From an uncultured Opitutales bacterium (GTDB taxonomy: Bacteria > Verrucomicrobiota > Verrucomicrobiia > Opitutales > Seribacteraceae), in contig CAJQKB010000153.1 in the NCBI GenBank assembly GCA_905478775.1, positions 1-57,633 on the forward strand: DNA of 57,633 nucleotides, in the 5' to 3' direction. The notes under the pieces were generated by a model. That model had not been told where the DNA came from, did no database searches, and was given only the letters and a program-made list of their open reading frames with translations. Positions 1-57,633 of the stretch are shown here, piece after piece; within the stretch, counting starts at the first letter, position 1, and each line of letters starts with the position of its first letter. Both the position numbers and the translations under genes were made by a program.

Positions 1-689
1 TCTCGAATATTACCGTTGGAATATCTCTCAATTGAACGATTTTGCTTATTTGCCACATACTCCTCCCGATTAGCTTCCTCACCAAAATCATTGTAAATCA
101 CTAGCATCCCTACTCCATCAACCACTCGGGTAGACGGGCATCTCTCACCGTTAGGCTTCCAACCGATTGCAGTAACAATCTTTCCATTTTGAAAAATCTG
201 TTCCGAGCTCTTCTGTCCATTTCTGAACCATCGAACAGATAATCCATCCAATTTCCCCATTTGGTAATTTTGCTCCAGTATTTTCATATTATTTTCTGAC
301 CAAGAACTTTGTATTCCGTTTTTTTTACCAAGTGAATAATTGCCCTGATGAAATTTAAGCCCATTTTCTCGCCAACTAACAACAGGTCCGTCCATAACCC
401 CTTCCTGAAAATGCCTCAGATTGCGTATTCTTTTGTTTCCGTCCAACTGTACGTAAAAACCAGAGTATGGTTGGGCACCTGCCCTTTCATATTGAAGTCC
501 TTGCTTTTGCCTAAACTCGGCAAAAGGTAAAGACTTGTTATTGAATTCATCCCACTCCCCAACCAATGCATCTGAGATAATTTTTGTAACCACCGAGCGA
601 TCATCAAAATTAGGGTACTGTGCTCCACTTGCCCATTGGCAACATAATGCCACAATTAAACTTTGAAAATAGATGGAGTATAACTTCAC
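1..689 (-). CDS. Secreted YwqK/MORN-repeat protein, 3' end cut by window edge
   Basis: About 229 residues are visible, and the reading frame is open to position 1, so the C-terminus lies outside the window. A TAG lies four codons upstream, and the GTG at 689-687 is the only sensible start. It gives a signal peptide (KLYSIYFQSLIVALCCQWASG then AQ, cleavage near residue 23). The mature part has repeats of the form WxxNGxxxxxxxYxxGxxxG, typical of MORN_2/YwqK proteins (for example WRENGLKFHQGNYSLGKKNG and WFRNGQKSSEQIFQNGK). A block WKPNGERCPSTRV near residue 180 recurs almost unchanged in the protein at 2851-3618, so the two are paralogues flanking the antiporter. YwqK is annotated as an antitoxin in Bacillus, but export makes that role unlikely here. 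Function unknown. Confidence 0.8.
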   Translation of the reverse strand, partial: MKLYSIYFQSLIVALCCQWASGAQYPNFDDRSVVTKIISDALVGEWDEFNNKSLPFAEFRQKQGLQYERAGAQPYSGFYVQLDGNKRIRNLRHFQEGVMDGPVVSWRENGLKFHQGNYSLGKKNGIQSSWSENNMKILEQNYQMGKLDGLSVRWFRNGQKSSEQIFQNGKIVTAIGWKPNGERCPSTRVVDGVGMLVIYNDFGEEANREEYVANKQNRSIERYSNGNIR

Positions 690-833
690 AAAATGATGCT
701 AGAAGCACTCGAGGAAAATAGTCAATCTAACTGCATAAATAAAAATTCAATATTGTTTGAGCTCATGCCCAAAAAAAGCAACAAGTAGGGTTGTGCTTAA
801 TCACATGCTTTTAAATCATACCAGAAATAATCA

Positions 834-2834
834 ATGCATTTTCTTGAAGAAATAACTCTCATTGCAACAGTAAGCATAATTGTGACTCTTGTGCTTGGTC
901 GTTTTAAACTACCAGTTGTCGCAGGTTTAGTGCTTACAGGTGCTTTGGTCGGCCCGCACGGACTTTCTTTGGCCAATGATTCAGAAACTATTGAAGTGAT
1001 TGCCGAAGTTGGTGTGGTTTTCCTATTATTTACTATCGGATTAGAATTCTCCCTCGGCCGACTAAAACATATTTTCAGACAGGTTGCATTGGGTGGGCTA
1101 TTACAGGTGGGTGCAACTGCCTCTATTACAACAGTAGTTGCCCTCTCATTAAATCGCCCCCTACCAGAAGCAATCGTGTATGGGTTTGTCTTTGCCTTGT
1201 CGAGCACCGCTTTGGTTTTGCGCACACTTAATGAAAGAAATGAATTAGATGCCCCCCATGGTCGATTTATAGTGGGGACCCTTATATTTCAAGACCTTTG
1301 CATTGTACCAATGGTCTTAATTATTCCCCTTCTCTCGCAGGGCTTAGAGAATTTGTATGTATGGAAAGAAATTGGGATAGCGATGGCACAAGCAGTTTTA
1401 ATGGTAACTGCACTTTTCGTCTGTTCCCGTAAATTGGTTCCCTTACTTTTCAAATGGGTGGATGCAAGTCGAAGTAGCGAGGTGTTCATTCTCACTGTCC
1501 TCTGCCTATGTATTGGCACTGCTTACCTCACCTCTCTGACCGGGCTTTCCCTTGCCCTTGGTTCTTTCCTTGCCGGCATGATTGTGGCAGACACCGACTT
1601 TCGGCATCGAGCCATGGGGGATATCCTACCGCTCAAGGATGTCTTTGTAAGTTTCTTTTTTGTATCGATTGGAATGTTTTTTAATTTTGATGTGTTGTTT
1701 GATTATACGGGTGAAGTTCTCCTCCTCTTACTTGCTTTTCTTTTTGGTAAAGGACTCATCGCTTCCCTCGCTGCCATGTTTATGCGTTTCCCTCCAAGAG
1801 CAGCTTGGCTGGCTGGGGTAGGCTTGGCTCAGTTCGGTGAATTTGGGTTTGTTCTAATCCAATTAGCAATTCAAGAAGATGTTCTTTCAAGCGATGAGAT
1901 TGCACCGCTTTTAAATGCGGGAATCCTCAGTATGTTCCTCACTCCTTTAATTGTATACAAGGCTCCCCATTTCACTGCAGGAGAAAGGGTCCTCGATCCA
2001 CTGGCGAAGTTATTGCGAACGAAGAGTGCGGAAGATCTGGAGCAGAAAACAGTGGGTCACAATGACCATGTCATTATCATCGGATATGGAATTTCTGGGG
2101 AACTTTTGACAGCAAGTCTGCGAACATTATCAATCGAAACAGTTGTTTTGGAAATGAACTCCGATAATGTCTCGCGAGGACGGGGGCGGGGAGATCCTGT
2201 CTATTACGCCGATGCAACCAGTGAGGAAGCACTTGGCCATGCTCACCTTGAATCTGCACGTGCCGTTGTGGTTATGATTAACGATCATGGAGCAACCGAA
2301 CGGGTATTAGCTACGATTGATCGACTGCAAGTGAATGTTCCAATCTTTGTACGAACGCAATACATGATAGGGGTAGAAGATTTTAACAAATTCAAGCCCG
2401 CTGGTGTAGTTGCCTGCGAGGTCGAGGGGGGATTAGAAGTTCTCTCCCGTGTTCTTAGAAAATTGGAAGTTCCCCGAAATTTGATTATCCGCGAAATTGA
2501 TCATGCCCGTTCACAAACCATGCACTCGGACCGGGAATTTAAAGAAGATGCACTTCCGATTCGTGACCACGAAGAACTGAAGGACTTAACCGTAGAGAAT
2601 ATTCTCCTCATTGCCGGAAGCAGAGCAGAATCGAAGTCCCCAAAAGAACTTAAAATTGCTGAAAAAACAGGCGTTTTGGTAATCGCAATTAAGAGGGAAG
2701 AAGAACTTATTTTACACCGACTAGCGGATACGGTTTTAGAAGTGGGTGATGTTGTTTACTGTATCGGAGAGAAAGCGGATTTAGAAATTATTCCCGCTTG
2801 GTTTGATCCGGTTCTTGATAAAAAGGAAAAATAA
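834..2834 (+). CDS. Kef-type monovalent cation:proton antiporter (CPA2) with TrkA domains
   Basis: 666 residues. The first ~390 residues form a polytopic membrane domain of the CPA2 Na+/H+ exchanger family, with the FQD motif at about 152-154 and glycine-rich helices typical of KefB/KefC. A cytosolic TrkA-N/RCK nucleotide-binding domain follows at about 411-530 (HVIIIGYGISGELL, a Rossmann GxGxxG with E440 ending strand 2), then a TrkA-C domain at about 580-655. Such proteins exchange K+ or Na+ for H+ across the inner membrane and are gated by ligands at the RCK domain. Membrane domain plus both TrkA parts match full-length KefB-like proteins. The ATG at 834 has no Shine-Dalgarno. It is divergent from the YwqK-like gene on the left and almost touches the convergent one on the right. 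Confidence 0.92.
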   Translation: MHFLEEITLIATVSIIVTLVLGRFKLPVVAGLVLTGALVGPHGLSLANDSETIEVIAEVGVVFLLFTIGLEFSLGRLKHIFRQVALGGLLQVGATASITTVVALSLNRPLPEAIVYGFVFALSSTALVLRTLNERNELDAPHGRFIVGTLIFQDLCIVPMVLIIPLLSQGLENLYVWKEIGIAMAQAVLMVTALFVCSRKLVPLLFKWVDASRSSEVFILTVLCLCIGTAYLTSLTGLSLALGSFLAGMIVADTDFRHRAMGDILPLKDVFVSFFFVSIGMFFNFDVLFDYTGEVLLLLLAFLFGKGLIASLAAMFMRFPPRAAWLAGVGLAQFGEFGFVLIQLAIQEDVLSSDEIAPLLNAGILSMFLTPLIVYKAPHFTAGERVLDPLAKLLRTKSAEDLEQKTVGHNDHVIIIGYGISGELLTASLRTLSIETVVLEMNSDNVSRGRGRGDPVYYADATSEEALGHAHLESARAVVVMINDHGATERVLATIDRLQVNVPIFVRTQYMIGVEDFNKFKPAGVVACEVEGGLEVLSRVLRKLEVPRNLIIREIDHARSQTMHSDREFKEDALPIRDHEELKDLTVENILLIAGSRAESKSPKELKIAEKTGVLVIAIKREEELILHRLADTVLEVGDVVYCIGEKADLEIIPAWFDPVLDKKEK

Positions 2835-2850
2835 AAGTGTCCGAATGAAT

Positions 2851-3618
2851 TTACTCGATCACGGGTACTTCATCCTCAGACACTTCAGCTTGGGAAGTAT
2901 TTAAATTAATCGGATTACTATCTTTGTCTTCCGTATTCAAAGAAGTTTCATTTATATCTGAAGGATATCCGTAATCATACTCTCCATCTAAATAAGATTC
3001 ATTTGAATCAACCGTGCCATCCTCTTTGTAATGAATCACTAACCCAGTTCCGGCCTTAACGAGGGTGTCTGGGCATTTTGTACCGTCTGGTTTCCATCTT
3101 AAAAAGGTTTGTATCCTTCCTTTACTATATTCGATCTTGGATTTTATTTTACCGACCGCATAAAACTCTTCGAAAAGCCCATCCCTCAAATTATTTTGAT
3201 TAAATCCACGAGAGTCTAAAATTCCTGCATCTGTCCATAACTTAAAGGGTCCATTCCGCATTCCATTCTTCCAGGTCCGCTCGACCATTTTTTTTCCATT
3301 TCTATACCATGCGGTATATAATCCGTCCTGCATTCCATTTTGGGAATGAAAAAGATATCCTAGTTTTCCATTTTCATAACTTTTTTTGACCCAACCGTTG
3401 TATCGTTCTCCATTAGTCGAAAGTCTTAGTATCTCTATTTCGTTCTCGATGGTAATGCTAATTTCTGAAAAATCGACCGCCTCCTTACTTGTTGATTTTA
3501 GGTTATCTTCCCGATCGAGAGGATTATCGATTTTTGGAAAAGACGGGATTGGCTCCTCCTCTTGACTACACCCTGCAAGACCCCAAAAGATAAATATACA
3601 AATAATCAATTTTTTCAT
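2851..3618 (-). CDS. YwqK/MORN-repeat lipoprotein
   Basis: 255 residues from the ATG at 3618. A start 20 codons further upstream is open but would bury the signal sequence. MKKLIICIFIFWGLAGC is a clean lipoprotein signal with lipobox LAGC (Cys17), so the protein is probably tethered to a membrane. The middle carries YwqK/MORN_2 repeats (AWYRNGKKMVERTWKNGMRNG and similar), and a WKPDGTKCPDTLVKAGTG block is shared with the protein at 1-689. The C-terminus is acidic and low-complexity (NTEDKDSNPINLNTSQAEVSEDE). It converges with the Kef-type antiporter, with 16 bases between the stops. The partner and role are unknown; MORN-type repeats often act as scaffolds or bind membranes. Confidence 0.8.
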   Translation of the reverse strand: MKKLIICIFIFWGLAGCSQEEEPIPSFPKIDNPLDREDNLKSTSKEAVDFSEISITIENEIEILRLSTNGERYNGWVKKSYENGKLGYLFHSQNGMQDGLYTAWYRNGKKMVERTWKNGMRNGPFKLWTDAGILDSRGFNQNNLRDGLFEEFYAVGKIKSKIEYSKGRIQTFLRWKPDGTKCPDTLVKAGTGLVIHYKEDGTVDSNESYLDGEYDYGYPSDINETSLNTEDKDSNPINLNTSQAEVSEDEVPVIE

Positions 3619-3769
3619 CCTATAATTATGAATGAGGGAATAGATTAAGGTCAAGGATTGGAATCGAGAATGACTCATTTGATTAATCTCATACTAGACT
3701 TGTATTGCAAAGTCTCAGGATTTAACTTCGAGTAACAGGATACTCAAAAATTAAACACTACAACTTTTA

Positions 3770-3783
3770 AAATCTATAGATTT
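3770..3783. promoter_or_regulatory. Perfect 14-bp palindrome just upstream of the alcohol dehydrogenase
   Basis: AAATCTATAGATTT reads identically on both strands and ends five bases before the ATG at 3789. With flanking A/T it becomes an imperfect 24-bp near-palindrome. It lies where a dimeric repressor could block initiation or translation. It is AT-rich, so chance is possible. Confidence 0.3.
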
Positions 3784-3788
3784 AAAAT

Positions 3789-4829
3789 ATGAAAACAATA
3801 GACGCATACGCATCTCACAATGCAAAATCTCCTTTAGAATCCTATCCCATTCAACGTCGCTTAGTTGCATCCAATGATGTACAAATTGAAATCGATTACT
3901 GTGGTGTATGTCACACCGACCTTCATTTTGTAAACAATGATTGGGGCATGAGCGAATACCCGGTCGTACCTGGCCACGAGATTGTGGGACGGGTTTCAGA
4001 GGTTGGAACTGATGTGAAACAATTTAAAGTCGGCGATGTTGCCGCGATTGGATGCATGGTTAAATCCTGCGGAGAGTGCCAATCTTGTATCAGTGGAGAG
4101 GAACAATATTGCTTGAATGGATTTACGGCGACATACAATAGCCCGACTGAGGATCCAGGCGGATTTACATTTGGAGGATATTCAAAAAGTATTGTCGCCG
4201 ATGAAAGCTTTATACTTTCCATGCCCAATAGCCTTGATTTAAAAGCAACTGCCCCCCTCCTCTGTGCGGGTATAACCACTTATTCCCCATTAAAACATTG
4301 GAATGTGGGCCCGGGCAAGAAAGTAGGTATCGTGGGCCTTGGAGGGCTAGGCCATATGGGGGTAAAATTTTCCCATGCTCTTGGTGCCCATACTGTAATG
4401 ATAACAACCTCGCCAGGAAAAGGAACTGATGCCAAAAGTTTGGGTGCCGATGAGGTTTTAATTTCAACGGATCCGGATGCGATGGAAAAAGAACTGGGAC
4501 AATTTGATTTCATTCTCAATACGATTCCCGTAAATCACTCATTTGATCCCTACATGGATTTATTAAAGGTGGACGGAACTATGTGCGTAGTGGGTGCACC
4601 AGAAACTTTCAGTATTAATGTAGGGCAACTTGTTTTTGGTAGAAAAACCTTAGCTGGCTCCTTAATTGGCGGAATTAAAGAAACACAAGAGATGTTGAAT
4701 TTCTGTGGAGAAAAACAAATTGTCTCAGAAGTAGAGATGATTCAAATGAACGACATTAATGCTGCCTATAAAAGACTAGTAAAGAGTGATGTAAAATACC
4801 GTTTTGTGATAGATATGAAGAGCCTATAA
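3789..4829 (+). CDS. Zinc-dependent alcohol dehydrogenase, CAD/YahK type
   Basis: 346 residues, a medium-chain dehydrogenase/reductase. Catalytic zinc ligands are visible: Cys in CGVCHTDLHF near residue 38, the GHE motif near residue 60, and the later Cys in LLCAGITTY. The structural zinc lobe is present (CMVKSCGECQSCISGEEQYC). The Rossmann motif GLGGLGHMG lies near 182-190. The layout matches cinnamyl-alcohol dehydrogenase/YahK-like enzymes, which reduce aldehydes with NADPH in the cytosol; the substrate cannot be read from sequence. A short palindrome sits just before the start, and a hairpin separates it from the convergent DksA-like gene. Confidence 0.93.
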   Translation: MKTIDAYASHNAKSPLESYPIQRRLVASNDVQIEIDYCGVCHTDLHFVNNDWGMSEYPVVPGHEIVGRVSEVGTDVKQFKVGDVAAIGCMVKSCGECQSCISGEEQYCLNGFTATYNSPTEDPGGFTFGGYSKSIVADESFILSMPNSLDLKATAPLLCAGITTYSPLKHWNVGPGKKVGIVGLGGLGHMGVKFSHALGAHTVMITTSPGKGTDAKSLGADEVLISTDPDAMEKELGQFDFILNTIPVNHSFDPYMDLLKVDGTMCVVGAPETFSINVGQLVFGRKTLAGSLIGGIKETQEMLNFCGEKQIVSEVEMIQMNDINAAYKRLVKSDVKYRFVIDMKSL

Positions 4830-4892
4830 CCAACCCTGGTCCCCCAGGTCAGTTGTACTCAAAAAGTGGGAATTAATTGAAACAAATAGAAA

Positions 4893-4919
4893 ATAAAGGA
4901 TTAGTTTTTAATCCTTTAT
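4893..4919. terminator. Bidirectional hairpin between convergent genes
   Basis: ATAAAGGATTA (4893-4903) pairs perfectly with TAATCCTTTAT (4909-4919) around the loop GTTTT. The 11-bp stem lies between the stops of the alcohol dehydrogenase (+) and the DksA-like gene (-). T-runs are short, so termination efficiency is uncertain. Confidence 0.6.
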
Positions 4920-4931
4920 CGAATTAAATAT

Positions 4932-5261
4932 TTACGCACAATTCACACATGTTTGAACTTCCGGAAAGGCATCGAGTCGATCCGGTGAGATCGATTGACC
5001 ACAAAACATACAGGATCCAAAGCTCTCCTGTTCTATCCGCTTGATTGCGTTTTCGACGTCCAACAGTTGCCTCTTTTTACGCCTTCGTAACTCCAACACC
5101 ATCTGTTGATCTTGCATCGCTTCCATACGAGATAAGCGACCCAGTGCATTATCGGGCTCGACCGCGGACGCAGAATCCTCACTCTTCTTGAGGTAATCCT
5201 CAATCTCAAGACTTAACTTTGACAGTTTTGCACTATACTTTTCTATATCTTCCGAATTCAT
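4932..5261 (-). CDS. DksA/TraR-family zinc-finger protein
   Basis: 109 residues from the ATG at 5261; a start ten codons upstream is possible but less natural. An N-terminal helical, coiled-coil-prone part (about 1-80, rich in K, E, R and L) is followed by a C4 zinc finger with Cys84, Cys87, Cys105 and Cys108 (CMFCGQ ... CVNC). This is the DksA/TraR layout. Family members bind the RNA polymerase secondary channel and modulate transcription, often with ppGpp; the acidic tip residues cannot be assigned surely here. It is a single gene, divergent from the YHS-like gene and convergent with the dehydrogenase. Confidence 0.82.
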   Translation of the reverse strand: MNSEDIEKYSAKLSKLSLEIEDYLKKSEDSASAVEPDNALGRLSRMEAMQDQQMVLELRRRKKRQLLDVENAIKRIEQESFGSCMFCGQSISPDRLDAFPEVQTCVNCA

Positions 5262-5390
5262 TACAAAATGGGTAACAATATCAATGCACAAGTATTTTCA
5301 TCAAAAGGTCAAATTGATTAATCAAATATTTTCGGGAAAACCTTCCGAAAGTCTTGATAAAATTTCACTTTTAGGACATTAGTTAAGTAT

Positions 5391-5840
5391 ATGAAAAATA
5401 TTACAACTCTACTTATTGCCCTTTTCCTCGCGAACAGCCTCTTTGCTGAACAAGAAACTTGTGCTCTCATGGCAGGAGATGAAATTGATACCGAAGAATT
5501 TTCGGAAGTTCTTGGAAAGAAGGTTTATTTTTGCTGTGGTTCTTGCGTCAAGGCGTTCGACTCGAATCAAGCCTACTACTTAAAAGCCCTACCTGTACTT
5601 GCAAAACTCTTCAGTTCAGACGAACAAAAGAAACTGGGAGTAGATAAAGTAAAGTTGCTCGATCAAAAGTTTTGTCCCATTTACCCGGAGCGTGTAATTA
5701 ATCCAAATTCCAAAACAGTTGAATACAAAGGAAAAACGATCTATCTGTGGTCATCTAGTGCTCAACGTCGTTGGAAAAAAGATCCTGAGAAATACTTCAA
5801 AGCAGCGATGGATCAAGATCTTCTCCCTCAATACAAATAG
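5391..5840 (+). CDS. Secreted YHS/TRASH-like metal-binding protein, second repeat decayed
   Basis: 149 residues with a signal peptide (MKNITTLLIALFLANSLFA, then EQ). Two YHS-like units follow. The first (about 22-60) has ETCALM ... KVYFCCGSCVKAF, with Cys24, Cys48, Cys49 and Cys52 as possible metal ligands. The second (about 92-135) has KFCPIY ... KTIYLWSSSAQRRWKKDPEKY, with the same spacing but the CCGSC cluster replaced by LWSSSA. Only Cys95 remains, so it probably no longer binds metal. YHS/TRASH domains bind copper or other soft metals; a periplasmic metal-handling role is inferred. A strong terminator follows. Confidence 0.7.
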   Translation: MKNITTLLIALFLANSLFAEQETCALMAGDEIDTEEFSEVLGKKVYFCCGSCVKAFDSNQAYYLKALPVLAKLFSSDEQKKLGVDKVKLLDQKFCPIYPERVINPNSKTVEYKGKTIYLWSSSAQRRWKKDPEKYFKAAMDQDLLPQYK

Positions 5841-5860
5841 TTTCCACTTTAACTTTACCT

Positions 5861-5888
5861 AAAAGCCCTCTTTCAAGAGGGCTTTTTT
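5861..5888. terminator. Strong intrinsic terminator
   Basis: AAAAGCCCTCTT (5861-5872) pairs with AAGAGGGCTTTT (5875-5886) and runs into TTTTTT on the plus strand. It ends the YHS-like gene. The A-run on its left means it can also act on the minus strand, downstream of thiN. Confidence 0.9.
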
Positions 5889-5989
5889 GTGCATGGTCGG
5901 AAAATAGATCACAGGTGATTTTCAAACCTCGCTCTCATGGTACAAAGTGACATTTGAAAAAGGCTACAAGCTTGAAAGAACGGGAGATA

Positions 5990-6631
5990 TTATTTTTGTA
6001 AAATTACTAATAAACTTCCTGACTCAACGGAAACCCAAGCCTCATTCGAAATACACATATTGCTTTGACTAAATGATTCCACGCCAGATAGCACTTGGTT
6101 TTCAATTTCCCACTTCAATCCAGCAGTTTTTACAGAGTTGCAACAAGTAATGGGGAGCAGACTAACTGTCGCACCCTCTTGTCCGATAATCTTTAGTTTT
6201 GTATTTGAAGTTACCCTACGAATCCACTCTTTTTCAGAATCAAAAATAATGATTAGGTCAGAGTCTACCGAACAGGCGATTAGAAAATTGGCGAACAAAT
6301 GATCAGTACGATTCCCTAATCCACCAAGAATAATGATTTCCGTTATATCCGGATATTTTTTCAGGTAATCGAGTGCTTTTTGAAAATCAGTTCTATCCTG
6401 CTCATTTACCTCGATGAGTTCGACCTCCTGTGGAATATCATCCCTAGTCTCCTCCCCTCCCCAACTATCCAAATCCCCGATTAACACATCGGGGAAAATA
6501 TCCGCATGACGAAAGGATAACCATCCGGCGTCAACCGCGATAGAAATATCTGCCTCCTCCCGGCGCCAAAGTAGACTTTCTTCTGAGGGCGGTTCTCCCC
6601 CCATCACTAATAGAGCTTTGCGAAAAGACAT
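5990..6631 (-). CDS. thiN: Thiamine pyrophosphokinase
   Basis: 213 residues. It transfers pyrophosphate from ATP to thiamine, giving the cofactor thiamine diphosphate in the cytosol. Diagnostic motifs are an N-terminal AVDAGW, the metal-binding GDLDS, DRTDFQKAL and GGLGNRTDH, in the order and spacing of the TPK catalytic domain. The C-terminal ~70 residues fit the small thiamine-binding beta domain. It is last in the minus-strand cluster ribE-udg-thiN, 23 bases after the UDG-like gene. No TPP riboswitch was seen upstream of the cluster. Confidence 0.9.
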   Translation of the reverse strand: MSFRKALLVMGGEPPSEESLLWRREEADISIAVDAGWLSFRHADIFPDVLIGDLDSWGGEETRDDIPQEVELIEVNEQDRTDFQKALDYLKKYPDITEIIILGGLGNRTDHLFANFLIACSVDSDLIIIFDSEKEWIRRVTSNTKLKIIGQEGATVSLLPITCCNSVKTAGLKWEIENQVLSGVESFSQSNMCISNEAWVSVESGSLLVILQK

Positions 6632-6654
6632 TAAAAAATCTGAACTTCGATTAA

Positions 6655-7635
6655 TTAAAGGAAAAATCCCTGTTGTTTTTCACTTATCGAAACTTCCACC
6701 TTTTCCATCACTTTTAACATATCCTCCCATACTTTTCTTTTTCCCGATTTACTTGGATTATGAAGCAGGTAAGATGGGTGATAGGTAACCATGAGGGGAA
6801 TACCTTCATATTCATTCCAATTTCCACGAACATCTCCCAATCTTCTTTTTGAGTCGAACCCAAGAAATCCATCTGTTGCGATTTTACCAAGAGAAATAAT
6901 CACTTTAGGCTGAACAATCTCTAATTGAGCTTTTAGATAGGGCATTGCAAATTGAAGTTCAGCTTGACTGGGTGGACGATGTCCAAAAGCAAGGTCATGC
7001 TTAGGTTTCCAATGTAAAATATTGGAAATATAAACAGAAGGCACCGGAAAACCCATCGCTTCAATAATTTTACCCAGCAATTCCCCCGCCGGTCCTCCAA
7101 AAGCAGAACCTGCCTTTTCATCCTCATCGTTTGGAGATTCTCCACAAAAAAATAATTCTGCATCAAGATCGCCCCTCCCAAAAATTATTTGACCGTCAGG
7201 ATTAATTTCAGAATTTGAAATTGGGCAATTATTGACTTCTTTTTCTAACCATTTCCATTTTGTTCTTTTATCACCCTCGGGCAGTGTAAAGCTGGGCGGG
7301 GTTGCAAACTTTGCGTCATTATCTCCTGACACACCAGCACCTTCTACCGTAATCGTTTTCGGGGGAGCTTGTGAGGCAATAGCCGGGGTGGATTCAGCGG
7401 TATCCACCGAAGTGGTTTCCTGTCTAACGGGATTGTTTCGGGAAGTTGGTACATCCACTGCTTTTTTTTGCGTAGGCTTATTCAAAGGAGAAGCTGGACG
7501 TTCTGGTATCAGCGGTTCCAACTTCTTTTCCAAATGCATGAGTGTCTCCTCCTCAAGATAAATTTCACGCACTCCTTCTTCGCGCATACGCTTGAGTTCT
7601 TCAAGCAAAGCAAAACTGGCTTCTGGAATATTCAT
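6655..7635 (-). CDS. Uracil-DNA glycosylase, family-4-like, lacking most Fe-S cysteines
   Basis: 326 residues from the ATG at 7635, which overlaps the ribE stop (TGATG). The first ~45 residues are helical and charged; about 45-125 is a Ser/Thr/Pro/Ala linker. The UDG fold follows, with GESPNDEDEKAGSAFGGPAG (motif 1) and VTYHPSYLL (motif 2) as in family 4/5 enzymes, which excise uracil from DNA. Family 4 enzymes hold a 4Fe-4S cluster through CxxC near the fold start, a Cys in the KCRPP segment and a Cys before PYL. Here those sites read NNCPIS (one Cys only), ILHWKPK and FAMPYL, so at least three of four ligands are missing. Activity is plausible but a cluster is unlikely. The fold assignment is firm. 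Confidence 0.85.
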   Translation of the reverse strand: MNIPEASFALLEELKRMREEGVREIYLEEETLMHLEKKLEPLIPERPASPLNKPTQKKAVDVPTSRNNPVRQETTSVDTAESTPAIASQAPPKTITVEGAGVSGDNDAKFATPPSFTLPEGDKRTKWKWLEKEVNNCPISNSEINPDGQIIFGRGDLDAELFFCGESPNDEDEKAGSAFGGPAGELLGKIIEAMGFPVPSVYISNILHWKPKHDLAFGHRPPSQAELQFAMPYLKAQLEIVQPKVIISLGKIATDGFLGFDSKRRLGDVRGNWNEYEGIPLMVTYHPSYLLHNPSKSGKRKVWEDMLKVMEKVEVSISEKQQGFFL

Positions 7636-8243
7636 CAAGATAATTGCTCGATTGAAGATGCAGCAAGTTTCTCGACATACTTGGCGAGTAAATCAAATTC
7701 AAGATTAAGCCGATCTCCAGGTTGACGACTCATTAAATTTGTCTTTCCAAGAGTGTGTGGAATTAACCAAACAGCAAATGAATCTCCCGTTACATCACAA
7801 ACAGTAAGAGAACATCCGTCTACCGCAATACATCCTTTATCTACTAAGTACTGCTTGTGAGTGGGAGGTACTTTGATTTGGAGGTATAAGTTTTTTCCAC
7901 GTTCTTCAAAAATTTCAATCTCTCCGCACGCATCAATATGGCCGGTCACAAAATGTCCACCCACCCTACCATTGGCTGGCATTGAACGTTCCAAGTTTAC
8001 GAGATGCCCATCCTGCAAATTACCGAGGTTCGTTCTTTCCAAAGTTTCGTCTAATAAATCAAAGGATCCTACCCCGCTCGAATCTTCACGAAAGGTTAAG
8101 CAGCAACCGTTTACAGAAAGACTAGCACCTGCCTCCATCCCATCCGATCCATCAAATGGAATATCAAGCTTAAGAAGCCAAGATTCTTTCTTTTCTTCGA
8201 ACGAAATTACCCGCCCGACATTTTCTACTATTCCGGTAAACAT
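7635..8243 (-). CDS. ribE: Riboflavin synthase, alpha chain
   Basis: 202 residues. It dismutates two 6,7-dimethyl-8-ribityllumazines to riboflavin. The N-terminus MFTGIVENVG is the family signature. Two lumazine-binding repeats are visible: the first holds VNGCCLTF and the second GHIDACGEI, then DGCSLTV and a C-terminal KTNL. Length is typical (about 200-220). It is first in the minus-strand cluster with the UDG-like gene and thiN, linked by a one-base TGATG overlap. No FMN riboswitch fits in the 87 bases upstream. Some nomenclatures use ribC for this gene. Confidence 0.95.
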   Translation of the reverse strand: MFTGIVENVGRVISFEEKKESWLLKLDIPFDGSDGMEAGASLSVNGCCLTFREDSSGVGSFDLLDETLERTNLGNLQDGHLVNLERSMPANGRVGGHFVTGHIDACGEIEIFEERGKNLYLQIKVPPTHKQYLVDKGCIAVDGCSLTVCDVTGDSFAVWLIPHTLGKTNLMSRQPGDRLNLEFDLLAKYVEKLAASSIEQLS

Positions 8244-8330
8244 AAATATAAAATATTGATCATTGAAAATAACAATTAGAAAAATGGAAAGATAATTTGA
8301 CCCTTTCGTAACGCAAAGTACTTTGAAGTT

Positions 8331-10784
8331 ATGTCTATGACAATTTCCATTTTATTAAAACGCACATTTGTAACCCTCTTTATTCTAGGGAGCGTTATAT
8401 ATTCTGCTCGTCCTTTAAATGCACTGCCCGCTTCCATCAGTCAGGTACCGAAAGATTCATTTCTCGTATTTTCAGTTAATATAGAGGCCATTTTGAATAA
8501 GTCAAAGGTGAGAAAAAGTCCAGTATGGGCTCCAATCATCGACCTATTAAGCCTTTCAGCACCACAATTAAAAAGTCTTCTACTGGAGGGCGAACATTAT
8601 GGATTTAACTTCGGCATCCCAGTTCAGTTTTTTGTTCGCACAACTTCTTTCCAAAAGAACCCCCTCTCCTTTGGACTGGTATCCACCGTTGGAGACACCA
8701 AAAAAGCAGATCAATTTATTGCAAATTTCGCAGAATCTATGGATTTTGAGAAACGGAAGGGAAAAAGCATACGATATCGAAAAAATGGACTCCCTATCGA
8801 ATTTGGACGAAAGGGTAAAGTATTTTACATCGTCGGCGTGGGTCCGATCATTCGTGACTCAGATTCTTCCAATATTGAACTAGATAAACTTTCACGATCG
8901 ATTTCGAACAAAAACAAAGAGGATCAATTTCCTGAATCTCTTACCAAACACTTCTCCCGTCCAAGTGAAATCTCTCTTTATTTAGATGGGTCTGGATTGG
9001 CAAATGTGGTCCAAGAAAACTGGCCTGATGATCAATGGAAAAAGTTACTTCCTTTATTGGATCCCTTTTTTACCAGACAGTTTGGCATGCACGTAATTTC
9101 AAACAAAGACTCCGTTAAGATCACCACTCTAGAGTATTCAATAGCAACCAATGATCATTCTAAACCGATCCGAGAAATCGGAATGCTTGATCAAGTTCCT
9201 GGTGATTCTCCTCTCGTTGTCCGTCTCAGTGTTCCCACCAAGCAAGTCCAGCAGGCAACCATATTTGCAGTGGATCAATTACTACAAATCCTGAGTGAGG
9301 GAAAAATTAATAAAGAGGTTAAACTTCCTGGATTCAATTCCACTCCTACTGAACTCCTTACCACCCCAAATGGAGATTTCATCTTCGCCGGAGGGCACTT
9401 TAACAAACAAATTAAATACAGTCCGAAGGGAGAATTATCTCCCGCAATCTCTCCTGTATTACTTTTTGGAATGGGGATCGATCAACAACTTGCCCTTAAG
9501 CAACTGTTATCCGGACTGAATTCATCTAATTCAATACGCTCACTACTGAACATTAATCAACTCCACCTGGTCGACCAGGTAGATCAGTTTTGGCTTACCA
9601 GTATTAACTACCTTCGTGAAATTGAAAAAAGTAAACCGATAGTACCGCTTTCAAAAAACCGGAAAAGATTTCTCAATCAACATTCCTTTGCACTCGACCT
9701 GAATGTGGTTCAGGCAAATCAATCAATTCGTAAACACTCGTCACTAAGCTATCCTCAATTAAAACTTTTAAATATCGCCGATGACTTTAGCCGAATTTCG
9801 AGTAAAGTAATCGACGGTGAGTTAATCACCCATGTTAAATTATTGGATGCAAACCGTTCGGGATGGGAAGTCATATTCAAGCATGCAGGTCAGGCGATAA
9901 TTGACCAAGCCAATCAATCCATTTTTCAGGCAATTGCTCAAAATGACCTCAACTTAGTGATCCAAGCGGTACAACAAGGTTCATTAATTAATGCAACCGA
10001 CCGTTTTGGTCACAGCCCTATTCATTATGCGGCATACAAAGGAAATGCTCGAATTGTAGATTACCTACTCAACAATGGTGGTAATCCGAACATACGTGGA
10101 AGGCATCAATCCACCCCCCTGCATAGTGCCGCCTGGGGAAGAAATATTCAAGTCCTTGAATTACTCCTCGAAGATGGTGCAGAAGTAGATGCTAAGACAG
10201 ATGAAGGAGAAACACCCGGCATGACTGCGGCACTTCGTGGAGAAAAAGAAATGCTTGAGATTTTATTTGCTCTTTCAGCCGACCCGCATGCGAAGGATAT
10301 TCACGGTACCAATTTTATCGACCTGGCTGCTGCCGGTGGACATGAAGGAATTGTTACTTTACTTGAAGAAATTGGAGTTGATAACCAAAACCCATTACAT
10401 GTGGCAGCTGGTTTAGGCGATATGAAGCAGGTTAAAAAGCTTCTTAATAATGGTTACTCGATCAATGTAAAAGACGCCTTTGGCGCCACTCCCTTGTTAG
10501 TTGCAATGGTTTCGGGCAAAGAAGACATCGTCGAATTCCTACTCTCACAAAATGCCAATCCTCATATTTCTGCAAAAGATGGATATAATTTGATGCATGG
10601 GGCTGCATTCTCTGGAAAAAGAAGCCTTGTTCAAAAAGCATTATCCTACAACTTGGATGTTAATTCCCGTTACGGCCCAGATGGAATTACTCCAGTTGAT
10701 GTGGCCGAAGAAACTGGAGATGCACTACCCTTTCTACGTTCATTGGGCGGGAAAACAGCCTGGGAATTAGGTCGGGTAAGATAG
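8331..10784 (+). CDS. Exported protein with unknown N-terminal half and C-terminal ankyrin repeats
   Basis: 817 residues. The N-terminus (MSMTISILLKRTFVTLFILG...) is a signal peptide or membrane anchor with likely processing near ALP around residue 30. Residues about 35-520 hold no motif I can name; the opening 'PKDSFLVFSVNIEAILNKS' resembles the self-describing start of DUF3352/DUF4836-like surface proteins (inference). From about 530 to 810 there are seven or eight ankyrin repeats with the TPLHxAA and GADPxxxD cores (SPIHYAAYKGNARIVDYLL, TPLHSAAWGRNIQVLELLL, NPLHVAAGLGDMKQVKKLL). Ankyrins bind proteins, so a periplasmic or surface interaction role is likely. It is monocistronic. Confidence 0.8.
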   Translation: MSMTISILLKRTFVTLFILGSVIYSARPLNALPASISQVPKDSFLVFSVNIEAILNKSKVRKSPVWAPIIDLLSLSAPQLKSLLLEGEHYGFNFGIPVQFFVRTTSFQKNPLSFGLVSTVGDTKKADQFIANFAESMDFEKRKGKSIRYRKNGLPIEFGRKGKVFYIVGVGPIIRDSDSSNIELDKLSRSISNKNKEDQFPESLTKHFSRPSEISLYLDGSGLANVVQENWPDDQWKKLLPLLDPFFTRQFGMHVISNKDSVKITTLEYSIATNDHSKPIREIGMLDQVPGDSPLVVRLSVPTKQVQQATIFAVDQLLQILSEGKINKEVKLPGFNSTPTELLTTPNGDFIFAGGHFNKQIKYSPKGELSPAISPVLLFGMGIDQQLALKQLLSGLNSSNSIRSLLNINQLHLVDQVDQFWLTSINYLREIEKSKPIVPLSKNRKRFLNQHSFALDLNVVQANQSIRKHSSLSYPQLKLLNIADDFSRISSKVIDGELITHVKLLDANRSGWEVIFKHAGQAIIDQANQSIFQAIAQNDLNLVIQAVQQGSLINATDRFGHSPIHYAAYKGNARIVDYLLNNGGNPNIRGRHQSTPLHSAAWGRNIQVLELLLEDGAEVDAKTDEGETPGMTAALRGEKEMLEILFALSADPHAKDIHGTNFIDLAAAGGHEGIVTLLEEIGVDNQNPLHVAAGLGDMKQVKKLLNNGYSINVKDAFGATPLLVAMVSGKEDIVEFLLSQNANPHISAKDGYNLMHGAAFSGKRSLVQKALSYNLDVNSRYGPDGITPVDVAEETGDALPFLRSLGGKTAWELGRVR

Positions 10785-10804
10785 ATCCGTTCAGCAGTTC
10801 ACTG

Positions 10805-11545
10805 CTAATCGATATGCCCCAACCGAATCACGTTTTTCCCAGCTTTAAGTAATTCCTTATCGTACACTCTTGAATTCGGACATATATACTCCAAATATTC
10901 CCAAAACTGAAGGGAATGATTTAGGTGTTTTAAGTGGGCAAGTTCATGAAAAATAACATAATCCGCGATTTCGTATGGTAACAAAATCAACCTCCAATTT
11001 AATGAGATCGTACTCCTCGCAGAACAAGACCCCCAACGACTTCTCTGGTTTCCAATCCTTACATTCTCGCAATTTAACTCTGCTTTTGCAGCAAGGGTAA
11101 AAAGGCGCGACTTTAAATTCTCACGGGCTAATTCTCGTAAGAATTTAAATAAATAGTTCTCAATGGTATCGGTAGTTGGTAAATCAAGTTGAAGGGCATC
11201 CTCCAAGACCTCAGAAAATACTTTCTTTCGGTTATTATTTACTGACCAGGAAAGAAAAATGGGGCTTTTGTTGATCCAAATCTGTCCTCCTTCAATAAAG
11301 TACTCGCTTAGTTTTTGAGTAACCGGAAAGGTTTTGATTTTTTGTTCCAACCATTTTTTTTGATTAGAGAGAAAGGACAACCCTTCTCGATACGAAGTCC
11401 AACGAGGAAGGGTAAGGACTGCTGTTTCTCTGGAACGAATGCGTAAATTAATTCTTCGAGCACGATTTGACTTACGAATTAAGCAAGAAATCTTGAAATT
11501 GGGATCAAGTTCGCTCAATACGATCTCTTCCACGCGATCTTTCAT
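10805..11545 (-). CDS. YgjP-like (SprT-related) zinc metallopeptidase
   Basis: 246 residues. A typical YgjP/DUF45 protein: an N-terminal beta domain opening with RINLRIRS, then a C-terminal gluzincin-like core with HELAHLKHLNHSLQFW (HExxH plus a downstream His) and the preceding RWGSCSARSTISLNWRL, both diagnostic. It is a cytosolic, presumed zinc-dependent protease of unknown substrate. No signal peptide. It lies 26 bases downstream of mazG on the same strand. A short hairpin AGCAGT-TC-ACTGCT (10793-10806) overlaps the stop codon and may terminate transcription from both sides. Confidence 0.88.
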   Translation of the reverse strand: MKDRVEEIVLSELDPNFKISCLIRKSNRARRINLRIRSRETAVLTLPRWTSYREGLSFLSNQKKWLEQKIKTFPVTQKLSEYFIEGGQIWINKSPIFLSWSVNNNRKKVFSEVLEDALQLDLPTTDTIENYLFKFLRELARENLKSRLFTLAAKAELNCENVRIGNQRSRWGSCSARSTISLNWRLILLPYEIADYVIFHELAHLKHLNHSLQFWEYLEYICPNSRVYDKELLKAGKNVIRLGHID

Positions 11546-11571
11546 CGGTATAAAAGCCTAAAATAGTCCGA

Positions 11572-12234
11572 TTAATCTTCCAGTTTTTTCACCTGAGCGG
11601 ATGAAAATTTCCGAAGGGCTAATTCAGGATCGATTCCAGATTTCTGACATGCAGCGACCAATTCAAAAAGAGCTTTCCCTGCCAGTTCCTCATTTAGTTC
11701 TTGGGCAGATCCAGTGGAATTATTCTCTTCCCATTCCCCTTTTTCCTCCAGTCCATTTTTGGCCACTCTTTTGTAAATATCATTCGCAAAAAGCAAAGCC
11801 GGTAATCGAGGAGGAAGATTCTTAAAAATACTTATTTTTGCATTCTCACCAAACTTCTTTTTTTTCTCTTCTGCTTTGATTAATTCCCATCGATCTATGA
11901 CTTCACCTGAGGTATCGACCGTTTCTGCTTTCTCTCCAAAAACATGAGGGTGTCGACGAATCAATTTATCAGAAATCCCCCGGGCAACATCCTCAAAATC
12001 AAAATGGTTTTGTTCCTCTGCTAAACAGGCATGCATGACGACTTGTAATAATAAATCTCCCAGTTCCTCCTCCATTAATTCAAAATCATTATTATCCACT
12101 GCTTCCAAAACCTCAGAAACCTCCTCCACTAGACACCGGAGAAGGGATTGGTGGGTCTGTTCCCTGTCCCATGGACAACCATCTGGCGCCCGAAGTTGTG
12201 TAACAATTTGTCTTAGTCGTTGAATTTCGCTCAC
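11572..12234 (-). CDS. mazG: Nucleoside triphosphate pyrophosphohydrolase MazG
   Basis: 220 residues from the GTG at 12234; the frame opens 12 codons earlier with a TTG, but homologues begin with the segment that follows GTG (SEIQRLRQIV). It hydrolyses NTPs and aberrant nucleotides to monophosphates plus PPi. The signature is clear: LRAPDGCPWDREQTHQSL, then the metal-binding EEVSEVLEA and EELGDLLLQVVMHA (ExxE ... ExxD), and RHPHVFG. The second MazG-like half is present but shorter than in E. coli (263 residues). It is co-oriented with the YgjP-like protease and divergent from trpC. Confidence 0.9.
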   Translation of the reverse strand: MSEIQRLRQIVTQLRAPDGCPWDREQTHQSLLRCLVEEVSEVLEAVDNNDFELMEEELGDLLLQVVMHACLAEEQNHFDFEDVARGISDKLIRRHPHVFGEKAETVDTSGEVIDRWELIKAEEKKKKFGENAKISIFKNLPPRLPALLFANDIYKRVAKNGLEEKGEWEENNSTGSAQELNEELAGKALFELVAACQKSGIDPELALRKFSSAQVKKLED

Positions 12235-12309
12235 TCTCGCGCATTCTGTAGGAGTTACAATACATGGCAATTCAAACTCAACTCAAAATAAAAATAACTT
12301 CTCAATTAA

Positions 12310-13104
12310 ATGGATAAATTAGCCGAAATTATGGAATGGAAACGAAAGGAAGTTTCTTCTCGTATTCGTCCAGTTAAATTGAATGAACTGGAGCAATTAG
12401 GGAAGCGGATGAAAAAAGATTTTTCTTTTTATGATTCACTCGCCCAGGACGAGCTTTCAGTTATTGCGGAAATCAAAAGGAAATCTCCATCTGCGGGAGA
12501 TATTGCAGAGGATATCTCTGCGGTGGAACAGGGTCGCACTTATCTCAATGCGGATGCAGATGCCCTATCAATCTTGACTGATATGAAATATTTTGGCGGT
12601 CAACTTGAAGATTTGTGGGAAGTGAATGATTTCCTTCAAAATCACCAACGTGGAATTCCAACCTTGCGAAAAGATTTTATGGTACACCCGATCCAAGTAC
12701 TCGAAGCACTTGAGGCAGGAGCGAGTGCCATTCTATTAATTGTTCGTGCATTATCAGACGATGAATTAAAAGTACTGCGTGAAGCAGCGGATGTAAGTGG
12801 ATTGGATTGCCTTTATGAAATACACGAAGAAGAAGAACTTACAAAATCACTCAGACATGACCCCAAAATCCTAGGGGTAAATAATCGAGACCTTACCCGT
12901 TTTGTAACTGATCTAGAAATATCTGAGAAATTAATCCCACAAATTCCTGATGGAATTATTAAAGTAAGTGAAAGTGGAATCTTTGAGCCCGAAGATGCGT
13001 GGCAAGTTCGAGAGTGCGGAGCGGACGCAGTATTATGTGGTGAAGCACTGATGAGATCTGATGATGTCGAGGGGCTAATCCATCAGATGAAACAACGAGA
13101 TTAA
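12310..13104 (+). CDS. trpC: Indole-3-glycerol phosphate synthase
   Basis: 264 residues, full length. It closes the indole ring in tryptophan synthesis. Conserved stations of the (beta/alpha)8 barrel are visible: VIAEIKRKSPSAGDI, LRKDFMV, GASAILLIVRAL, NNRDLTRF and VSESGI, with the catalytic Lys, Glu and Asn in place. No other trp gene is adjacent; it stands alone in front of rsmA, 25 bases upstream. The ATG at 12310 lacks a Shine-Dalgarno and lies only 75 bases from the divergent mazG start. Confidence 0.95.
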   Translation: MDKLAEIMEWKRKEVSSRIRPVKLNELEQLGKRMKKDFSFYDSLAQDELSVIAEIKRKSPSAGDIAEDISAVEQGRTYLNADADALSILTDMKYFGGQLEDLWEVNDFLQNHQRGIPTLRKDFMVHPIQVLEALEAGASAILLIVRALSDDELKVLREAADVSGLDCLYEIHEEEELTKSLRHDPKILGVNNRDLTRFVTDLEISEKLIPQIPDGIIKVSESGIFEPEDAWQVRECGADAVLCGEALMRSDDVEGLIHQMKQRD

Positions 13105-13129
13105 TCTTTTAATTCCCGCCCTTGAAATT

Positions 13130-13969
13130 ATGCCACTTTCGCCCACAGAAACTTCAAAAATTTTAGATGAGCTAGATCACAGGCCCAAGAAAAAACTCGG
13201 GCAGAATTTCTTAGTGGATGGAAATATTGTCCGTAAATCTCTCGCGATGGCGGATTTACCTGAAGGTATGCCAGTGGTTGAAATTGGTCCGGGCTTGGGA
13301 ACATTAACTAAACAAATTTTGGCAAATAATCATCCTGTATTTGCCGTCGAGATTGATCGCGAACTTGTTAAAAATCTGGAAAAAACTTTAGGTCGTTTTA
13401 TTGCAGATCAACAATTAGATCTCATCCAAGGGGATGCGGTCAAGTATCCACTTGCCAACCTGCCAAGTGATATAAAGGAATTCGCAGTTGTTGCTAATTT
13501 GCCCTATGCCATTTCTTCTCCCTGGATGGAGTCTTTATTGCACACCAAAAGAATTCCATTCCGAATGGTGGTAATGCTTCAAAAAGAAGCAGTAAGTCGG
13601 ATGAATTCTACCCACGGAACAAAAGAGTACAATGCTCTCTCCATTTTTCTCAAGGCTGCCTTTACCCATATTCAAACTCATCCAGTCTCAAGACAGTGCT
13701 TTTTTCCCATACCTGGAATTGATTCAGTGCTCGTTCAACTGGATAGGTTAGAAGCACCCTTTCTCTTCGACCAGGAAGATCGTGCACTCATCCGTAAAAT
13801 ATTTACACAAAGGAGAAAGCAGATCGGATCTCTGATCAAAAAGGAAAGCACAGATGTGAAGGAAAAGATCGATCGTTGGTTACTGGCTAATAAACTCGAC
13901 CGGCACTTACGCCCCGAACAGATCAGTGCAATAAACTGGCAACAACTCGCGGCAGAGCCCAAGCAATAA
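13130..13969 (+). CDS. rsmA: 16S rRNA dimethyladenosine transferase (KsgA)
   Basis: 279 residues. It dimethylates A1518 and A1519 of 16S rRNA using SAM during 30S maturation. Motifs: KKKLGQNFLVD at the N-terminus, SAM motif I VEIGPGLGTLT, AVEIDREL, and the catalytic NLPYAISSPW (motif IV). The C-terminal helical domain with FTQRRKQIGSLIKK completes the usual length. It follows trpC closely, probably in one transcript, and converges with secA across 95 bases in which I see no convincing terminator. Confidence 0.95.
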   Translation: MPLSPTETSKILDELDHRPKKKLGQNFLVDGNIVRKSLAMADLPEGMPVVEIGPGLGTLTKQILANNHPVFAVEIDRELVKNLEKTLGRFIADQQLDLIQGDAVKYPLANLPSDIKEFAVVANLPYAISSPWMESLLHTKRIPFRMVVMLQKEAVSRMNSTHGTKEYNALSIFLKAAFTHIQTHPVSRQCFFPIPGIDSVLVQLDRLEAPFLFDQEDRALIRKIFTQRRKQIGSLIKKESTDVKEKIDRWLLANKLDRHLRPEQISAINWQQLAAEPKQ

Positions 13970-14064
13970 ACGAACCGTCCCAGAAGGTGGAGGGCTAATA
14001 AAAATTGGGAAATTCAGTGGAAACTCTTCCCCCCCTCGCCACTCATTAAGCTGGCAATATTTCG

Positions 14065-17000
14065 TTAGGAAGAAACTCCTACTCCGCAACACTTCTTGTA
14101 TTTTTTCCCACTCCCGCAAGGACAAAGATCATTTCTCCCCACTTTGGGAGTTTCACGCACTACAGGAGTCGCAATTTTAGGAATCTCTGGAGCTTCGGTT
14201 GGCCCTGAATTAGGATTACCTTGTCTCGGACCCGAAAATCGATCAAATCCACCGCTCGAAGATGTATCCGGACCGGAAACTTTTGCCACATTACTTAGAT
14301 TGGAAAGCATATTTTCAAACGCTGCCAAATTGGTCGAGGAACGAAACATCCCGGAACATACATCTGACCTCATTGCGACCATCATCTCTTCAAAGGCACG
14401 AAATGCCTCATTTTTATACTCGCTTAAAGGATCTTTTTGCCCATAACCACGCAATCCCACGCTTCGACGCAATTCATCCATTTCTGTCAGGTGGTCCTGC
14501 CAATGCACATCCACAGCGTTGACCACTACATACCGTTCTAAGCTTTGTAATTGGTCGGGATCCTCCAGTTTTCTTTTACCATCATAGGCACCGGTAATTT
14601 TTTCGAGTAACAGTGTTTTAACCTCATCCTCACTCTTCCCGAATAAATCTTCCAATGGAACTGATAAAGGAAAAGTAACATTCACCCAAGAGGCCAATAA
14701 TGACTCCATTTCGGGCATGTCCTCGACTCGGTTTGCTTTAAATTCAGTAAGCGGAATCCCACCAACTCTTCCCTCTACTTCTTCCTCTACCAACTCGATC
14801 AAAATCTTACCAGGGTCCTCCTCCAACAAAACGTCATTACGGATGGAATAAACAATTTCCCGCTGCCTGTTTAAGACGTCATCATATTGAAGAAGTCTCT
14901 TACGAATTGAGTAATTTTGTTGCTCCACTTTCTTTTGCGCATTTTGAATCGACCAATCTAAGGTACCATGCTCCAAGACCTCGTCATCCCCAAAGGATTT
15001 CTCCAGCATCTTGGAAAGAGCTCCTTGATTGGCAAACAAGCGCATTAGGTCATCTTCCAGGGAGACATAAAAGCGAGAAGCACCGGGATCTCCCTGACGA
15101 GCACATCGGCCTCTTAACTGCCTGTCTGTTCGTCGGGATTCGTGCCTTTCAGTACCCAAAACCAAAAGACCACCGAGCTCTTTTACCCCCTCCCCCAATT
15201 TAATATCCGTTCCCCGTCCAGCCATGTTGGTAGCAATGGTAACTGCACCCCGCTGACCCGCCTGTGAAACAATTTCCGCTTCCCTTTCATGAAATTTTGC
15301 ATTGAGTACGGTATGCCTGATATTGGCACGTTTGAGCATACGACTAAATACTTCAGAAGATTCAACCGAAGCCGTACCAATTAAGACGGGTTGTTCGTTT
15401 TTATGTGCCTCAGTCAGGTCTTCGAGAACCTGATTAAATTTCTGGCGACGTCCTTTAAACATCAAATCATTTAAATCTTTTCGTACACAATCTCGGTGTG
15501 TGGGAATCACCATTACACCGAGGCGGTAAATATCATGAAACTCTCCAGCTTCAGTTTCAGCGGTTCCAGTCATACCAGCCAGTTTGTCATACATCCGAAA
15601 GTAATTTTGGATAGTAATCGTGGCATAGGTTTTAGTTTCTTTTTCAATGGCCACTCCCTCCTTGGCTTCAACCGCCTGGTGAAGTCCATTACTCCATCGA
15701 CGACCGGGCATAAGGCGACCTGTATTCTCATCCACAATCATTACCTTTCCGCCTTGAACAACATATTGCTTATCTTTTTCGTATAAGCCAAATGCCCGTA
15801 GCAGTTGGGATACAGTATGAATCCTTTCGCTTCTTACTTGAAAGTCTTTTTCTGCTTCTTCCTTTTTTTCCCGCTTGGTATCGTCATCAGATTCAGAGTT
15901 ACGATCGATCTCCACATAAATTGTTGCTAAATCTGGAATGACGAAGCCATTAGGATCTTTTGGGCTGATTAAAGACCTTCCAATCTCAGTCAAATCAGCT
16001 TGTTGATTTTTTTCATCGATCACATAATGCAAGTCTTCTTTTAATTGATGAGCCCTTTGCTTGTTGTAATCAGAGTTCATCTCCAAATCGAATTTTTCAA
16101 ATTTCTTTCGAATTTGAGCATTTTCCATCATCCTCATAAATTGGCGATGAGTGGGCATTCCTTTTTTAACCTGGTAAATCTTAGCAGTCGCCTCATCGGC
16201 TTCCTCATCAGAAAGGTCCTCTTTGCCAAACAGTTTTTTAGCCTCCTCTGCAAGTCGATTACATTGCTTAAGTTGGGTGTCAAAGAGTTTCATGACCAAG
16301 GGCTTCATTTCACCAAAGGGCAATGGGTGGTCTTCTCTCATCGGTCCAGAAATAATTAATGGAGTCCGAGCTTCATCTATCAAAATAGAATCGGCTTCGT
16401 CAATAATACAGAAGAAATAGTCCTTTTGTACCTGATCATCCTTACAGGTTGCCATTCCATTATCGCGCAAGTAGTCAAATCCAAATTCCGATGCCGTACC
16501 GTAAGTTAAATTTTTCTCATACATCAAACGTCTTTCAGCGGAAGGCATATTATTCTGAATACAGCCCACCGTTAAACCAAGAAATTCAAATAAAGCACCC
16601 ATCCAATGAGAATCCCGACGGGCCAAATAATCATTCACTGTGACGAGTTGACAATTTTTTCCTGAGATTGCATTGAGGTAAAGGGGACAAGTCGAAACTA
16701 ATGTCTTTCCTTCCCCCGTTGCCATTTCTGCAATATGCCGATCATGCAATGCCATTCCCCCGATTAACTGAACGTCATAATGAATCATCTCCCATAGAAG
16801 TGGATGACCGCAGACATCAATTGTTTTTCCACAAAGTCGCCGTGCACCGTTCTTAACAACTGCAAACGCTTCAGGCAATAAGGCGTCCAAAGTTTCGCCC
16901 TTCTGAAATCTCTCCATTAACTCCGGTGTCTTTGCCTGAAGTTGTTCATCACTTAAACTTTGATACTCCTTTTCAATTCGATTGATTTCGCGAACAGCAG

Positions 17001-17082
17001 GCGCACATTTCTTAATGTATTTTCGATGATTTCTGCCCTTTAGGCTTTGCAAAATCGATTTAAAAGGAGAAAGAGGATTCAT
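14065..17082 (-). CDS. secA: Preprotein translocase ATPase SecA, with an insertion near the crosslinking domain
   Basis: 1005 residues against about 900 in E. coli. It drives Sec export at the inner membrane. Walker A is ATGEGKT (about 121-127), Walker B IIDEAD (about 226-231), followed by the NBD1 signature [17 protein letters not shown] and [16 protein letters not shown]2 shows [14 protein letters not shown] and the arginine-rich [14 protein letters not shown]. The C-terminus is the zinc-binding [13 protein letters not shown] for SecB or ribosome contact. Residues about 260-420, between the DEAD box and [11 protein letters not shown], are roughly a hundred residues longer than in E. coli and highly charged. 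It lies ten bases after the uxs-like gene, probably in one transcript. Confidence 0.97.
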
Positions 17083-17092
17083 AGTTTAAAAT

Positions 17093-18025
17093 TTAAACGC
17101 CAAGAAGTTCCTTGAAGTAAGGGATTGTACTATCAAGTCCTTCCTCAAGTTGTATTTTTGGTTCCCAATCCAAAACTTTTTGGGCGAGGGAAATATCTGG
17201 TTTTCGCTGAGTGGGGTCATCTGCAGGCAAAGGCATTTCGATAATCGAGGAATTAGATTGGACTTTTTGTAAGACTGTTTCGGCGAGTTGCCGAATTGTA
17301 AACTCGTTCGGATTACCGATATTAATAGGACCAACAGTTTGATCCTGCTCCATTGTACGAATCATCGCTTCGAGTAAATCATCCATATAGCAAAACGAAC
17401 GGGTCTGTGAACCATTTCCGTAAAGGGTGATATCTTCCCCCTTAAGGGCTTGAACAATAAAATTCGATACCACCCGGCCATCATCTGCTAACATTCGCGG
17501 ACCGTATGTGTTAAATATACGAACAACCCGGACATCGACTTTATTCTCGCGATGGTAATCAAAAAATAAAGTTTCAGCACAGCGTTTTCCCTCGTCGTAA
17601 CATGCTCTTAACCCAATTGGGTTTACATTGCCCCGATAGCTCTCAGGTTGGGGATGCACTTCCGGATCGCCATACACTTCGGACGTGGATGCCTGTAGAA
17701 TTCGGGCCCCTACTCGCTTTGCTAAACCCAAACAGTTAATTGCTCCCATCACAGAAGTTTTTACTGTTTTGATCGGATTATATTGATAGTGAACTGGAGA
17801 AGCGGGACAGGCCAAATTGTATATCCGATCGACTTCGAATTTAAATGGGTCGACAACATCATGGCGAATCAGTTCAAAATTCGAATTTGCCATCAAATGA
17901 GAAACATTCTTTCTCCGGCCAGTGAAAAAGTTGTCCAAGCATAAAACCTCATGGCCTTGCCCCAGCAAACGCTCACATAAATGACTGCCTAAAAAACCTG
18001 CTCCCCCTGTTACTAGAATAACCAT
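17093..18025 (-). CDS. UDP-glucuronate decarboxylase-like NAD-dependent sugar epimerase
   Basis: 310 residues, an extended short-chain dehydrogenase. GGAGFLG near residues 7-13 binds NAD, and the catalytic YxxxK is Y143/K147 (CYDEGK). The segments [37 protein letters not shown] and [11 protein letters not shown] are characteristic of UDP-xylose synthase (UXS), which oxidises and decarboxylates UDP-glucuronate to UDP-xylose. Length matches the soluble bacterial form. It probably feeds surface polysaccharide synthesis. It is followed after ten bases by secA and preceded by a beta-hydroxyacid dehydrogenase-like gene, both co-oriented. Confidence 0.88.
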
Positions 18026-18093
18026 AATATTAAATTAAAGATATACACTACTGATTCCACAGGATTTGGAAACATTCTTTTAACGATTGAAAA

Positions 18094-18978
18094 TTATTGT
18101 TGGTTTAATCCTCTTAATACTCTCATTAAGACCTGAGTGCCATTTTCCGAGCAACCCTCTTTCTTGACCTGTTCATAAAAAGACATGGCTAATTCCAACC
18201 CTTTTAATTTGAGATTCATTCGACCGGCATCCTCTAGTGCAATCCCCATGTCTTTAATAAAGTGTTTAACAAAAAATCCTGGTGCCCAATCTTCCTGAAC
18301 CATCCGCGGTCCCAATTGATTTAAAGACCAACACCCCGCCGCACCCTGACCAATCAATCCAATTACTTTATTTAGGTCGAGATTCGCTTTTTCCGCATAC
18401 AACAAAGCTTCCACGGTGCCAATCATAGTGGATGCAATTAGTATTTGATTGCTCATTTTAACTCGTTGTCCAGATCCAGCTAATCCAAAAAGCTGAATAT
18501 TAGATCCCATTATTTCCAAAAGATTGAGACATCGATCATAAATTTCCTGCTCACCTCCGCACATAATTGCTAAACTACCCTTTTTGGCTCCCACATCTCC
18601 ACCACTCACAGGTGCGTCCAGCGCAGATGAACCCAAGTTTTTTGCCTTTTCTGCAATCCGCTCGGCAAGTAACGGACTGGAGGTCGTCATATCGATAAGA
18701 ACCTTGCCACCCCCTAAATTCGAAAAGACCCCATGATCATCAAAGTAAATACTTTCCACATCTTCTGGGTAGCCAACCATGGAAAATAAATAATCTACTT
18801 CTCTGGTGAGTTCGGCTGGAGTATCTGCCCAACTTGCACCGCAGTTAAGCAGTGGAATAGCTTTCTCTTTAGTTCTGGAATAAACACTCAACTCTATTCC
18901 CTGGTTTAACAAATTTTTTGCCATGGAAAATCCCATAACTCCCAGTCCTATCCAACCGACTCTCAGCTTCGTTGACAT
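18094..18978 (-). CDS. 3-hydroxyisobutyrate dehydrogenase-family NAD(P) oxidoreductase
   Basis: 294 residues. N-terminal Rossmann domain with [13 protein letters not shown] (about 11-23), then the substrate-binding [14 protein letters not shown] (about 121-134) and the catalytic lysine K174 in GQRVKMSNQ, followed by an all-helical domain. Family members oxidise short beta-hydroxyacids such as 3-hydroxyisobutyrate, tartronate semialdehyde or succinic semialdehyde; the exact substrate is not decidable. It lies 27 bases downstream of tRNA-Pro on the same strand, so it may be transcribed by readthrough from the tRNA promoter. Confidence 0.88.
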
Positions 18979-19005
18979 AATAAAAGATTCAAAAAAAGAG
19001 AAAAA

Positions 19006-19082
19006 TGGTCGGGACGACAGGATTTGAACCTGCGACCCCTACACCCCCAGCGTAGTGCGCTACCAGACTGCGCCACGTCCCG
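19006..19082 (-). tRNA. tRNA-Pro, anticodon GGG
   Basis: A full cloverleaf reads on the minus strand. The acceptor stem CGGGACG/CGTCCCG, the D arm GCGCAG...GCGC and the T arm GCAGGTTCAAATCCTGT are all present. The anticodon stem CTACG/TGTAG has one G-T pair. The seven-base loop CTGGGGG puts GGG at positions 34-36 (19048-19046). The discriminator is A and CCA is encoded (19008-19006), followed at once by TTTTT. It matches bacterial tRNA-Pro closely. The downstream gene begins 27 bases later. Confidence 0.97.
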
Positions 19083-19233
19083 ACCTCAATATTTGCATAA
19101 GCAAAGGAATAATGCTGATTTAATCACTTTGTTTAGTCAAGCCAAAGGCATGAGAGTTCATTTTAGTTTTTTTTTAAATTCATCAAAATTTGTTGCGAAA
19201 CTTCATTCATCTTTTTATTACATTTAGCATAAT

Positions 19234-19752
19234 ATGACACCAATACATAAAAATATATTCATAACTTCACTCACTATTCTAATCACCAGCTTTCTTTTTG
19301 CAGAAAAAGTTGAACCGCCCAAGGACTCAGTTCCTTTTCGAGGCAGTCACTACAAAGCATTTCTCGATACCAATAGCACCTGGTGGGAAGCCAAGTTTGC
19401 ATGTGACGATATTGGCGGGGAGCTTGTTGTAATTTCAACTGTTCAAGAAAATGAATTCGTTCGTCGTATGGCCAAGGATCATTTGGTTTGGCTGGGTGGC
19501 ACAGATGAATTTGAAGAAGGAAAATGGACTTGGGATAATGGCGAACCCTTCAAATTTAAGCATTGGGGAGATGATAAACCTGCCGCTCTTAACGGATACA
19601 ATTTTTTAATTCTTGATGGAAAATCAGGCAAATGGGCCGACACCACTGATTTCTCAGGTAAGGTGAAGGGATATGTATGCGAATGGAAAGGTTCAGCACC
19701 TAAGAATGCGGGTCCAAAAGACTCTGAACTCAAGACTCCCGCCAAGAAATAA
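19234..19752 (+). CDS. Secreted C-type lectin-fold protein
   Basis: 172 residues with a signal peptide (KNIFITSLTILITSFLFA, then EK). The mature part is one C-type lectin domain. It contains HYKAFLDTNSTWWEAKFACDDIGGELVVIST, then VWLGGTDEFEEGKWTWDNGEPFKFKHW and a final GYVCEWK. The two cysteines match the main disulphide. The calcium-site EPN/QPD and WND motifs are not intact (the second reads WADTTD), so sugar binding is doubtful and protein or polymer binding is as likely. The C-terminal ~20 residues are Lys/Pro-rich. Proteins of this type are frequent in Planctomycetes and Verrucomicrobia. A strong terminator follows. Confidence 0.85.
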   Translation: MTPIHKNIFITSLTILITSFLFAEKVEPPKDSVPFRGSHYKAFLDTNSTWWEAKFACDDIGGELVVISTVQENEFVRRMAKDHLVWLGGTDEFEEGKWTWDNGEPFKFKHWGDDKPAALNGYNFLILDGKSGKWADTTDFSGKVKGYVCEWKGSAPKNAGPKDSELKTPAKK

Positions 19753-19771
19753 CTTTTCGATCAATTCAAAT

Positions 19772-19801
19772 AAAAAAGCCGAGCATTGACTCGGCTTTTT
19801 T
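19772..19801. terminator. Bidirectional intrinsic terminator
   Basis: AAAAAAGCCGAG (19772-19783) pairs with CTCGGCTTTTTT (19790-19801) around the loop CATTGA. T-runs on both strands let it serve the lectin gene (+) and the convergent tgt (-). Confidence 0.92.
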
Positions 19802-19802
19802 A

Positions 19803-20936
19803 TTACACGGAACTGGTGTTATATCTCTCGGTCCAATCAGTTGCCCATTTTGCAAAAGTACCGGCCTTGATTTGCTCCCGGGCATTTTCCATGAGTTTTA
19901 CAAAAAAACGCAAATTATGCAAAGTGAGTAAAACTCCACCCAAAGATTCCTTTGCCATAAATAAATGGCGAATATAGGAACGAGAAAAATTTTGGGACGC
20001 AAAACAATCTGTCTCCGAATCTAATGGACTGAAATCGAACTTAAATTTTTCATTTCTTATATTAATACTACCCGTCGATGTGTAAGCAGTACCATGCCTC
20101 GCAGCTCGACTTGGCAATACACAGTCAAACATATCAATTCCATATCCCACCATTTGTAATAATTGAGTGGGAGTACCGACTCCCATTACATATCGAGGAA
20201 GTCCATCGGGGAGAAAGTGAACCGTCGAGAATACTTGTTCAAGCATTTCTTCCTCAGATTCACCCACACTTACTCCCCCAATTGCATACCCTGCAAAACC
20301 CACCTCCTGTAATTCCAGAGCAGAACGTTTCCTTAGTTCTGGAAAACGTCCCCCTTGTACAATTCCAAAGAGTTTTCTTCCCTCCGAAATGGCATCTGTT
20401 TCTTTCCACGCTGAATTACAAGAACGAGCCCAATTTGTGGAACGATCGACCGCCTGAGATATTTCACCCCGAGATGCTTCCGCCGGAGGACACTCATCCA
20501 AACACATGGCAATATCTGATTTGAGAGCGTCCTGAATTTCGATCGCTTCTTTCGGGCCCAGGAAAACTTCTCTTCCATCGATATGAGAATTAAATCGAAC
20601 TCCTTCATCACTTAACTTTCTTAACTTTGCCAAGCTGAAAACCTGAAAACCCCCACTATCTGTGAGGACAGGACCCTTCCAATTCATAAAACGTGCAAGT
20701 CCACCTGCTTCCCTAATCACCTCTATTCCGGGTCTCAGGTTTAAATGATAGGTATTTCCTAAAATAATCGACGCACCGATCACATCAGATAGATCACGAG
20801 GGAGAATACCTTTCACTGTTGCCTGTGTACCCACTGGCATAAAAACAGGGGTGGAAACTTCTCCTCCGGGTAAATTTATAGTAGTTAATCGAGCATTATT
20901 TAAGGATCGATTCTGGGTTGGTTGGATTGACTGCAT
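19803..20936 (-). CDS. tgt: tRNA-guanine(34) transglycosylase with incomplete zinc site
   Basis: 377 residues from the ATG at 20936. The frame opens up to 19 codons further upstream, but this start gives the family length. It swaps guanine 34 of GUN-anticodon tRNAs for preQ1. The catalytic residues are intact: D93 in LTDSGGFQVFS and nucleophile D271 in FDCVLPSR; GGVSVGE forms the base-recognition loop. The zinc site is not. E. coli has CDCYTC with ligands C302, C304, C307 and H333. Here the aligned residues are T309, C311, S314 and H340 (SPLDSETDCFASQNFSRSY). Two of three cysteines are gone while the rest of the C-terminus is conserved. QueF (45991-46413) belongs to the same pathway. Confidence 0.93.
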   Translation of the reverse strand: MQSIQPTQNRSLNNARLTTINLPGGEVSTPVFMPVGTQATVKGILPRDLSDVIGASIILGNTYHLNLRPGIEVIREAGGLARFMNWKGPVLTDSGGFQVFSLAKLRKLSDEGVRFNSHIDGREVFLGPKEAIEIQDALKSDIAMCLDECPPAEASRGEISQAVDRSTNWARSCNSAWKETDAISEGRKLFGIVQGGRFPELRKRSALELQEVGFAGYAIGGVSVGESEEEMLEQVFSTVHFLPDGLPRYVMGVGTPTQLLQMVGYGIDMFDCVLPSRAARHGTAYTSTGSINIRNEKFKFDFSPLDSETDCFASQNFSRSYIRHLFMAKESLGGVLLTLHNLRFFVKLMENAREQIKAGTFAKWATDWTERYNTSSV

Positions 20937-21412
20937 TATTGGAAAGATTGATTGGATAGAAGATCTAATTGCCGAAGAAATCATTACATACAAGTTACTA
21001 TTTACAAGATAAGGGGTAGTGGATTGTATTTTCCGAGAGAAGTAAAACGCCCCAGAAGCAGTTCACTCATCTAGTAATGAAATACAATAAAGTCTCCTTA
21101 CAGTAAGTAGTATCAAGTACTATTGCTAAGAAAATTATTCTAATAAAGTTTGAACTCAAGAAAATACGAAAACTAATTTCATTTGAAATTAACAATTAGA
21201 AAGTAGTATACATCGATGACTCTTTAATTAGAAATGAATCTACTACTCCAATTCAAAGTATAGATAAAAAAGGAACTAACCGGTATGGGATTTTAGATTT
21301 ATCAATTTGAGCAAATACCAGGCTTATATTAGTAATACAAATTACAAACTAATAATGAAACAATTTGATCAAAAATTAGGTATTTCCCCGCTCATTTACA
21401 ATGCCAAAAGTA
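20937..21412. other. Long AT-rich divergent intergenic region
   Basis: Upstream of tgt and of the ApaH-like phosphatase. About 400 bases are non-coding if tgt starts at 20936. It contains a short inverted repeat AATTTCA-TT-TGAAATT (21175-21190) and many A/T tracts. I see no gene, RNA fold or clear promoter I would defend; the divergent promoters must lie here. Confidence 0.5.
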
Positions 21413-22264
21413 ATGGCTAATTTTGATATTATAGGGGATGTTCATGGGTATCCTTCTTTGCTCATCGAATTATTGCAAATACTAGGATACGAAGAAAATA
21501 AGGGAACTTTTGTTCACCCGCTAGGTCGTAAGATTATTTTTGTGGGTGATTTAATCAATCGAGGACCGGACACAATTGAAGTGCTAAAAATCGTGCAAAA
21601 ATTACATTCCAGCGAACAAGCCTTTGCTGTGCTCGGAAACCACGAATTTCGTTTAATTCAACAATTTATAAAGGACCCAACACTTGTAGAACCCGCGATC
21701 AAACCATTTATTCCATGGATCCAATCTCTTCCCCTATTTTTAGAATTTCATGAGTTAAGAGTAGTGCATGCTGCATGGCATTTTGCCTCAATTACGAAAC
21801 TTAAAGATCAAAGTGTAGGAGATGAAAATTTCATCAGATCGACTTTTGACTCGCAGTCAGACCTCGGGCAAGCAATCGATATAATCTTGAGGGGAATTAC
21901 AGTTCCAATTCCAAACAAACTAAATTATTTGGATCGATTCGGGATTAAGAGAAAGAAAGCACGGATTCGGTGGTGGGAAGGTGAGAAAAACAAAATTAAT
22001 GGGTCGAATTTCTTTCCCAAATCGAAAAAGTTACTTACTGGATCTTTTGCGATTAATTCCCAAAAAATTGGGCAAGAATACTTACACAATGATAAACCAA
22101 TATTCTTGGGACACTATTGCCTACCGGCGGATGAACCAAAAGTAATTAATAATGTAATTTGTGTAGACGGTTGCGTTACCTGCGACCAAGTTTTGTGGGC
22201 TTATCGATTTACAAGCGGTGAGGAGATATCAGATGTGAATTTGGTCCAAACTTCAAAAGCGTGA
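21413..22264 (+). CDS. ApaH/PrpE-like metallophosphoesterase
   Basis: 283 residues from the ATG at 21413 (an ATG four codons earlier also fits). The calcineurin-like metal motifs are in order: DIIGDVHG, FVGDLINRGPD, LGNHEFR and the later FLGHYC. The GDLINRGPD form is typical of symmetrical diadenosine tetraphosphatase (ApaH), PrpE and related Ser/Thr phosphatases. The role is probably hydrolysis of dinucleoside polyphosphates or phosphoprotein in the cytosol; the substrate is not decidable. The stop lies one base from the convergent small gene at 22266. Confidence 0.82.
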   Translation: MANFDIIGDVHGYPSLLIELLQILGYEENKGTFVHPLGRKIIFVGDLINRGPDTIEVLKIVQKLHSSEQAFAVLGNHEFRLIQQFIKDPTLVEPAIKPFIPWIQSLPLFLEFHELRVVHAAWHFASITKLKDQSVGDENFIRSTFDSQSDLGQAIDIILRGITVPIPNKLNYLDRFGIKRKKARIRWWEGEKNKINGSNFFPKSKKLLTGSFAINSQKIGQEYLHNDKPIFLGHYCLPADEPKVINNVICVDGCVTCDQVLWAYRFTSGEEISDVNLVQTSKA

Positions 22265-22265
22265 A

Positions 22266-22508
22266 TTAATTGGAAAAGTGCTTCTTGTCGGGAATTGCTA
22301 TCTTCTCCCAACTTGACTTCCAACGATTCCATTTTTCAACTCCGTCCAGATGTGGGTGCAGATGTCTTTTACAACATGCGTAGTCAAACATTTCTTTTGC
22401 TTCATCAAGATTATGGGCTAAGAAATACTTGTCAGAAAAGCCCACCGCATTTTCGAAATGATAATGAAACTTGAACTCTTCTAGGTTTGGTTCTCGATTC
22501 GATTTCAT
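22266..22508 (-). CDS. Small protein of unknown function, 'WNRW' family, copy 1
   Basis: 80 residues; I do not recognise the family. It aligns without gaps over 68 residues with the next gene (22669-22896), 28 positions being identical: LEEFK at 9-13, KYF at 27-29, AK and MF at 37-41, C45, K47, and the near-invariant EKWNRW at 58-63 followed by W67 and E68. There is no signal peptide or membrane segment; secondary structure looks mixed beta then helix. It has one Cys-Cys pair and several His (KRHLHPHLDG), which the second copy lacks. The 160-base spacer and the shared upstream box suggest separate promoters. Confidence 0.65.
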   Translation of the reverse strand: MKSNREPNLEEFKFHYHFENAVGFSDKYFLAHNLDEAKEMFDYACCKRHLHPHLDGVEKWNRWKSSWEKIAIPDKKHFSN

Positions 22509-22517
22509 ACAAACAAC

Positions 22518-22525
22518 ATAACCTA
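22518..22525 (-). promoter_or_regulatory. TAGGTTAT box upstream of WNRW copy 1
   Basis: On the minus strand TAGGTTAT lies nine bases before the ATG at 22508. The same eight bases occur seven bases before the start of the paralogue. It could be a -10 element of a short-leader transcript or an operator. Only two examples. Confidence 0.3.
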
Positions 22526-22668
22526 ATTTGAATGAGTTTTCAAACGGACCGCCACATTTTTTATAAACTCACATCGCCCTTTATAAGATTATACAGGAAC
22601 GCAAAAAAGAGTAATGAAATCGTAACGCGCTCGATTTTTTTGGAAAAATATCAAACCAAAAGAGAACT

Positions 22669-22896
22669 TTAGGAAACTTCTTCCTCCTGTACTTCCCATT
22701 GCGAACTCCAACGGTTCCATTTCTCTATCCTTTGTACAGTTGAATTCATATCATTTTTCTGGCAAACGAAAGAAAACATTTTTTTTGCGTCCTCTGTTTG
22801 GGTTGCCATAAAATACTTTGTGGCAAGATCCAAAGATCCTTCTAATTCGTAAACCACTTTAAATTCCTCCAACTGCGCTCCTTTACTCTCTTTCAT
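22669..22896 (-). CDS. Small protein of unknown function, 'WNRW' family, copy 2
   Basis: 75 residues, paralogue of the gene at 22266-22508 with identical spacing of all conserved residues (LEEFK, KYF, AK, MF, C45, K47, EKWNRW, W67, E68). The tail is short and acidic (VQEEEVS) where copy 1 ends in a basic stretch. No signal peptide. The two copies are clearly diverged, so the duplication is not recent, yet the reading frames are intact, which argues that both are selected. No function can be inferred; a small cytosolic binding protein is the most that can be said. Confidence 0.65.
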   Translation of the reverse strand: MKESKGAQLEEFKVVYELEGSLDLATKYFMATQTEDAKKMFSFVCQKNDMNSTVQRIEKWNRWSSQWEVQEEEVS

Positions 22897-22903
22897 ATAC
22901 CCA

Positions 22904-22911
22904 ATAACCTA
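22904..22911 (-). promoter_or_regulatory. TAGGTTAT box upstream of WNRW copy 2
   Basis: On the minus strand TAGGTTAT lies seven bases before the ATG at 22896, matching the box in front of copy 1. The flanking sequence differs, so conservation of the octamer is more than leftover duplication, though two sites are weak evidence. Confidence 0.3.
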
Positions 22912-23117
22912 TGCTAATACACTCAACCTTAGCAAATCATATTTAGGTTTTTTTGACATTTTTTTAATCGTAGCGGGCAACTTTATAGTCAAGTTGGACT
23001 CAAAGCACCTCGGTTACGATTGAGAATCTTTTCGCGTAAAAGGGTAAGTCCTAGAATTGAAAATCTCGCAATTCAACATTTTCAATCTTGCCGATCTCAT
23101 ACACATCGATTGCCATT

Positions 23118-24224
23118 ATGAGTATGGAAATATTCAACTCTCTTCAAACCAGACGAAAATTCTGCCATGGTTCCGTATCTCTTCTTGCTTCCAGTATCAT
23201 GCTACCTAATCCACTGCGTGCAAGTAGTTCTTCGGCAACAACGATTCCACTTGGATTTGATAATTTTTCAATCCGAGCTCTTGGTTGGAAAGCTCCACGG
23301 CTTCTTGATTTTGCAAGTTCTCATAAATTAGACACGATATTATTTTCCGACCTTGATGTTTACGAGTCTTTGGATTCCTCCTATCTCAAGGAGATTAAAC
23401 AGGAAGCTCAAAACCGGGGCATAGTCATTCATACTGGAACTGGTGGGATTTGTCCCACCTCCAAAAGCTTCAAGGATAAACATGGAACCGCCGAAGAGCA
23501 TTTACGCCTTCTTATCCGGGTCGCAAAAGAGGTTGGTGCAAGCGTGGCCCGTTGCTACCTGGGCACGATGAAAGACAGGCACGGCAAAGGAGGAATACAG
23601 AACCATATCACGAGCACTGTACAAGTTTTAAGGAAAGTAAAGACAGTGGCCTTAAATGCGGGTGTAAAAATAGCAGTTGAAAACCATGCAGGTGATTTGC
23701 ATAGCCGTGAACTTGTTCAGTTAATTGAACGGGCAGGAACTGAGTATGTTGGTGCCACTCTAGATTCGGGTAACGCAACATGGACCCTCGAAGACCCAAT
23801 TGATACTCTTCGGAACCTTGCCCCTTATGCAATATCGAGTGGTATTAGAGATTCCATGGTATGGAAAAGTAAAAGAGGGGTAAAAGTACAATGGACCGCT
23901 ATGGGAGAGGGTTGTACAGACCTGGACACTTTTATTTCAGAATGGAAAAGATTGTGCCCTTCCCTCCCCATGCAATTAGAAATCATATCAGGATTTGCAA
24001 AAGAATTTCCTTATCTGGATCCCACTTTTTGGCCCCCATATTCTACTTTTTTAGCGGAAGACTTTTCGCGTTTTTTGTTGATCAGCCAAAAAGGAAAGGA
24101 AATAAAACCTTTCAGTTCACCGGAGGGAATAGAAAAGAAAGTGGCCCAACAAAATTATCAACTGAGTCAGCTTGAAAAAAGTATTTCTTTCTGTAAGGAA
24201 AAGCTTTCTCTCGGTCTCCAATAA
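23118..24224 (+). CDS. Tat-exported sugar phosphate isomerase/epimerase-like protein
   Basis: 368 residues from the ATG at 23118. A TTG ten codons upstream is open but unneeded. The N-terminus SLQTRRKFCHGSVSLLASSIML is a twin-arginine signal (RRKF followed by a hydrophobic run). The mature part is an AP-endonuclease-2/xylose-isomerase-like TIM barrel: metal-site candidates are the Glu in AVENHAGD, the Asp in ATLDSGNA and the Glu in LQLEIISGF. Secreted barrels of this kind are abundant in Planctomycetes and Verrucomicrobia and act on carbohydrates; the substrate is unknown. Tat export implies folding, perhaps with metal, before transport. It stands alone. Confidence 0.85.
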   Translation: MSMEIFNSLQTRRKFCHGSVSLLASSIMLPNPLRASSSSATTIPLGFDNFSIRALGWKAPRLLDFASSHKLDTILFSDLDVYESLDSSYLKEIKQEAQNRGIVIHTGTGGICPTSKSFKDKHGTAEEHLRLLIRVAKEVGASVARCYLGTMKDRHGKGGIQNHITSTVQVLRKVKTVALNAGVKIAVENHAGDLHSRELVQLIERAGTEYVGATLDSGNATWTLEDPIDTLRNLAPYAISSGIRDSMVWKSKRGVKVQWTAMGEGCTDLDTFISEWKRLCPSLPMQLEIISGFAKEFPYLDPTFWPPYSTFLAEDFSRFLLISQKGKEIKPFSSPEGIEKKVAQQNYQLSQLEKSISFCKEKLSLGLQ

Positions 24225-24432
24225 TTTTTGATTGGATGCCAAAATAAAATCAAAATTGAAATTTACCCTTTTGAATAAAGCCGATTTGGCCCCCACTACC
24301 AGAGAAGAGAATTACCACATTCACAGACCCATTAATGCATACGCTGGTATATCGCACTTCTGAACGAATCATTCAATACATCAATGAGGAGGATTGATTC
24401 CCCTCTCTACAACAGTTACTCTTTTATATGGT

Positions 24433-24466
24433 AAAAAAGCATGTGTAGTGCCCTACCCCACACTAC
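24433..24466 (-). terminator. Probable terminator of the histidine phosphatase gene
   Basis: On the minus strand GTAGTG and CACTAC (24466-24461 and 24450-24445) form a 6-bp stem, followed after six bases by TTTTTT (24438-24433). The long loop and the gap before the T-run make it weaker than the others here. The rest of 24225-24511 shows no gene. Confidence 0.4.
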
Positions 24467-24511
24467 TGAATGAGAAATGAACAAGCGAATCGACGAGCCA
24501 TGTCGTTGACT

Positions 24512-25150
24512 TCAGCCATCATCTAAAGTGCTTATTTCTTTTAAATGTGCCACGTCTCCCCAGCTGATCAAATTCCATCCCGCCTCTATCTGTTCGATCC
24601 GATTAATGGAGCAGTTAAGAAGAACAAAATTACGATCGGAATCCAAAGGCAGATTGAGAACATAACGAAAAATTGCACCCAACACTCCGCCATGAGTAAC
24701 CAAAGCGATGTTCGCTCCCGAATGTTTAGTCGCAAGTTCCTCGATTGCACCTGAACAACGTAAGCAAAATTCGCGAAAGCTCTCTCCGTTTGGAACCTGA
24801 AAATCCGGGCCATCATTACGAAAGGACGAGTAAACATCTGGTTGACTCACTTTCATCTCCTCGGTGTTCATACCCTCCAGCACTCCAAGATCACGTTCCC
24901 GCAATCCGACATACTGTTCCGCAACCATACCGGATGGCCCGCCCACCAGTTCGGATGTATGCATGGCACGACCGAGGTCACTTGAATAAAAAAAATCGAA
25001 TTTCTCACCCTTCATTCTTTGGCCCAGTGCTTCTGCCTGTGCGACACCACGGGGACTCAGCGGAGAATCTGCGTGCCCCTGCCAACGTCCGCACAAATTC
25101 CATTCGGTTTCACCATGACGAATAAGGGTAATATTTGTATTTTGAGACAT
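24512..25150 (-). CDS. Histidine phosphatase (phosphoglycerate mutase-like)
   Basis: 212 residues from the ATG at 25150; a GTG and ATG a few codons upstream are alternatives. The phosphate-accepting motif LIRHGETEWN is at the N-terminus, with GRWQGHADSPLSPRG, SSDLGRAMHTSELV and the second catalytic histidine in ALVTHGGVLG. This pattern fits the cobC/GpmB-like branch, which removes phosphate from small metabolites; the substrate cannot be read. It stands alone on the minus strand, divergent from the PHP-domain gene. Confidence 0.87.
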   Translation of the reverse strand: MSQNTNITLIRHGETEWNLCGRWQGHADSPLSPRGVAQAEALGQRMKGEKFDFFYSSDLGRAMHTSELVGGPSGMVAEQYVGLRERDLGVLEGMNTEEMKVSQPDVYSSFRNDGPDFQVPNGESFREFCLRCSGAIEELATKHSGANIALVTHGGVLGAIFRYVLNLPLDSDRNFVLLNCSINRIEQIEAGWNLISWGDVAHLKEISTLDDG

Positions 25151-25328
25151 ATATTGTTTCATAAACACAAACTAGAATGGGGTCAGTATAATTTTAATAA
25201 ATAGTAAGCACTTTATACGATTATAGAGAAGAGATCATTCGAACAAACGAATCAAAATTCACTTTCAGGGGTTGTAATAATTAATTTCATCACACAATTT
25301 GGATTTTTCACCCTCAACAATTACCCCA

Positions 25329-27824
25329 ATGAAAAAAATATCTCTTTTATTTCTTTTGCTCGTTCCTATTTTTTCGCAGTTTGGAAAAGTAGAGATCATT
25401 GAAATTTCTCCTGAAACGGTTACTCAACTCCCCCAAGGTAAAGAAGCGGATGGTATCATTGGAGACTTCGTACTTAGGAATGAACTGATTGAATGTGCAA
25501 TTGGAAGTTCTGCACCTGACCGCAAGGCCAACATGGGTGCTTTCTGGGGGGCAAATGGAATGACCCCTGGATGCCTCTACGATCTTTGCCTACGGGGAAC
25601 GGAAAATGACCAACTTACCATTTTCTCCCCATCCCGCCAGCAGGGAGAGATTTCCTACATTCGAAAAACAGAGTCTGGGGATGGAATTGAAGTGGTAACC
25701 ACCGCAGCAAAATCTGGAGGTTTGTTTAAAAAACACCTTTATACAATCCAAGAAGGAGAATATGGAATCCATATACTCAGCCTGATTCGTAATGAGGGGA
25801 AAATTAAAGTTTCCGGACCCATTGATGATCGGTGGACCCGGTTCAGAGAATCTGGCCGACTCGAGAATATCGAATGGGCGGACTCTGTAGATCCTGCCGA
25901 CAAAGCCGGCTACGCCTATGGTTGGTATAGGGACAAAAATGGAAAATTGCCGCCCCGCTCAAAAACACTTCATCCCGGAGACCAAATTGAAATCAAGCGC
26001 TTTATCGCAGTGGGAACATCTCCAGTACAGGCATTGGGTCGGGTAGCACAAAAAATGGGTAAAACTGGAATAGTCGAAATCACACTTCAGGAAGACAGCT
26101 CAACGCCAATTTCATCCGCAACTTTCAAATTTTCCCAAAATGAACAATCCATTTTGGGGTATCCTGATGAAAGTGGTAAAATATCAACTCAATTACCCAT
26201 TGGAAAATGGATGGTCACGATCCTAGATCATGGCAGGGTAAACCAATCATTTTCCATCGATGTACAAGAGAGTGGAGTACGAAAAAATTGCACAATGAAG
26301 CCGGCATCGAAAATTGATTTTAGCATCACTAATGAAAGCGGGGAAGACATACCCTGCAAAGTTCAATTGATCGGGCTGGGAGAAACCAGCGACCCTCAAC
26401 TCGGCCCCGTTGATCGTGCCCATGGATGTAACAATCAATACCATTCGGAAACCGGTACTTTCTCAATCGCCCTGAATCCTGGTTCCTATCGAATTATTGT
26501 GACCCGCGGAATTGAATTCGACCATTTCGAAAAAGAAATCACTCTCTCCCCGCAAGAGACTTTGCCTTTTTCAACCAAACTTAAACGAACAGTAAACACA
26601 AAGGGGTGGGTAAGCACTGACTTTCACAACCACTCCACTCCGAGTGGAGACAATGTGTGTGGGACAAATGATCGAATCATCAACCTGGCCGCCGAACACA
26701 TCGAATTCGCTCCCACTACCGAGCATAACCGAGTATACGACTGGCAACCCCACATAGAAGAGTTAAAACTGACAAAAGAGATTTCAACTGTCCCCGGGAT
26801 CGAACTCACCGGTTCAGGAGCACACCTGAACGCATTCCCGATCACTCCGAGTCCTTACCTTCAGGATAACGGTTCCCCAAAGTGGGTAAAGGACCCTCGG
26901 ATTAATGCAATCAATCTGCGCGATCACCACGGTCACAAGAAAAATCGATGGATTCACATTAACCATCCGGATATGGTCGAAAATTTTAATGACCGAAACA
27001 AAGATGGACATTCAGACAATGGGTTTGAGGGCATCGTTTCACTGATCGACGCAATTGAAACACAAAATTACCGAGCCTCGGAAATTTTGGGACGGGCACC
27101 CTACCAGATTACCCGAAGGGCAAGCAGGGAACAAGTTTCCATAATTCGTGAATTTGTCTGGCTTCAAATGCTCAACCAAGGGAGAAGGGTTTGGGGAATT
27201 GCTGTAAGTGATGCCCATACTGTTTTTGGAAATGGGGTGGGTGGATGGAGGACCTATATTCCCAGTTCCACTGATAACCCCCAAGAGATTGATTGGGAAG
27301 AAATAAGTCGTCGAGCGAAAGCGGGGCAAATGATGCTCACCACCGGCCCCTTTTTGGAAGTGGAAACTCAGGATGGAATCCTACCCGGAGGCCTTGCCCG
27401 AGCAAATGATTCAATTCAATTAAATGTCCGGGTGCAATGCTCCTCCTGGATCGACATTAATCGCGTCCAAATTTTGATCAATGGAAGACAGTCCACCAAG
27501 TATAATTACACTCGAAAAACACACCCCCATTGGTTTAAGGATGAAGTAGTCAAATTCGATCAATTATTAACAATCGAGCTTTCCCATGATGCCCACTTAA
27601 TCGTAGTAGCCTATGGCGAAGAATTAAATCTTAAAACAGGATATGGAAACAGCGGTCAAGGAACGAACAAACCCTGTGCCTATCACAACCCAATCTTCGT
27701 TGATACCAATGGGGATGGTTTTACTCCCAATGGAGACACACTGGGGTTTCCAATTCCCACAGCAGGAATGTCAGTCGAACAGGTAAAAGAGAAATTAATT
27801 CAAGCCGGCATTACAACTCAGTGA
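25329..27824 (+). CDS. Exported CehA/McbA-family PHP-domain metallohydrolase
   Basis: 831 residues from the ATG at 25329, which opens a signal peptide (MKKISLLFLLLVPIFSQFG). A beta-rich N-terminal half includes a carboxypeptidase-regulatory-like unit near 240-330. From about 425 comes the PHP core: GWVSTDFHNHSTPSGDN, then FAPTTEHNRVYDW, NHPD and VSDAHTVFGNG, giving the expected His/Asp metal ligands. Founding members CehA and McbA hydrolyse carbaryl-type esters, but most relatives have unknown substrates. A glycan or phosphoester target is possible. Its TGA overlaps the GTG of a lipoprotein gene, so the two are translationally coupled. Confidence 0.85.
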   Translation: MKKISLLFLLLVPIFSQFGKVEIIEISPETVTQLPQGKEADGIIGDFVLRNELIECAIGSSAPDRKANMGAFWGANGMTPGCLYDLCLRGTENDQLTIFSPSRQQGEISYIRKTESGDGIEVVTTAAKSGGLFKKHLYTIQEGEYGIHILSLIRNEGKIKVSGPIDDRWTRFRESGRLENIEWADSVDPADKAGYAYGWYRDKNGKLPPRSKTLHPGDQIEIKRFIAVGTSPVQALGRVAQKMGKTGIVEITLQEDSSTPISSATFKFSQNEQSILGYPDESGKISTQLPIGKWMVTILDHGRVNQSFSIDVQESGVRKNCTMKPASKIDFSITNESGEDIPCKVQLIGLGETSDPQLGPVDRAHGCNNQYHSETGTFSIALNPGSYRIIVTRGIEFDHFEKEITLSPQETLPFSTKLKRTVNTKGWVSTDFHNHSTPSGDNVCGTNDRIINLAAEHIEFAPTTEHNRVYDWQPHIEELKLTKEISTVPGIELTGSGAHLNAFPITPSPYLQDNGSPKWVKDPRINAINLRDHHGHKKNRWIHINHPDMVENFNDRNKDGHSDNGFEGIVSLIDAIETQNYRASEILGRAPYQITRRASREQVSIIREFVWLQMLNQGRRVWGIAVSDAHTVFGNGVGGWRTYIPSSTDNPQEIDWEEISRRAKAGQMMLTTGPFLEVETQDGILPGGLARANDSIQLNVRVQCSSWIDINRVQILINGRQSTKYNYTRKTHPHWFKDEVVKFDQLLTIELSHDAHLIVVAYGEELNLKTGYGNSGQGTNKPCAYHNPIFVDTNGDGFTPNGDTLGFPIPTAGMSVEQVKEKLIQAGITTQ

Positions 27825-28147
27825 AAAGAGCCTTTCAAGTCATTCTTTGCATTGGATTATTTTTTCTCCACAATGGTTGCACCTCATCCATTAATCAATC
27901 GACCAAGACAAGCAATGAATCTGCTGAAATTCGTGTAAAAAGATATGAGACAAGAGCAAGGACCTATCAGGCACTTGCTGATGCCCAGAATTTAAGCCCT
28001 GCTTATTCTAACCCCGGATTTCGTAACTACAGCAAGCTCGGCGGGCATAACTTACGAATGGTATATTTACAGGAAGCAATCCGGTATCGTAAACTGGCAA
28101 AACAGGCAAAGAATGAAATCGTAAATAAAAATAAAGAGGTAGAATAA
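27821..28147 (+). CDS. Small lipoprotein coupled to the PHP-domain protein
   Basis: 108 residues starting with GTG at 27821, inside the GTGA overlap with the preceding stop. KRAFQVILCIGLFFLHNGC is a lipoprotein signal (Cys20). The mature part is helical, basic and polar, with RVKRYETRARTYQALADAQN and YLQEAIRYRKLAKQAKNE, and no recognisable domain. The overlap implies it is made together with the PHP protein and may assist or anchor it. Only three bases separate its stop from the convergent ThuA-like gene. Confidence 0.72.
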   Translation: MKRAFQVILCIGLFFLHNGCTSSINQSTKTSNESAEIRVKRYETRARTYQALADAQNLSPAYSNPGFRNYSKLGGHNLRMVYLQEAIRYRKLAKQAKNEIVNKNKEVE

Positions 28148-28150
28148 AAC

Positions 28151-29215
28151 TTACTTCTTTTTCGGGGTATCACGAAATGACCAACTAGGAGAGCCTTGGG
28201 GATCCGGTGCATGAGGAGTCTTACCTAGGCCATAGTCTTTTGCTTGCATGTCTTGGCCCGACCAATACTTTTTATCCCTTATAAATCCATAAAAAGAGGG
28301 ATAAAAAGGATCCACATAATCTACATCCGCGTTAACAGGAACTTTTAGCCCGGTAAGATGATAAACCGAGTTCACCAGCAATCGCCGTAAATCTTCGCTA
28401 ACCAAGTCAACTGATGCACCCATAGTGGTACAGAATGTAGTGCCGTTCTTTCCATTGGGAGCGGTGTACGGATGAAGCCATGCCAGCGGTTGCATCGGAT
28501 CATTCTTCGCATCCACAAAAGAAGAGTTTGGTGCAAGTGTTTTAGTTACTGCTCCCCGCAAAAGAATGGTATCTTTTTCATTTAAGCGATTAATGCCATA
28601 TACATCAGAGGGACCAAATACATCGGTTACTCCATTTAAAATTGGATGTGCGGCATTTTTAGTCTCAACCATTCCACGTGCACCTTCGCCCTTGTGCTTG
28701 CCATGGTGACTCACCCAGCCTTCTCCCATGATCAGTGGTCCGAACTGACTGTAAGAAATTTTACCTCCCAATTTTTCTCCTCCATTAAATGCATGAGTGG
28801 AAGTACGAATTCCAACAATCGCTTTCCCTGCATTTAAAAAATTTGTGATATGAACCGCATCATTCTGATTGGGTTTGCGAAATCGCGTACCAATTAACAT
28901 GAGATCCGCGGATTCGAGGTGATTCCAGCCAACCACACCCTGCTGATTATTGGGATCAATATATTTGCCAGCTTTATCCCATGCAAAAAGAACCTTGCAG
29001 GTAAAACCATGTTTTTCGGCAAGAATTTTAGCCAACATGGGCATACTTTCCTCAGTTCTATACTCTTCATCGCCAGAAACCAGGACAATCGTTTTTCCAT
29101 TTCCTGGGCCACTTTTACCCTTCAAGGTAAGAATTTTCGAGTCATCTGCACAAAGAAACAGTGAAGATACTGAAAGCGTTAAAATACAAACAAGGAAATG
29201 AGCTAAATCTTTCAT
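28151..29215 (-). CDS. Secreted ThuA-like domain protein
   Basis: 354 residues with a signal peptide (KDLAHFLVCILTLSVSSLFLCA, then DD). The rest is a ThuA/glutamine-amidotransferase-like fold: KTIVLVSGDEEYRTEESMPMLAKI, then ADLMLIGTRFRKP, GKAIVGIRTSTHAF, GWVSHHGKHKGEG, AHPILNGV and a C-terminal GTTFCTTMGASVDL. ThuA was named for trehalose utilisation, but the exported forms common in Verrucomicrobia and Planctomycetes lack a defined reaction; carbohydrate-related roles are inferred. It stands alone on the minus strand, divergent from the desaturase gene. Confidence 0.88.
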   Translation of the reverse strand: MKDLAHFLVCILTLSVSSLFLCADDSKILTLKGKSGPGNGKTIVLVSGDEEYRTEESMPMLAKILAEKHGFTCKVLFAWDKAGKYIDPNNQQGVVGWNHLESADLMLIGTRFRKPNQNDAVHITNFLNAGKAIVGIRTSTHAFNGGEKLGGKISYSQFGPLIMGEGWVSHHGKHKGEGARGMVETKNAAHPILNGVTDVFGPSDVYGINRLNEKDTILLRGAVTKTLAPNSSFVDAKNDPMQPLAWLHPYTAPNGKNGTTFCTTMGASVDLVSEDLRRLLVNSVYHLTGLKVPVNADVDYVDPFYPSFYGFIRDKKYWSGQDMQAKDYGLGKTPHAPDPQGSPSWSFRDTPKKK

Positions 29216-29365
29216 GAAATAAGTGAGAGTTTAAAATTTAAATACTTTGAAAATTTTCCTTTTATGTCAAAGCCCATCGGTCCAAGATATAAAATTCATT
29301 GATTGAATCTTCTTACTGCCGAAAAAAGAATTCGTAATTTGAGGATTCACCAATAGATTAAAGTG

Positions 29366-30505
29366 ATGTTCAAAAACATTCCTTTCAATCGAGTTGAGTG
29401 GGTAACTAGTAGTTTTTTAATTATTACAGCCATTCTTACTTTCACTGCTGTACCGGCTTACTTTTATTTTTTTGGGTGGGACTGGTTTATTTTTGGGGTT
29501 TTTATGTTTTACTATCCCGCCACCGGATTGAGTATCACCGTGGGGTATCACCGCTTATTTTCTCACAAAGCCTTCAAGGCAAAATGGCCAGTCAAATTGT
29601 TTGTACTTCTTTTCGGGGCCGCTGCTTTTGAAAATTCTGCCCTATGGTGGAGTTCCGAACATAGGAAACACCACAAACATGTTGATACTGATGATGACCC
29701 CTACGATATAAGCAAAGGATTTTTTTGGGCTCACATGGGATGGCTTATGTTTAAGCTCAAACCGGACAATCCAATCAACAATGTACAAGACCTTAAAAAA
29801 GATCGTCTTGTCATGTGGCAGGACAAATGGGTTCATGGGATTGCATTTTTCATGAGTTTTATCTTACCCACGATCATCGGGTATGTTTATGCAGTCTCCA
29901 CAGGTAATATTAGCCCGATGGCAGGTGCTCTAGGTGGATTACTAATACCCGGTGTCGCACGGGTAGTAATGGTTCAACATGCCACATTTTGCATCAACTC
30001 ACTATGCCATATGATTGGCGAGCGTCCCTACTCAACAAGCCATAGTGCACGGGACAGTTGGATTGCCGCAATCTTCACAATGGGGGAAGGATATCATAAT
30101 TATCACCATGAATTTCAATGGGATTACCGAAATGGCGTAAAGCCTTGGCAGCTCGACCCATCAAAATGGATTATTTGGTTTCTCTCTAAATTCGGTTTAA
30201 CTGGAGATTTGAAACGTGTCGCAGGTGAAAGAATACTTCTAGCTGAAACTCGCGAAACAAAGCGACAATTGACTGACCAAATTTCCCTTATCCAACAAGC
30301 CACTACTTCTTCAAGTGAATTGATCGATCAGACTCTCTCCTCCCTCGAAAAATGGAGTGATCGCTTAACTGATATTTGCGATGAGTTGCAAAAAGCAGCC
30401 CATGACAAAATTAATTTATCCAAGACAAAGTTAAACGAGTTCCGATCCGAAATTCAAAATGTGATGCGAGAAATTGAATCGAACGGCAAGCTTGCACACA
30501 CTTAG
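29366..30505 (+). CDS. Acyl-CoA delta-9 desaturase with C-terminal coiled-coil tail
   Basis: 379 residues from the ATG at 29366 (GTG directly before it is possible). The three histidine boxes of membrane fatty-acid desaturases are clear: HRLFSH, EHRKHHKH and GEGYHNYHHEF. Four hydrophobic segments surround them. The di-iron site inserts a double bond into acyl chains at the inner membrane. After the desaturase core, about 80 residues (300-379) form a charged, heptad-like helix (LIDQTLSSLEKWSDRLTDI ... KTKLNEFRSEIQNVMREIE) that ordinary delta-9 desaturases lack. It stands alone. Confidence 0.92.
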   Translation: MFKNIPFNRVEWVTSSFLIITAILTFTAVPAYFYFFGWDWFIFGVFMFYYPATGLSITVGYHRLFSHKAFKAKWPVKLFVLLFGAAAFENSALWWSSEHRKHHKHVDTDDDPYDISKGFFWAHMGWLMFKLKPDNPINNVQDLKKDRLVMWQDKWVHGIAFFMSFILPTIIGYVYAVSTGNISPMAGALGGLLIPGVARVVMVQHATFCINSLCHMIGERPYSTSHSARDSWIAAIFTMGEGYHNYHHEFQWDYRNGVKPWQLDPSKWIIWFLSKFGLTGDLKRVAGERILLAETRETKRQLTDQISLIQQATTSSSELIDQTLSSLEKWSDRLTDICDELQKAAHDKINLSKTKLNEFRSEIQNVMREIESNGKLAHT

Positions 30506-30544
30506 TATAAGCCCACACACTGCACCTAGTCATTTTTTAGGGAA

Positions 30545-31069
30545 TTAATAGAAAAATTTGTCGTAGGTCATCGGACTCGCCATCACTACAGTGAAGTTAT
30601 AAAATTCGTGTACTGCTCCAGTAAAAAGCAGGGCGTGTAAAAAAGACTTTCCTCTCATTGAAAGGTAGAGAACGGTCATGCTAATCATGGTCGGATAAAG
30701 AATAAGATGTCCCCAAATTCCTCGTTGAGTGTGGAGCAGTTCAAAAAATAGGGCAAATCCGAGAATAGTCCAAACTGGCTTCACTTTACAGTATCGGCAG
30801 AGTTCTAAGATAGGTACAAAAATAAAAATTGTTTCTAAAATAGGTGCTAGAAATATTGCCCCCAGTCCCATGCTGTAATCCACTAAACCATTGCGATGAA
30901 CACGACCATCGCTCACCATTGCCCATTCAGGCAAAATATACAGAATTACGGGTATAAGACTACAGAGCAAATAAGACTCTAAAAGCACTCTGCCCTCACT
31001 TTGAGTATACCATCGAAGAATTAGTTTTTCGAAAAAAGGCAACTTTTTTATATTACCAATCTGAGCCAT
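30545..31069 (-). CDS. CPBP-family-like intramembrane protein with degenerate first motif
   Basis: 174 residues with four or five membrane segments. The second and third motifs of CPBP (Abi/Rce1) proteases are visible: FFELLH (FxxxH) and HEFYN (HxxxN). The first, normally EExxxR, reads APILETIFIF with a single Glu and no Arg, so proteolytic activity is uncertain. CPBP proteins cleave prenylated or membrane proteins, or act in bacteriocin self-immunity. It could also be an unrelated membrane protein with chance motifs. No partner gene is evident; the gene lies 72 bases after the enolase-superfamily gene on the same strand. Confidence 0.6.
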   Translation of the reverse strand: MAQIGNIKKLPFFEKLILRWYTQSEGRVLLESYLLCSLIPVILYILPEWAMVSDGRVHRNGLVDYSMGLGAIFLAPILETIFIFVPILELCRYCKVKPVWTILGFALFFELLHTQRGIWGHLILYPTMISMTVLYLSMRGKSFLHALLFTGAVHEFYNFTVVMASPMTYDKFFY

Positions 31070-31141
31070 TGCTTAGTATAAATAAAGGGAACTTAATTTG
31101 AATTATAAGTTTTAGAATATAAAAAAAAGGATTTACTCAAG

Positions 31142-32512
31142 TTATCCCAACTCCATTTGATAGCCAAAACCAGGACCCTTTATCGTGGATAGATCAAGCA
31201 TGCCATTTCTTCGTTCATAAATACCAGGATGAATTAACGCCTCTTTTTTCGACGCCTCTGGATAAAATTGCATTCCATTACTTTCCACTCCCATGATAGT
31301 TCCTGCATGTGCACCGAGTAATACATGCGGAATTTGAGCAAGCATTGGATTAGTTAAATCCTGAACCATCAAATCCATTCCATGTGCTTTTGCCCAGCAG
31401 AGCGAAAGAAGAGCTCCCGTTTGTGTTTTGCATGTCTTGAGAGCGACTCCTGTCCACCCCAATTCCAAACCCAGTCTGACATGCTTCCAGTCATGTGCAC
31501 TTTCATCCATAAAAAGAGGTTTTCTTTTCGATAGAGAATGTACTTTAATTCCGTACTTTTCTAAATCATAGGGAAAGGGTTGCTCCACATAAATAATTTT
31601 ATCCCAGGTCTTAGAATCTTTGATTTTTAATTGATCGAGAATCTGATTCACGTAATGAGGATCAGTTACAGTACAATTAAAATCGGTTGTCAGGTAGTCT
31701 ACATTCATTTCTTTCGCAATCTTTCCAATTGCGACCAATCGTGCATAATCCCAATGAGAATCATTCCCCCGAAGTTTAATTTTAAGGCAATTTAGTCCAT
31801 CCCGCTCAATCCATTCTTCCAAATGTATAGGGTAACCGTCCCGCGGTTCGTTTCCCGTACATTCCTGCTCTGACAAAGGATCTAATCCTCCCACTAAATG
31901 CCATACGGGAATTTGATCACCTGGATCGAGTACCAAAAAGTCAGAGGGAGTCTTACCGGCAAATGAGATCGAATTCCCGTCTTTGGGTTCAATAAAATGA
32001 CTTAAATCCAGATTGAGGTAAGGGAAATCATAGGATTGATAGGTCGGCAAGTCGTTGGTCATGCCATATGCATCATGTAATGCGAGGTCAAAAGCAGAAG
32101 CACAAACCAAGGCACCAAGCCACGGCAATGGCTCCAGTCCCTTTCTTTCAGATTGATTATACTCATTTAAAAAAGTAGGCAATTGCTCAAAAACGAAAGA
32201 ATGCCCGAGTTCCAATGCATGTCCAAAACCAGAATGAGTTTTACATTTCTTAAGCAATATTTCCGAAAATTCCTGCAAAGCTAAATGTCGGTCGTCGTAG
32301 GAAGTTGTGGATGGCCAAACCCACTGAACACTGAGTGGGGTTTCTCCCCATCCCTTCCCAGAATGTCCATCCCTTCTCTCCACACTAACAGAAACTCGTG
32401 CACAGGTGACCGAGGTCAGTACCTCAGATCCGAACTTCAAGGGAACGCGTGTGGCGACCGGTAAAAAAGCTAAGCTTGCATCGGTTATTTGAATATCAAA
32501 TGGATTTTTCAA
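31142..32512 (-). CDS. Enolase-superfamily (mandelate racemase/muconate lactonizing) enzyme
   Basis: 456 residues, starting with TTG at 32512; a stop lies 19 codons upstream and there is no ATG or GTG between. The barrel shows KIKLRG (KxK acid/base), metal ligands in TTDFN, YVEQPFP and FMDES, and a C-terminal VALKTCK lysine, the MLE/mandelate racemase pattern. The N-terminal capping domain is larger than usual. It abstracts a proton alpha to a carboxylate; racemase, dehydratase and epimerase are all possible. No signal peptide. Confidence 0.82.
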   Translation of the reverse strand: MKNPFDIQITDASLAFLPVATRVPLKFGSEVLTSVTCARVSVSVERRDGHSGKGWGETPLSVQWVWPSTTSYDDRHLALQEFSEILLKKCKTHSGFGHALELGHSFVFEQLPTFLNEYNQSERKGLEPLPWLGALVCASAFDLALHDAYGMTNDLPTYQSYDFPYLNLDLSHFIEPKDGNSISFAGKTPSDFLVLDPGDQIPVWHLVGGLDPLSEQECTGNEPRDGYPIHLEEWIERDGLNCLKIKLRGNDSHWDYARLVAIGKIAKEMNVDYLTTDFNCTVTDPHYVNQILDQLKIKDSKTWDKIIYVEQPFPYDLEKYGIKVHSLSKRKPLFMDESAHDWKHVRLGLELGWTGVALKTCKTQTGALLSLCWAKAHGMDLMVQDLTNPMLAQIPHVLLGAHAGTIMGVESNGMQFYPEASKKEALIHPGIYERRNGMLDLSTIKGPGFGYQMELG

Positions 32513-32592
32513 ATAACAAAAAACAATCCCAAATACTAAACAATGTCGATTCTTGAATCTTTTTTCTTTTCAAAACGATAAACCATGAAAGG

Positions 32593-33324
32593 ATGGGAAG
32601 TATGGATGGTGATTTAATTGGCTTATTTGCATTATTGGTTGGCTTGGAGTTAATTCTTGGAGTCGATAATGTTTTGGTTATTGCAATTTTGGTTTCCCGC
32701 TTGCCGGAAAACAAAAGAAATTCAACCCGAAACTTCGGACTGGTTCTTGCCATGGTGGCTCGAGTAATCATGGTGTTAGGGGGGCTAAAGTTGATACAAT
32801 TGACCAATCCGGCGTGGACTGATGGTCCTGATTGGTTTGCTTATTCGTGGCGAGACCTAGCACTACTGGCCGGTGGTTTATTTTTAATGTGGAAAGCGGT
32901 GAAAGAAATCCATGCCACGGTTGAGTTGGAGCATCATGAGACTAAAAATAAAGCAAAAGCGAGCTTGGGCGGAATCATTTTTCAAATTGTAATTCTCGAT
33001 ATTGTATTCTCGCTCGACTCGGTAATCACGGCAGTCGGGCTAACGGATAATCAATGGATTATTATCACGGCAGTCCTTTCCTCATTTGTTGTAATCCTGT
33101 TTTTTGCCAAGCCAATTGGTGACTTCATCATGAAAAATGTGGCTTTGAAAATTTTAGCCCTCTCTTTTCTCATTGTAATTGGTATTACTATTTTTATGGA
33201 AGGGCTCGGTAAAGAAGTTGAAAAATCTATGATTTATGTGCCTATGGGTTTTGCCCTAGCCATACAACTTTTACAAATGCGCCACAAAAAAAACTTGAAT
33301 CAAATAAAAAATAAAACTTCTTGA
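32593..33324 (+). CDS. TerC-family integral membrane protein
   Basis: 243 residues with about seven membrane helices. The hallmark acidic membrane motifs are LELILGVDNVLVIAI near the N-terminus and IVILDIVFSLDSVITAVG in the middle, the two halves of the TerC fold. Relatives such as TerC, Alx and YkoY are linked to tellurite resistance and manganese efflux, including metal loading of exported enzymes. A second in-frame ATG at 32602 is an alternative start. It is divergent from the enolase-superfamily gene and lies 54 bases before the M3 peptidase. Confidence 0.9.
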   Translation: MGSMDGDLIGLFALLVGLELILGVDNVLVIAILVSRLPENKRNSTRNFGLVLAMVARVIMVLGGLKLIQLTNPAWTDGPDWFAYSWRDLALLAGGLFLMWKAVKEIHATVELEHHETKNKAKASLGGIIFQIVILDIVFSLDSVITAVGLTDNQWIIITAVLSSFVVILFFAKPIGDFIMKNVALKILALSFLIVIGITIFMEGLGKEVEKSMIYVPMGFALAIQLLQMRHKKNLNQIKNKTS

Positions 33325-33378
33325 ATCGATTGGGAAATAACCAATTTACCAATCCAACACTTTGAATCTATTCCTACT

Positions 33379-35484
33379 ATGAAAAATCATCCTTTCCTCG
33401 AAAACACCGAGCATCCCTCCTGGTCATCTCTCCAACCAGAATGCGTTCGAAATGATATCACTGTTGCCTTAGAGCAATCCGAAAAGAACTTGCAGTCCAT
33501 CCGTGAATTAAACCACCAAAATGTAACTTTTTCCAACACGATTAAGTCTTTGGAGCAAGCTACTGTCGAACTGGATGAAGCTTGGGGTTTGGTGGCTCAT
33601 TTGGACTCAGTTTGTAATTCAGAAGAATTAAGAAATGCACATAATGATATTTTGCCTGCAGTCAGTGAATTTGGTGCGAAAATATTCCTGGATGGTAAAT
33701 TATGGAATGCAGTTAAAACATTTGCCGAAAGCGAACAAGCAAATGAGTTAAGTTCGATAGACCGGAGACTGCTGGAAGAAACCATTCAAGATTTCCAGGA
33801 AGCGGGGGCTAATCTTCCTCTCGAAAAAAGAAAGCGCCTCGAAGAAATTTCCAGTGAGCTTGCAAAGATTACTCAAAAGTTTTCTGAAAATGTATTGGAT
33901 GCAACCAACGCTTGGCAGATGGTGGTAAAAGAGGAAGCTAAGCTCAAGGGACTTCCTTCCTCTGCGCTCGATGCAGCAAAGCAGGCTGCGATCAAAAAAC
34001 TAGGTGATAACGAAGGGAAAGATGCCTGGATATTCACCCTTCATGCACCATCCATGCTTCCAGTATTACAATATCTTGATGACGAAGAACTCCGGGAAGA
34101 AATTTGGTCTGCAAGCGATCGATTGGGTACAGAAGAACCCAATAACAACTCTCTCTTGATCAAAGAAATTTTGGCTCTTCGACAAGAAAAAGCAGAACTA
34201 GTTGGCAAAAAAGACTTTGCGGATATCGTATTGAGTAGGAGAATGGCAAAAAATGGTAAGTGTGCAGATGATTTCATCTCTGACCTAAAAGTGAAAACTC
34301 TGCCCTTTTTCACAGAAGAAAACCGTGAGTTAGAGGAATTTAAAGCAGGGAAAACAGGACAAGCTGTCGGTCTGCTTCAACCGTGGGAAGTCGGCTACTG
34401 GGCAGAAAAGTTAAAGAAGGAACGCTATAGTTTTGATGATGAAGATCTTCGACCCTACTTCCCTATTCAGTCTGTATTAAACGGCATGTTCAACTTGGTG
34501 ACCCAAATATTTGGCTTGGAGATTGTTGAACGGTCCACCCAATTTGAAGGGGAAGTTTTTGCCCATGGAGTAAAGGAAAGCCAACCCGTTGAAGTATGGC
34601 ACAATGAAGTAAGATTTTACGATTTGTTTGATCAAAAAAGTAAGTGTTTGCTAGGCTCATTCTACGCAGACTGGCATCCCCGCTCTTCCAAGCGTGGTGG
34701 CGCCTGGATGAACTACTTAAAAACAGCAGAGCCTAAACCAGACGGCAGTCGCCCTCCCCATCTTGGTCTCATTTGTGGAAACCTAACTGCACCCTCCACA
34801 AGCAAACCGGCCCTACTTACTCATTATGAAGTCGAAACTGTATTTCACGAATTTGGTCACCTCCTTCATCATTTATGCGGAGAAGTACCTCACCGCAGCT
34901 TGAACGGAGTCAATGTGGCATGGGATTTTGTAGAACTTCCTTCTCAAATTATGGAAAATTGGTGCTGGGAGCGTGTCAGTCTAGACCTATTTGCAAGACA
35001 CCATAAAACGGGAGAAACCATTCCGGAAGATTTATTTCAAAAGATGCTCCGGGCTCGAAACTTTATGGCAGGAAATGCAATGATGAGACAACTTGCATTT
35101 TCCAAGTTGGATTTATTTTTACACCGAACTCTCGCATTGCAGGAATTTGATGATTTAGAAAAGGCAATTCAATCAGAACTGAAAGAATATTTCCCAAAAA
35201 GAAAATCTCCTGCCCGCACTATTACCCACCGATTTAGCCATCTATTTAGTAGTCCTGTTGGCTATGCGGCTGCGTATTATTCATACAAATGGGCCGAGGT
35301 TCTTGATGCGGATGCCTTTACCCGCTTTCAAGAAGAGGGTGTGATGAATCCTGAAATTGGTCATCGATTTAGACAGCATATTTTAAGCAAAGGAAATTCA
35401 CTTCCTCCCGATCAATTATATCGAAATTTCATGGAACGGGACCCAAAGATAGAAGCTCTGCTTCAAAGAAGCGGTCTTTCATAA
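33379..35484 (+). CDS. prlC: M3-family oligopeptidase (oligopeptidase A-like)
   Basis: 701 residues, the usual length. The zinc site is HEFGHLLHHL (HExxH) with a downstream Glu in the ELPSQIMENW segment, the classic M3 signature. It is a helical enclosed-channel protease of the cytosol that degrades peptides up to about twenty residues, including signal-peptide remnants. The C-terminal part SSPVGYAAAYYSYKWAEVLDAD is also conserved in PrlC. No signal peptide. It is probably transcribed with the genes at 35508 and 35906, spaced 23 and 2 bases. Confidence 0.93.
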   Translation: MKNHPFLENTEHPSWSSLQPECVRNDITVALEQSEKNLQSIRELNHQNVTFSNTIKSLEQATVELDEAWGLVAHLDSVCNSEELRNAHNDILPAVSEFGAKIFLDGKLWNAVKTFAESEQANELSSIDRRLLEETIQDFQEAGANLPLEKRKRLEEISSELAKITQKFSENVLDATNAWQMVVKEEAKLKGLPSSALDAAKQAAIKKLGDNEGKDAWIFTLHAPSMLPVLQYLDDEELREEIWSASDRLGTEEPNNNSLLIKEILALRQEKAELVGKKDFADIVLSRRMAKNGKCADDFISDLKVKTLPFFTEENRELEEFKAGKTGQAVGLLQPWEVGYWAEKLKKERYSFDDEDLRPYFPIQSVLNGMFNLVTQIFGLEIVERSTQFEGEVFAHGVKESQPVEVWHNEVRFYDLFDQKSKCLLGSFYADWHPRSSKRGGAWMNYLKTAEPKPDGSRPPHLGLICGNLTAPSTSKPALLTHYEVETVFHEFGHLLHHLCGEVPHRSLNGVNVAWDFVELPSQIMENWCWERVSLDLFARHHKTGETIPEDLFQKMLRARNFMAGNAMMRQLAFSKLDLFLHRTLALQEFDDLEKAIQSELKEYFPKRKSPARTITHRFSHLFSSPVGYAAAYYSYKWAEVLDADAFTRFQEEGVMNPEIGHRFRQHILSKGNSLPPDQLYRNFMERDPKIEALLQRSGLS

Positions 35485-35507
35485 TCTACAAACCTAGTTC
35501 AACTTTT

Positions 35508-35903
35508 ATGTCTACAAAGCCACAAGTCCTAGCTTGGATAACCTGCGATTCAGTTTATGTAGATCCGGCTACTGGCAAAAATACCCTGCTGGGTATTTTC
35601 TCGAATTTAAGAGCCAAAGAATTTCCAGTAGTTCACCCCCGGATGATCTGGTTTCTCTCTTTCTCTGATTTGACCCAGGGAAAACATATGCTCAAAATTT
35701 CTATTGGTATTCCAATGGCGGAAGATGAACCAAGGACTATTATTGATCGCAAATTTGAATCTCCCGGTCCCCAACACCGCATAAATTTAATTAACGATAT
35801 TCATCGTTTAAAATTTGAAAAGCCGGGGAATTACTCAATTCTTATTGAAATTGATGACCAGGTTGTCCTCGCCAGCACATTTCCGATCACTCAAGTTTCC
35901 TAA
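35508..35903 (+). CDS. Small beta-rich DUF6941-like protein
   Basis: 131 residues. The start PQVLAWITCDSVYVDPATGKNTLLGIFSNL resembles the opening of DUF6941 proteins (a statement that the protein 'has a default value and a lookup'); I am only moderately sure. The rest alternates strands, with RTIIDRKFES and a final GNYSILIEIDDQVVLAST. No signal peptide, Cys pattern or catalytic motif. Function unknown. It sits between the M3 peptidase (23 bases) and the secreted metallopeptidase (2 bases), suggesting one operon. Confidence 0.65.
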   Translation: MSTKPQVLAWITCDSVYVDPATGKNTLLGIFSNLRAKEFPVVHPRMIWFLSFSDLTQGKHMLKISIGIPMAEDEPRTIIDRKFESPGPQHRINLINDIHRLKFEKPGNYSILIEIDDQVVLASTFPITQVS

Positions 35904-35905
35904 AT

Positions 35906-36622
35906 ATGAAATACTTACCTGCGCTCCTATTTATTTTTTTTACTTTGGTTTCTTTTTCAATCGCAAATGAAAGAGCTTCATCAATTGAAAAATTTTCCGT
36001 TCCATTTCTAGAAAAAATCGAGGGTTGGCCAGTTGAATGGAATCCTGATTTTAAGAACAGCGAGAATCGGATGTTATTTAAAGATGTAAAAAAAGCCCTC
36101 GCCAATCACCTTCAACGAATTACCTACATCTTAGATCAAGAAAAGGTCGAGGTATTGCGTAAATTATACATCCGAGTAGACCTGAACCACAAATTAACCA
36201 CTATGCAATACCATCCAAGCAAGCGATGGTTACTCACAAACAAGCACGACCCAACACTAGAAAAAAGAGTTCATATCCCTAGGGCCCATCAACTTTTAAG
36301 CAAGGACCAGTGGGCTAAACACCCCTATGTAGTTTTGCACGAACTCGCGCATTCCTATCATGATCAAATTCTCAGTTTTGATCACCAGGAAATTATAAAT
36401 TCTTATCAACGGGCTGAAAAAAAGGGCCTTTATGAAAAAGTTCTGCTTTTCCGCGGTGGAAAAACAAGTCATTATGCACGGACAAATCATAAGGAATTTT
36501 TTGCCGAGATGTCCGAATCATACCTTGGAGTTAATGACTTTTATCCCTTTGTCAGGGCCGAATTGGAAGAGCATGACCCCACAACATTTGCTCTTATGAA
36601 AAAAATTTGGGGGAAGATTTAA
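35906..36622 (+). CDS. Secreted HExxH metallopeptidase-like protein
   Basis: 238 residues with a signal peptide (KYLPALLFIFFTLVSFSIA, then NE). The core is VLHELAHSYHDQILSF (HExxH, about 145-160), and a later EFFAEMSESYLGVNDFYPF carries a Glu that could be the third zinc ligand, as in gluzincins of the lethal-factor/M48-like type. The pattern suggests a periplasmic or extracellular protease without a propeptide. Its family is not certain. It is the last gene of the M3-DUF6941-like-peptidase run, two bases after the previous stop. Confidence 0.7.
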   Translation: MKYLPALLFIFFTLVSFSIANERASSIEKFSVPFLEKIEGWPVEWNPDFKNSENRMLFKDVKKALANHLQRITYILDQEKVEVLRKLYIRVDLNHKLTTMQYHPSKRWLLTNKHDPTLEKRVHIPRAHQLLSKDQWAKHPYVVLHELAHSYHDQILSFDHQEIINSYQRAEKKGLYEKVLLFRGGKTSHYARTNHKEFFAEMSESYLGVNDFYPFVRAELEEHDPTTFALMKKIWGKI

Positions 36623-36920
36623 GGACGTTTTGAAATCAGTTTTTTAATTCAGTAGAATCCTTAGATTGCTACCGAATCGACCTACTAATGAGGAAAAAAC
36701 TGGCCATTCACTAGTTGCTAATTGAGCAATCAAAGAGGTTGCGAATTGCATTTTAATTTATAAATTTTCAATCAATAATGACTCCGTTCAAACTGCATGA
36801 TTAGAATAAAATGATGAATCGGAACTTAAGATTCAAGCCGATTGATCTCCCCTACAAATGCAAGAAAACTTTACCCTTGTTATCTTGAGCTTCTTTTAAA
36901 ATTCGATATCTTAGCTCACT
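36623..36920 (+). other. Intergenic region upstream of the PfkB gene
   Basis: About 300 AT-rich bases between co-oriented genes. No convincing gene or terminator. A promoter for the pfkB-yyaL pair is expected here; TTGTTA (about 36880) and the AT-rich stretch before the ATG are candidates that I would not assert. Confidence 0.4.
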
Positions 36921-37862
36921 ATGTCTGATCGTATTAAATCTGATTCCTCTTCAGTTTCCCCATTACTTGTGGTGGGTTCTGTTGCTTTTGATAATGTCAT
37001 CACTCCCTACGGTGAAAAAGAGCACATTCTTGGAGGTGCAGCGTCCTACTGTTCTTTCGCGGCGAGTTACTATACCGATGTACAAATGGTGGGAGTGATT
37101 GGTAATGATTTTGGAGAAGAATATCTGGACCGCCTACGTTCTCGTGGAATTGACTTGGAAGGTGTACAAAAAGATGAAAGTGGACCCACTTTTTTTTGGA
37201 AAGGAAAATACCATGAAAACTTCAATCGTAGGGACACGCTTGATATTCAATTAAATGTCTTTGAGAAATTTCGACCCGACCTTCCGGATTCTTACAAAAA
37301 TACTCCTTTTGTACTTCTTGGAAATATTCACCCGGCACTTCAGTCACATGTACTAGATCAGTTAGAAAGCGAAGCATATGTACTCGCGGACACGATCGAT
37401 CTTTGGATTGAAATTGAAAGGAACGCACTACTTGATTTGATTAAAAGAATCAATTTGTTTGTGATTAATGATACTGAAGCAGAAGAATTGACCGAAGAAA
37501 ATAACATCATTCTTGCGGGGCAAAAATTGAGGAAGATGGGCCCGGAATCTGTCATTATTAAAAAAGGTGAACACGGAGCTATTCTCTTTCATGAAGATGG
37601 CATGTTTGCACTGCCTGCTTATCCGGTTACCGATCTTCGTGACCCGACTGGTGCGGGCGATTCTTTTGCCGGTGCCTTAATTGGACGAATGGCATCACGA
37701 AATGCCTCCGACTTTAATACGATTAAAGAAGCAATGCTTTATGCAACCTCCACTGCAAGTTTAACCGTGGAAGCATTTGGGTGTGACCGGCTCGAATCCG
37801 CCGGAGCGAAAGAAATACAGGAAAGAGCAGATAGTCTACAAAAGCTGATCTCCGTTTCGTGA
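36921..37862 (+). CDS. PfkB-family sugar or nucleoside kinase
   Basis: 313 residues. The ribokinase-like fold is shown by [16 protein letters not shown] and [22 protein letters not shown] at the N-terminus and the ATP/anion-hole motif [16 protein letters not shown] with the catalytic Asp at the C-terminus. [11 protein letters not shown] fits the PfkB 1 signature region. Substrates of the family include ribose, fructose-6-P, adenosine and other nucleosides; none is obvious here. Its TGA overlaps the GTG start of the YyaL-like gene (GTGA), so the two are coupled. Confidence 0.88.
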
Positions 37863-40204
37863 CTCGAAGCACTTGTCGGGGCAAGGAATTTCAACAAACC
37901 CCTATTCCGATCAGTTCCTTGTTACAATCAAGTGCGTTCTTTTATTTCTTTTCTTTTCTGACTCCCCTCTTTTTTATATCCGGGTGTGCAGAAAAAGAGA
38001 CTGGGTCCGCCGAATTGCCCTCCCCTATTGCGATGAAAGAAAATAAGGAAGGAAAACATTCGGATATACAAAATAAGCATTCTTCGCGACTCCCACCCCC
38101 CGAGCCTTCAGAAATTGCTCAACTGCCACGTGATGGTGGAGTGGAGTTTAATCGTTTGGTATTTGAAAGCAGTCCTTACCTTCTTCAACATGCCCGTAAC
38201 CCAATCGACTGGTATCCTTGGGGGGAGGAAGCATTTTCAAAAGCATTAAAAGAAAATAAACCAGTCTTTCTTTCTATTGGTTACACCACTTGTCATTGGT
38301 GTCATGTGATGGAACATGAATCCTTTGAAGATGATGAGGTCGCGGAATTAATGAATAAGGACTATATTTGTATTAAAGTGGACCGGGAAGAAAGGCCAGA
38401 TGTAGACAATGTCTATATGTCTGTCACACAGATGATGACTGGTCAAGGCGGTTGGCCCATGACAGTAATCATGTCACCCGAAAAAGTTCCTTTCTTCGCC
38501 GGCACATATTTTCCAAAATCTTCCATGATCCAACTGATCCCACATTTTGCAAATATTTGGAAAAAGGAAAGAAGCAAGGTAACAGAAGTCGGCAATGCAA
38601 TCATGCAAAGCCTAAGTGAAATGCAGGCGGATCAAGCTGGTGGAGACTTAAATGCAAGTCACCTCGACGCTTGTTTCCAGGCATTGCTGACAGATTATGA
38701 CTCACAACATGGAGGTTTTGGGAACAAACCTAAATTTCCAACTGCTCATACGCTAAGCTTTCTTCTACGTTATCATAAAAGAACCGGAGAGAAAAAGGCC
38801 TTAGAAATAGTAAAGCACAGTCTACAAAAAATTCATCAGGGCGGAGTGTATGATCAAGTCGGCATGGGAATTCACCGGTACTCTGTCGATGAAGAATGGC
38901 TTGTTCCTCATTTCGAAAAAATGCTCTACGATCAGGCCCTGTTTGCCCAGGCAAATTTGGAATGCTTTCAAATTACCAAGTCTGAGTATTTTGCACAAAC
39001 TACAAAGGAAATCCTTAGTTATGTAATCCGAGATTTGACCTCACCTGAAGGTGGATTTTATTCTGCCGAAGATGCAGATAGTGAGGGAGAAGAAGGAAAA
39101 TTTTATGTATGGACTGAGTCGGAAGTAATAGAAATTCTGGGAATTGAGGATGGCAGCTTTTTTAACGAAACTTATCGGTTCGAAAAAGAAGGAAATTTCC
39201 TGGATGAAGCCACATATCAAAAAAACGGGACGAATATTCCCCATTTACGAAAATCTCTCGATGAAATCGCCCAAGAAAAAAATCAATCACCACAAGAATT
39301 TCGGGATAAAATAGACTCGCTAAAAGCAACTCTCTTTGCGGCTAGAAAAAAACGAATCCATCCACAAAAAGATGATAAAGTACTGACCGACTGGAACGGA
39401 TTAATGATTTCAACTTTTGCACAAGCGGCAAAGGCATTGGATCAAGATAAATATTTAAAAATCGCCCAAAATGCCGCCGATTTTTGTCTTTCCGAATTAA
39501 GGCTACCCAACGGACGACTTTTAAAAAGGTGGCGCCGTGGAAAAGCGGGACTTCCTGCGCATTTAGAAGATTACGCTTTTTTTAGCCAAGGATTAATTGA
39601 TTTATACGAAGCGAGTTTTGATATTCAATACTTGAAAGCAGCGATCGAATTGGTGGACCTCACGATTGTCCATTTTGAAGATCAAGAAAAGGGCGGGTTT
39701 TTTCTGACCGCGGATGATGGAGAAAAACTTTTAATCAGGGCGAAGGAGATCTATGATGGTGCAATTCCGTCCGGTAATTCAGTCATGGCGCTCAACCTAC
39801 TTCGTATCAATAAAATTACAGGTAATAAGAAATACCTCACCTCTGCAGAAAATTTATTTTCTGCATTTTCTGGTTTTATAGAAAAAAATCCACAAGGTGC
39901 AGAAGTATTACTACATGCCCTTGACTTCGCCCTCGCTCCAGCAAAAGAAATCGTAATCGTGGGAGATCCAAGCATGGATGATACCAAGGAATTGATTAGA
40001 GAAGTGAATCAACACTTCCTCCCAGCAAAAGTTGTACTCTTTCGTTCCACGCAAGTTACAAATCCGGAAATTTTAGAGTTTGCACCTTTTATCACAACCC
40101 ATCGGTTAGTGGATGGAAAACCTGCCGTTTACATTTGCGAAAATCAAACTTGCCAGCAACCCGAAGTCAGTGCGGAAAAAATTAGAGAGCTATTGGGAAA
40201 ATAG
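37859..40204 (+). CDS. YyaL/DUF255 thioredoxin-domain protein, lipoprotein form
   Basis: 781 residues from the GTG at 37859; an in-frame TTG at 37919 is an alternative. The first ~100 residues precede the usual start of YyaL ([25 protein letters not shown]). They contain a hydrophobic run ending in the lipobox FFISGC, so the protein is probably exported and lipid-anchored. The thioredoxin-like domain has [12 protein letters not shown] (CxxC), and an alpha/alpha-toroid domain follows. The family resembles human SPATA20 and is fused to a six-hairpin glycosidase-like region; its reaction is unknown. Most relatives look cytosolic, so the lipobox is unusual. Confidence 0.85.
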
Positions 40205-40211
40205 TAAGAAA

Positions 40212-40919
40212 TTAATTCTTTGTACCTACATGTAAGGCAACAATCGAGAAAGTAAGTGCTTCAATATTCACATTCTCAAAGCCCACTTCTTCCAGTTCCC
40301 CACCCAATTCGGCACGGTTTGGAAAATTGGAAATACTGGTGCCCAAATAAAGATAGGCATCACGATCACCGGTAACTATTCGAGCAAACCAAGGTAAGAG
40401 TAGGCGGAGATAAAAATAATAAAAGGGCCGAAACCACCAATAAGGTTGAGTAAACTCCAATACAATCAAACGCCCATTTGGTTTAAGAACACGATAAATC
40501 TCGGCTAATCCTTTTTTACGATCTGCCAAGTTTCGAAGGCCAAAAGAAATCGTTACCAAATCAAAGCTTGAATCTTCAAATGGAAGATCCAGGCAGTCTC
40601 CTTCTATAAACTGATACTGTTGAGAATCTAATCCAAGTCGGCCTCGTTTTTTACGAGCTTGTTTAAGCATAGGTTCACAAAAATCGAGCCCGATAATTTC
40701 AACAGTTGAAGCAAGGCCGTCCTGTAAGGCAAAGGCAACATCTCCACTGCCTGTTGCCAAATCAAGGATTCTTGAACAAGGTGCCCGCCTTGCTAAATTG
40801 ACTAGTTTTTTACGCCAATAAAAATCAATCCCACCAGAAAGTAAATGATTCGCAATATCATATCGATCAGCAACGCGGGTAAAAGTTTCTCGAACCGCAT
40901 CAGGATCAGGATTACTCAC
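40212..40919 (-). CDS. menG: Demethylmenaquinone methyltransferase (UbiE/MenG)
   Basis: 235 residues, GTG start at 40919. It methylates the quinone ring with SAM in the last step of menaquinone (or ubiquinone) synthesis. Motifs: VADRYDIANHLLSGGIDFYWRK, SAM motif I ILDLATGSGDVA, the GLDFCEPML acidic loop, and SFGLRNLADRKKGL, all typical. The C-terminus ends ALTFSIVALHVGTK, as in the family. It follows the ClpX-like gene by three bases on the same strand, so they probably form an operon. AAGG seven bases before the GTG is one of the few candidate ribosome-binding sites in the window. Confidence 0.92.
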   Translation of the reverse strand: MSNPDPDAVRETFTRVADRYDIANHLLSGGIDFYWRKKLVNLARRAPCSRILDLATGSGDVAFALQDGLASTVEIIGLDFCEPMLKQARKKRGRLGLDSQQYQFIEGDCLDLPFEDSSFDLVTISFGLRNLADRKKGLAEIYRVLKPNGRLIVLEFTQPYWWFRPFYYFYLRLLLPWFARIVTGDRDAYLYLGTSISNFPNRAELGGELEEVGFENVNIEALTFSIVALHVGTKN

Positions 40920-40922
40920 GCC

Positions 40923-42545
40923 TTACGAATCCTTGCTTTTACCAAAGCTCTCGACTACCCATTGAGATAATTCCTTATCCGGGTCGTCCACTACTTTCTT
41001 ATCAATTACAAATTCCTTTTTACCTGTTCTTTGGTTAATGATGCCCAAACCATGAATGAAATCAGAGAATTTTCTTTCACAAATCGCACGCACAGATCGC
41101 CCCTCAGCGATTGATTCCTTTACAATCGCTGTCTTCGCAACCTTGCGAAACTTGAGAATATATCCACATTCTTTTCTAAATTGTTCCGCATAACGATCTA
41201 CATCTTCAAGTAAGGAATCATCCAATTCATCCCTCCTTTCTTCAAGTAAAATTTCAAGTTCTTCTCCTGGATTTTCAACGGTGTTAGCAGAGACTGAAAA
41301 ATCTCGTATTGCAGTGGAGGGAAGTTCAAATTTAAAATCTCGAAAGGTTTTTTCTAAAATAGTTACTAATCCACGGGCACCCGTTTTTTCTTCAGCTGCT
41401 TTTTCGGCGATTTTTTCGATCGCATCCTCGCCAATCTCAATACTGATGTCGTAACCAGAAAAATCATTTTTGTATTGTTCCAATACATTTCCTTCAGACG
41501 AACTAAGAATTTGAGCAAGGTCGTCCTTGTTCAATTCTTCACAGGAAACACGAACTGGTAATCGACCAATAAATTCGGGCTCAAAACCATAGTCTATAAA
41601 ATCGCGCGTCTCCGCCTGAGATAAAAAACGATTTGCCGATTCACTCGATGAAATATTTTCTTCTGCCGAGCCAAAACCAATTCGGTTTAAGTCGAGTCGT
41701 TTACGAATGTTTTCACCCAGTTGATCAAATGCACCACTTACAATAAACAATATATTTCTTGTGCTTACCGTACTCTTTTTAGGCTTATTTCCTTTCTGCA
41801 TATCCATAAAGGATTTCATCTGCCCCATCATATCCTGAGGGGCATGCAGATTCACTTCAGTCTCCTCCATTAATTTAAGCAGATTGATTTGAACCCCCCG
41901 ACCGGAAACATCTTTGCCCGTCTTTGAAGACTCCGAGGCTATTTTATCGATCTCATCCACATACACGATTCCAAATTCTGCAAGTTCAACATCACCATCA
42001 GCAGATTTTACCAAGTCCCGCACAATATCTTCCACATCATATCCAACATATCCAGTCTCCGAGAATTTTGTCGCATCTGCCTTAATAAAAGGCACGCCAA
42101 TTAATTTCGCAACATTACGCATCAGAAAGGTCTTGCCTACCCCAGTTGGACCAAGAAGGAGAACATTAGGCTTCACATATTCATTTTTGGCCAGTTTCTC
42201 ATTTTCTAAGCAACGGCGGACATGATTGTAATGATCGCAAACGGCAACCGATAACACGCGCTTGGCCTGCTCCTGCTTGATTACAAAACGATCCAAATAA
42301 TCACGAATTTCCTTTGGTCTACGATCAAAGGAACGAATGGTGTCTAACCTCTCATCACGAGTCGCATCTTCCGGCGGAGGAGGCTTACTCTCCTTGACTT
42401 CTTTTTCCACTTTTTCTCCCCCGTCTTTTGCCTTCATCGATTCCATAAAAGGGGCAAATGCAACCTGAACATTTTTATTATTTAGTAAATCGTGAAGTTG
42501 TTTTTGGATTTCCTCTAAAGGATTATCATCATCTTTCTTAGTCAT
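40923..42545 (-). CDS. ClpX-like AAA+ unfoldase without zinc domain, with C-terminal extension
   Basis: 540 residues. The AAA+ core is ClpX-like: Walker A GPTGVGKT (132-139), pore loop GYVG (165-168), Walker B VYVDEID (194-200), arginine-rich ENIRKRLDLNRIGFG with the IGF motif at 289-291 that docks on ClpP, and sensor-2 GARGL. ClpX normally begins with a four-cysteine zinc dimerisation domain. Here residues 1-90 have no cysteine and are acidic and proline-rich. After FELPSTAIRDF about 110 extra residues follow (RRDELDDSLLEDVDRYAEQF ... FIHGLGIINQRTGKKEF) with no recognisable family. A ClpP-binding unfoldase with its own adaptor module is likely. It shares a transcript with menG. Confidence 0.88.
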   Translation of the reverse strand: MTKKDDDNPLEEIQKQLHDLLNNKNVQVAFAPFMESMKAKDGGEKVEKEVKESKPPPPEDATRDERLDTIRSFDRRPKEIRDYLDRFVIKQEQAKRVLSVAVCDHYNHVRRCLENEKLAKNEYVKPNVLLLGPTGVGKTFLMRNVAKLIGVPFIKADATKFSETGYVGYDVEDIVRDLVKSADGDVELAEFGIVYVDEIDKIASESSKTGKDVSGRGVQINLLKLMEETEVNLHAPQDMMGQMKSFMDMQKGNKPKKSTVSTRNILFIVSGAFDQLGENIRKRLDLNRIGFGSAEENISSSESANRFLSQAETRDFIDYGFEPEFIGRLPVRVSCEELNKDDLAQILSSSEGNVLEQYKNDFSGYDISIEIGEDAIEKIAEKAAEEKTGARGLVTILEKTFRDFKFELPSTAIRDFSVSANTVENPGEELEILLEERRDELDDSLLEDVDRYAEQFRKECGYILKFRKVAKTAIVKESIAEGRSVRAICERKFSDFIHGLGIINQRTGKKEFVIDKKVVDDPDKELSQWVVESFGKSKDS

Positions 42546-42645
42546 TTTTTTTAAAATGGGTTTGACAGGTCATTGAGTAACAGGAATCTATGAAGGAAAC
42601 AATCTAACCCTATATTGAAACTCTTTCAAACCGAAACACCCTACC

Positions 42646-42966
42646 ATGTCCAATAATTTAACGAAACGGCACATCGTACAGAAAATTTACGAGAATTCTA
42701 ATTACAACCACGATGATGTTCGAAGTATAGTACAAAATACTCTTGATATCATGCAACAAGCCCTCGCAAATGGTCAAAATATTGAATTGCGTAAGTTTGG
42801 CGTGTTTGAACTTCAGGTAAGAAAGTCACGGGTAGGAAGAAACCCCAATAAACCTGAAACTGATGTAATGATACCGCGCCGAGCAGTCGTTAAATTTAAA
42901 GCAGGTAAAGAGATGAAAGAAGGACTAGATAAACTTAACCTAGATAAGCTCGATCCTTCTTCCTAA
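42646..42966 (+). CDS. HU/IHF-family DNA-binding protein
   Basis: 106 residues. The HU fold is shown by MSNNLTKRHIVQKIYENSNYN, ELRKFGVFELQVRKSRVGRNPNKPET (the beta-arm with GRNP) and VVKFKAGKEMKEGL. It bends DNA and compacts the nucleoid as a dimer. It is about 15 residues longer than HU because of the tail LDKLNLDKLDPSS. First gene of a co-directional run (HU-hisS-YkuE-like-aat-queF-kdsA-rsmG), 16 bases before hisS and divergent from the ClpX-like gene. Confidence 0.93.
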   Translation: MSNNLTKRHIVQKIYENSNYNHDDVRSIVQNTLDIMQQALANGQNIELRKFGVFELQVRKSRVGRNPNKPETDVMIPRRAVVKFKAGKEMKEGLDKLNLDKLDPSS

Positions 42967-42982
42967 TTTTACTCCCCTCAAA

Positions 42983-44299
42983 ATGTTTGAAACTTTACCC
43001 GGTTTTCGGGACTTCCCTCCCGAAGACTGTGCTCGACGGAACCACCTTTTTCGCGTTTTTCGAACTGTGGCTCATGCCTTTAACTTCTCTGAGTACGATG
43101 CCCCCATACTCGAGCCTCTAGATTTATATGTAGAAAAATCTGGTGAAGAAATTGTAGGTCAGCTTTTTCACTTCGAAGATAAAGGCAACCGACGCGTCGC
43201 ACTAAGGCCAGAACTTACCCCGACATTAGCTCGCATGGTTGCCTCAAGGGCAAATGCATTACCCAAGCCCATTAAGTGGTTCAATGTGGGGGAACACTTC
43301 CGATATGAACGGCCACAAAAAGGACGGGGGCGATCATTTTATCAATTTAATGCTGATTTATTAGGAGAATCCAATCTCGGAGCAGATGCAGAATTAATCG
43401 CTCTGCTTGTCGCAATATTCGAAACCCTAGGATTGAGTGTAAGTGATTTTAGAATTCGCTTAAGTGACCGAACTACATGGGTATTATTCTTAAATGCTCT
43501 CGGCGTTACAGAAGAGCAAAGACCATCAGTACTGGATGCAATTGATAAAAGTGAGAGAAGAAAACCGGAACAGAATAAAGAGTCGTTGGAAAATGCCCTC
43601 CCTGGACGCGGAGAAGAAATCCTTGCTGAGATTGACTCCATCAAAAAAATCGATTCGCTTGATGCATTACAAAATCGATTAAATGAATGTGGAGATGAGG
43701 GCAAAGAAAGAGCATCTCAATGGTTTACTCTCCTCGAATATTTAGAAGGACATGGTGCAGATGATTACATAAAAATTGACCTTTCGATTGTCCGTGGTTT
43801 GGCCTATTATACTGGATTTGTTTATGAAGCCTTTGAAGCGAGCGGGCAAGGTCGTGCACTCGCGGGGGGAGGTCGCTATGATCATTTAATTAAAAAGCTT
43901 TCAGGCAATGTAGATATGCCCGCAAGTGGATTTGCGATTGGCGATATGACCCTGAGTGATTGCCTGCAATCAAAAGGCCTACTTCCCACCTATATTCTCG
44001 CCCCGGATCTATTTTTAATTGGAGATCACGAAGAAAGAAAGAGTTCCCTTCCCATTATTGCCCGATGCAGAAAAGCGGGATTTTCCGTGGCTTACTCTCT
44101 TAAAAATGCTGCCTTTGGGAAACAATTTAAAGAAGCGGGAAAAAGCGGTGCTCGATATGGTTTAATTCTAGGCGAAGATGAAAGAACAAAAAACGAGATC
44201 AAAATTAAAGATTTCCGAAGTGGTAAAGAAAAAACAGTTTCTCTGAAAAACCTGATCGAACAATTGGAAAACATGGATGAAGCAGGCGGGATCGAATAG
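42983..44299 (+). CDS. hisS: Histidyl-tRNA synthetase
   Basis: 438 residues. A class II synthetase that charges tRNA-His. Motif 2 is FRYERPQKGRGRSFYQ and the histidine-specific motif is RGLAYYTGFVYE, with GGGRYDHL (motif 3 region). GFRDFPPEDCARR is the N-terminal signature. The C-terminal anticodon-binding domain (LFLIGDHEERKSSLPII ...) is complete. A HisZ regulator would lack the intact motifs and this domain. Second gene of the run starting with HU. Confidence 0.94.
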   Translation: MFETLPGFRDFPPEDCARRNHLFRVFRTVAHAFNFSEYDAPILEPLDLYVEKSGEEIVGQLFHFEDKGNRRVALRPELTPTLARMVASRANALPKPIKWFNVGEHFRYERPQKGRGRSFYQFNADLLGESNLGADAELIALLVAIFETLGLSVSDFRIRLSDRTTWVLFLNALGVTEEQRPSVLDAIDKSERRKPEQNKESLENALPGRGEEILAEIDSIKKIDSLDALQNRLNECGDEGKERASQWFTLLEYLEGHGADDYIKIDLSIVRGLAYYTGFVYEAFEASGQGRALAGGGRYDHLIKKLSGNVDMPASGFAIGDMTLSDCLQSKGLLPTYILAPDLFLIGDHEERKSSLPIIARCRKAGFSVAYSLKNAAFGKQFKEAGKSGARYGLILGEDERTKNEIKIKDFRSGKEKTVSLKNLIEQLENMDEAGGIE

Positions 44300-44314
44300 T
44301 CTAAACAATTGATT

Positions 44315-45238
44315 ATGCAAAGAGAAGTTCCAGATTTCCAACAAGAACAACTCAAAAAAAGGAAGAGCAAATCGAACAGAAGCAGACGCGATTTTTTAAG
44401 GAAAATAGTCCTTGGACTAGGTACATTACTCGCCTCGTTCTTTTATCTTCGCTTTGAAGCAAATTGGTTGGAAATTACAAAGAAGAAGGTAATTCTTACC
44501 AAGCTTAGAAATAAAGTTCCCATAAAACTCCTGCATCTTTCTGATTTACATTTTTCAAACAGCGTAAATTTAGAGGATATTGACTTTGCTTTTCGGGAAG
44601 GCTTTTCGCAAAGCCCAGATGTATGTGTCATTACTGGAGATTTTATCACTGAACAAAAAAGTAACCATGAACTTGAAGAATTCGGCAGACTCTTGGCAAA
44701 GTATGCTCATATTGTTCCGACTTTCGCCTCATTAGGTAATCATGATGGTGGTGAATGGGCAGGTGCTCATGGTGGTTTCAAGAACACTCAAAAAGTCGAA
44801 TCTATGCTCGCCCGTGCAGGGATTAAACTTCTGCATAATCAAAAAGAATCAATTTACCTCAAAGGCCAATCCCTCACAATTGCAGGCGTGGGGGACTTAT
44901 GGTCAAAAACTTGCCGTCCAGAACAATGTCTTACCAAGGTGTCCTCCCGGAGTAATTCTGGAACATCATTGGTTCTCTGCCATAATCCAGATGCCAAAGA
45001 ATTATTAATAAATTATAAGTGGGATCTCATGCTTTGCGGCCATACCCATGGTGGTCAACTAAAGATTCCCTTCCTCGATTGGACACCGTTTGCGCCTGTT
45101 CAAGATCACTCTTTAGTCGAGGGATTACATTCCTGGAAAAAAAGGCAAATTCACATCACTCGAGGAGTGGGAAATCTATGGGGAGTTCGATTGAATTGCC
45201 GACCCGAAGTTAGTATCCTGGAATTATCCTCACGCTAA
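44315..45238 (+). CDS. Tat-signal metallophosphoesterase, YkuE-like
   Basis: 307 residues from the ATG at 44315; a TTG two codons upstream is open. The N-terminus NRSRRDFLRKIVLGLGTLLASFF is a textbook twin-arginine signal or anchor (SRRDFLRK). The calcineurin-like core reads LLHLSDLHFS, VITGDFITE, LGNHDGGEW, LVLCHNPD and LCGHTHGGQL, all metal ligands present. B. subtilis YkuE is a known Tat substrate of this family. The substrate may be UDP-sugar pyrophosphates or phospholipid-like diesters. It sits 15 bases after hisS and 3 before aat. Confidence 0.87.
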   Translation: MQREVPDFQQEQLKKRKSKSNRSRRDFLRKIVLGLGTLLASFFYLRFEANWLEITKKKVILTKLRNKVPIKLLHLSDLHFSNSVNLEDIDFAFREGFSQSPDVCVITGDFITEQKSNHELEEFGRLLAKYAHIVPTFASLGNHDGGEWAGAHGGFKNTQKVESMLARAGIKLLHNQKESIYLKGQSLTIAGVGDLWSKTCRPEQCLTKVSSRSNSGTSLVLCHNPDAKELLINYKWDLMLCGHTHGGQLKIPFLDWTPFAPVQDHSLVEGLHSWKKRQIHITRGVGNLWGVRLNCRPEVSILELSSR

Positions 45239-45241
45239 ATT

Positions 45242-45943
45242 GTGACCAAGGTTTACTTTCTCGACGACCGAGACGCCCCTTGGTTTCCAGATCCGCTTGC
45301 AACTGATCCGGATGGTCTCGTTGCCATAAGCGAGACTTTGGGTACTGAACGATTAATTCTTGCTTATCAAAAAGGTATTTTTCCGTGGCTTAAAACAGGA
45401 GATTATCCGCTTTGGCATTGGTTTTCGCCCGATCCTCGCTTCCTTCTTTACCCCTCTGAATTTAAACTTTCCCGTTCATTAAAAAAAGCAGTGAAGGACA
45501 ACCGTTTTTCCATTCGTATCAATCAAAACTTTCGTCAAACGATGAAAGAATGTGCCCAATCCAAGAGGCCTGACCAGGAAAGCACTTGGATTGAAGACGA
45601 TATGATTGAGGACTATTGTACACTAAACCAACTCGGTATTGCTCATTCAATTGAAGCCTACCATGAAAACAAATTAGTGGGTGGGTTATATGGACTCTTT
45701 TTAGGCCAATCCTTTTTTGGAGAATCGATGTTTTTTCATATCCCAGAAGCCTCCAAGGCTTGTCTCGCGAAATTAGTGTCAATCGCGTCGAAATATAACT
45801 TCCACTTCATAGACTGCCAAGTACACACTCCCCATCTAGAAAAGCTTGGAGCAGTTGAAGTTGATCGTACCATATTCCTCGAAAAACTCCAAGAGAGCCT
45901 GGCAGGAAAACCAAAAGATTTGAATTGGCAGGCAATTCAATAA
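45242..45943 (+). CDS. aat: Leucyl/phenylalanyl-tRNA--protein transferase
   Basis: 233 residues, GTG start at 45242. It adds Leu or Phe from tRNA to proteins with N-terminal Arg or Lys, marking them for N-degron degradation by ClpS-ClpAP. Family segments are VYFLDDRDAPWFPDP, LAYQKGIFPW, WFSPDPRFLL and the C-terminal FHFIDCQVHTPHLEKLGA. Length is typical (about 230). ClpS is not in the window. Co-directional between the YkuE-like gene and queF. Confidence 0.94.
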   Translation: MTKVYFLDDRDAPWFPDPLATDPDGLVAISETLGTERLILAYQKGIFPWLKTGDYPLWHWFSPDPRFLLYPSEFKLSRSLKKAVKDNRFSIRINQNFRQTMKECAQSKRPDQESTWIEDDMIEDYCTLNQLGIAHSIEAYHENKLVGGLYGLFLGQSFFGESMFFHIPEASKACLAKLVSIASKYNFHFIDCQVHTPHLEKLGAVEVDRTIFLEKLQESLAGKPKDLNWQAIQ

Positions 45944-45990
45944 CCTTTCAGAATTGCCCATTTTTCAAACTCATGAAAAAATAAAACTTT

Positions 45991-46413
45991 ATGAACGAAA
46001 CAAATTCTGAGCATACCAACCTTACCAAGCTAGGAGAAGGGGGAACCCATCCTAATCGGACCCTGGAAACTTTTCCTAACAGAAATACAGAACGAGACTA
46101 TTTGGTCGAATTGAAAACCGATGAATTCACCTGCTTATGTCCCAAAACCGGGCAACCGGACTTTGCAGAGATATTTATCCGCTATGTACCAGATCAAAAA
46201 ATTGTAGAATCAAAATCCCTCAAGCTTTATCTCTGGACATTTCGTGATGAGGGTACTTTTCACGAACATTTTGCCAATCGATTACTGGATGACCTCGTCG
46301 ACGCGCTCCAACCAAGATGGTGCCGGGTCGAAGTCGATTTCAATGCCCGTGGTGGTATTGGAATTGTCGTTTCCGCCGAGCATGGAAATCCACCCAGTAT
46401 TACATTTGCATGA
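45991..46413 (+). CDS. queF: NADPH-dependent 7-cyano-7-deazaguanine reductase (single-domain QueF)
   Basis: 140 residues, the short B. subtilis type. It reduces preQ0 to preQ1 for queuosine. Catalytic Cys50 and Asp57 lie in [14 protein letters not shown], with E73 in VESKSLKLY and the H91-E92 pair in FHEHF, matching B. subtilis C55/D62/E97/H96 by constant offset. The stop overlaps the kdsA ATG in ATGA (46410-46413), so translation is coupled. The product feeds Tgt, encoded 25 kb away (19803-20936). Confidence 0.94.
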
Positions 46414-47258
46414 ATAATCAAAAGGAAATCCAGGTTGGAAACCTAACAGTTTCAAACCTTCGGCCATTTACTCTGTTAGGGGGCATGAATGTACTGGAAT
46501 CTCGCGAACTTGCCTTGGAAGTAGCCGCCACCTACAAAGAAATTACCAGTAAATTGGGAATTCCTTACATATTCAAGGCATCCTTTGATAAAGCAAATCG
46601 ATCATCCATTAATTCATTTCGTGGACCTGGACTTAAGAAAGGACTCGAAATACTGGCCGAAATTAAAGAGGTGCATCAAGTTCCCATTATTTCGGATATT
46701 CACGAACCCGCTCAGGCAAAGCCAGGTGCCGAAGTAATTGATATTCTCCAGCTCCCCGCCTTCCTGTGCCGACAAACTGACCTCGTGGTTGCACTTGCTG
46801 AAACCGGCAAGCCAATCAATGTAAAAAAAGCTCAATTTCTAGCCGCCCATGAAATGGGGCATATAATCAACAAATTTAAAGAAGCCGGAAATGAAGAGAT
46901 CCTTCTTTGTGAACGAGGTTCCTCGTTTGGATACAACAATCTAGTCGTTGACCCGCTCAACTTCGGAATTATGAAAACAACGGGATGCCCGGTTGTTTTT
47001 GATGTGACTCATTCACTCCAGATACCTGGGGGAAGAAGTGATTCCGCAGGCGGTCGAAGACAGGCTGTATCTGAACTTATGCTCGCCGGAATGAGCCAGG
47101 GAATTGGGGGCCTTTTTCTCGAATCTCACCCCAATCCGACAGAGGCAAAATGTGACGGGCCCTGTGCCCTGCCCTTGGATCAGCTGGAAGCTTTTCTAAA
47201 ACAAGCCAAGGCAATGGATGATCTCGTGAAAGGCTTTCAGCCTTTGGATGTGAAATAA
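46410..47258 (+). CDS. kdsA: 3-deoxy-D-manno-octulosonate 8-phosphate synthase
   Basis: 282 residues from the ATG at 46410. An in-frame codon run continues upstream over the end of queF, but homologues begin here. It joins phosphoenolpyruvate and arabinose-5-phosphate to Kdo-8-phosphate for lipid A inner core. Signature [18 protein letters not shown] has Asn (GGMNV) where metal-dependent enzymes have Cys, so this is the metal-independent class. [25 protein letters not shown] and [14 protein letters not shown] are conserved. It indicates an LPS outer membrane. Confidence 0.95.
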
Positions 47259-47277
47259 TCGTTCTTATCCTTTTACA

Positions 47278-47928
47278 ATGAGCGAATCAGAAAATTCATG
47301 GAACTTACTCGAACAATGGTTTCCAGAATTATCTCCTGAAATTTGGCAACAACTTAAAGAGTACACTGCATTACTAAGGGAATGGAATGAAAAAATTAAT
47401 TTGGTCTCCCGCAAAGATATGGACCGATTGGAAACCAAGCATCTTGCCCATTGCCTAACTATTACCAATATCTTACGCCTCATGCCCAAAGCCCAAATCC
47501 TAGATGTGGGGACGGGAGGTGGACTACCGGGAATTCCACTTGCCATATGCTATCCTCAGGCACGCTTCACGCTACTTGATTCAATCGGGAAGAAGGTTAT
47601 GGTAGTGGAAGACATGGTACAACGTCTCGATTTAAAAAATGTGGAAATTCGCCGGGGTCGAGTCGAGGAATTACCCAAAAAGAAAACCTATGACTTTATC
47701 ATCGGACGTGCGGTTACCGCACTACCCACATTCTTCGGTTGGGTGAGTAATAAAATTCGAAAAGGGGCTAGAAATTCTCCCGCCAATGGAATCCTTTATC
47801 TAAAAGGAGGCGACTATACAGAAGAATTAAAAAGCTCAGGACTCCATCCGGCCAAGGTATGGAACTTGGACGAATCCCTTCCCCAAGCCGGGCTCGGGGA
47901 GAAATACTTAATCCACTTTAAAATATAA
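47278..47928 (+). CDS. rsmG: 16S rRNA (guanine-527-N7) methyltransferase
   Basis: 216 residues. It methylates G527 near the decoding site. Motifs: WNEKINLVSRKD, AQILDVGTGGGLPGIPLAI (SAM motif I), FTLLDSIGKKV and RGRVEEL with FIIGRAVTAL. Length is typical for GidB. Loss of RsmG gives low-level streptomycin resistance in other bacteria. Last of the HU-hisS-YkuE-like-aat-queF-kdsA run; its stop is inside a symmetric hairpin shared with the convergent sucD. Confidence 0.94.
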   Translation: MSESENSWNLLEQWFPELSPEIWQQLKEYTALLREWNEKINLVSRKDMDRLETKHLAHCLTITNILRLMPKAQILDVGTGGGLPGIPLAICYPQARFTLLDSIGKKVMVVEDMVQRLDLKNVEIRRGRVEELPKKKTYDFIIGRAVTALPTFFGWVSNKIRKGARNSPANGILYLKGGDYTEELKSSGLHPAKVWNLDESLPQAGLGEKYLIHFKI

Positions 47929-47947
47929 TCCTACATTAAGGATTATA
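47924..47947. terminator. Symmetric hairpin spanning the rsmG and sucD stop codons
   Basis: TATAATCCT (47924-47932) pairs perfectly with AGGATTATA (47939-47947), with loop ACATTA. It includes the rsmG TAA and the last codons of sucD, so it probably terminates both convergent transcripts. AT-rich with short T-tracts, so moderate strength. Confidence 0.55.
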
Positions 47948-48811
47948 AATTTTGAAGAGGGCTTCGGCGATATGAGAAGGAGTCTCGGCGACCGAGATTC
48001 CAGCATCGAGCATCGCTTCGACTTTCGCTTCGGCTGTTCCTTTTCCACCTGAAACAATTGCTCCGGCATGCCCCATACGACGACCCGGAGGTGCCGTACG
48101 ACCCGCGATGAAGGCGGCACATGGTTTATCTACATGTTCTTTGATAAAGGCAGCCGCTTCTTCCTCGGCAGTACCACCAATCTCTCCAATTAAGATAATG
48201 GCATCGGTATCTGGATCTTCGTGGAAAAGCTTAACCGCATCCAAGTGACTAGTTCCGTTGATCGGATCTCCACCGATTCCAATACAGGTGGATTGGCCAT
48301 GACCAGCCTGAGTAATTTGCCAAACCGCTTCGTAAGTCAAGGTACCCGAACGGGAAACAATCCCCACTTTTCCTGGCTTATGGATGTAACCTGGCATGAT
48401 ACCAATCTTACACTCACCTGGAGTAATAATGCCCGGACAGTTCGGACCGATTAAACGTGTATTAGAAGTAGCGAGACGGGCTTTTACTTCTGACATATCT
48501 CGCACTGGTATGCCTTCGGTTATGGCAATCACTAAGGGAATCTCCGCGTCAATTGCTTCCAAAATTGAATCTGCGGCAAAGGGAGGAGGGACATAAATCG
48601 CAGCCACATTGGCTCCTTCTTTCTCCACTGCATCCTTTACCGTATCAAATACCGGTACAGAATCTTGAAATTTTTGCCCGCCCTTGCCTGGGGTAACCCC
48701 CGCGACAACATTGGTGCCATATTCAATACATTGGGTGGTATGAAAACTTCCTGCACTTCCAGTAATGCCTTGCACAACCAGTCGGGTATCTTTGTTTACT
48801 AAAACGCTCAT
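47936..48811 (-). CDS. sucD: Succinyl-CoA ligase alpha subunit
   Basis: 291 residues. With SucC it couples succinyl-CoA hydrolysis to ATP or GTP formation in the citric acid cycle. The phosphohistidine loop is [15 protein letters not shown]. CoA-binding residues lie in [14 protein letters not shown] and the second domain starts [18 protein letters not shown]. Length is the norm. It follows sucC by 29 bases on the same strand. Confidence 0.96.
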
Positions 48812-48840
48812 TATAAATTTTTCTGTTAAAGGTGTCTGGA

Positions 48841-50034
48841 TTAATTGGCTTCCGCCGCCATTTGAACAATTTTCTCGGCTGCCTGGGAAAGTGAGTCCGC
48901 GGGCTCGAGGGCCAGCCCACTCTCCGCGAGTATCTTCTTACCCTGTTCCACATTGGTTCCTTCTAAACGGACCACTAAAGGTACTTTCATGTCAAGCTTG
49001 CGAGCAGCGTTCACAATTCCGGTGGCGATCACATCACATTTCATAATTCCACCAAAGATATTCACTAAAATTGCTTTCACTGAATCATCAGAAACGAGGA
49101 TACGAAATGCATTCTCAACCTGTTCTTCCGTTGCTCCTCCTCCCACATCAAGAAAATTTGCAGGCGATCCCCCATAGTGCTTGATGATATCCATTGTGGC
49201 CATGGCCAGACCGGCACCGTTTACCATGCAGGCTACATTTCCGTCGAGGGCGATATAATTCAAATCGAATTTGGATGCCTCCACTTCCTTGGAATCCTCT
49301 TCACTTTCATCACGGAGTTCAACCACATCGGGATGACGAAAAAGTGCGTTGGCATCAAAGTTAACTTTTGCATCCAAGGCCAACACATCACCATCGGGAG
49401 TGGTGACCAATGGATTGACTTCCACTTGAGAACAATCTTTCTCCCAAAAGAAAGCGTATAACTTAGTCACTAATTTCACACACTGCTTGAAGGAATCTCC
49501 ACTCAGTTCCAAACCAAATGCAATTTGCCGGGCTTGGAAAGAACGTAATCCAAGGGCAGGATCAATTAATACTTTTAAAATTTTCTCGGGGGAGCTTTCC
49601 GCTACCTCTTCAATATCCACACCTCCTTCGGTGGAGGCAATAATAACCGGCTTCGAGGTGGCACGGTCCATTAATACAGCGAGATAATATTCCTTTTCTA
49701 TGTCCGTGGCTTCATTGAAGTAAACAGTACTAACTTCTTTGCCTTCATCTCCAGTTTGTTTTGTAACCAAAACATTGCCTAGCATGGCCTCCGCTTTTTC
49801 TTTGGCCTCTTCTGGAGTAGAGACGACATGGACTCCCCCCTTGTATCCATCTTTAAAAGTACCCTTCCCTCTTCCACCAGCGTGGATTTGGGCTTTTACT
49901 ACAATAGCCTTACCTTCAGGCAGGCTAGAGATTGCTTGATCGAAATTTTCCGCGGATTGGGCAACGGTTCCGTTAGGAACTGCGACTCCGGCCTTCGCGA
50001 AGAGTTGTTTTGCTTGGTATTCGTGTATGTTCAT
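48841..50034 (-). CDS. sucC: Succinyl-CoA ligase [ADP/GDP-forming] beta subunit
   Basis: 397 residues. The N-terminal ATP-grasp domain starts [12 protein letters not shown] and has [21 protein letters not shown] and [17 protein letters not shown]-like residues hold magnesium. The C-terminal half has [13 protein letters not shown] and [13 protein letters not shown], the ligase motifs that contact SucD and CoA. The ADP or GDP preference is not decidable. First gene of the sucCD operon; the sulfatase gene ends 77 bases upstream of its start. Confidence 0.96.
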
Positions 50035-50111
50035 GGGAAGAAGAAAATAAGGAGACTGACATGGTTAAAATTCCATTCAAGCCAATTCGATTTTTGAGCG
50101 AAAAAAATTAT

Positions 50112-51533
50112 CTAAAAAGAGCCGAGACGGGGAGGATCGGGGTCCATGGAAAGAACCGAAGCGTCAAAACATTTCAAAACAAGTTCCTGCTTCCGTTGAG
50201 CGTGAACAGGACTGTCCCAAAGATTAAAAAACTCATCCGGGTCCTCCATTAAATCATAAAGTTCCCCCTGATTGGTTCCATGGTATACCACGACCTTCCA
50301 ACTTTTTGTGCGGAGCATCGTACCGTATGCCTCACTATGCGTCCATGCATTATAATATTCTGCATAGACTTGTTCCCGGCAAAATTCATTCTCTTCCCCA
50401 CCAATAAGGAGTGGGAGTAAACTACTGCCTTGCACCGCGGAAGGAATTACCAATCCGGCTGCTTCCAAAAAAGTGGGCATCAAATCGACCAATTCAACGA
50501 ATCCATCCACCCGGCGGTTTTCCACAATACCACCATTGGGCCACCTCATAATCAGAGGCACTCTCATTTGACAGTCGTAAAAATGGGGTCCCTTAAAATA
50601 AATTCCATGGTCGCCTAGCATTTCCCCGTGATCTGACATGAACACAACCAGTGTATCATCAGCCTGCCCCGATTCCTCCAAAGCCTGCAAAATTCGCCCC
50701 ACCTGATCGTCGATCAGAGAAACCATCGCCATGTAAGCAGCATAAACCAATCTCTTGTCGTCTTCAGTCATCGATTCAACCTGAAATTCCCCGGGGGTAT
50801 TATGGGCCCAGATCCGATCCAGTTTTTGGAAAGTGGTTTTTGCATCGGCCTCATCCGCGTGCACACTTGGCAAAGGCATATCGTCAGGATTAAATTGATT
50901 CAGATATTCCTTTGGCGGATCAAAGGGATGGTGTGGATCAAAACAGTTAAAGCTAAAAAACCAGGGTTTTCCATTTTCTTTCTTGATAAAGTCGATCGTT
51001 TTTTCGGCACACCATGTGGTTTGACTAAACTCCGCTGGTGGACCAATTTGCACATAGGGACTGATTTTCTCACCCTGTAAATCAAACCAGTCCTGTCCTT
51101 TTTCCGTGAGCCATTTAGTATATTCATTTTCCTCCCAGTCCGGTTGTGGATGGTGGGACCAATGAAATGGATCATACCCGTCGTCGGTTCTTTTTTCCAC
51201 TTTTCCGTCCGAGCAGGAGGCCAAATGAAGTTTTCCCGCCAAGCCACACCGGTACCCCGCATCCGAAAAAATCTTGGAGACGAGTACCTCATCCCCAGGG
51301 ATGGACTGGCCATTCTGCCGACAGCGGGTAGTTCGAGGATATCGGCCGGTCAAAAAAGAAGCCCGACTGGGGGCACAGACTGGGCTTTGACAATAAGCAT
51401 TATTAAAGGTGGTTCCCTGACCGATCAGTTTGTCTAAATGAGGAGTTTGTGCGTGGTCATTGCCGAGAGCCAAAATCGTGTCAAATCTTTGCTGATCGGT
51501 ACAAATCCATAAAATATTAGGTCTACTTGACAT
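50112..51533 (-). CDS. Type I formylglycine-dependent sulfatase without signal peptide
   Basis: 473 residues. The formylglycine motif is C53-A-P-S-R57 in CQSPVCAPSRASFLTGRYP, with metal-binding NILWICTDQQ at the start and VVFMSDHGEMLGDHG near residue 300. DGFVELVDLMPTFLEAAGL is typical of sulfatase C-termini. It cleaves sulfate esters, most often from sulfated polysaccharides. It opens directly with the metal motif and has no signal peptide, so it appears cytosolic, unlike many algal-polysaccharide sulfatases. The divergent MFS transporter gene could supply substrate. No maturase gene is in the window. Confidence 0.93.
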   Translation of the reverse strand: MSSRPNILWICTDQQRFDTILALGNDHAQTPHLDKLIGQGTTFNNAYCQSPVCAPSRASFLTGRYPRTTRCRQNGQSIPGDEVLVSKIFSDAGYRCGLAGKLHLASCSDGKVEKRTDDGYDPFHWSHHPQPDWEENEYTKWLTEKGQDWFDLQGEKISPYVQIGPPAEFSQTTWCAEKTIDFIKKENGKPWFFSFNCFDPHHPFDPPKEYLNQFNPDDMPLPSVHADEADAKTTFQKLDRIWAHNTPGEFQVESMTEDDKRLVYAAYMAMVSLIDDQVGRILQALEESGQADDTLVVFMSDHGEMLGDHGIYFKGPHFYDCQMRVPLIMRWPNGGIVENRRVDGFVELVDLMPTFLEAAGLVIPSAVQGSSLLPLLIGGEENEFCREQVYAEYYNAWTHSEAYGTMLRTKSWKVVVYHGTNQGELYDLMEDPDEFFNLWDSPVHAQRKQELVLKCFDASVLSMDPDPPRLGSF

Positions 51534-51633
51534 AAAATAATCAGAATCGGCTTGCTTGTTTCATAGCAAGTGAATTGTGAGTTATCTTGCAAATTCAAAT
51601 TATTAATTTTTAAAAAATTTCTTGGCACCATCA

Positions 51634-52974
51634 GTGAAAACTAAAGACATAAGCAAAATAGCTCAGCGTAATTTGAGTCTCTTTATTTGTTTTCGCATGC
51701 TTTTCAACGCCCGCTTTTATTACCCAGTATACGCCCTGATCTTTTTGGAACATGGATTGAGCTGGGAAGATTTCGGCATTCTGAATGCAATTTGGGCACT
51801 TACCATCATTATTCTCGAAGTCCCTTCGGGTGCACTGGCCGATACTTTGGGCAGAAAAAAACTCTTGGTTCTTGCCGCAATTTGTATGGTGGTGGAAATG
51901 GTAGCCCTTCTGTTCGCTCCTATGAATGGAAGCGAATATGTATTTCTTCTTTTTGCACTCAACCGAATCGTGAGTGGCTTAGCGGAGGCCGCGGCCAGCG
52001 GAGCAGATGAAGCCCTGGCCTATGATTCTCTTAAAGAAGCGGGGTTAGAAAAGAATTGGGGCAAGGCCCTTGAAAAAGCACAACGGTTCACCTCCTTAGC
52101 ATTTTTCTTTGCCATGATGACTGGTTCCGCATTTTACGATTCTTCCTTCATTAACTCATGCCTGAATGGACTCGGAATTAATTTCTCCATCACGGCGGAA
52201 ACCGCAGTTAAGGCTCCCATTTTTCTGACTTTTATTTCTTCCCTTGTCGTATTAGGGGCAGCATTGGCAATGAAAGACCCTTTTGAAACCGAAAAAATGG
52301 GGGCATGGGAAACCATGAAGTTATCTTTCCGAAAAACCGTGGAAGCAGGTTCGTGGATTTGGAAAACTCCCCTCCCCTTTGGCATTCTTCTCGCGGCAAT
52401 GGCACTGGATAATGTAATCAGACAATTCCTTACTATTGCGAGTGCTTATTGGAATGTAATCGAACTCCCGCTGGCCACCTTTGGTCTCGTCGCTTCAGGG
52501 ATGTCATTGATGGGCGTCTTCATTCCCCGCTTCGCCCGTCTGTTAGCAGATCGATTTTCTCCCAATCAAAACTTTTTTCTCCTCTGCCCGCTCTTATTTG
52601 TGGGACTGTACGGTATTAGTTATGCCTTTCCCTATTGGGGTATTGTGCCCGCGATTCTACTCTACGCGACCATGCAAATAATGAATTACCTGGTCAGTCG
52701 GTACCTCAACGAAGAAGCATCTTCAGATAGACGAGCCACCGTATTGAGCTTTCGCGGACTGTCCACCAACCTTTCTTATGGGGCAGTTTCCATTCTCTAT
52801 TCCGGATTAATTGCCTGGATCAAAACCGAGGGGATCCCCGCACAAGTGATGGGAAGGAAGATGAATGAACAGGATGCCGTCTTTGTACAATCGCTTGGTT
52901 GGTTTCCGTGGTATTTTATAATCACCCTTATTTTAGTGGTCATTTTTTACCGACTACGCTTTCGAAAAAATTAA
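51634..52974 (+). CDS. MFS transporter, 12 membrane helices
   Basis: 446 residues from the GTG at 51634; a TTG at 51622 is an alternative and the first ATG is well inside helix 1. The MFS motif A-like LADTLGRKKLLVLAA (GRKK) follows helix 2, and about 12 hydrophobic segments are evident. DGRAT-like ASSDRRATVLSFRGLSTN resembles the helix 10-11 loop found in TetA/YxlH-type drug or sugar MFS proteins. The substrate is unknown. It is divergent from the sulfatase, so uptake of sulfated sugars is an inference. Confidence 0.85.
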   Translation: MKTKDISKIAQRNLSLFICFRMLFNARFYYPVYALIFLEHGLSWEDFGILNAIWALTIIILEVPSGALADTLGRKKLLVLAAICMVVEMVALLFAPMNGSEYVFLLFALNRIVSGLAEAAASGADEALAYDSLKEAGLEKNWGKALEKAQRFTSLAFFFAMMTGSAFYDSSFINSCLNGLGINFSITAETAVKAPIFLTFISSLVVLGAALAMKDPFETEKMGAWETMKLSFRKTVEAGSWIWKTPLPFGILLAAMALDNVIRQFLTIASAYWNVIELPLATFGLVASGMSLMGVFIPRFARLLADRFSPNQNFFLLCPLLFVGLYGISYAFPYWGIVPAILLYATMQIMNYLVSRYLNEEASSDRRATVLSFRGLSTNLSYGAVSILYSGLIAWIKTEGIPAQVMGRKMNEQDAVFVQSLGWFPWYFIITLILVVIFYRLRFRKN

Positions 52975-53027
52975 ACCAGTCCACTCTTCTTACTTGAATT
53001 TCAAGGAACAGAGGTAAGAATAAACAA

Positions 53028-54311
53028 ATGCACATAAAAACCATATTCACTACCCTGTTTTTTTCCCTTTTTCTAAATATAAGTCTTGTATTTGCGATTG
53101 ACTGGAATCAATACCATGGACGACGGTCGGATAATAAGACCGATGAAAGACTGACCTCCACTACATGGCTAGAAAAATCAGGCTCCCCAAAATGGAAAAT
53201 CTCCACCCCCTTGGGGTTCAGTTCTTTTTCCACCGAGGGATCCCGTGCCTTCACCCTGATTGCAGAAGAGGACGAGGACGGACTGATGCGCGAAGTATGC
53301 ATAGCCTTGGACACAAAATCCGGCAAGCGCCTTTGGAGCAGCTGGCTTTGCCGAATGGATTATAAGAGCGGTGGGGGAAACTCGGGGGCACCCGGGAATA
53401 ATGGTGGGGATGGTCCAAGATCTACTCCCTCGGTCTTGAATGGAAAGGTATGGGTCTACGATTCGGACATGAACCTTTATTGCATGAACGCGGCCAGTGG
53501 AAAAATAATCTGGGATGTGAAGGTATTAAAAGAACACAACGGACAAAATATAAAATGGAAAAATTCCTCCGCTCCCCTCATTGAAGGAGATCTGGTAATT
53601 GTTTATGGTGGAGGACCTGGACAAAGCCTGCTCGCCTTCCAGCGGGACACCGGAAAGCTCGCCTGGAAAACCGGGGATGAAACCGCCACCCACGCCACGC
53701 CCATTGCCACTACCATTCATGGGGTCAGGCAAGTAATTTTCTTCTGCACATCGGGTCTGGTTTCAGTCGACCCCAAAAGTGGCCGCGAGCTTTGGCGTCA
53801 GGCATTTCCCTTCAAGGTTTCCACCGCCGCTTCTCCGGTGGTCGCCGGCGACATGATCTACTGTTCGGCCGGGTACGGTGTCGGGGCGGGGCTCTATAAA
53901 ATCAGCAGAAAAGGAACCCGCTTCTCCAGCTCCGAGATTTGGCGCAAAAAGAATGACATGTTTAACCACTGGAGTACCCCGCTCTACCATGACGGACATC
54001 TATATGGTATGTTCAGTTTTAAAAAATATGGAAATGGACCTCTTCAGTGCGTTGAGTTAAAATCAGGTAAGATTAAGTGGAGCCAGGATGGATATGGGCC
54101 CGGCAATGTTATTTTATCGGGCGATCACTTGATTGCCCTTGCCGATGACGGCGTTCTTTCTTTGGTCAAGGCCACTCCTTCGAAATATACGGAATTGGCT
54201 CGAAAAAAAGTGCTCGATGGAAAATGCTGGAGCACTCCCATCCTGAGTAACGGATTGGTCTTTGCCCGGAGTACCTCCGAAGCAGTCTGCCTCGACGCAG
54301 GGAAACGCTAA
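53028..54311 (+). CDS. Secreted PQQ-like beta-propeller repeat protein
   Basis: 427 residues with a signal peptide (KTIFTTLFFSLFLNISLVFA, then ID). The mature protein opens with WNQYHGRRSDNKT and carries repeated GKxLW/GKIIWDV/GKLAWKT/GRELWRQ blade motifs, each ending in 'SGK..W'. The propeller is probably seven-bladed. PQQ-binding catalytic residues of dehydrogenases are not evident, so it is likely a scaffold or a ligand-binding protein. Proteins of this kind are abundant in Verrucomicrobia and Planctomycetes. Locally richer in G and C than its neighbours. Confidence 0.88.
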   Translation: MHIKTIFTTLFFSLFLNISLVFAIDWNQYHGRRSDNKTDERLTSTTWLEKSGSPKWKISTPLGFSSFSTEGSRAFTLIAEEDEDGLMREVCIALDTKSGKRLWSSWLCRMDYKSGGGNSGAPGNNGGDGPRSTPSVLNGKVWVYDSDMNLYCMNAASGKIIWDVKVLKEHNGQNIKWKNSSAPLIEGDLVIVYGGGPGQSLLAFQRDTGKLAWKTGDETATHATPIATTIHGVRQVIFFCTSGLVSVDPKSGRELWRQAFPFKVSTAASPVVAGDMIYCSAGYGVGAGLYKISRKGTRFSSSEIWRKKNDMFNHWSTPLYHDGHLYGMFSFKKYGNGPLQCVELKSGKIKWSQDGYGPGNVILSGDHLIALADDGVLSLVKATPSKYTELARKKVLDGKCWSTPILSNGLVFARSTSEAVCLDAGKR

Positions 54312-54313
54312 GA

Positions 54314-54530
54314 TTGATTCGAGTCGCCCGACGCAGTACAACCTTTCCGTCTGTCGTATCGACCACGAGATCTCTGGTACCCCAGGTCCATCACATCGTC
54401 CCGCCAGATAGAAACTCTTTGGTTGTATTCCGAGTTTACTTCACGATTCAAGAAATCTGGATTTCGTCCAATTTATTCAAAAATTCTCTCCTCCAGTGTT
54501 CAAGTGGGTTCATCGATGGTAATAGTTTCT
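54314..54530 (-). pseudogene. Possible decayed protein-coding fragment
   Basis: On the minus strand one frame reads with a protein-like character but has stops: TIDEPT, stop, TLEERIFE, stop, IGRNPDFLNREVNSEYN, then QRVSIWRDDVMDLG. At a run of four C (54380-54383, plus strand) dropping one base continues as TRDLVVDTTDGKVVLRRAT. The composition is richer in G/C than typical intergenic DNA here. The family is not recognised, and chance reading is possible. The 54531-54689 remainder of this gap shows nothing I can name. Confidence 0.25.
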
Positions 54531-54689
54531 TACTTTATTACACGACTTAGCTCATGGAATTGAGCTTGGAAAAGTTTCACTTTTTCAAAACCAATAAGAA
54601 AAAAAAAGTCTCCACCTTCTTACAATAACCTTATTTCGGTGATTTCTTCTGTCTTGCTAACTGTCTCTTTCCAATGAAATTAATATGAC

Positions 54690-55130
54690 ATGAAAAAGAA
54701 AACAAACTCAGGAGAAGAGACCATCAAATCGATTCGAAGAAATTCCGCCTATAATTCAAGTCGCACCCTTGTACTCATTTTCTGCGTGGTTTTAGGATTA
54801 AGTATGCTCGCCACTGCCTATTGGTTATCGCAAAATTTACCTCAAAATGCTCAGATTGCGGTTCTGTTTATTACCGTATTGATGGGAGTATTATCAGGAG
54901 TTAATTTATTTCATTTCCTGCATGCACATTATGATCAGAGTGACGCTCTTATTCAAGTTGCCAAGTTTCAAGAACGTTCACTCAAACATCGAAATAATGC
55001 ACTCTCACTTGTCGAAAAAATTCGAGAAGAAGTCGATGAGGAAAACCAACAAGAACAAAAAGTGAGGGCTTTTGTTCAGGATGAAACAATGGAGTCGATC
55101 GAGAAACCAAGCGAAGAAGAAAATCAATAG
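54690..55130 (+). CDS. Small two-helix membrane protein with cytosolic coiled-coil tail
   Basis: 146 residues; I do not recognise a family. Two hydrophobic segments (TLVLIFCVVLGLSMLATAYW and AQIAVLFITVLMGVLSGVN, about 26-72) sit between a basic N-terminus (KKKTNSGEETIKSIRRN, which places it inside) and an acidic, Gln/Glu-rich helix from about 80 to 146 (IREEVDEENQQEQKV). It is probably an inner-membrane hairpin with its tail in the cytosol. It is a single gene, followed directly by an inverted repeat. Confidence 0.65.
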   Translation: MKKKTNSGEETIKSIRRNSAYNSSRTLVLIFCVVLGLSMLATAYWLSQNLPQNAQIAVLFITVLMGVLSGVNLFHFLHAHYDQSDALIQVAKFQERSLKHRNNALSLVEKIREEVDEENQQEQKVRAFVQDETMESIEKPSEEENQ

Positions 55131-55152
55131 TTTCTTACACTTGTGTAAGGAA
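55131..55152. terminator. Inverted repeat after the two-helix membrane protein gene
   Basis: TTTCTTACAC (55131-55140) pairs with GTGTAAGGAA (55143-55152), with one T-G pair, directly after the stop codon at 55130. It lacks a T-run, so it is a possible weak terminator or operator. The following 55153-55294 shows nothing else. Confidence 0.4.
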
Positions 55153-55294
55153 CCAAAGTCCAGTTGTCGATACGCTTAGGATGAAAATAAAGGAGAATAA
55201 GTTAGTGATCATATTTAATTAAGGGATTTAATAATGTATTTACACTAAATAGGTATCTATGTCAAAATAATCTGAAATTTATTTTTACATTTAT

Positions 55295-56257
55295 TTATTT
55301 CTCGCGGGTTAACCCCAAGAAATAAGCAATCGATTGAAGTACTCCCTCGCGTAAAGAGGTCTGTGGCATCAGGGGAAATACCTTTCGGGTTGCCTCGTCA
55401 TTTAATTCATAAATGAAGGGAGAAGGTTCCGCATCCGAGGAAAAATTAATCTCCGGTTTATCAATTTCGAAATGTACCGATTCTTTTTTGATGGTTTCGA
55501 TAAAATGCTCAATCGAATGGGTTTCTCCTAAAAGGTTAAAAACACCGTATCCGGAAAATGGATCAATCGCAGCACGGGCAAATCCTGCCCCCACATCCAA
55601 GGAAAAATGGTAATGCTCTTTCCCTCGATAGGGTACCTCAAAAGGCTCGCCCACTACAATTGCCTTAATTGCAGAAGTCATGGCAGCAGTAAAACCCCGA
55701 TCTCTCCCAGGACCATATGTAGTGGCAAGGCGAAGACATACTGTGGCTACACCGGTGGCTTGGTGAAAAGCCTGTGCCATTCCCTCCCCGGCCACTTTCC
55801 AGTACCCGTATAAATTAAATGGATGGTAGGGATCTTCCGGGCGGACTCCTTCCGGTCCATAAAGAGAACGAGCCCCATTTACTGCACTCGAACTGGCAAA
55901 GACAAATCGTTCCAATGGTCTTTTCAATCGGGTACAGGCTTGAAACAAGTGAGCAGTCCCAATCACATTTATATCCAAGCCCTTCATAGGGTAATCCCGA
56001 CAGTCAGGAGTCTGCAACGCCCCAAGGTGAATCACATGGGTGGGCTGTACTTCCTCAACTACCCGTGCAATGCTTTCTGGGTCGGAAAGATCTCCAGAAA
56101 TACATTGATAATCGTTTTTCTCTTCGCTCCCAATGGGAATCGATCGATTGAAACCAAAAATTTCTCCCGATCCCTCAGACAACAAAAAGTCCACGGCATG
56201 GGTCCCAATACACCCGGTCGAACCGGTAATTAAAATCCTGCGCTTTTCTATACTCAT
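55295..56257 (-). CDS. NAD-dependent epimerase/dehydratase
   Basis: 320 residues, an extended SDR: GSTGCIGTHAVDFLL (GxxGxxG), the SSSAVNGARS active-site serine region and YGYWKVAGE (YxxxK). The segment VCLRLATTYGPGRDRG matches the UDP-glucose 4-epimerase-like branch. The substrate is not decidable. Its ATG overlaps the mgtE stop in ATGA (56257-56254), so it is coupled to mgtE on the minus strand; the functional link is unclear. Confidence 0.85.
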   Translation of the reverse strand: MSIEKRRILITGSTGCIGTHAVDFLLSEGSGEIFGFNRSIPIGSEEKNDYQCISGDLSDPESIARVVEEVQPTHVIHLGALQTPDCRDYPMKGLDINVIGTAHLFQACTRLKRPLERFVFASSSAVNGARSLYGPEGVRPEDPYHPFNLYGYWKVAGEGMAQAFHQATGVATVCLRLATTYGPGRDRGFTAAMTSAIKAIVVGEPFEVPYRGKEHYHFSLDVGAGFARAAIDPFSGYGVFNLLGETHSIEHFIETIKKESVHFEIDKPEINFSSDAEPSPFIYELNDEATRKVFPLMPQTSLREGVLQSIAYFLGLTREK

Positions 56258-57633
56258 AATAAAATTGCTGAAGCCAGTCCGAGGAAGGAAAGAAAGCCAA
56301 TTACATCCGTAACCGTGGTAACAAATACTCCCGAAGCCACTGCTGGATCAATGCCCATTCGATCCAGTGTCAAGGGCAGCAGAACCCCAGCAATCCCGGC
56401 CACCATCATGTTAATTACCATCGCTCCGGCAATAATACCACCGAGCAGGTATCGATCATCCAATTGATTAAACCACAACACCACGACGAAGCCGGCAAGA
56501 ACTGCAAAGACAACACCGTTCAAAAGACCCACCGCAAATTCCTTTCGAAAAGTACGGAACGCATTGTACGCGGTCAACTCCTTGGTGGCGAGTGCACGTA
56601 CCGTAATCGTTAAAGTCTGCGTCCCCGCATTTCCTCCCATCGATGCCACGATCGGCATCAGGATTGCCAACGCCACCATTTCCTCAAGAGTACCATCAAA
56701 TAAACCAATTACTAAAGAAGCTAAAATCGCGGTACCCAAGTTAACCAGTAACCAGGTAAAACGTTTCAAGGAAGCTTGAATTACAGAATCATCCACCGTT
56801 TCCTCCCCCACTCCACCGAGCCGAAGAACATCCTCCTCAAATTCCTCACGGGCCACCTCCATTACATCGTCCACCGTGATCATCCCGATCAGCCTCCCTG
56901 TACCGTCAACCACACCGGAGGTGGTCAGATCGTATTTCTCAAAAAGTAGGGCCACTTCTTCCTGGAGCATTTCGGCAGGCACGATCACCTGGGTCTCATC
57001 CGCAATCTCCCTCATCAAGGTTTTTCGGGGGGAACGTAAAATACGAGATAGTGAAATTACACCCACTGGTTTCTCTTCTCCATCGATTACAAAAAGGTCG
57101 AGGAATTCCTCGGGCAAATCCTCCTCCTCGCGCAAGAAATCAATCGTCCGCCCGACCGTCCAGTCAGTGCCCACGCTAACCAGCTCAGTCTGCATTCTAC
57201 GACCCGCACTGTCTTCGGGGTAAGCCAATCCAGTCTCTATATCCTCGCGTTCCTCATCCGGAACCTCGCTTAATACCTCGTCCCTCTCCTCGGCCTCCAT
57301 GTCCTCGAGTACCTGAACCGCCTCATCGGACTCCATCTCGGTAATGACCTCCGCCATTTCCTTGGGAGATAATTGATCGGTCACCTCTTTACGAAGGTGA
57401 TCCTCGAGTTCAAAAAGCAAGTCATGGTCTAAGTCGACCTTGACCAGTTCGAGTAACCTCTTTCTCAGACTCCCGGTCAACAGACCAATCGCATCTGCCA
57501 AATCGGAGTGGTGAAAAGCATCCACATGAGCAAGCACCCGATCATCACTTTCAGTTTCGAGCAAATGAACAAGTTCCTCAAAACGACCCGCGATTTCACC
57601 TGTACTTTCAGGATCAATGCGATGGATCGAGTC
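56254..57633 (-). CDS. mgtE: Magnesium transporter MgtE, 5' end outside window
   Basis: 459 residues are visible and the frame is open to the right edge, so the true start lies just beyond. Domains in order: the superhelical N domain (SDLADAIGLLTG ... ITEMESDEAVQVL), two CBS domains (ELVSVGTDWTVGR, then EEVALLFEKYDL), the plug helix, and five membrane helices beginning near WLLVNLGTAILASLVIG. GGNAGTQTLT and the final ASGVFVTTVTDVIGF are the pore signature. It is a Mg2+ channel gated by cytosolic Mg2+. The overlap with the epimerase gene is noted there. Confidence 0.95.
   Translation of the reverse strand, partial: DSIHRIDPESTGEIAGRFEELVHLLETESDDRVLAHVDAFHHSDLADAIGLLTGSLRKRLLELVKVDLDHDLLFELEDHLRKEVTDQLSPKEMAEVITEMESDEAVQVLEDMEAEERDEVLSEVPDEEREDIETGLAYPEDSAGRRMQTELVSVGTDWTVGRTIDFLREEEDLPEEFLDLFVIDGEEKPVGVISLSRILRSPRKTLMREIADETQVIVPAEMLQEEVALLFEKYDLTTSGVVDGTGRLIGMITVDDVMEVAREEFEEDVLRLGGVGEETVDDSVIQASLKRFTWLLVNLGTAILASLVIGLFDGTLEEMVALAILMPIVASMGGNAGTQTLTITVRALATKELTAYNAFRTFRKEFAVGLLNGVVFAVLAGFVVVLWFNQLDDRYLLGGIIAGAMVINMMVAGIAGVLLPLTLDRMGIDPAVASGVFVTTVTDVIGFLSFLGLASAILL

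Follow-up and report, generated by a model that had tools for sequence, protein, structure and literature searches.

A family-4-derived uracil-DNA glycosylase predicted to lack its [4Fe-4S] cluster in an Opitutales bacterium

Gene and genomic locus

The window, i.e. the whole stretch of DNA analysed here (57,633 nucleotides from an uncultured Opitutales bacterium), carries at 6655..7635 on the minus strand a coding sequence for a uracil-DNA glycosylase (UDG) that is derived from family 4 and is probably cluster-free. The protein has 326 aa when translated from the ATG at 7635 and 327 aa when translated from the TTG at 7638; residue numbers given below start at the TTG, and those of the ATG start are lower by one. 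The ATG overlaps the stop codon of the upstream gene by 4 nt (ATGA). This upstream gene was named ribE, riboflavin synthase alpha chain (7635..8243, minus strand), and the downstream gene was named a thiamine-pyrophosphokinase-like protein (TPK; 5990..6631, minus strand), both products being named by sequence reading only. Both are conserved neighbours. The order ribE-UDG-TPK was common to the window genome and to family members that retain three of the cluster cysteines (3-Cys), and this shared locus indicates that one gene was altered in place.

The reading frame and its UDG identity, as proposed in the initial annotation, were real: the protein matched the Pfam UDG family (PF03167) at 2.3e-29, and in a sequence search against solved structures its top matches were the family-4 enzymes TTUDGA (1ui0, 7e-32) and TM0511. 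A viral origin was rejected, since a scan of viral contigs gave zero relatives and the phage UDGs were distant (29-37% identity among the best matches).

Domain architecture and fold

A two-helix segment conserved in Opitutales was recognised in the structure model at the N-terminus (residues 2-46; 7501..7635, minus strand), with helices at 3-19 and 29-39 in ATG numbering and a pLDDT of about 65. It is followed by a disordered linker rich in Pro, Thr, Ala and Ser (residues 47-118; 7285..7500, minus strand), for which the pLDDT was below 50 over 41-103 and 24-36 in the core. A long Ser/Pro-rich linker had been pointed out before; its length is real (72 residues, with 10 Pro, 10 Thr, 9 Ala and 7 Ser), but it is not a hallmark of this protein, because relatives with all four cluster cysteines (4-Cys) also carry an N-terminal helix and a linker, and it was dropped as a special feature.

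The UDG catalytic domain (residues 119-327; 6658..7284, minus strand) was modelled by AlphaFold with a pLDDT of 96.1. When the modelled domain was compared with the PDB, the top matches were all family-4 UDGs (1vk2 with Z 27.8, then 1ui1/1ui0 with Z 26.2 to 1ui0), followed by UdgX with Z about 24-25. The structural comparison with TTUDGA suggested in the initial annotation accordingly gave a family-4 fold for the model, with Z about 26 to 1ui0/1ui1.

Positions of the cluster ligands

The [4Fe-4S] cluster of family-4 enzymes is bound by four cysteines, two in a CxxC pair and one each in KCRPP and xCxPYL. In the alignment, the first of these is kept as C138 (7225..7227), the second is replaced by S141 (7216..7218; CPIS for CxxC), the third by W210 (7009..7011; LHWKPK for KCRPP) and the fourth by A231 (6946..6948; FAMPYL for ACxPYL), all on the minus strand; the tree places the loss of the third Cys on the branch leading to a large clade. 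The replacement of three of the four ligands had been noticed from the start, and the motifs CPIS, LHWKPK and FAMPYL quoted for it were correct. UdgX H95 aligns at the Cys3 position.

Only two cysteines, C138 and C165, occur in the whole window protein. C165, located in the strand that precedes motif A, was rejected as a compensating ligand, since the 3-Cys relatives carry it as well. Replacement cysteines near the cluster pocket, the finding that the initial annotation had named as contrary to its proposal, were looked for across the window protein and none was found. With the states C138/S141/W210/A231, a conventional four-Cys [4Fe-4S] site is impossible from the sequence, and we infer that the window protein has no bound cluster. 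The comparative data support, at the level of sequences, the idea of a cluster-free offshoot. A sequencing or assembly error was ruled out as the source of the ligand loss, because the same state is present in eight genomes of one clade.

A metal site might still persist, either as a variant Fe-S or zinc site formed by C138 and non-Cys ligands or as a bridge between two subunits. C138 is invariant within the window subclade, which fits such a site, and C1, C2 and C4 are well kept in most Opitutales, suggesting that a three-ligand site existed just before. However, one Cys is left there with no other Cys near, and Cys2 disappeared together with Cys4 in two lineages that are well separated, a pattern that fits an all-or-none abandonment of a site. 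We regard a persisting metal site as very unlikely.

Stepwise loss of the ligands

Ligand states were surveyed in Verrucomicrobiota, and a tree was built from 157 distinct domains (8 of the window subclade and 149 others). Of the order's 132 genomes, 126 have a UDG orthologue, and the phylum sample gave matches in 225 of 241. All four cysteines were present in 20/20 homologues taken from the phylum's other classes and in those of the families f30, f31, f32, f34 and f35 of the same class. The loss of Cys3 was placed as a single event on the branch leading to a Verrucomicrobiota clade with 122 tips (UFBoot 99), which contains the Opitutales together with the Verrucomicrobiaceae/Akkermansiaceae types. 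An aromatic residue took its place in 119 of these 122 (W 72, F 43, Y 4, other 3). Most Opitutales retained the other three positions (CCWC, DCWC, CCFC); C1+C2+C4 were found in 47/122 clade members and C2+C4 in 19 more. On the Akkermansia/Prosthecobacter side the CxxC pair is mostly gone, for example in W/A/F/C.

The window subclade comprises eight genomes (the query and L032-L038), in which Cys2 and Cys4 were lost. CCWC was retained by the 3-Cys sister L163 and by every other sampled member of the genus. The clade of the eight plus L163 had a support of 100, but the monophyly of the eight had a support of 36, so either one or two losses of Cys2 and Cys4 are possible. In L100, an Opitutales sequence nested in 3-Cys relatives (support 100), the same three ligands were lost independently (C/G/W/G), and the HWRP motif is common to L100 and the window subclade. 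A third case of ligand loss is L108, whose placement is weaker (support 76). Judged from these sequences, the window UDG is the endpoint of a stepwise loss, in which Cys3 went first and Cys2 and Cys4 recently. The phylogeny of Fe-S-less homologues that the initial annotation had proposed showed the subclade to be no isolated oddity. One part of the proposal did not hold: the protein is not a separate branch of the superfamily, and the tree and the ribE-UDG-TPK locus instead show it to be orthologous, by vertical descent, to the verrucomicrobial family-4 enzyme. Horizontal import was ruled out by the same two lines of evidence.

The survey also showed that family-4 UDGs of the Akkermansia/Prosthecobacter type (L124, L125, L127, L058, L060-L077) mostly have one cluster Cys left. 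Separately, many Opitutales UDGs (L013, L019-L021, L093, L099, L102, L103, L105) carry Asp at the first-Cys position (DPVC..NWRP..YCLPYL), and it is possible that this Asp is a ligand of a residual site.

Active site

With the NCBIfam family-4 model TIGR00758 (UDG_fam4) the window protein scored 114.7 bits, below the cut-off of 125.3, and the tested subclade members scored 114-120. The 3-Cys and 4-Cys relatives scored 154-209 bits, and the 3-Cys relatives as well as the ligand-poor L100 and L124 passed the cut-off (153-159). Ligand loss alone therefore does not explain the divergence of the subclade, and database annotation may hide cluster loss in such proteins.

The residues of the active site were assigned by alignment, with residue roles taken from TTUDGA (PMC5387724). 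Motif A, GESPNDEDE (7117..7143, minus strand), contains E167 (=E41), N170 (=G44) and D173 (=E47), and motif B, HPSYLL (6763..6780, minus strand), keeps H287 (=H155). Also kept are N206 (=N80, uracil recognition; 7021..7023, minus strand) and F180 (=F54), so equivalents of E41, F54, N80 and H155 are all found in the window protein. Both catalytic motifs, GESPNDEDE and VTYHPSYLL, are present as first quoted. H209 (=K83; 7012..7014, minus strand) is a His also in the independently ligand-poor L100, while H220 (=N89 of TTUDGA and H109 of UdgX; 6979..6981, minus strand) is a His in this subclade only.

Nine changes were specific to the subclade, several of them in motif A and its helix. E47 is changed to D in 8/8 members and is Glu in 99% of the 149 others; N89 is changed to His in 7/8 members and in 0/149 other homologues, the remaining member (L038) having Asp there. 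Further pocket changes confined to the subclade are G44 to N/S/Y, P53 to A/V and V55 to G, and motif A in the remaining members reads GEAPN, GEAPS, GEAPY or GDAPN. These active-site changes (E47D, G44N, N89H), on which the initial annotation was silent, are more distinctive than the ligand loss.

In TTUDGA, E47 has been reported to keep thymine out and N89 to place the attacking water, with k2/Km about 100-fold lower in the E47A mutant and k2 down roughly 6- to 9-fold in N89A (PMC5387724). Since E47D, G44N and N89H lie in or next to these activity-relevant positions, the enzyme may have changed in activity or specificity. The changes E47D, P53A/V and V55G might open the pocket, in which case the main substrate would be a 5-substituted or otherwise damaged base and not uracil. 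The Asp at the thymine-blocking position in all eight members and the accumulation of changes in motif A and its helix are what such a shift would lead one to expect. However, Asp retains the charge, and the uracil-reading equivalents of N80, F54 and H155 are unchanged. Furthermore, this is apparently the sole UDG in the genome, and without uracil activity U:G would stay unrepaired. A main substrate other than uracil is considered rather unlikely.

Maintenance of the gene and cellular context

In pairwise comparisons within the subclade, dN/dS was 0.014-0.061 for the catalytic domain versus 0.24-0.71 for the N-terminal part. Purifying selection on the catalytic domain is very strong, which is evidence of a function without saying which. 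In a search of the window genome (a draft, 95% complete) with PF03167, this UDG was the only match. Ung (TIGR00628) was found neither among the NCBIfam matches of the protein nor across the 95%-complete draft genome. In two other subclade genomes, G362 and G364, there is a second, weaker UDG-family match of Ung-like length.

These data bear on the view that the gene is decaying or encodes a non-catalytic pseudoenzyme. The phylum does contain degenerate UDG paralogues (L129, L130, L104). However, the low dN/dS and the absence of any other detected UDG-superfamily gene in the genome make decay unlikely, the main catalytic residues are all kept in the window protein, and the intact ORF, the synteny and the orthologues in eight genomes also speak against it. 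A pseudoenzyme is considered highly improbable.

The degenerate genes are of two kinds. L129 (G228:C2) and L130 (G149:C1) represent a second UDG paralogue of Akkermansiaceae type with TDAPG as motif A, TH for TN at N80 and YNPSYLL; with the catalytic residues gone, they are probably non-catalytic. L104 (G100:C31) is an orthologue of the UDG in which the motifs are broken (SEYPN, YNPSYLLL), and it is likely decaying.

The window genome encodes SufB/SufD and a MutY with the canonical C-x6-C-x2-C-x5-C. This ruled out that the organism had lost Fe-S enzymes in general; the cell can still build clusters, and the loss is specific to the UDG. An observation on another glycosylase concerns the Opitutales endonuclease III (G000:C74:16921-17571, L171/L174, and 29 more loci, L175-L203), in which the cysteines are mostly spaced as C-x4-C-x4-C-x2-C and not as C-x6-C-x2-C-x5-C. 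The cluster model PF10576 was matched in 4/42 family genomes, but it is a weak model of 17 positions and its matches were at the E-value limit, so the Cys spacing of Nth was read directly from sequence. Opitutales endonuclease III possibly has a variant cluster site.

Proposed mode of action and significance

The window UDG is likely a cluster-free and catalytically active enzyme of family-4 type that was vertically inherited. Studies on related enzymes support this reading: PMC5295032 reports that Cys-to-Ser replacement in the P. furiosus and A. fulgidus family-4 enzymes removed about 40% of the activity and left about 60%, and that cluster disruption reduced the thermostability of a family-5 enzyme. 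The family-4 cluster would be mainly a structural staple, which may have become dispensable once an aromatic residue held the Cys3 position; W210 could pack into the vacated cluster space. Uracil would be flipped into the pocket and bound by N206 and F180, H287 would stabilise the leaving uracilate, and water would attack C1'. H220 stands in place of the water-positioning Asn89 and probably serves to position or activate that water. Most likely, the enzyme is the main UDG of the cell and begins the base excision repair of deaminated cytosine.

It has long been asked whether the [4Fe-4S] clusters of DNA glycosylases serve as structural staples or as redox/charge-transport sensors. The window UDG would provide a natural experiment on the cluster's role, since here the lineage of a marine bacterium's only detectable UDG lost the ligands and remodelled the active site while selection preserved the gene. 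Ligands were removed stepwise from one orthologous gene, and versions with four, three and one Cys occur in related living bacteria. The cell, which retains Fe-S assembly and a MutY with canonical ligands, seems to depend on a ligand-stripped UDG.

Comparison with known systems

The window UDG is like the family-4 enzymes (TTUDGA 1ui0, TM0511 1vk2, S. tokodaii 4zbx) in the fold of the whole domain (Z 25-28), in motif B (HP(A/S)xxL, with the catalytic His, here H287), in the equivalents of E41/F54/N80/H155, and in its descent from a 4-Cys family-4 enzyme as indicated by the tree and synteny. It is unlike them in being without three of the four [4Fe-4S] cysteines, in motif A (GESPN versus GE(A/G)PG), in D173 for E47 and in H220 for N89.

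The last of these changes places a UdgX-like residue outside UdgX. In UdgX, His109 is the cross-linking nucleophile and is made nucleophilic by the E52-H109 dyad (PMC10359453). By analogy, H220 could attack C1' and trap the abasic site covalently, which would make the window UDG a convergent cross-linker with a new loop geometry and no R-loop; covalent capture of uracil-DNA would then have arisen a second time. In favour of this, the fold resembles that of M. smegmatis UdgX (6ail/6ioa; Z about 24.5), a His nearly exclusive to the subclade (7/8) stands at the H109 position, and E52 and D56 have equivalents in E167 and D171. However, Phe stands for R107 and S168 for Q53, and the R-loop KRRIH is missing (LAFGH instead); the loop of UdgX is longer by about 4 residues. 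R107 and D59 of UdgX are required to hold H109 and even for folding (PMC10776899). In addition, subclade member L038 has Asp at this position, and the window protein scored 110 bits with the UdgX model TIGR03914 against a cut-off of 189.95. Covalent capture is considered quite unlikely. UdgX itself holds a [4Fe-4S] cluster, unlike what is predicted for the window protein. Among more than 1000 sequences checked, only R107+H109 (UdgX) or P107+N109 (family 4) were found (PMC10359453), and the His of the subclade without R107 or an R-loop is a combination not reported in that check. Since defining features of both family 4 (ligands, motif A, cut-off) and UdgX (R-loop, Q53) failed, the window UDG was classed as a family-4-derived cluster-free variant.

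It also differs from family 5 (UDGb), which has GLAPA and HPSPLN where the window protein has GESPN and HPSYLL. BdiUng 5gn2 (Foldseek, 16% identity), S. mutans 3ikb (Z 15.8) and E. coli MUG 1mug (Z 14.1) share the same alpha/beta UDG fold as much weaker matches; their families are separate and, unlike the window UDG, are without a 4-Cys family-4 ancestry inside one genus-level lineage.

A natural clusterless MutY is known (Trasvina-Arenas et al. 2016, as cited in PMC5295032 and PMC11078426). It is likewise a DNA glycosylase that naturally lost the ligands of its [4Fe-4S] cluster, but it has the helix-hairpin-helix fold and an adenine substrate, whereas the alpha/beta UDG fold is found here. 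This precedent reduces the surprise of a ligand-stripped UDG; the linked change of N89 to His increases it, and so do the intermediate steps of the loss, which, in contrast to the case of MutY, survive in living relatives.
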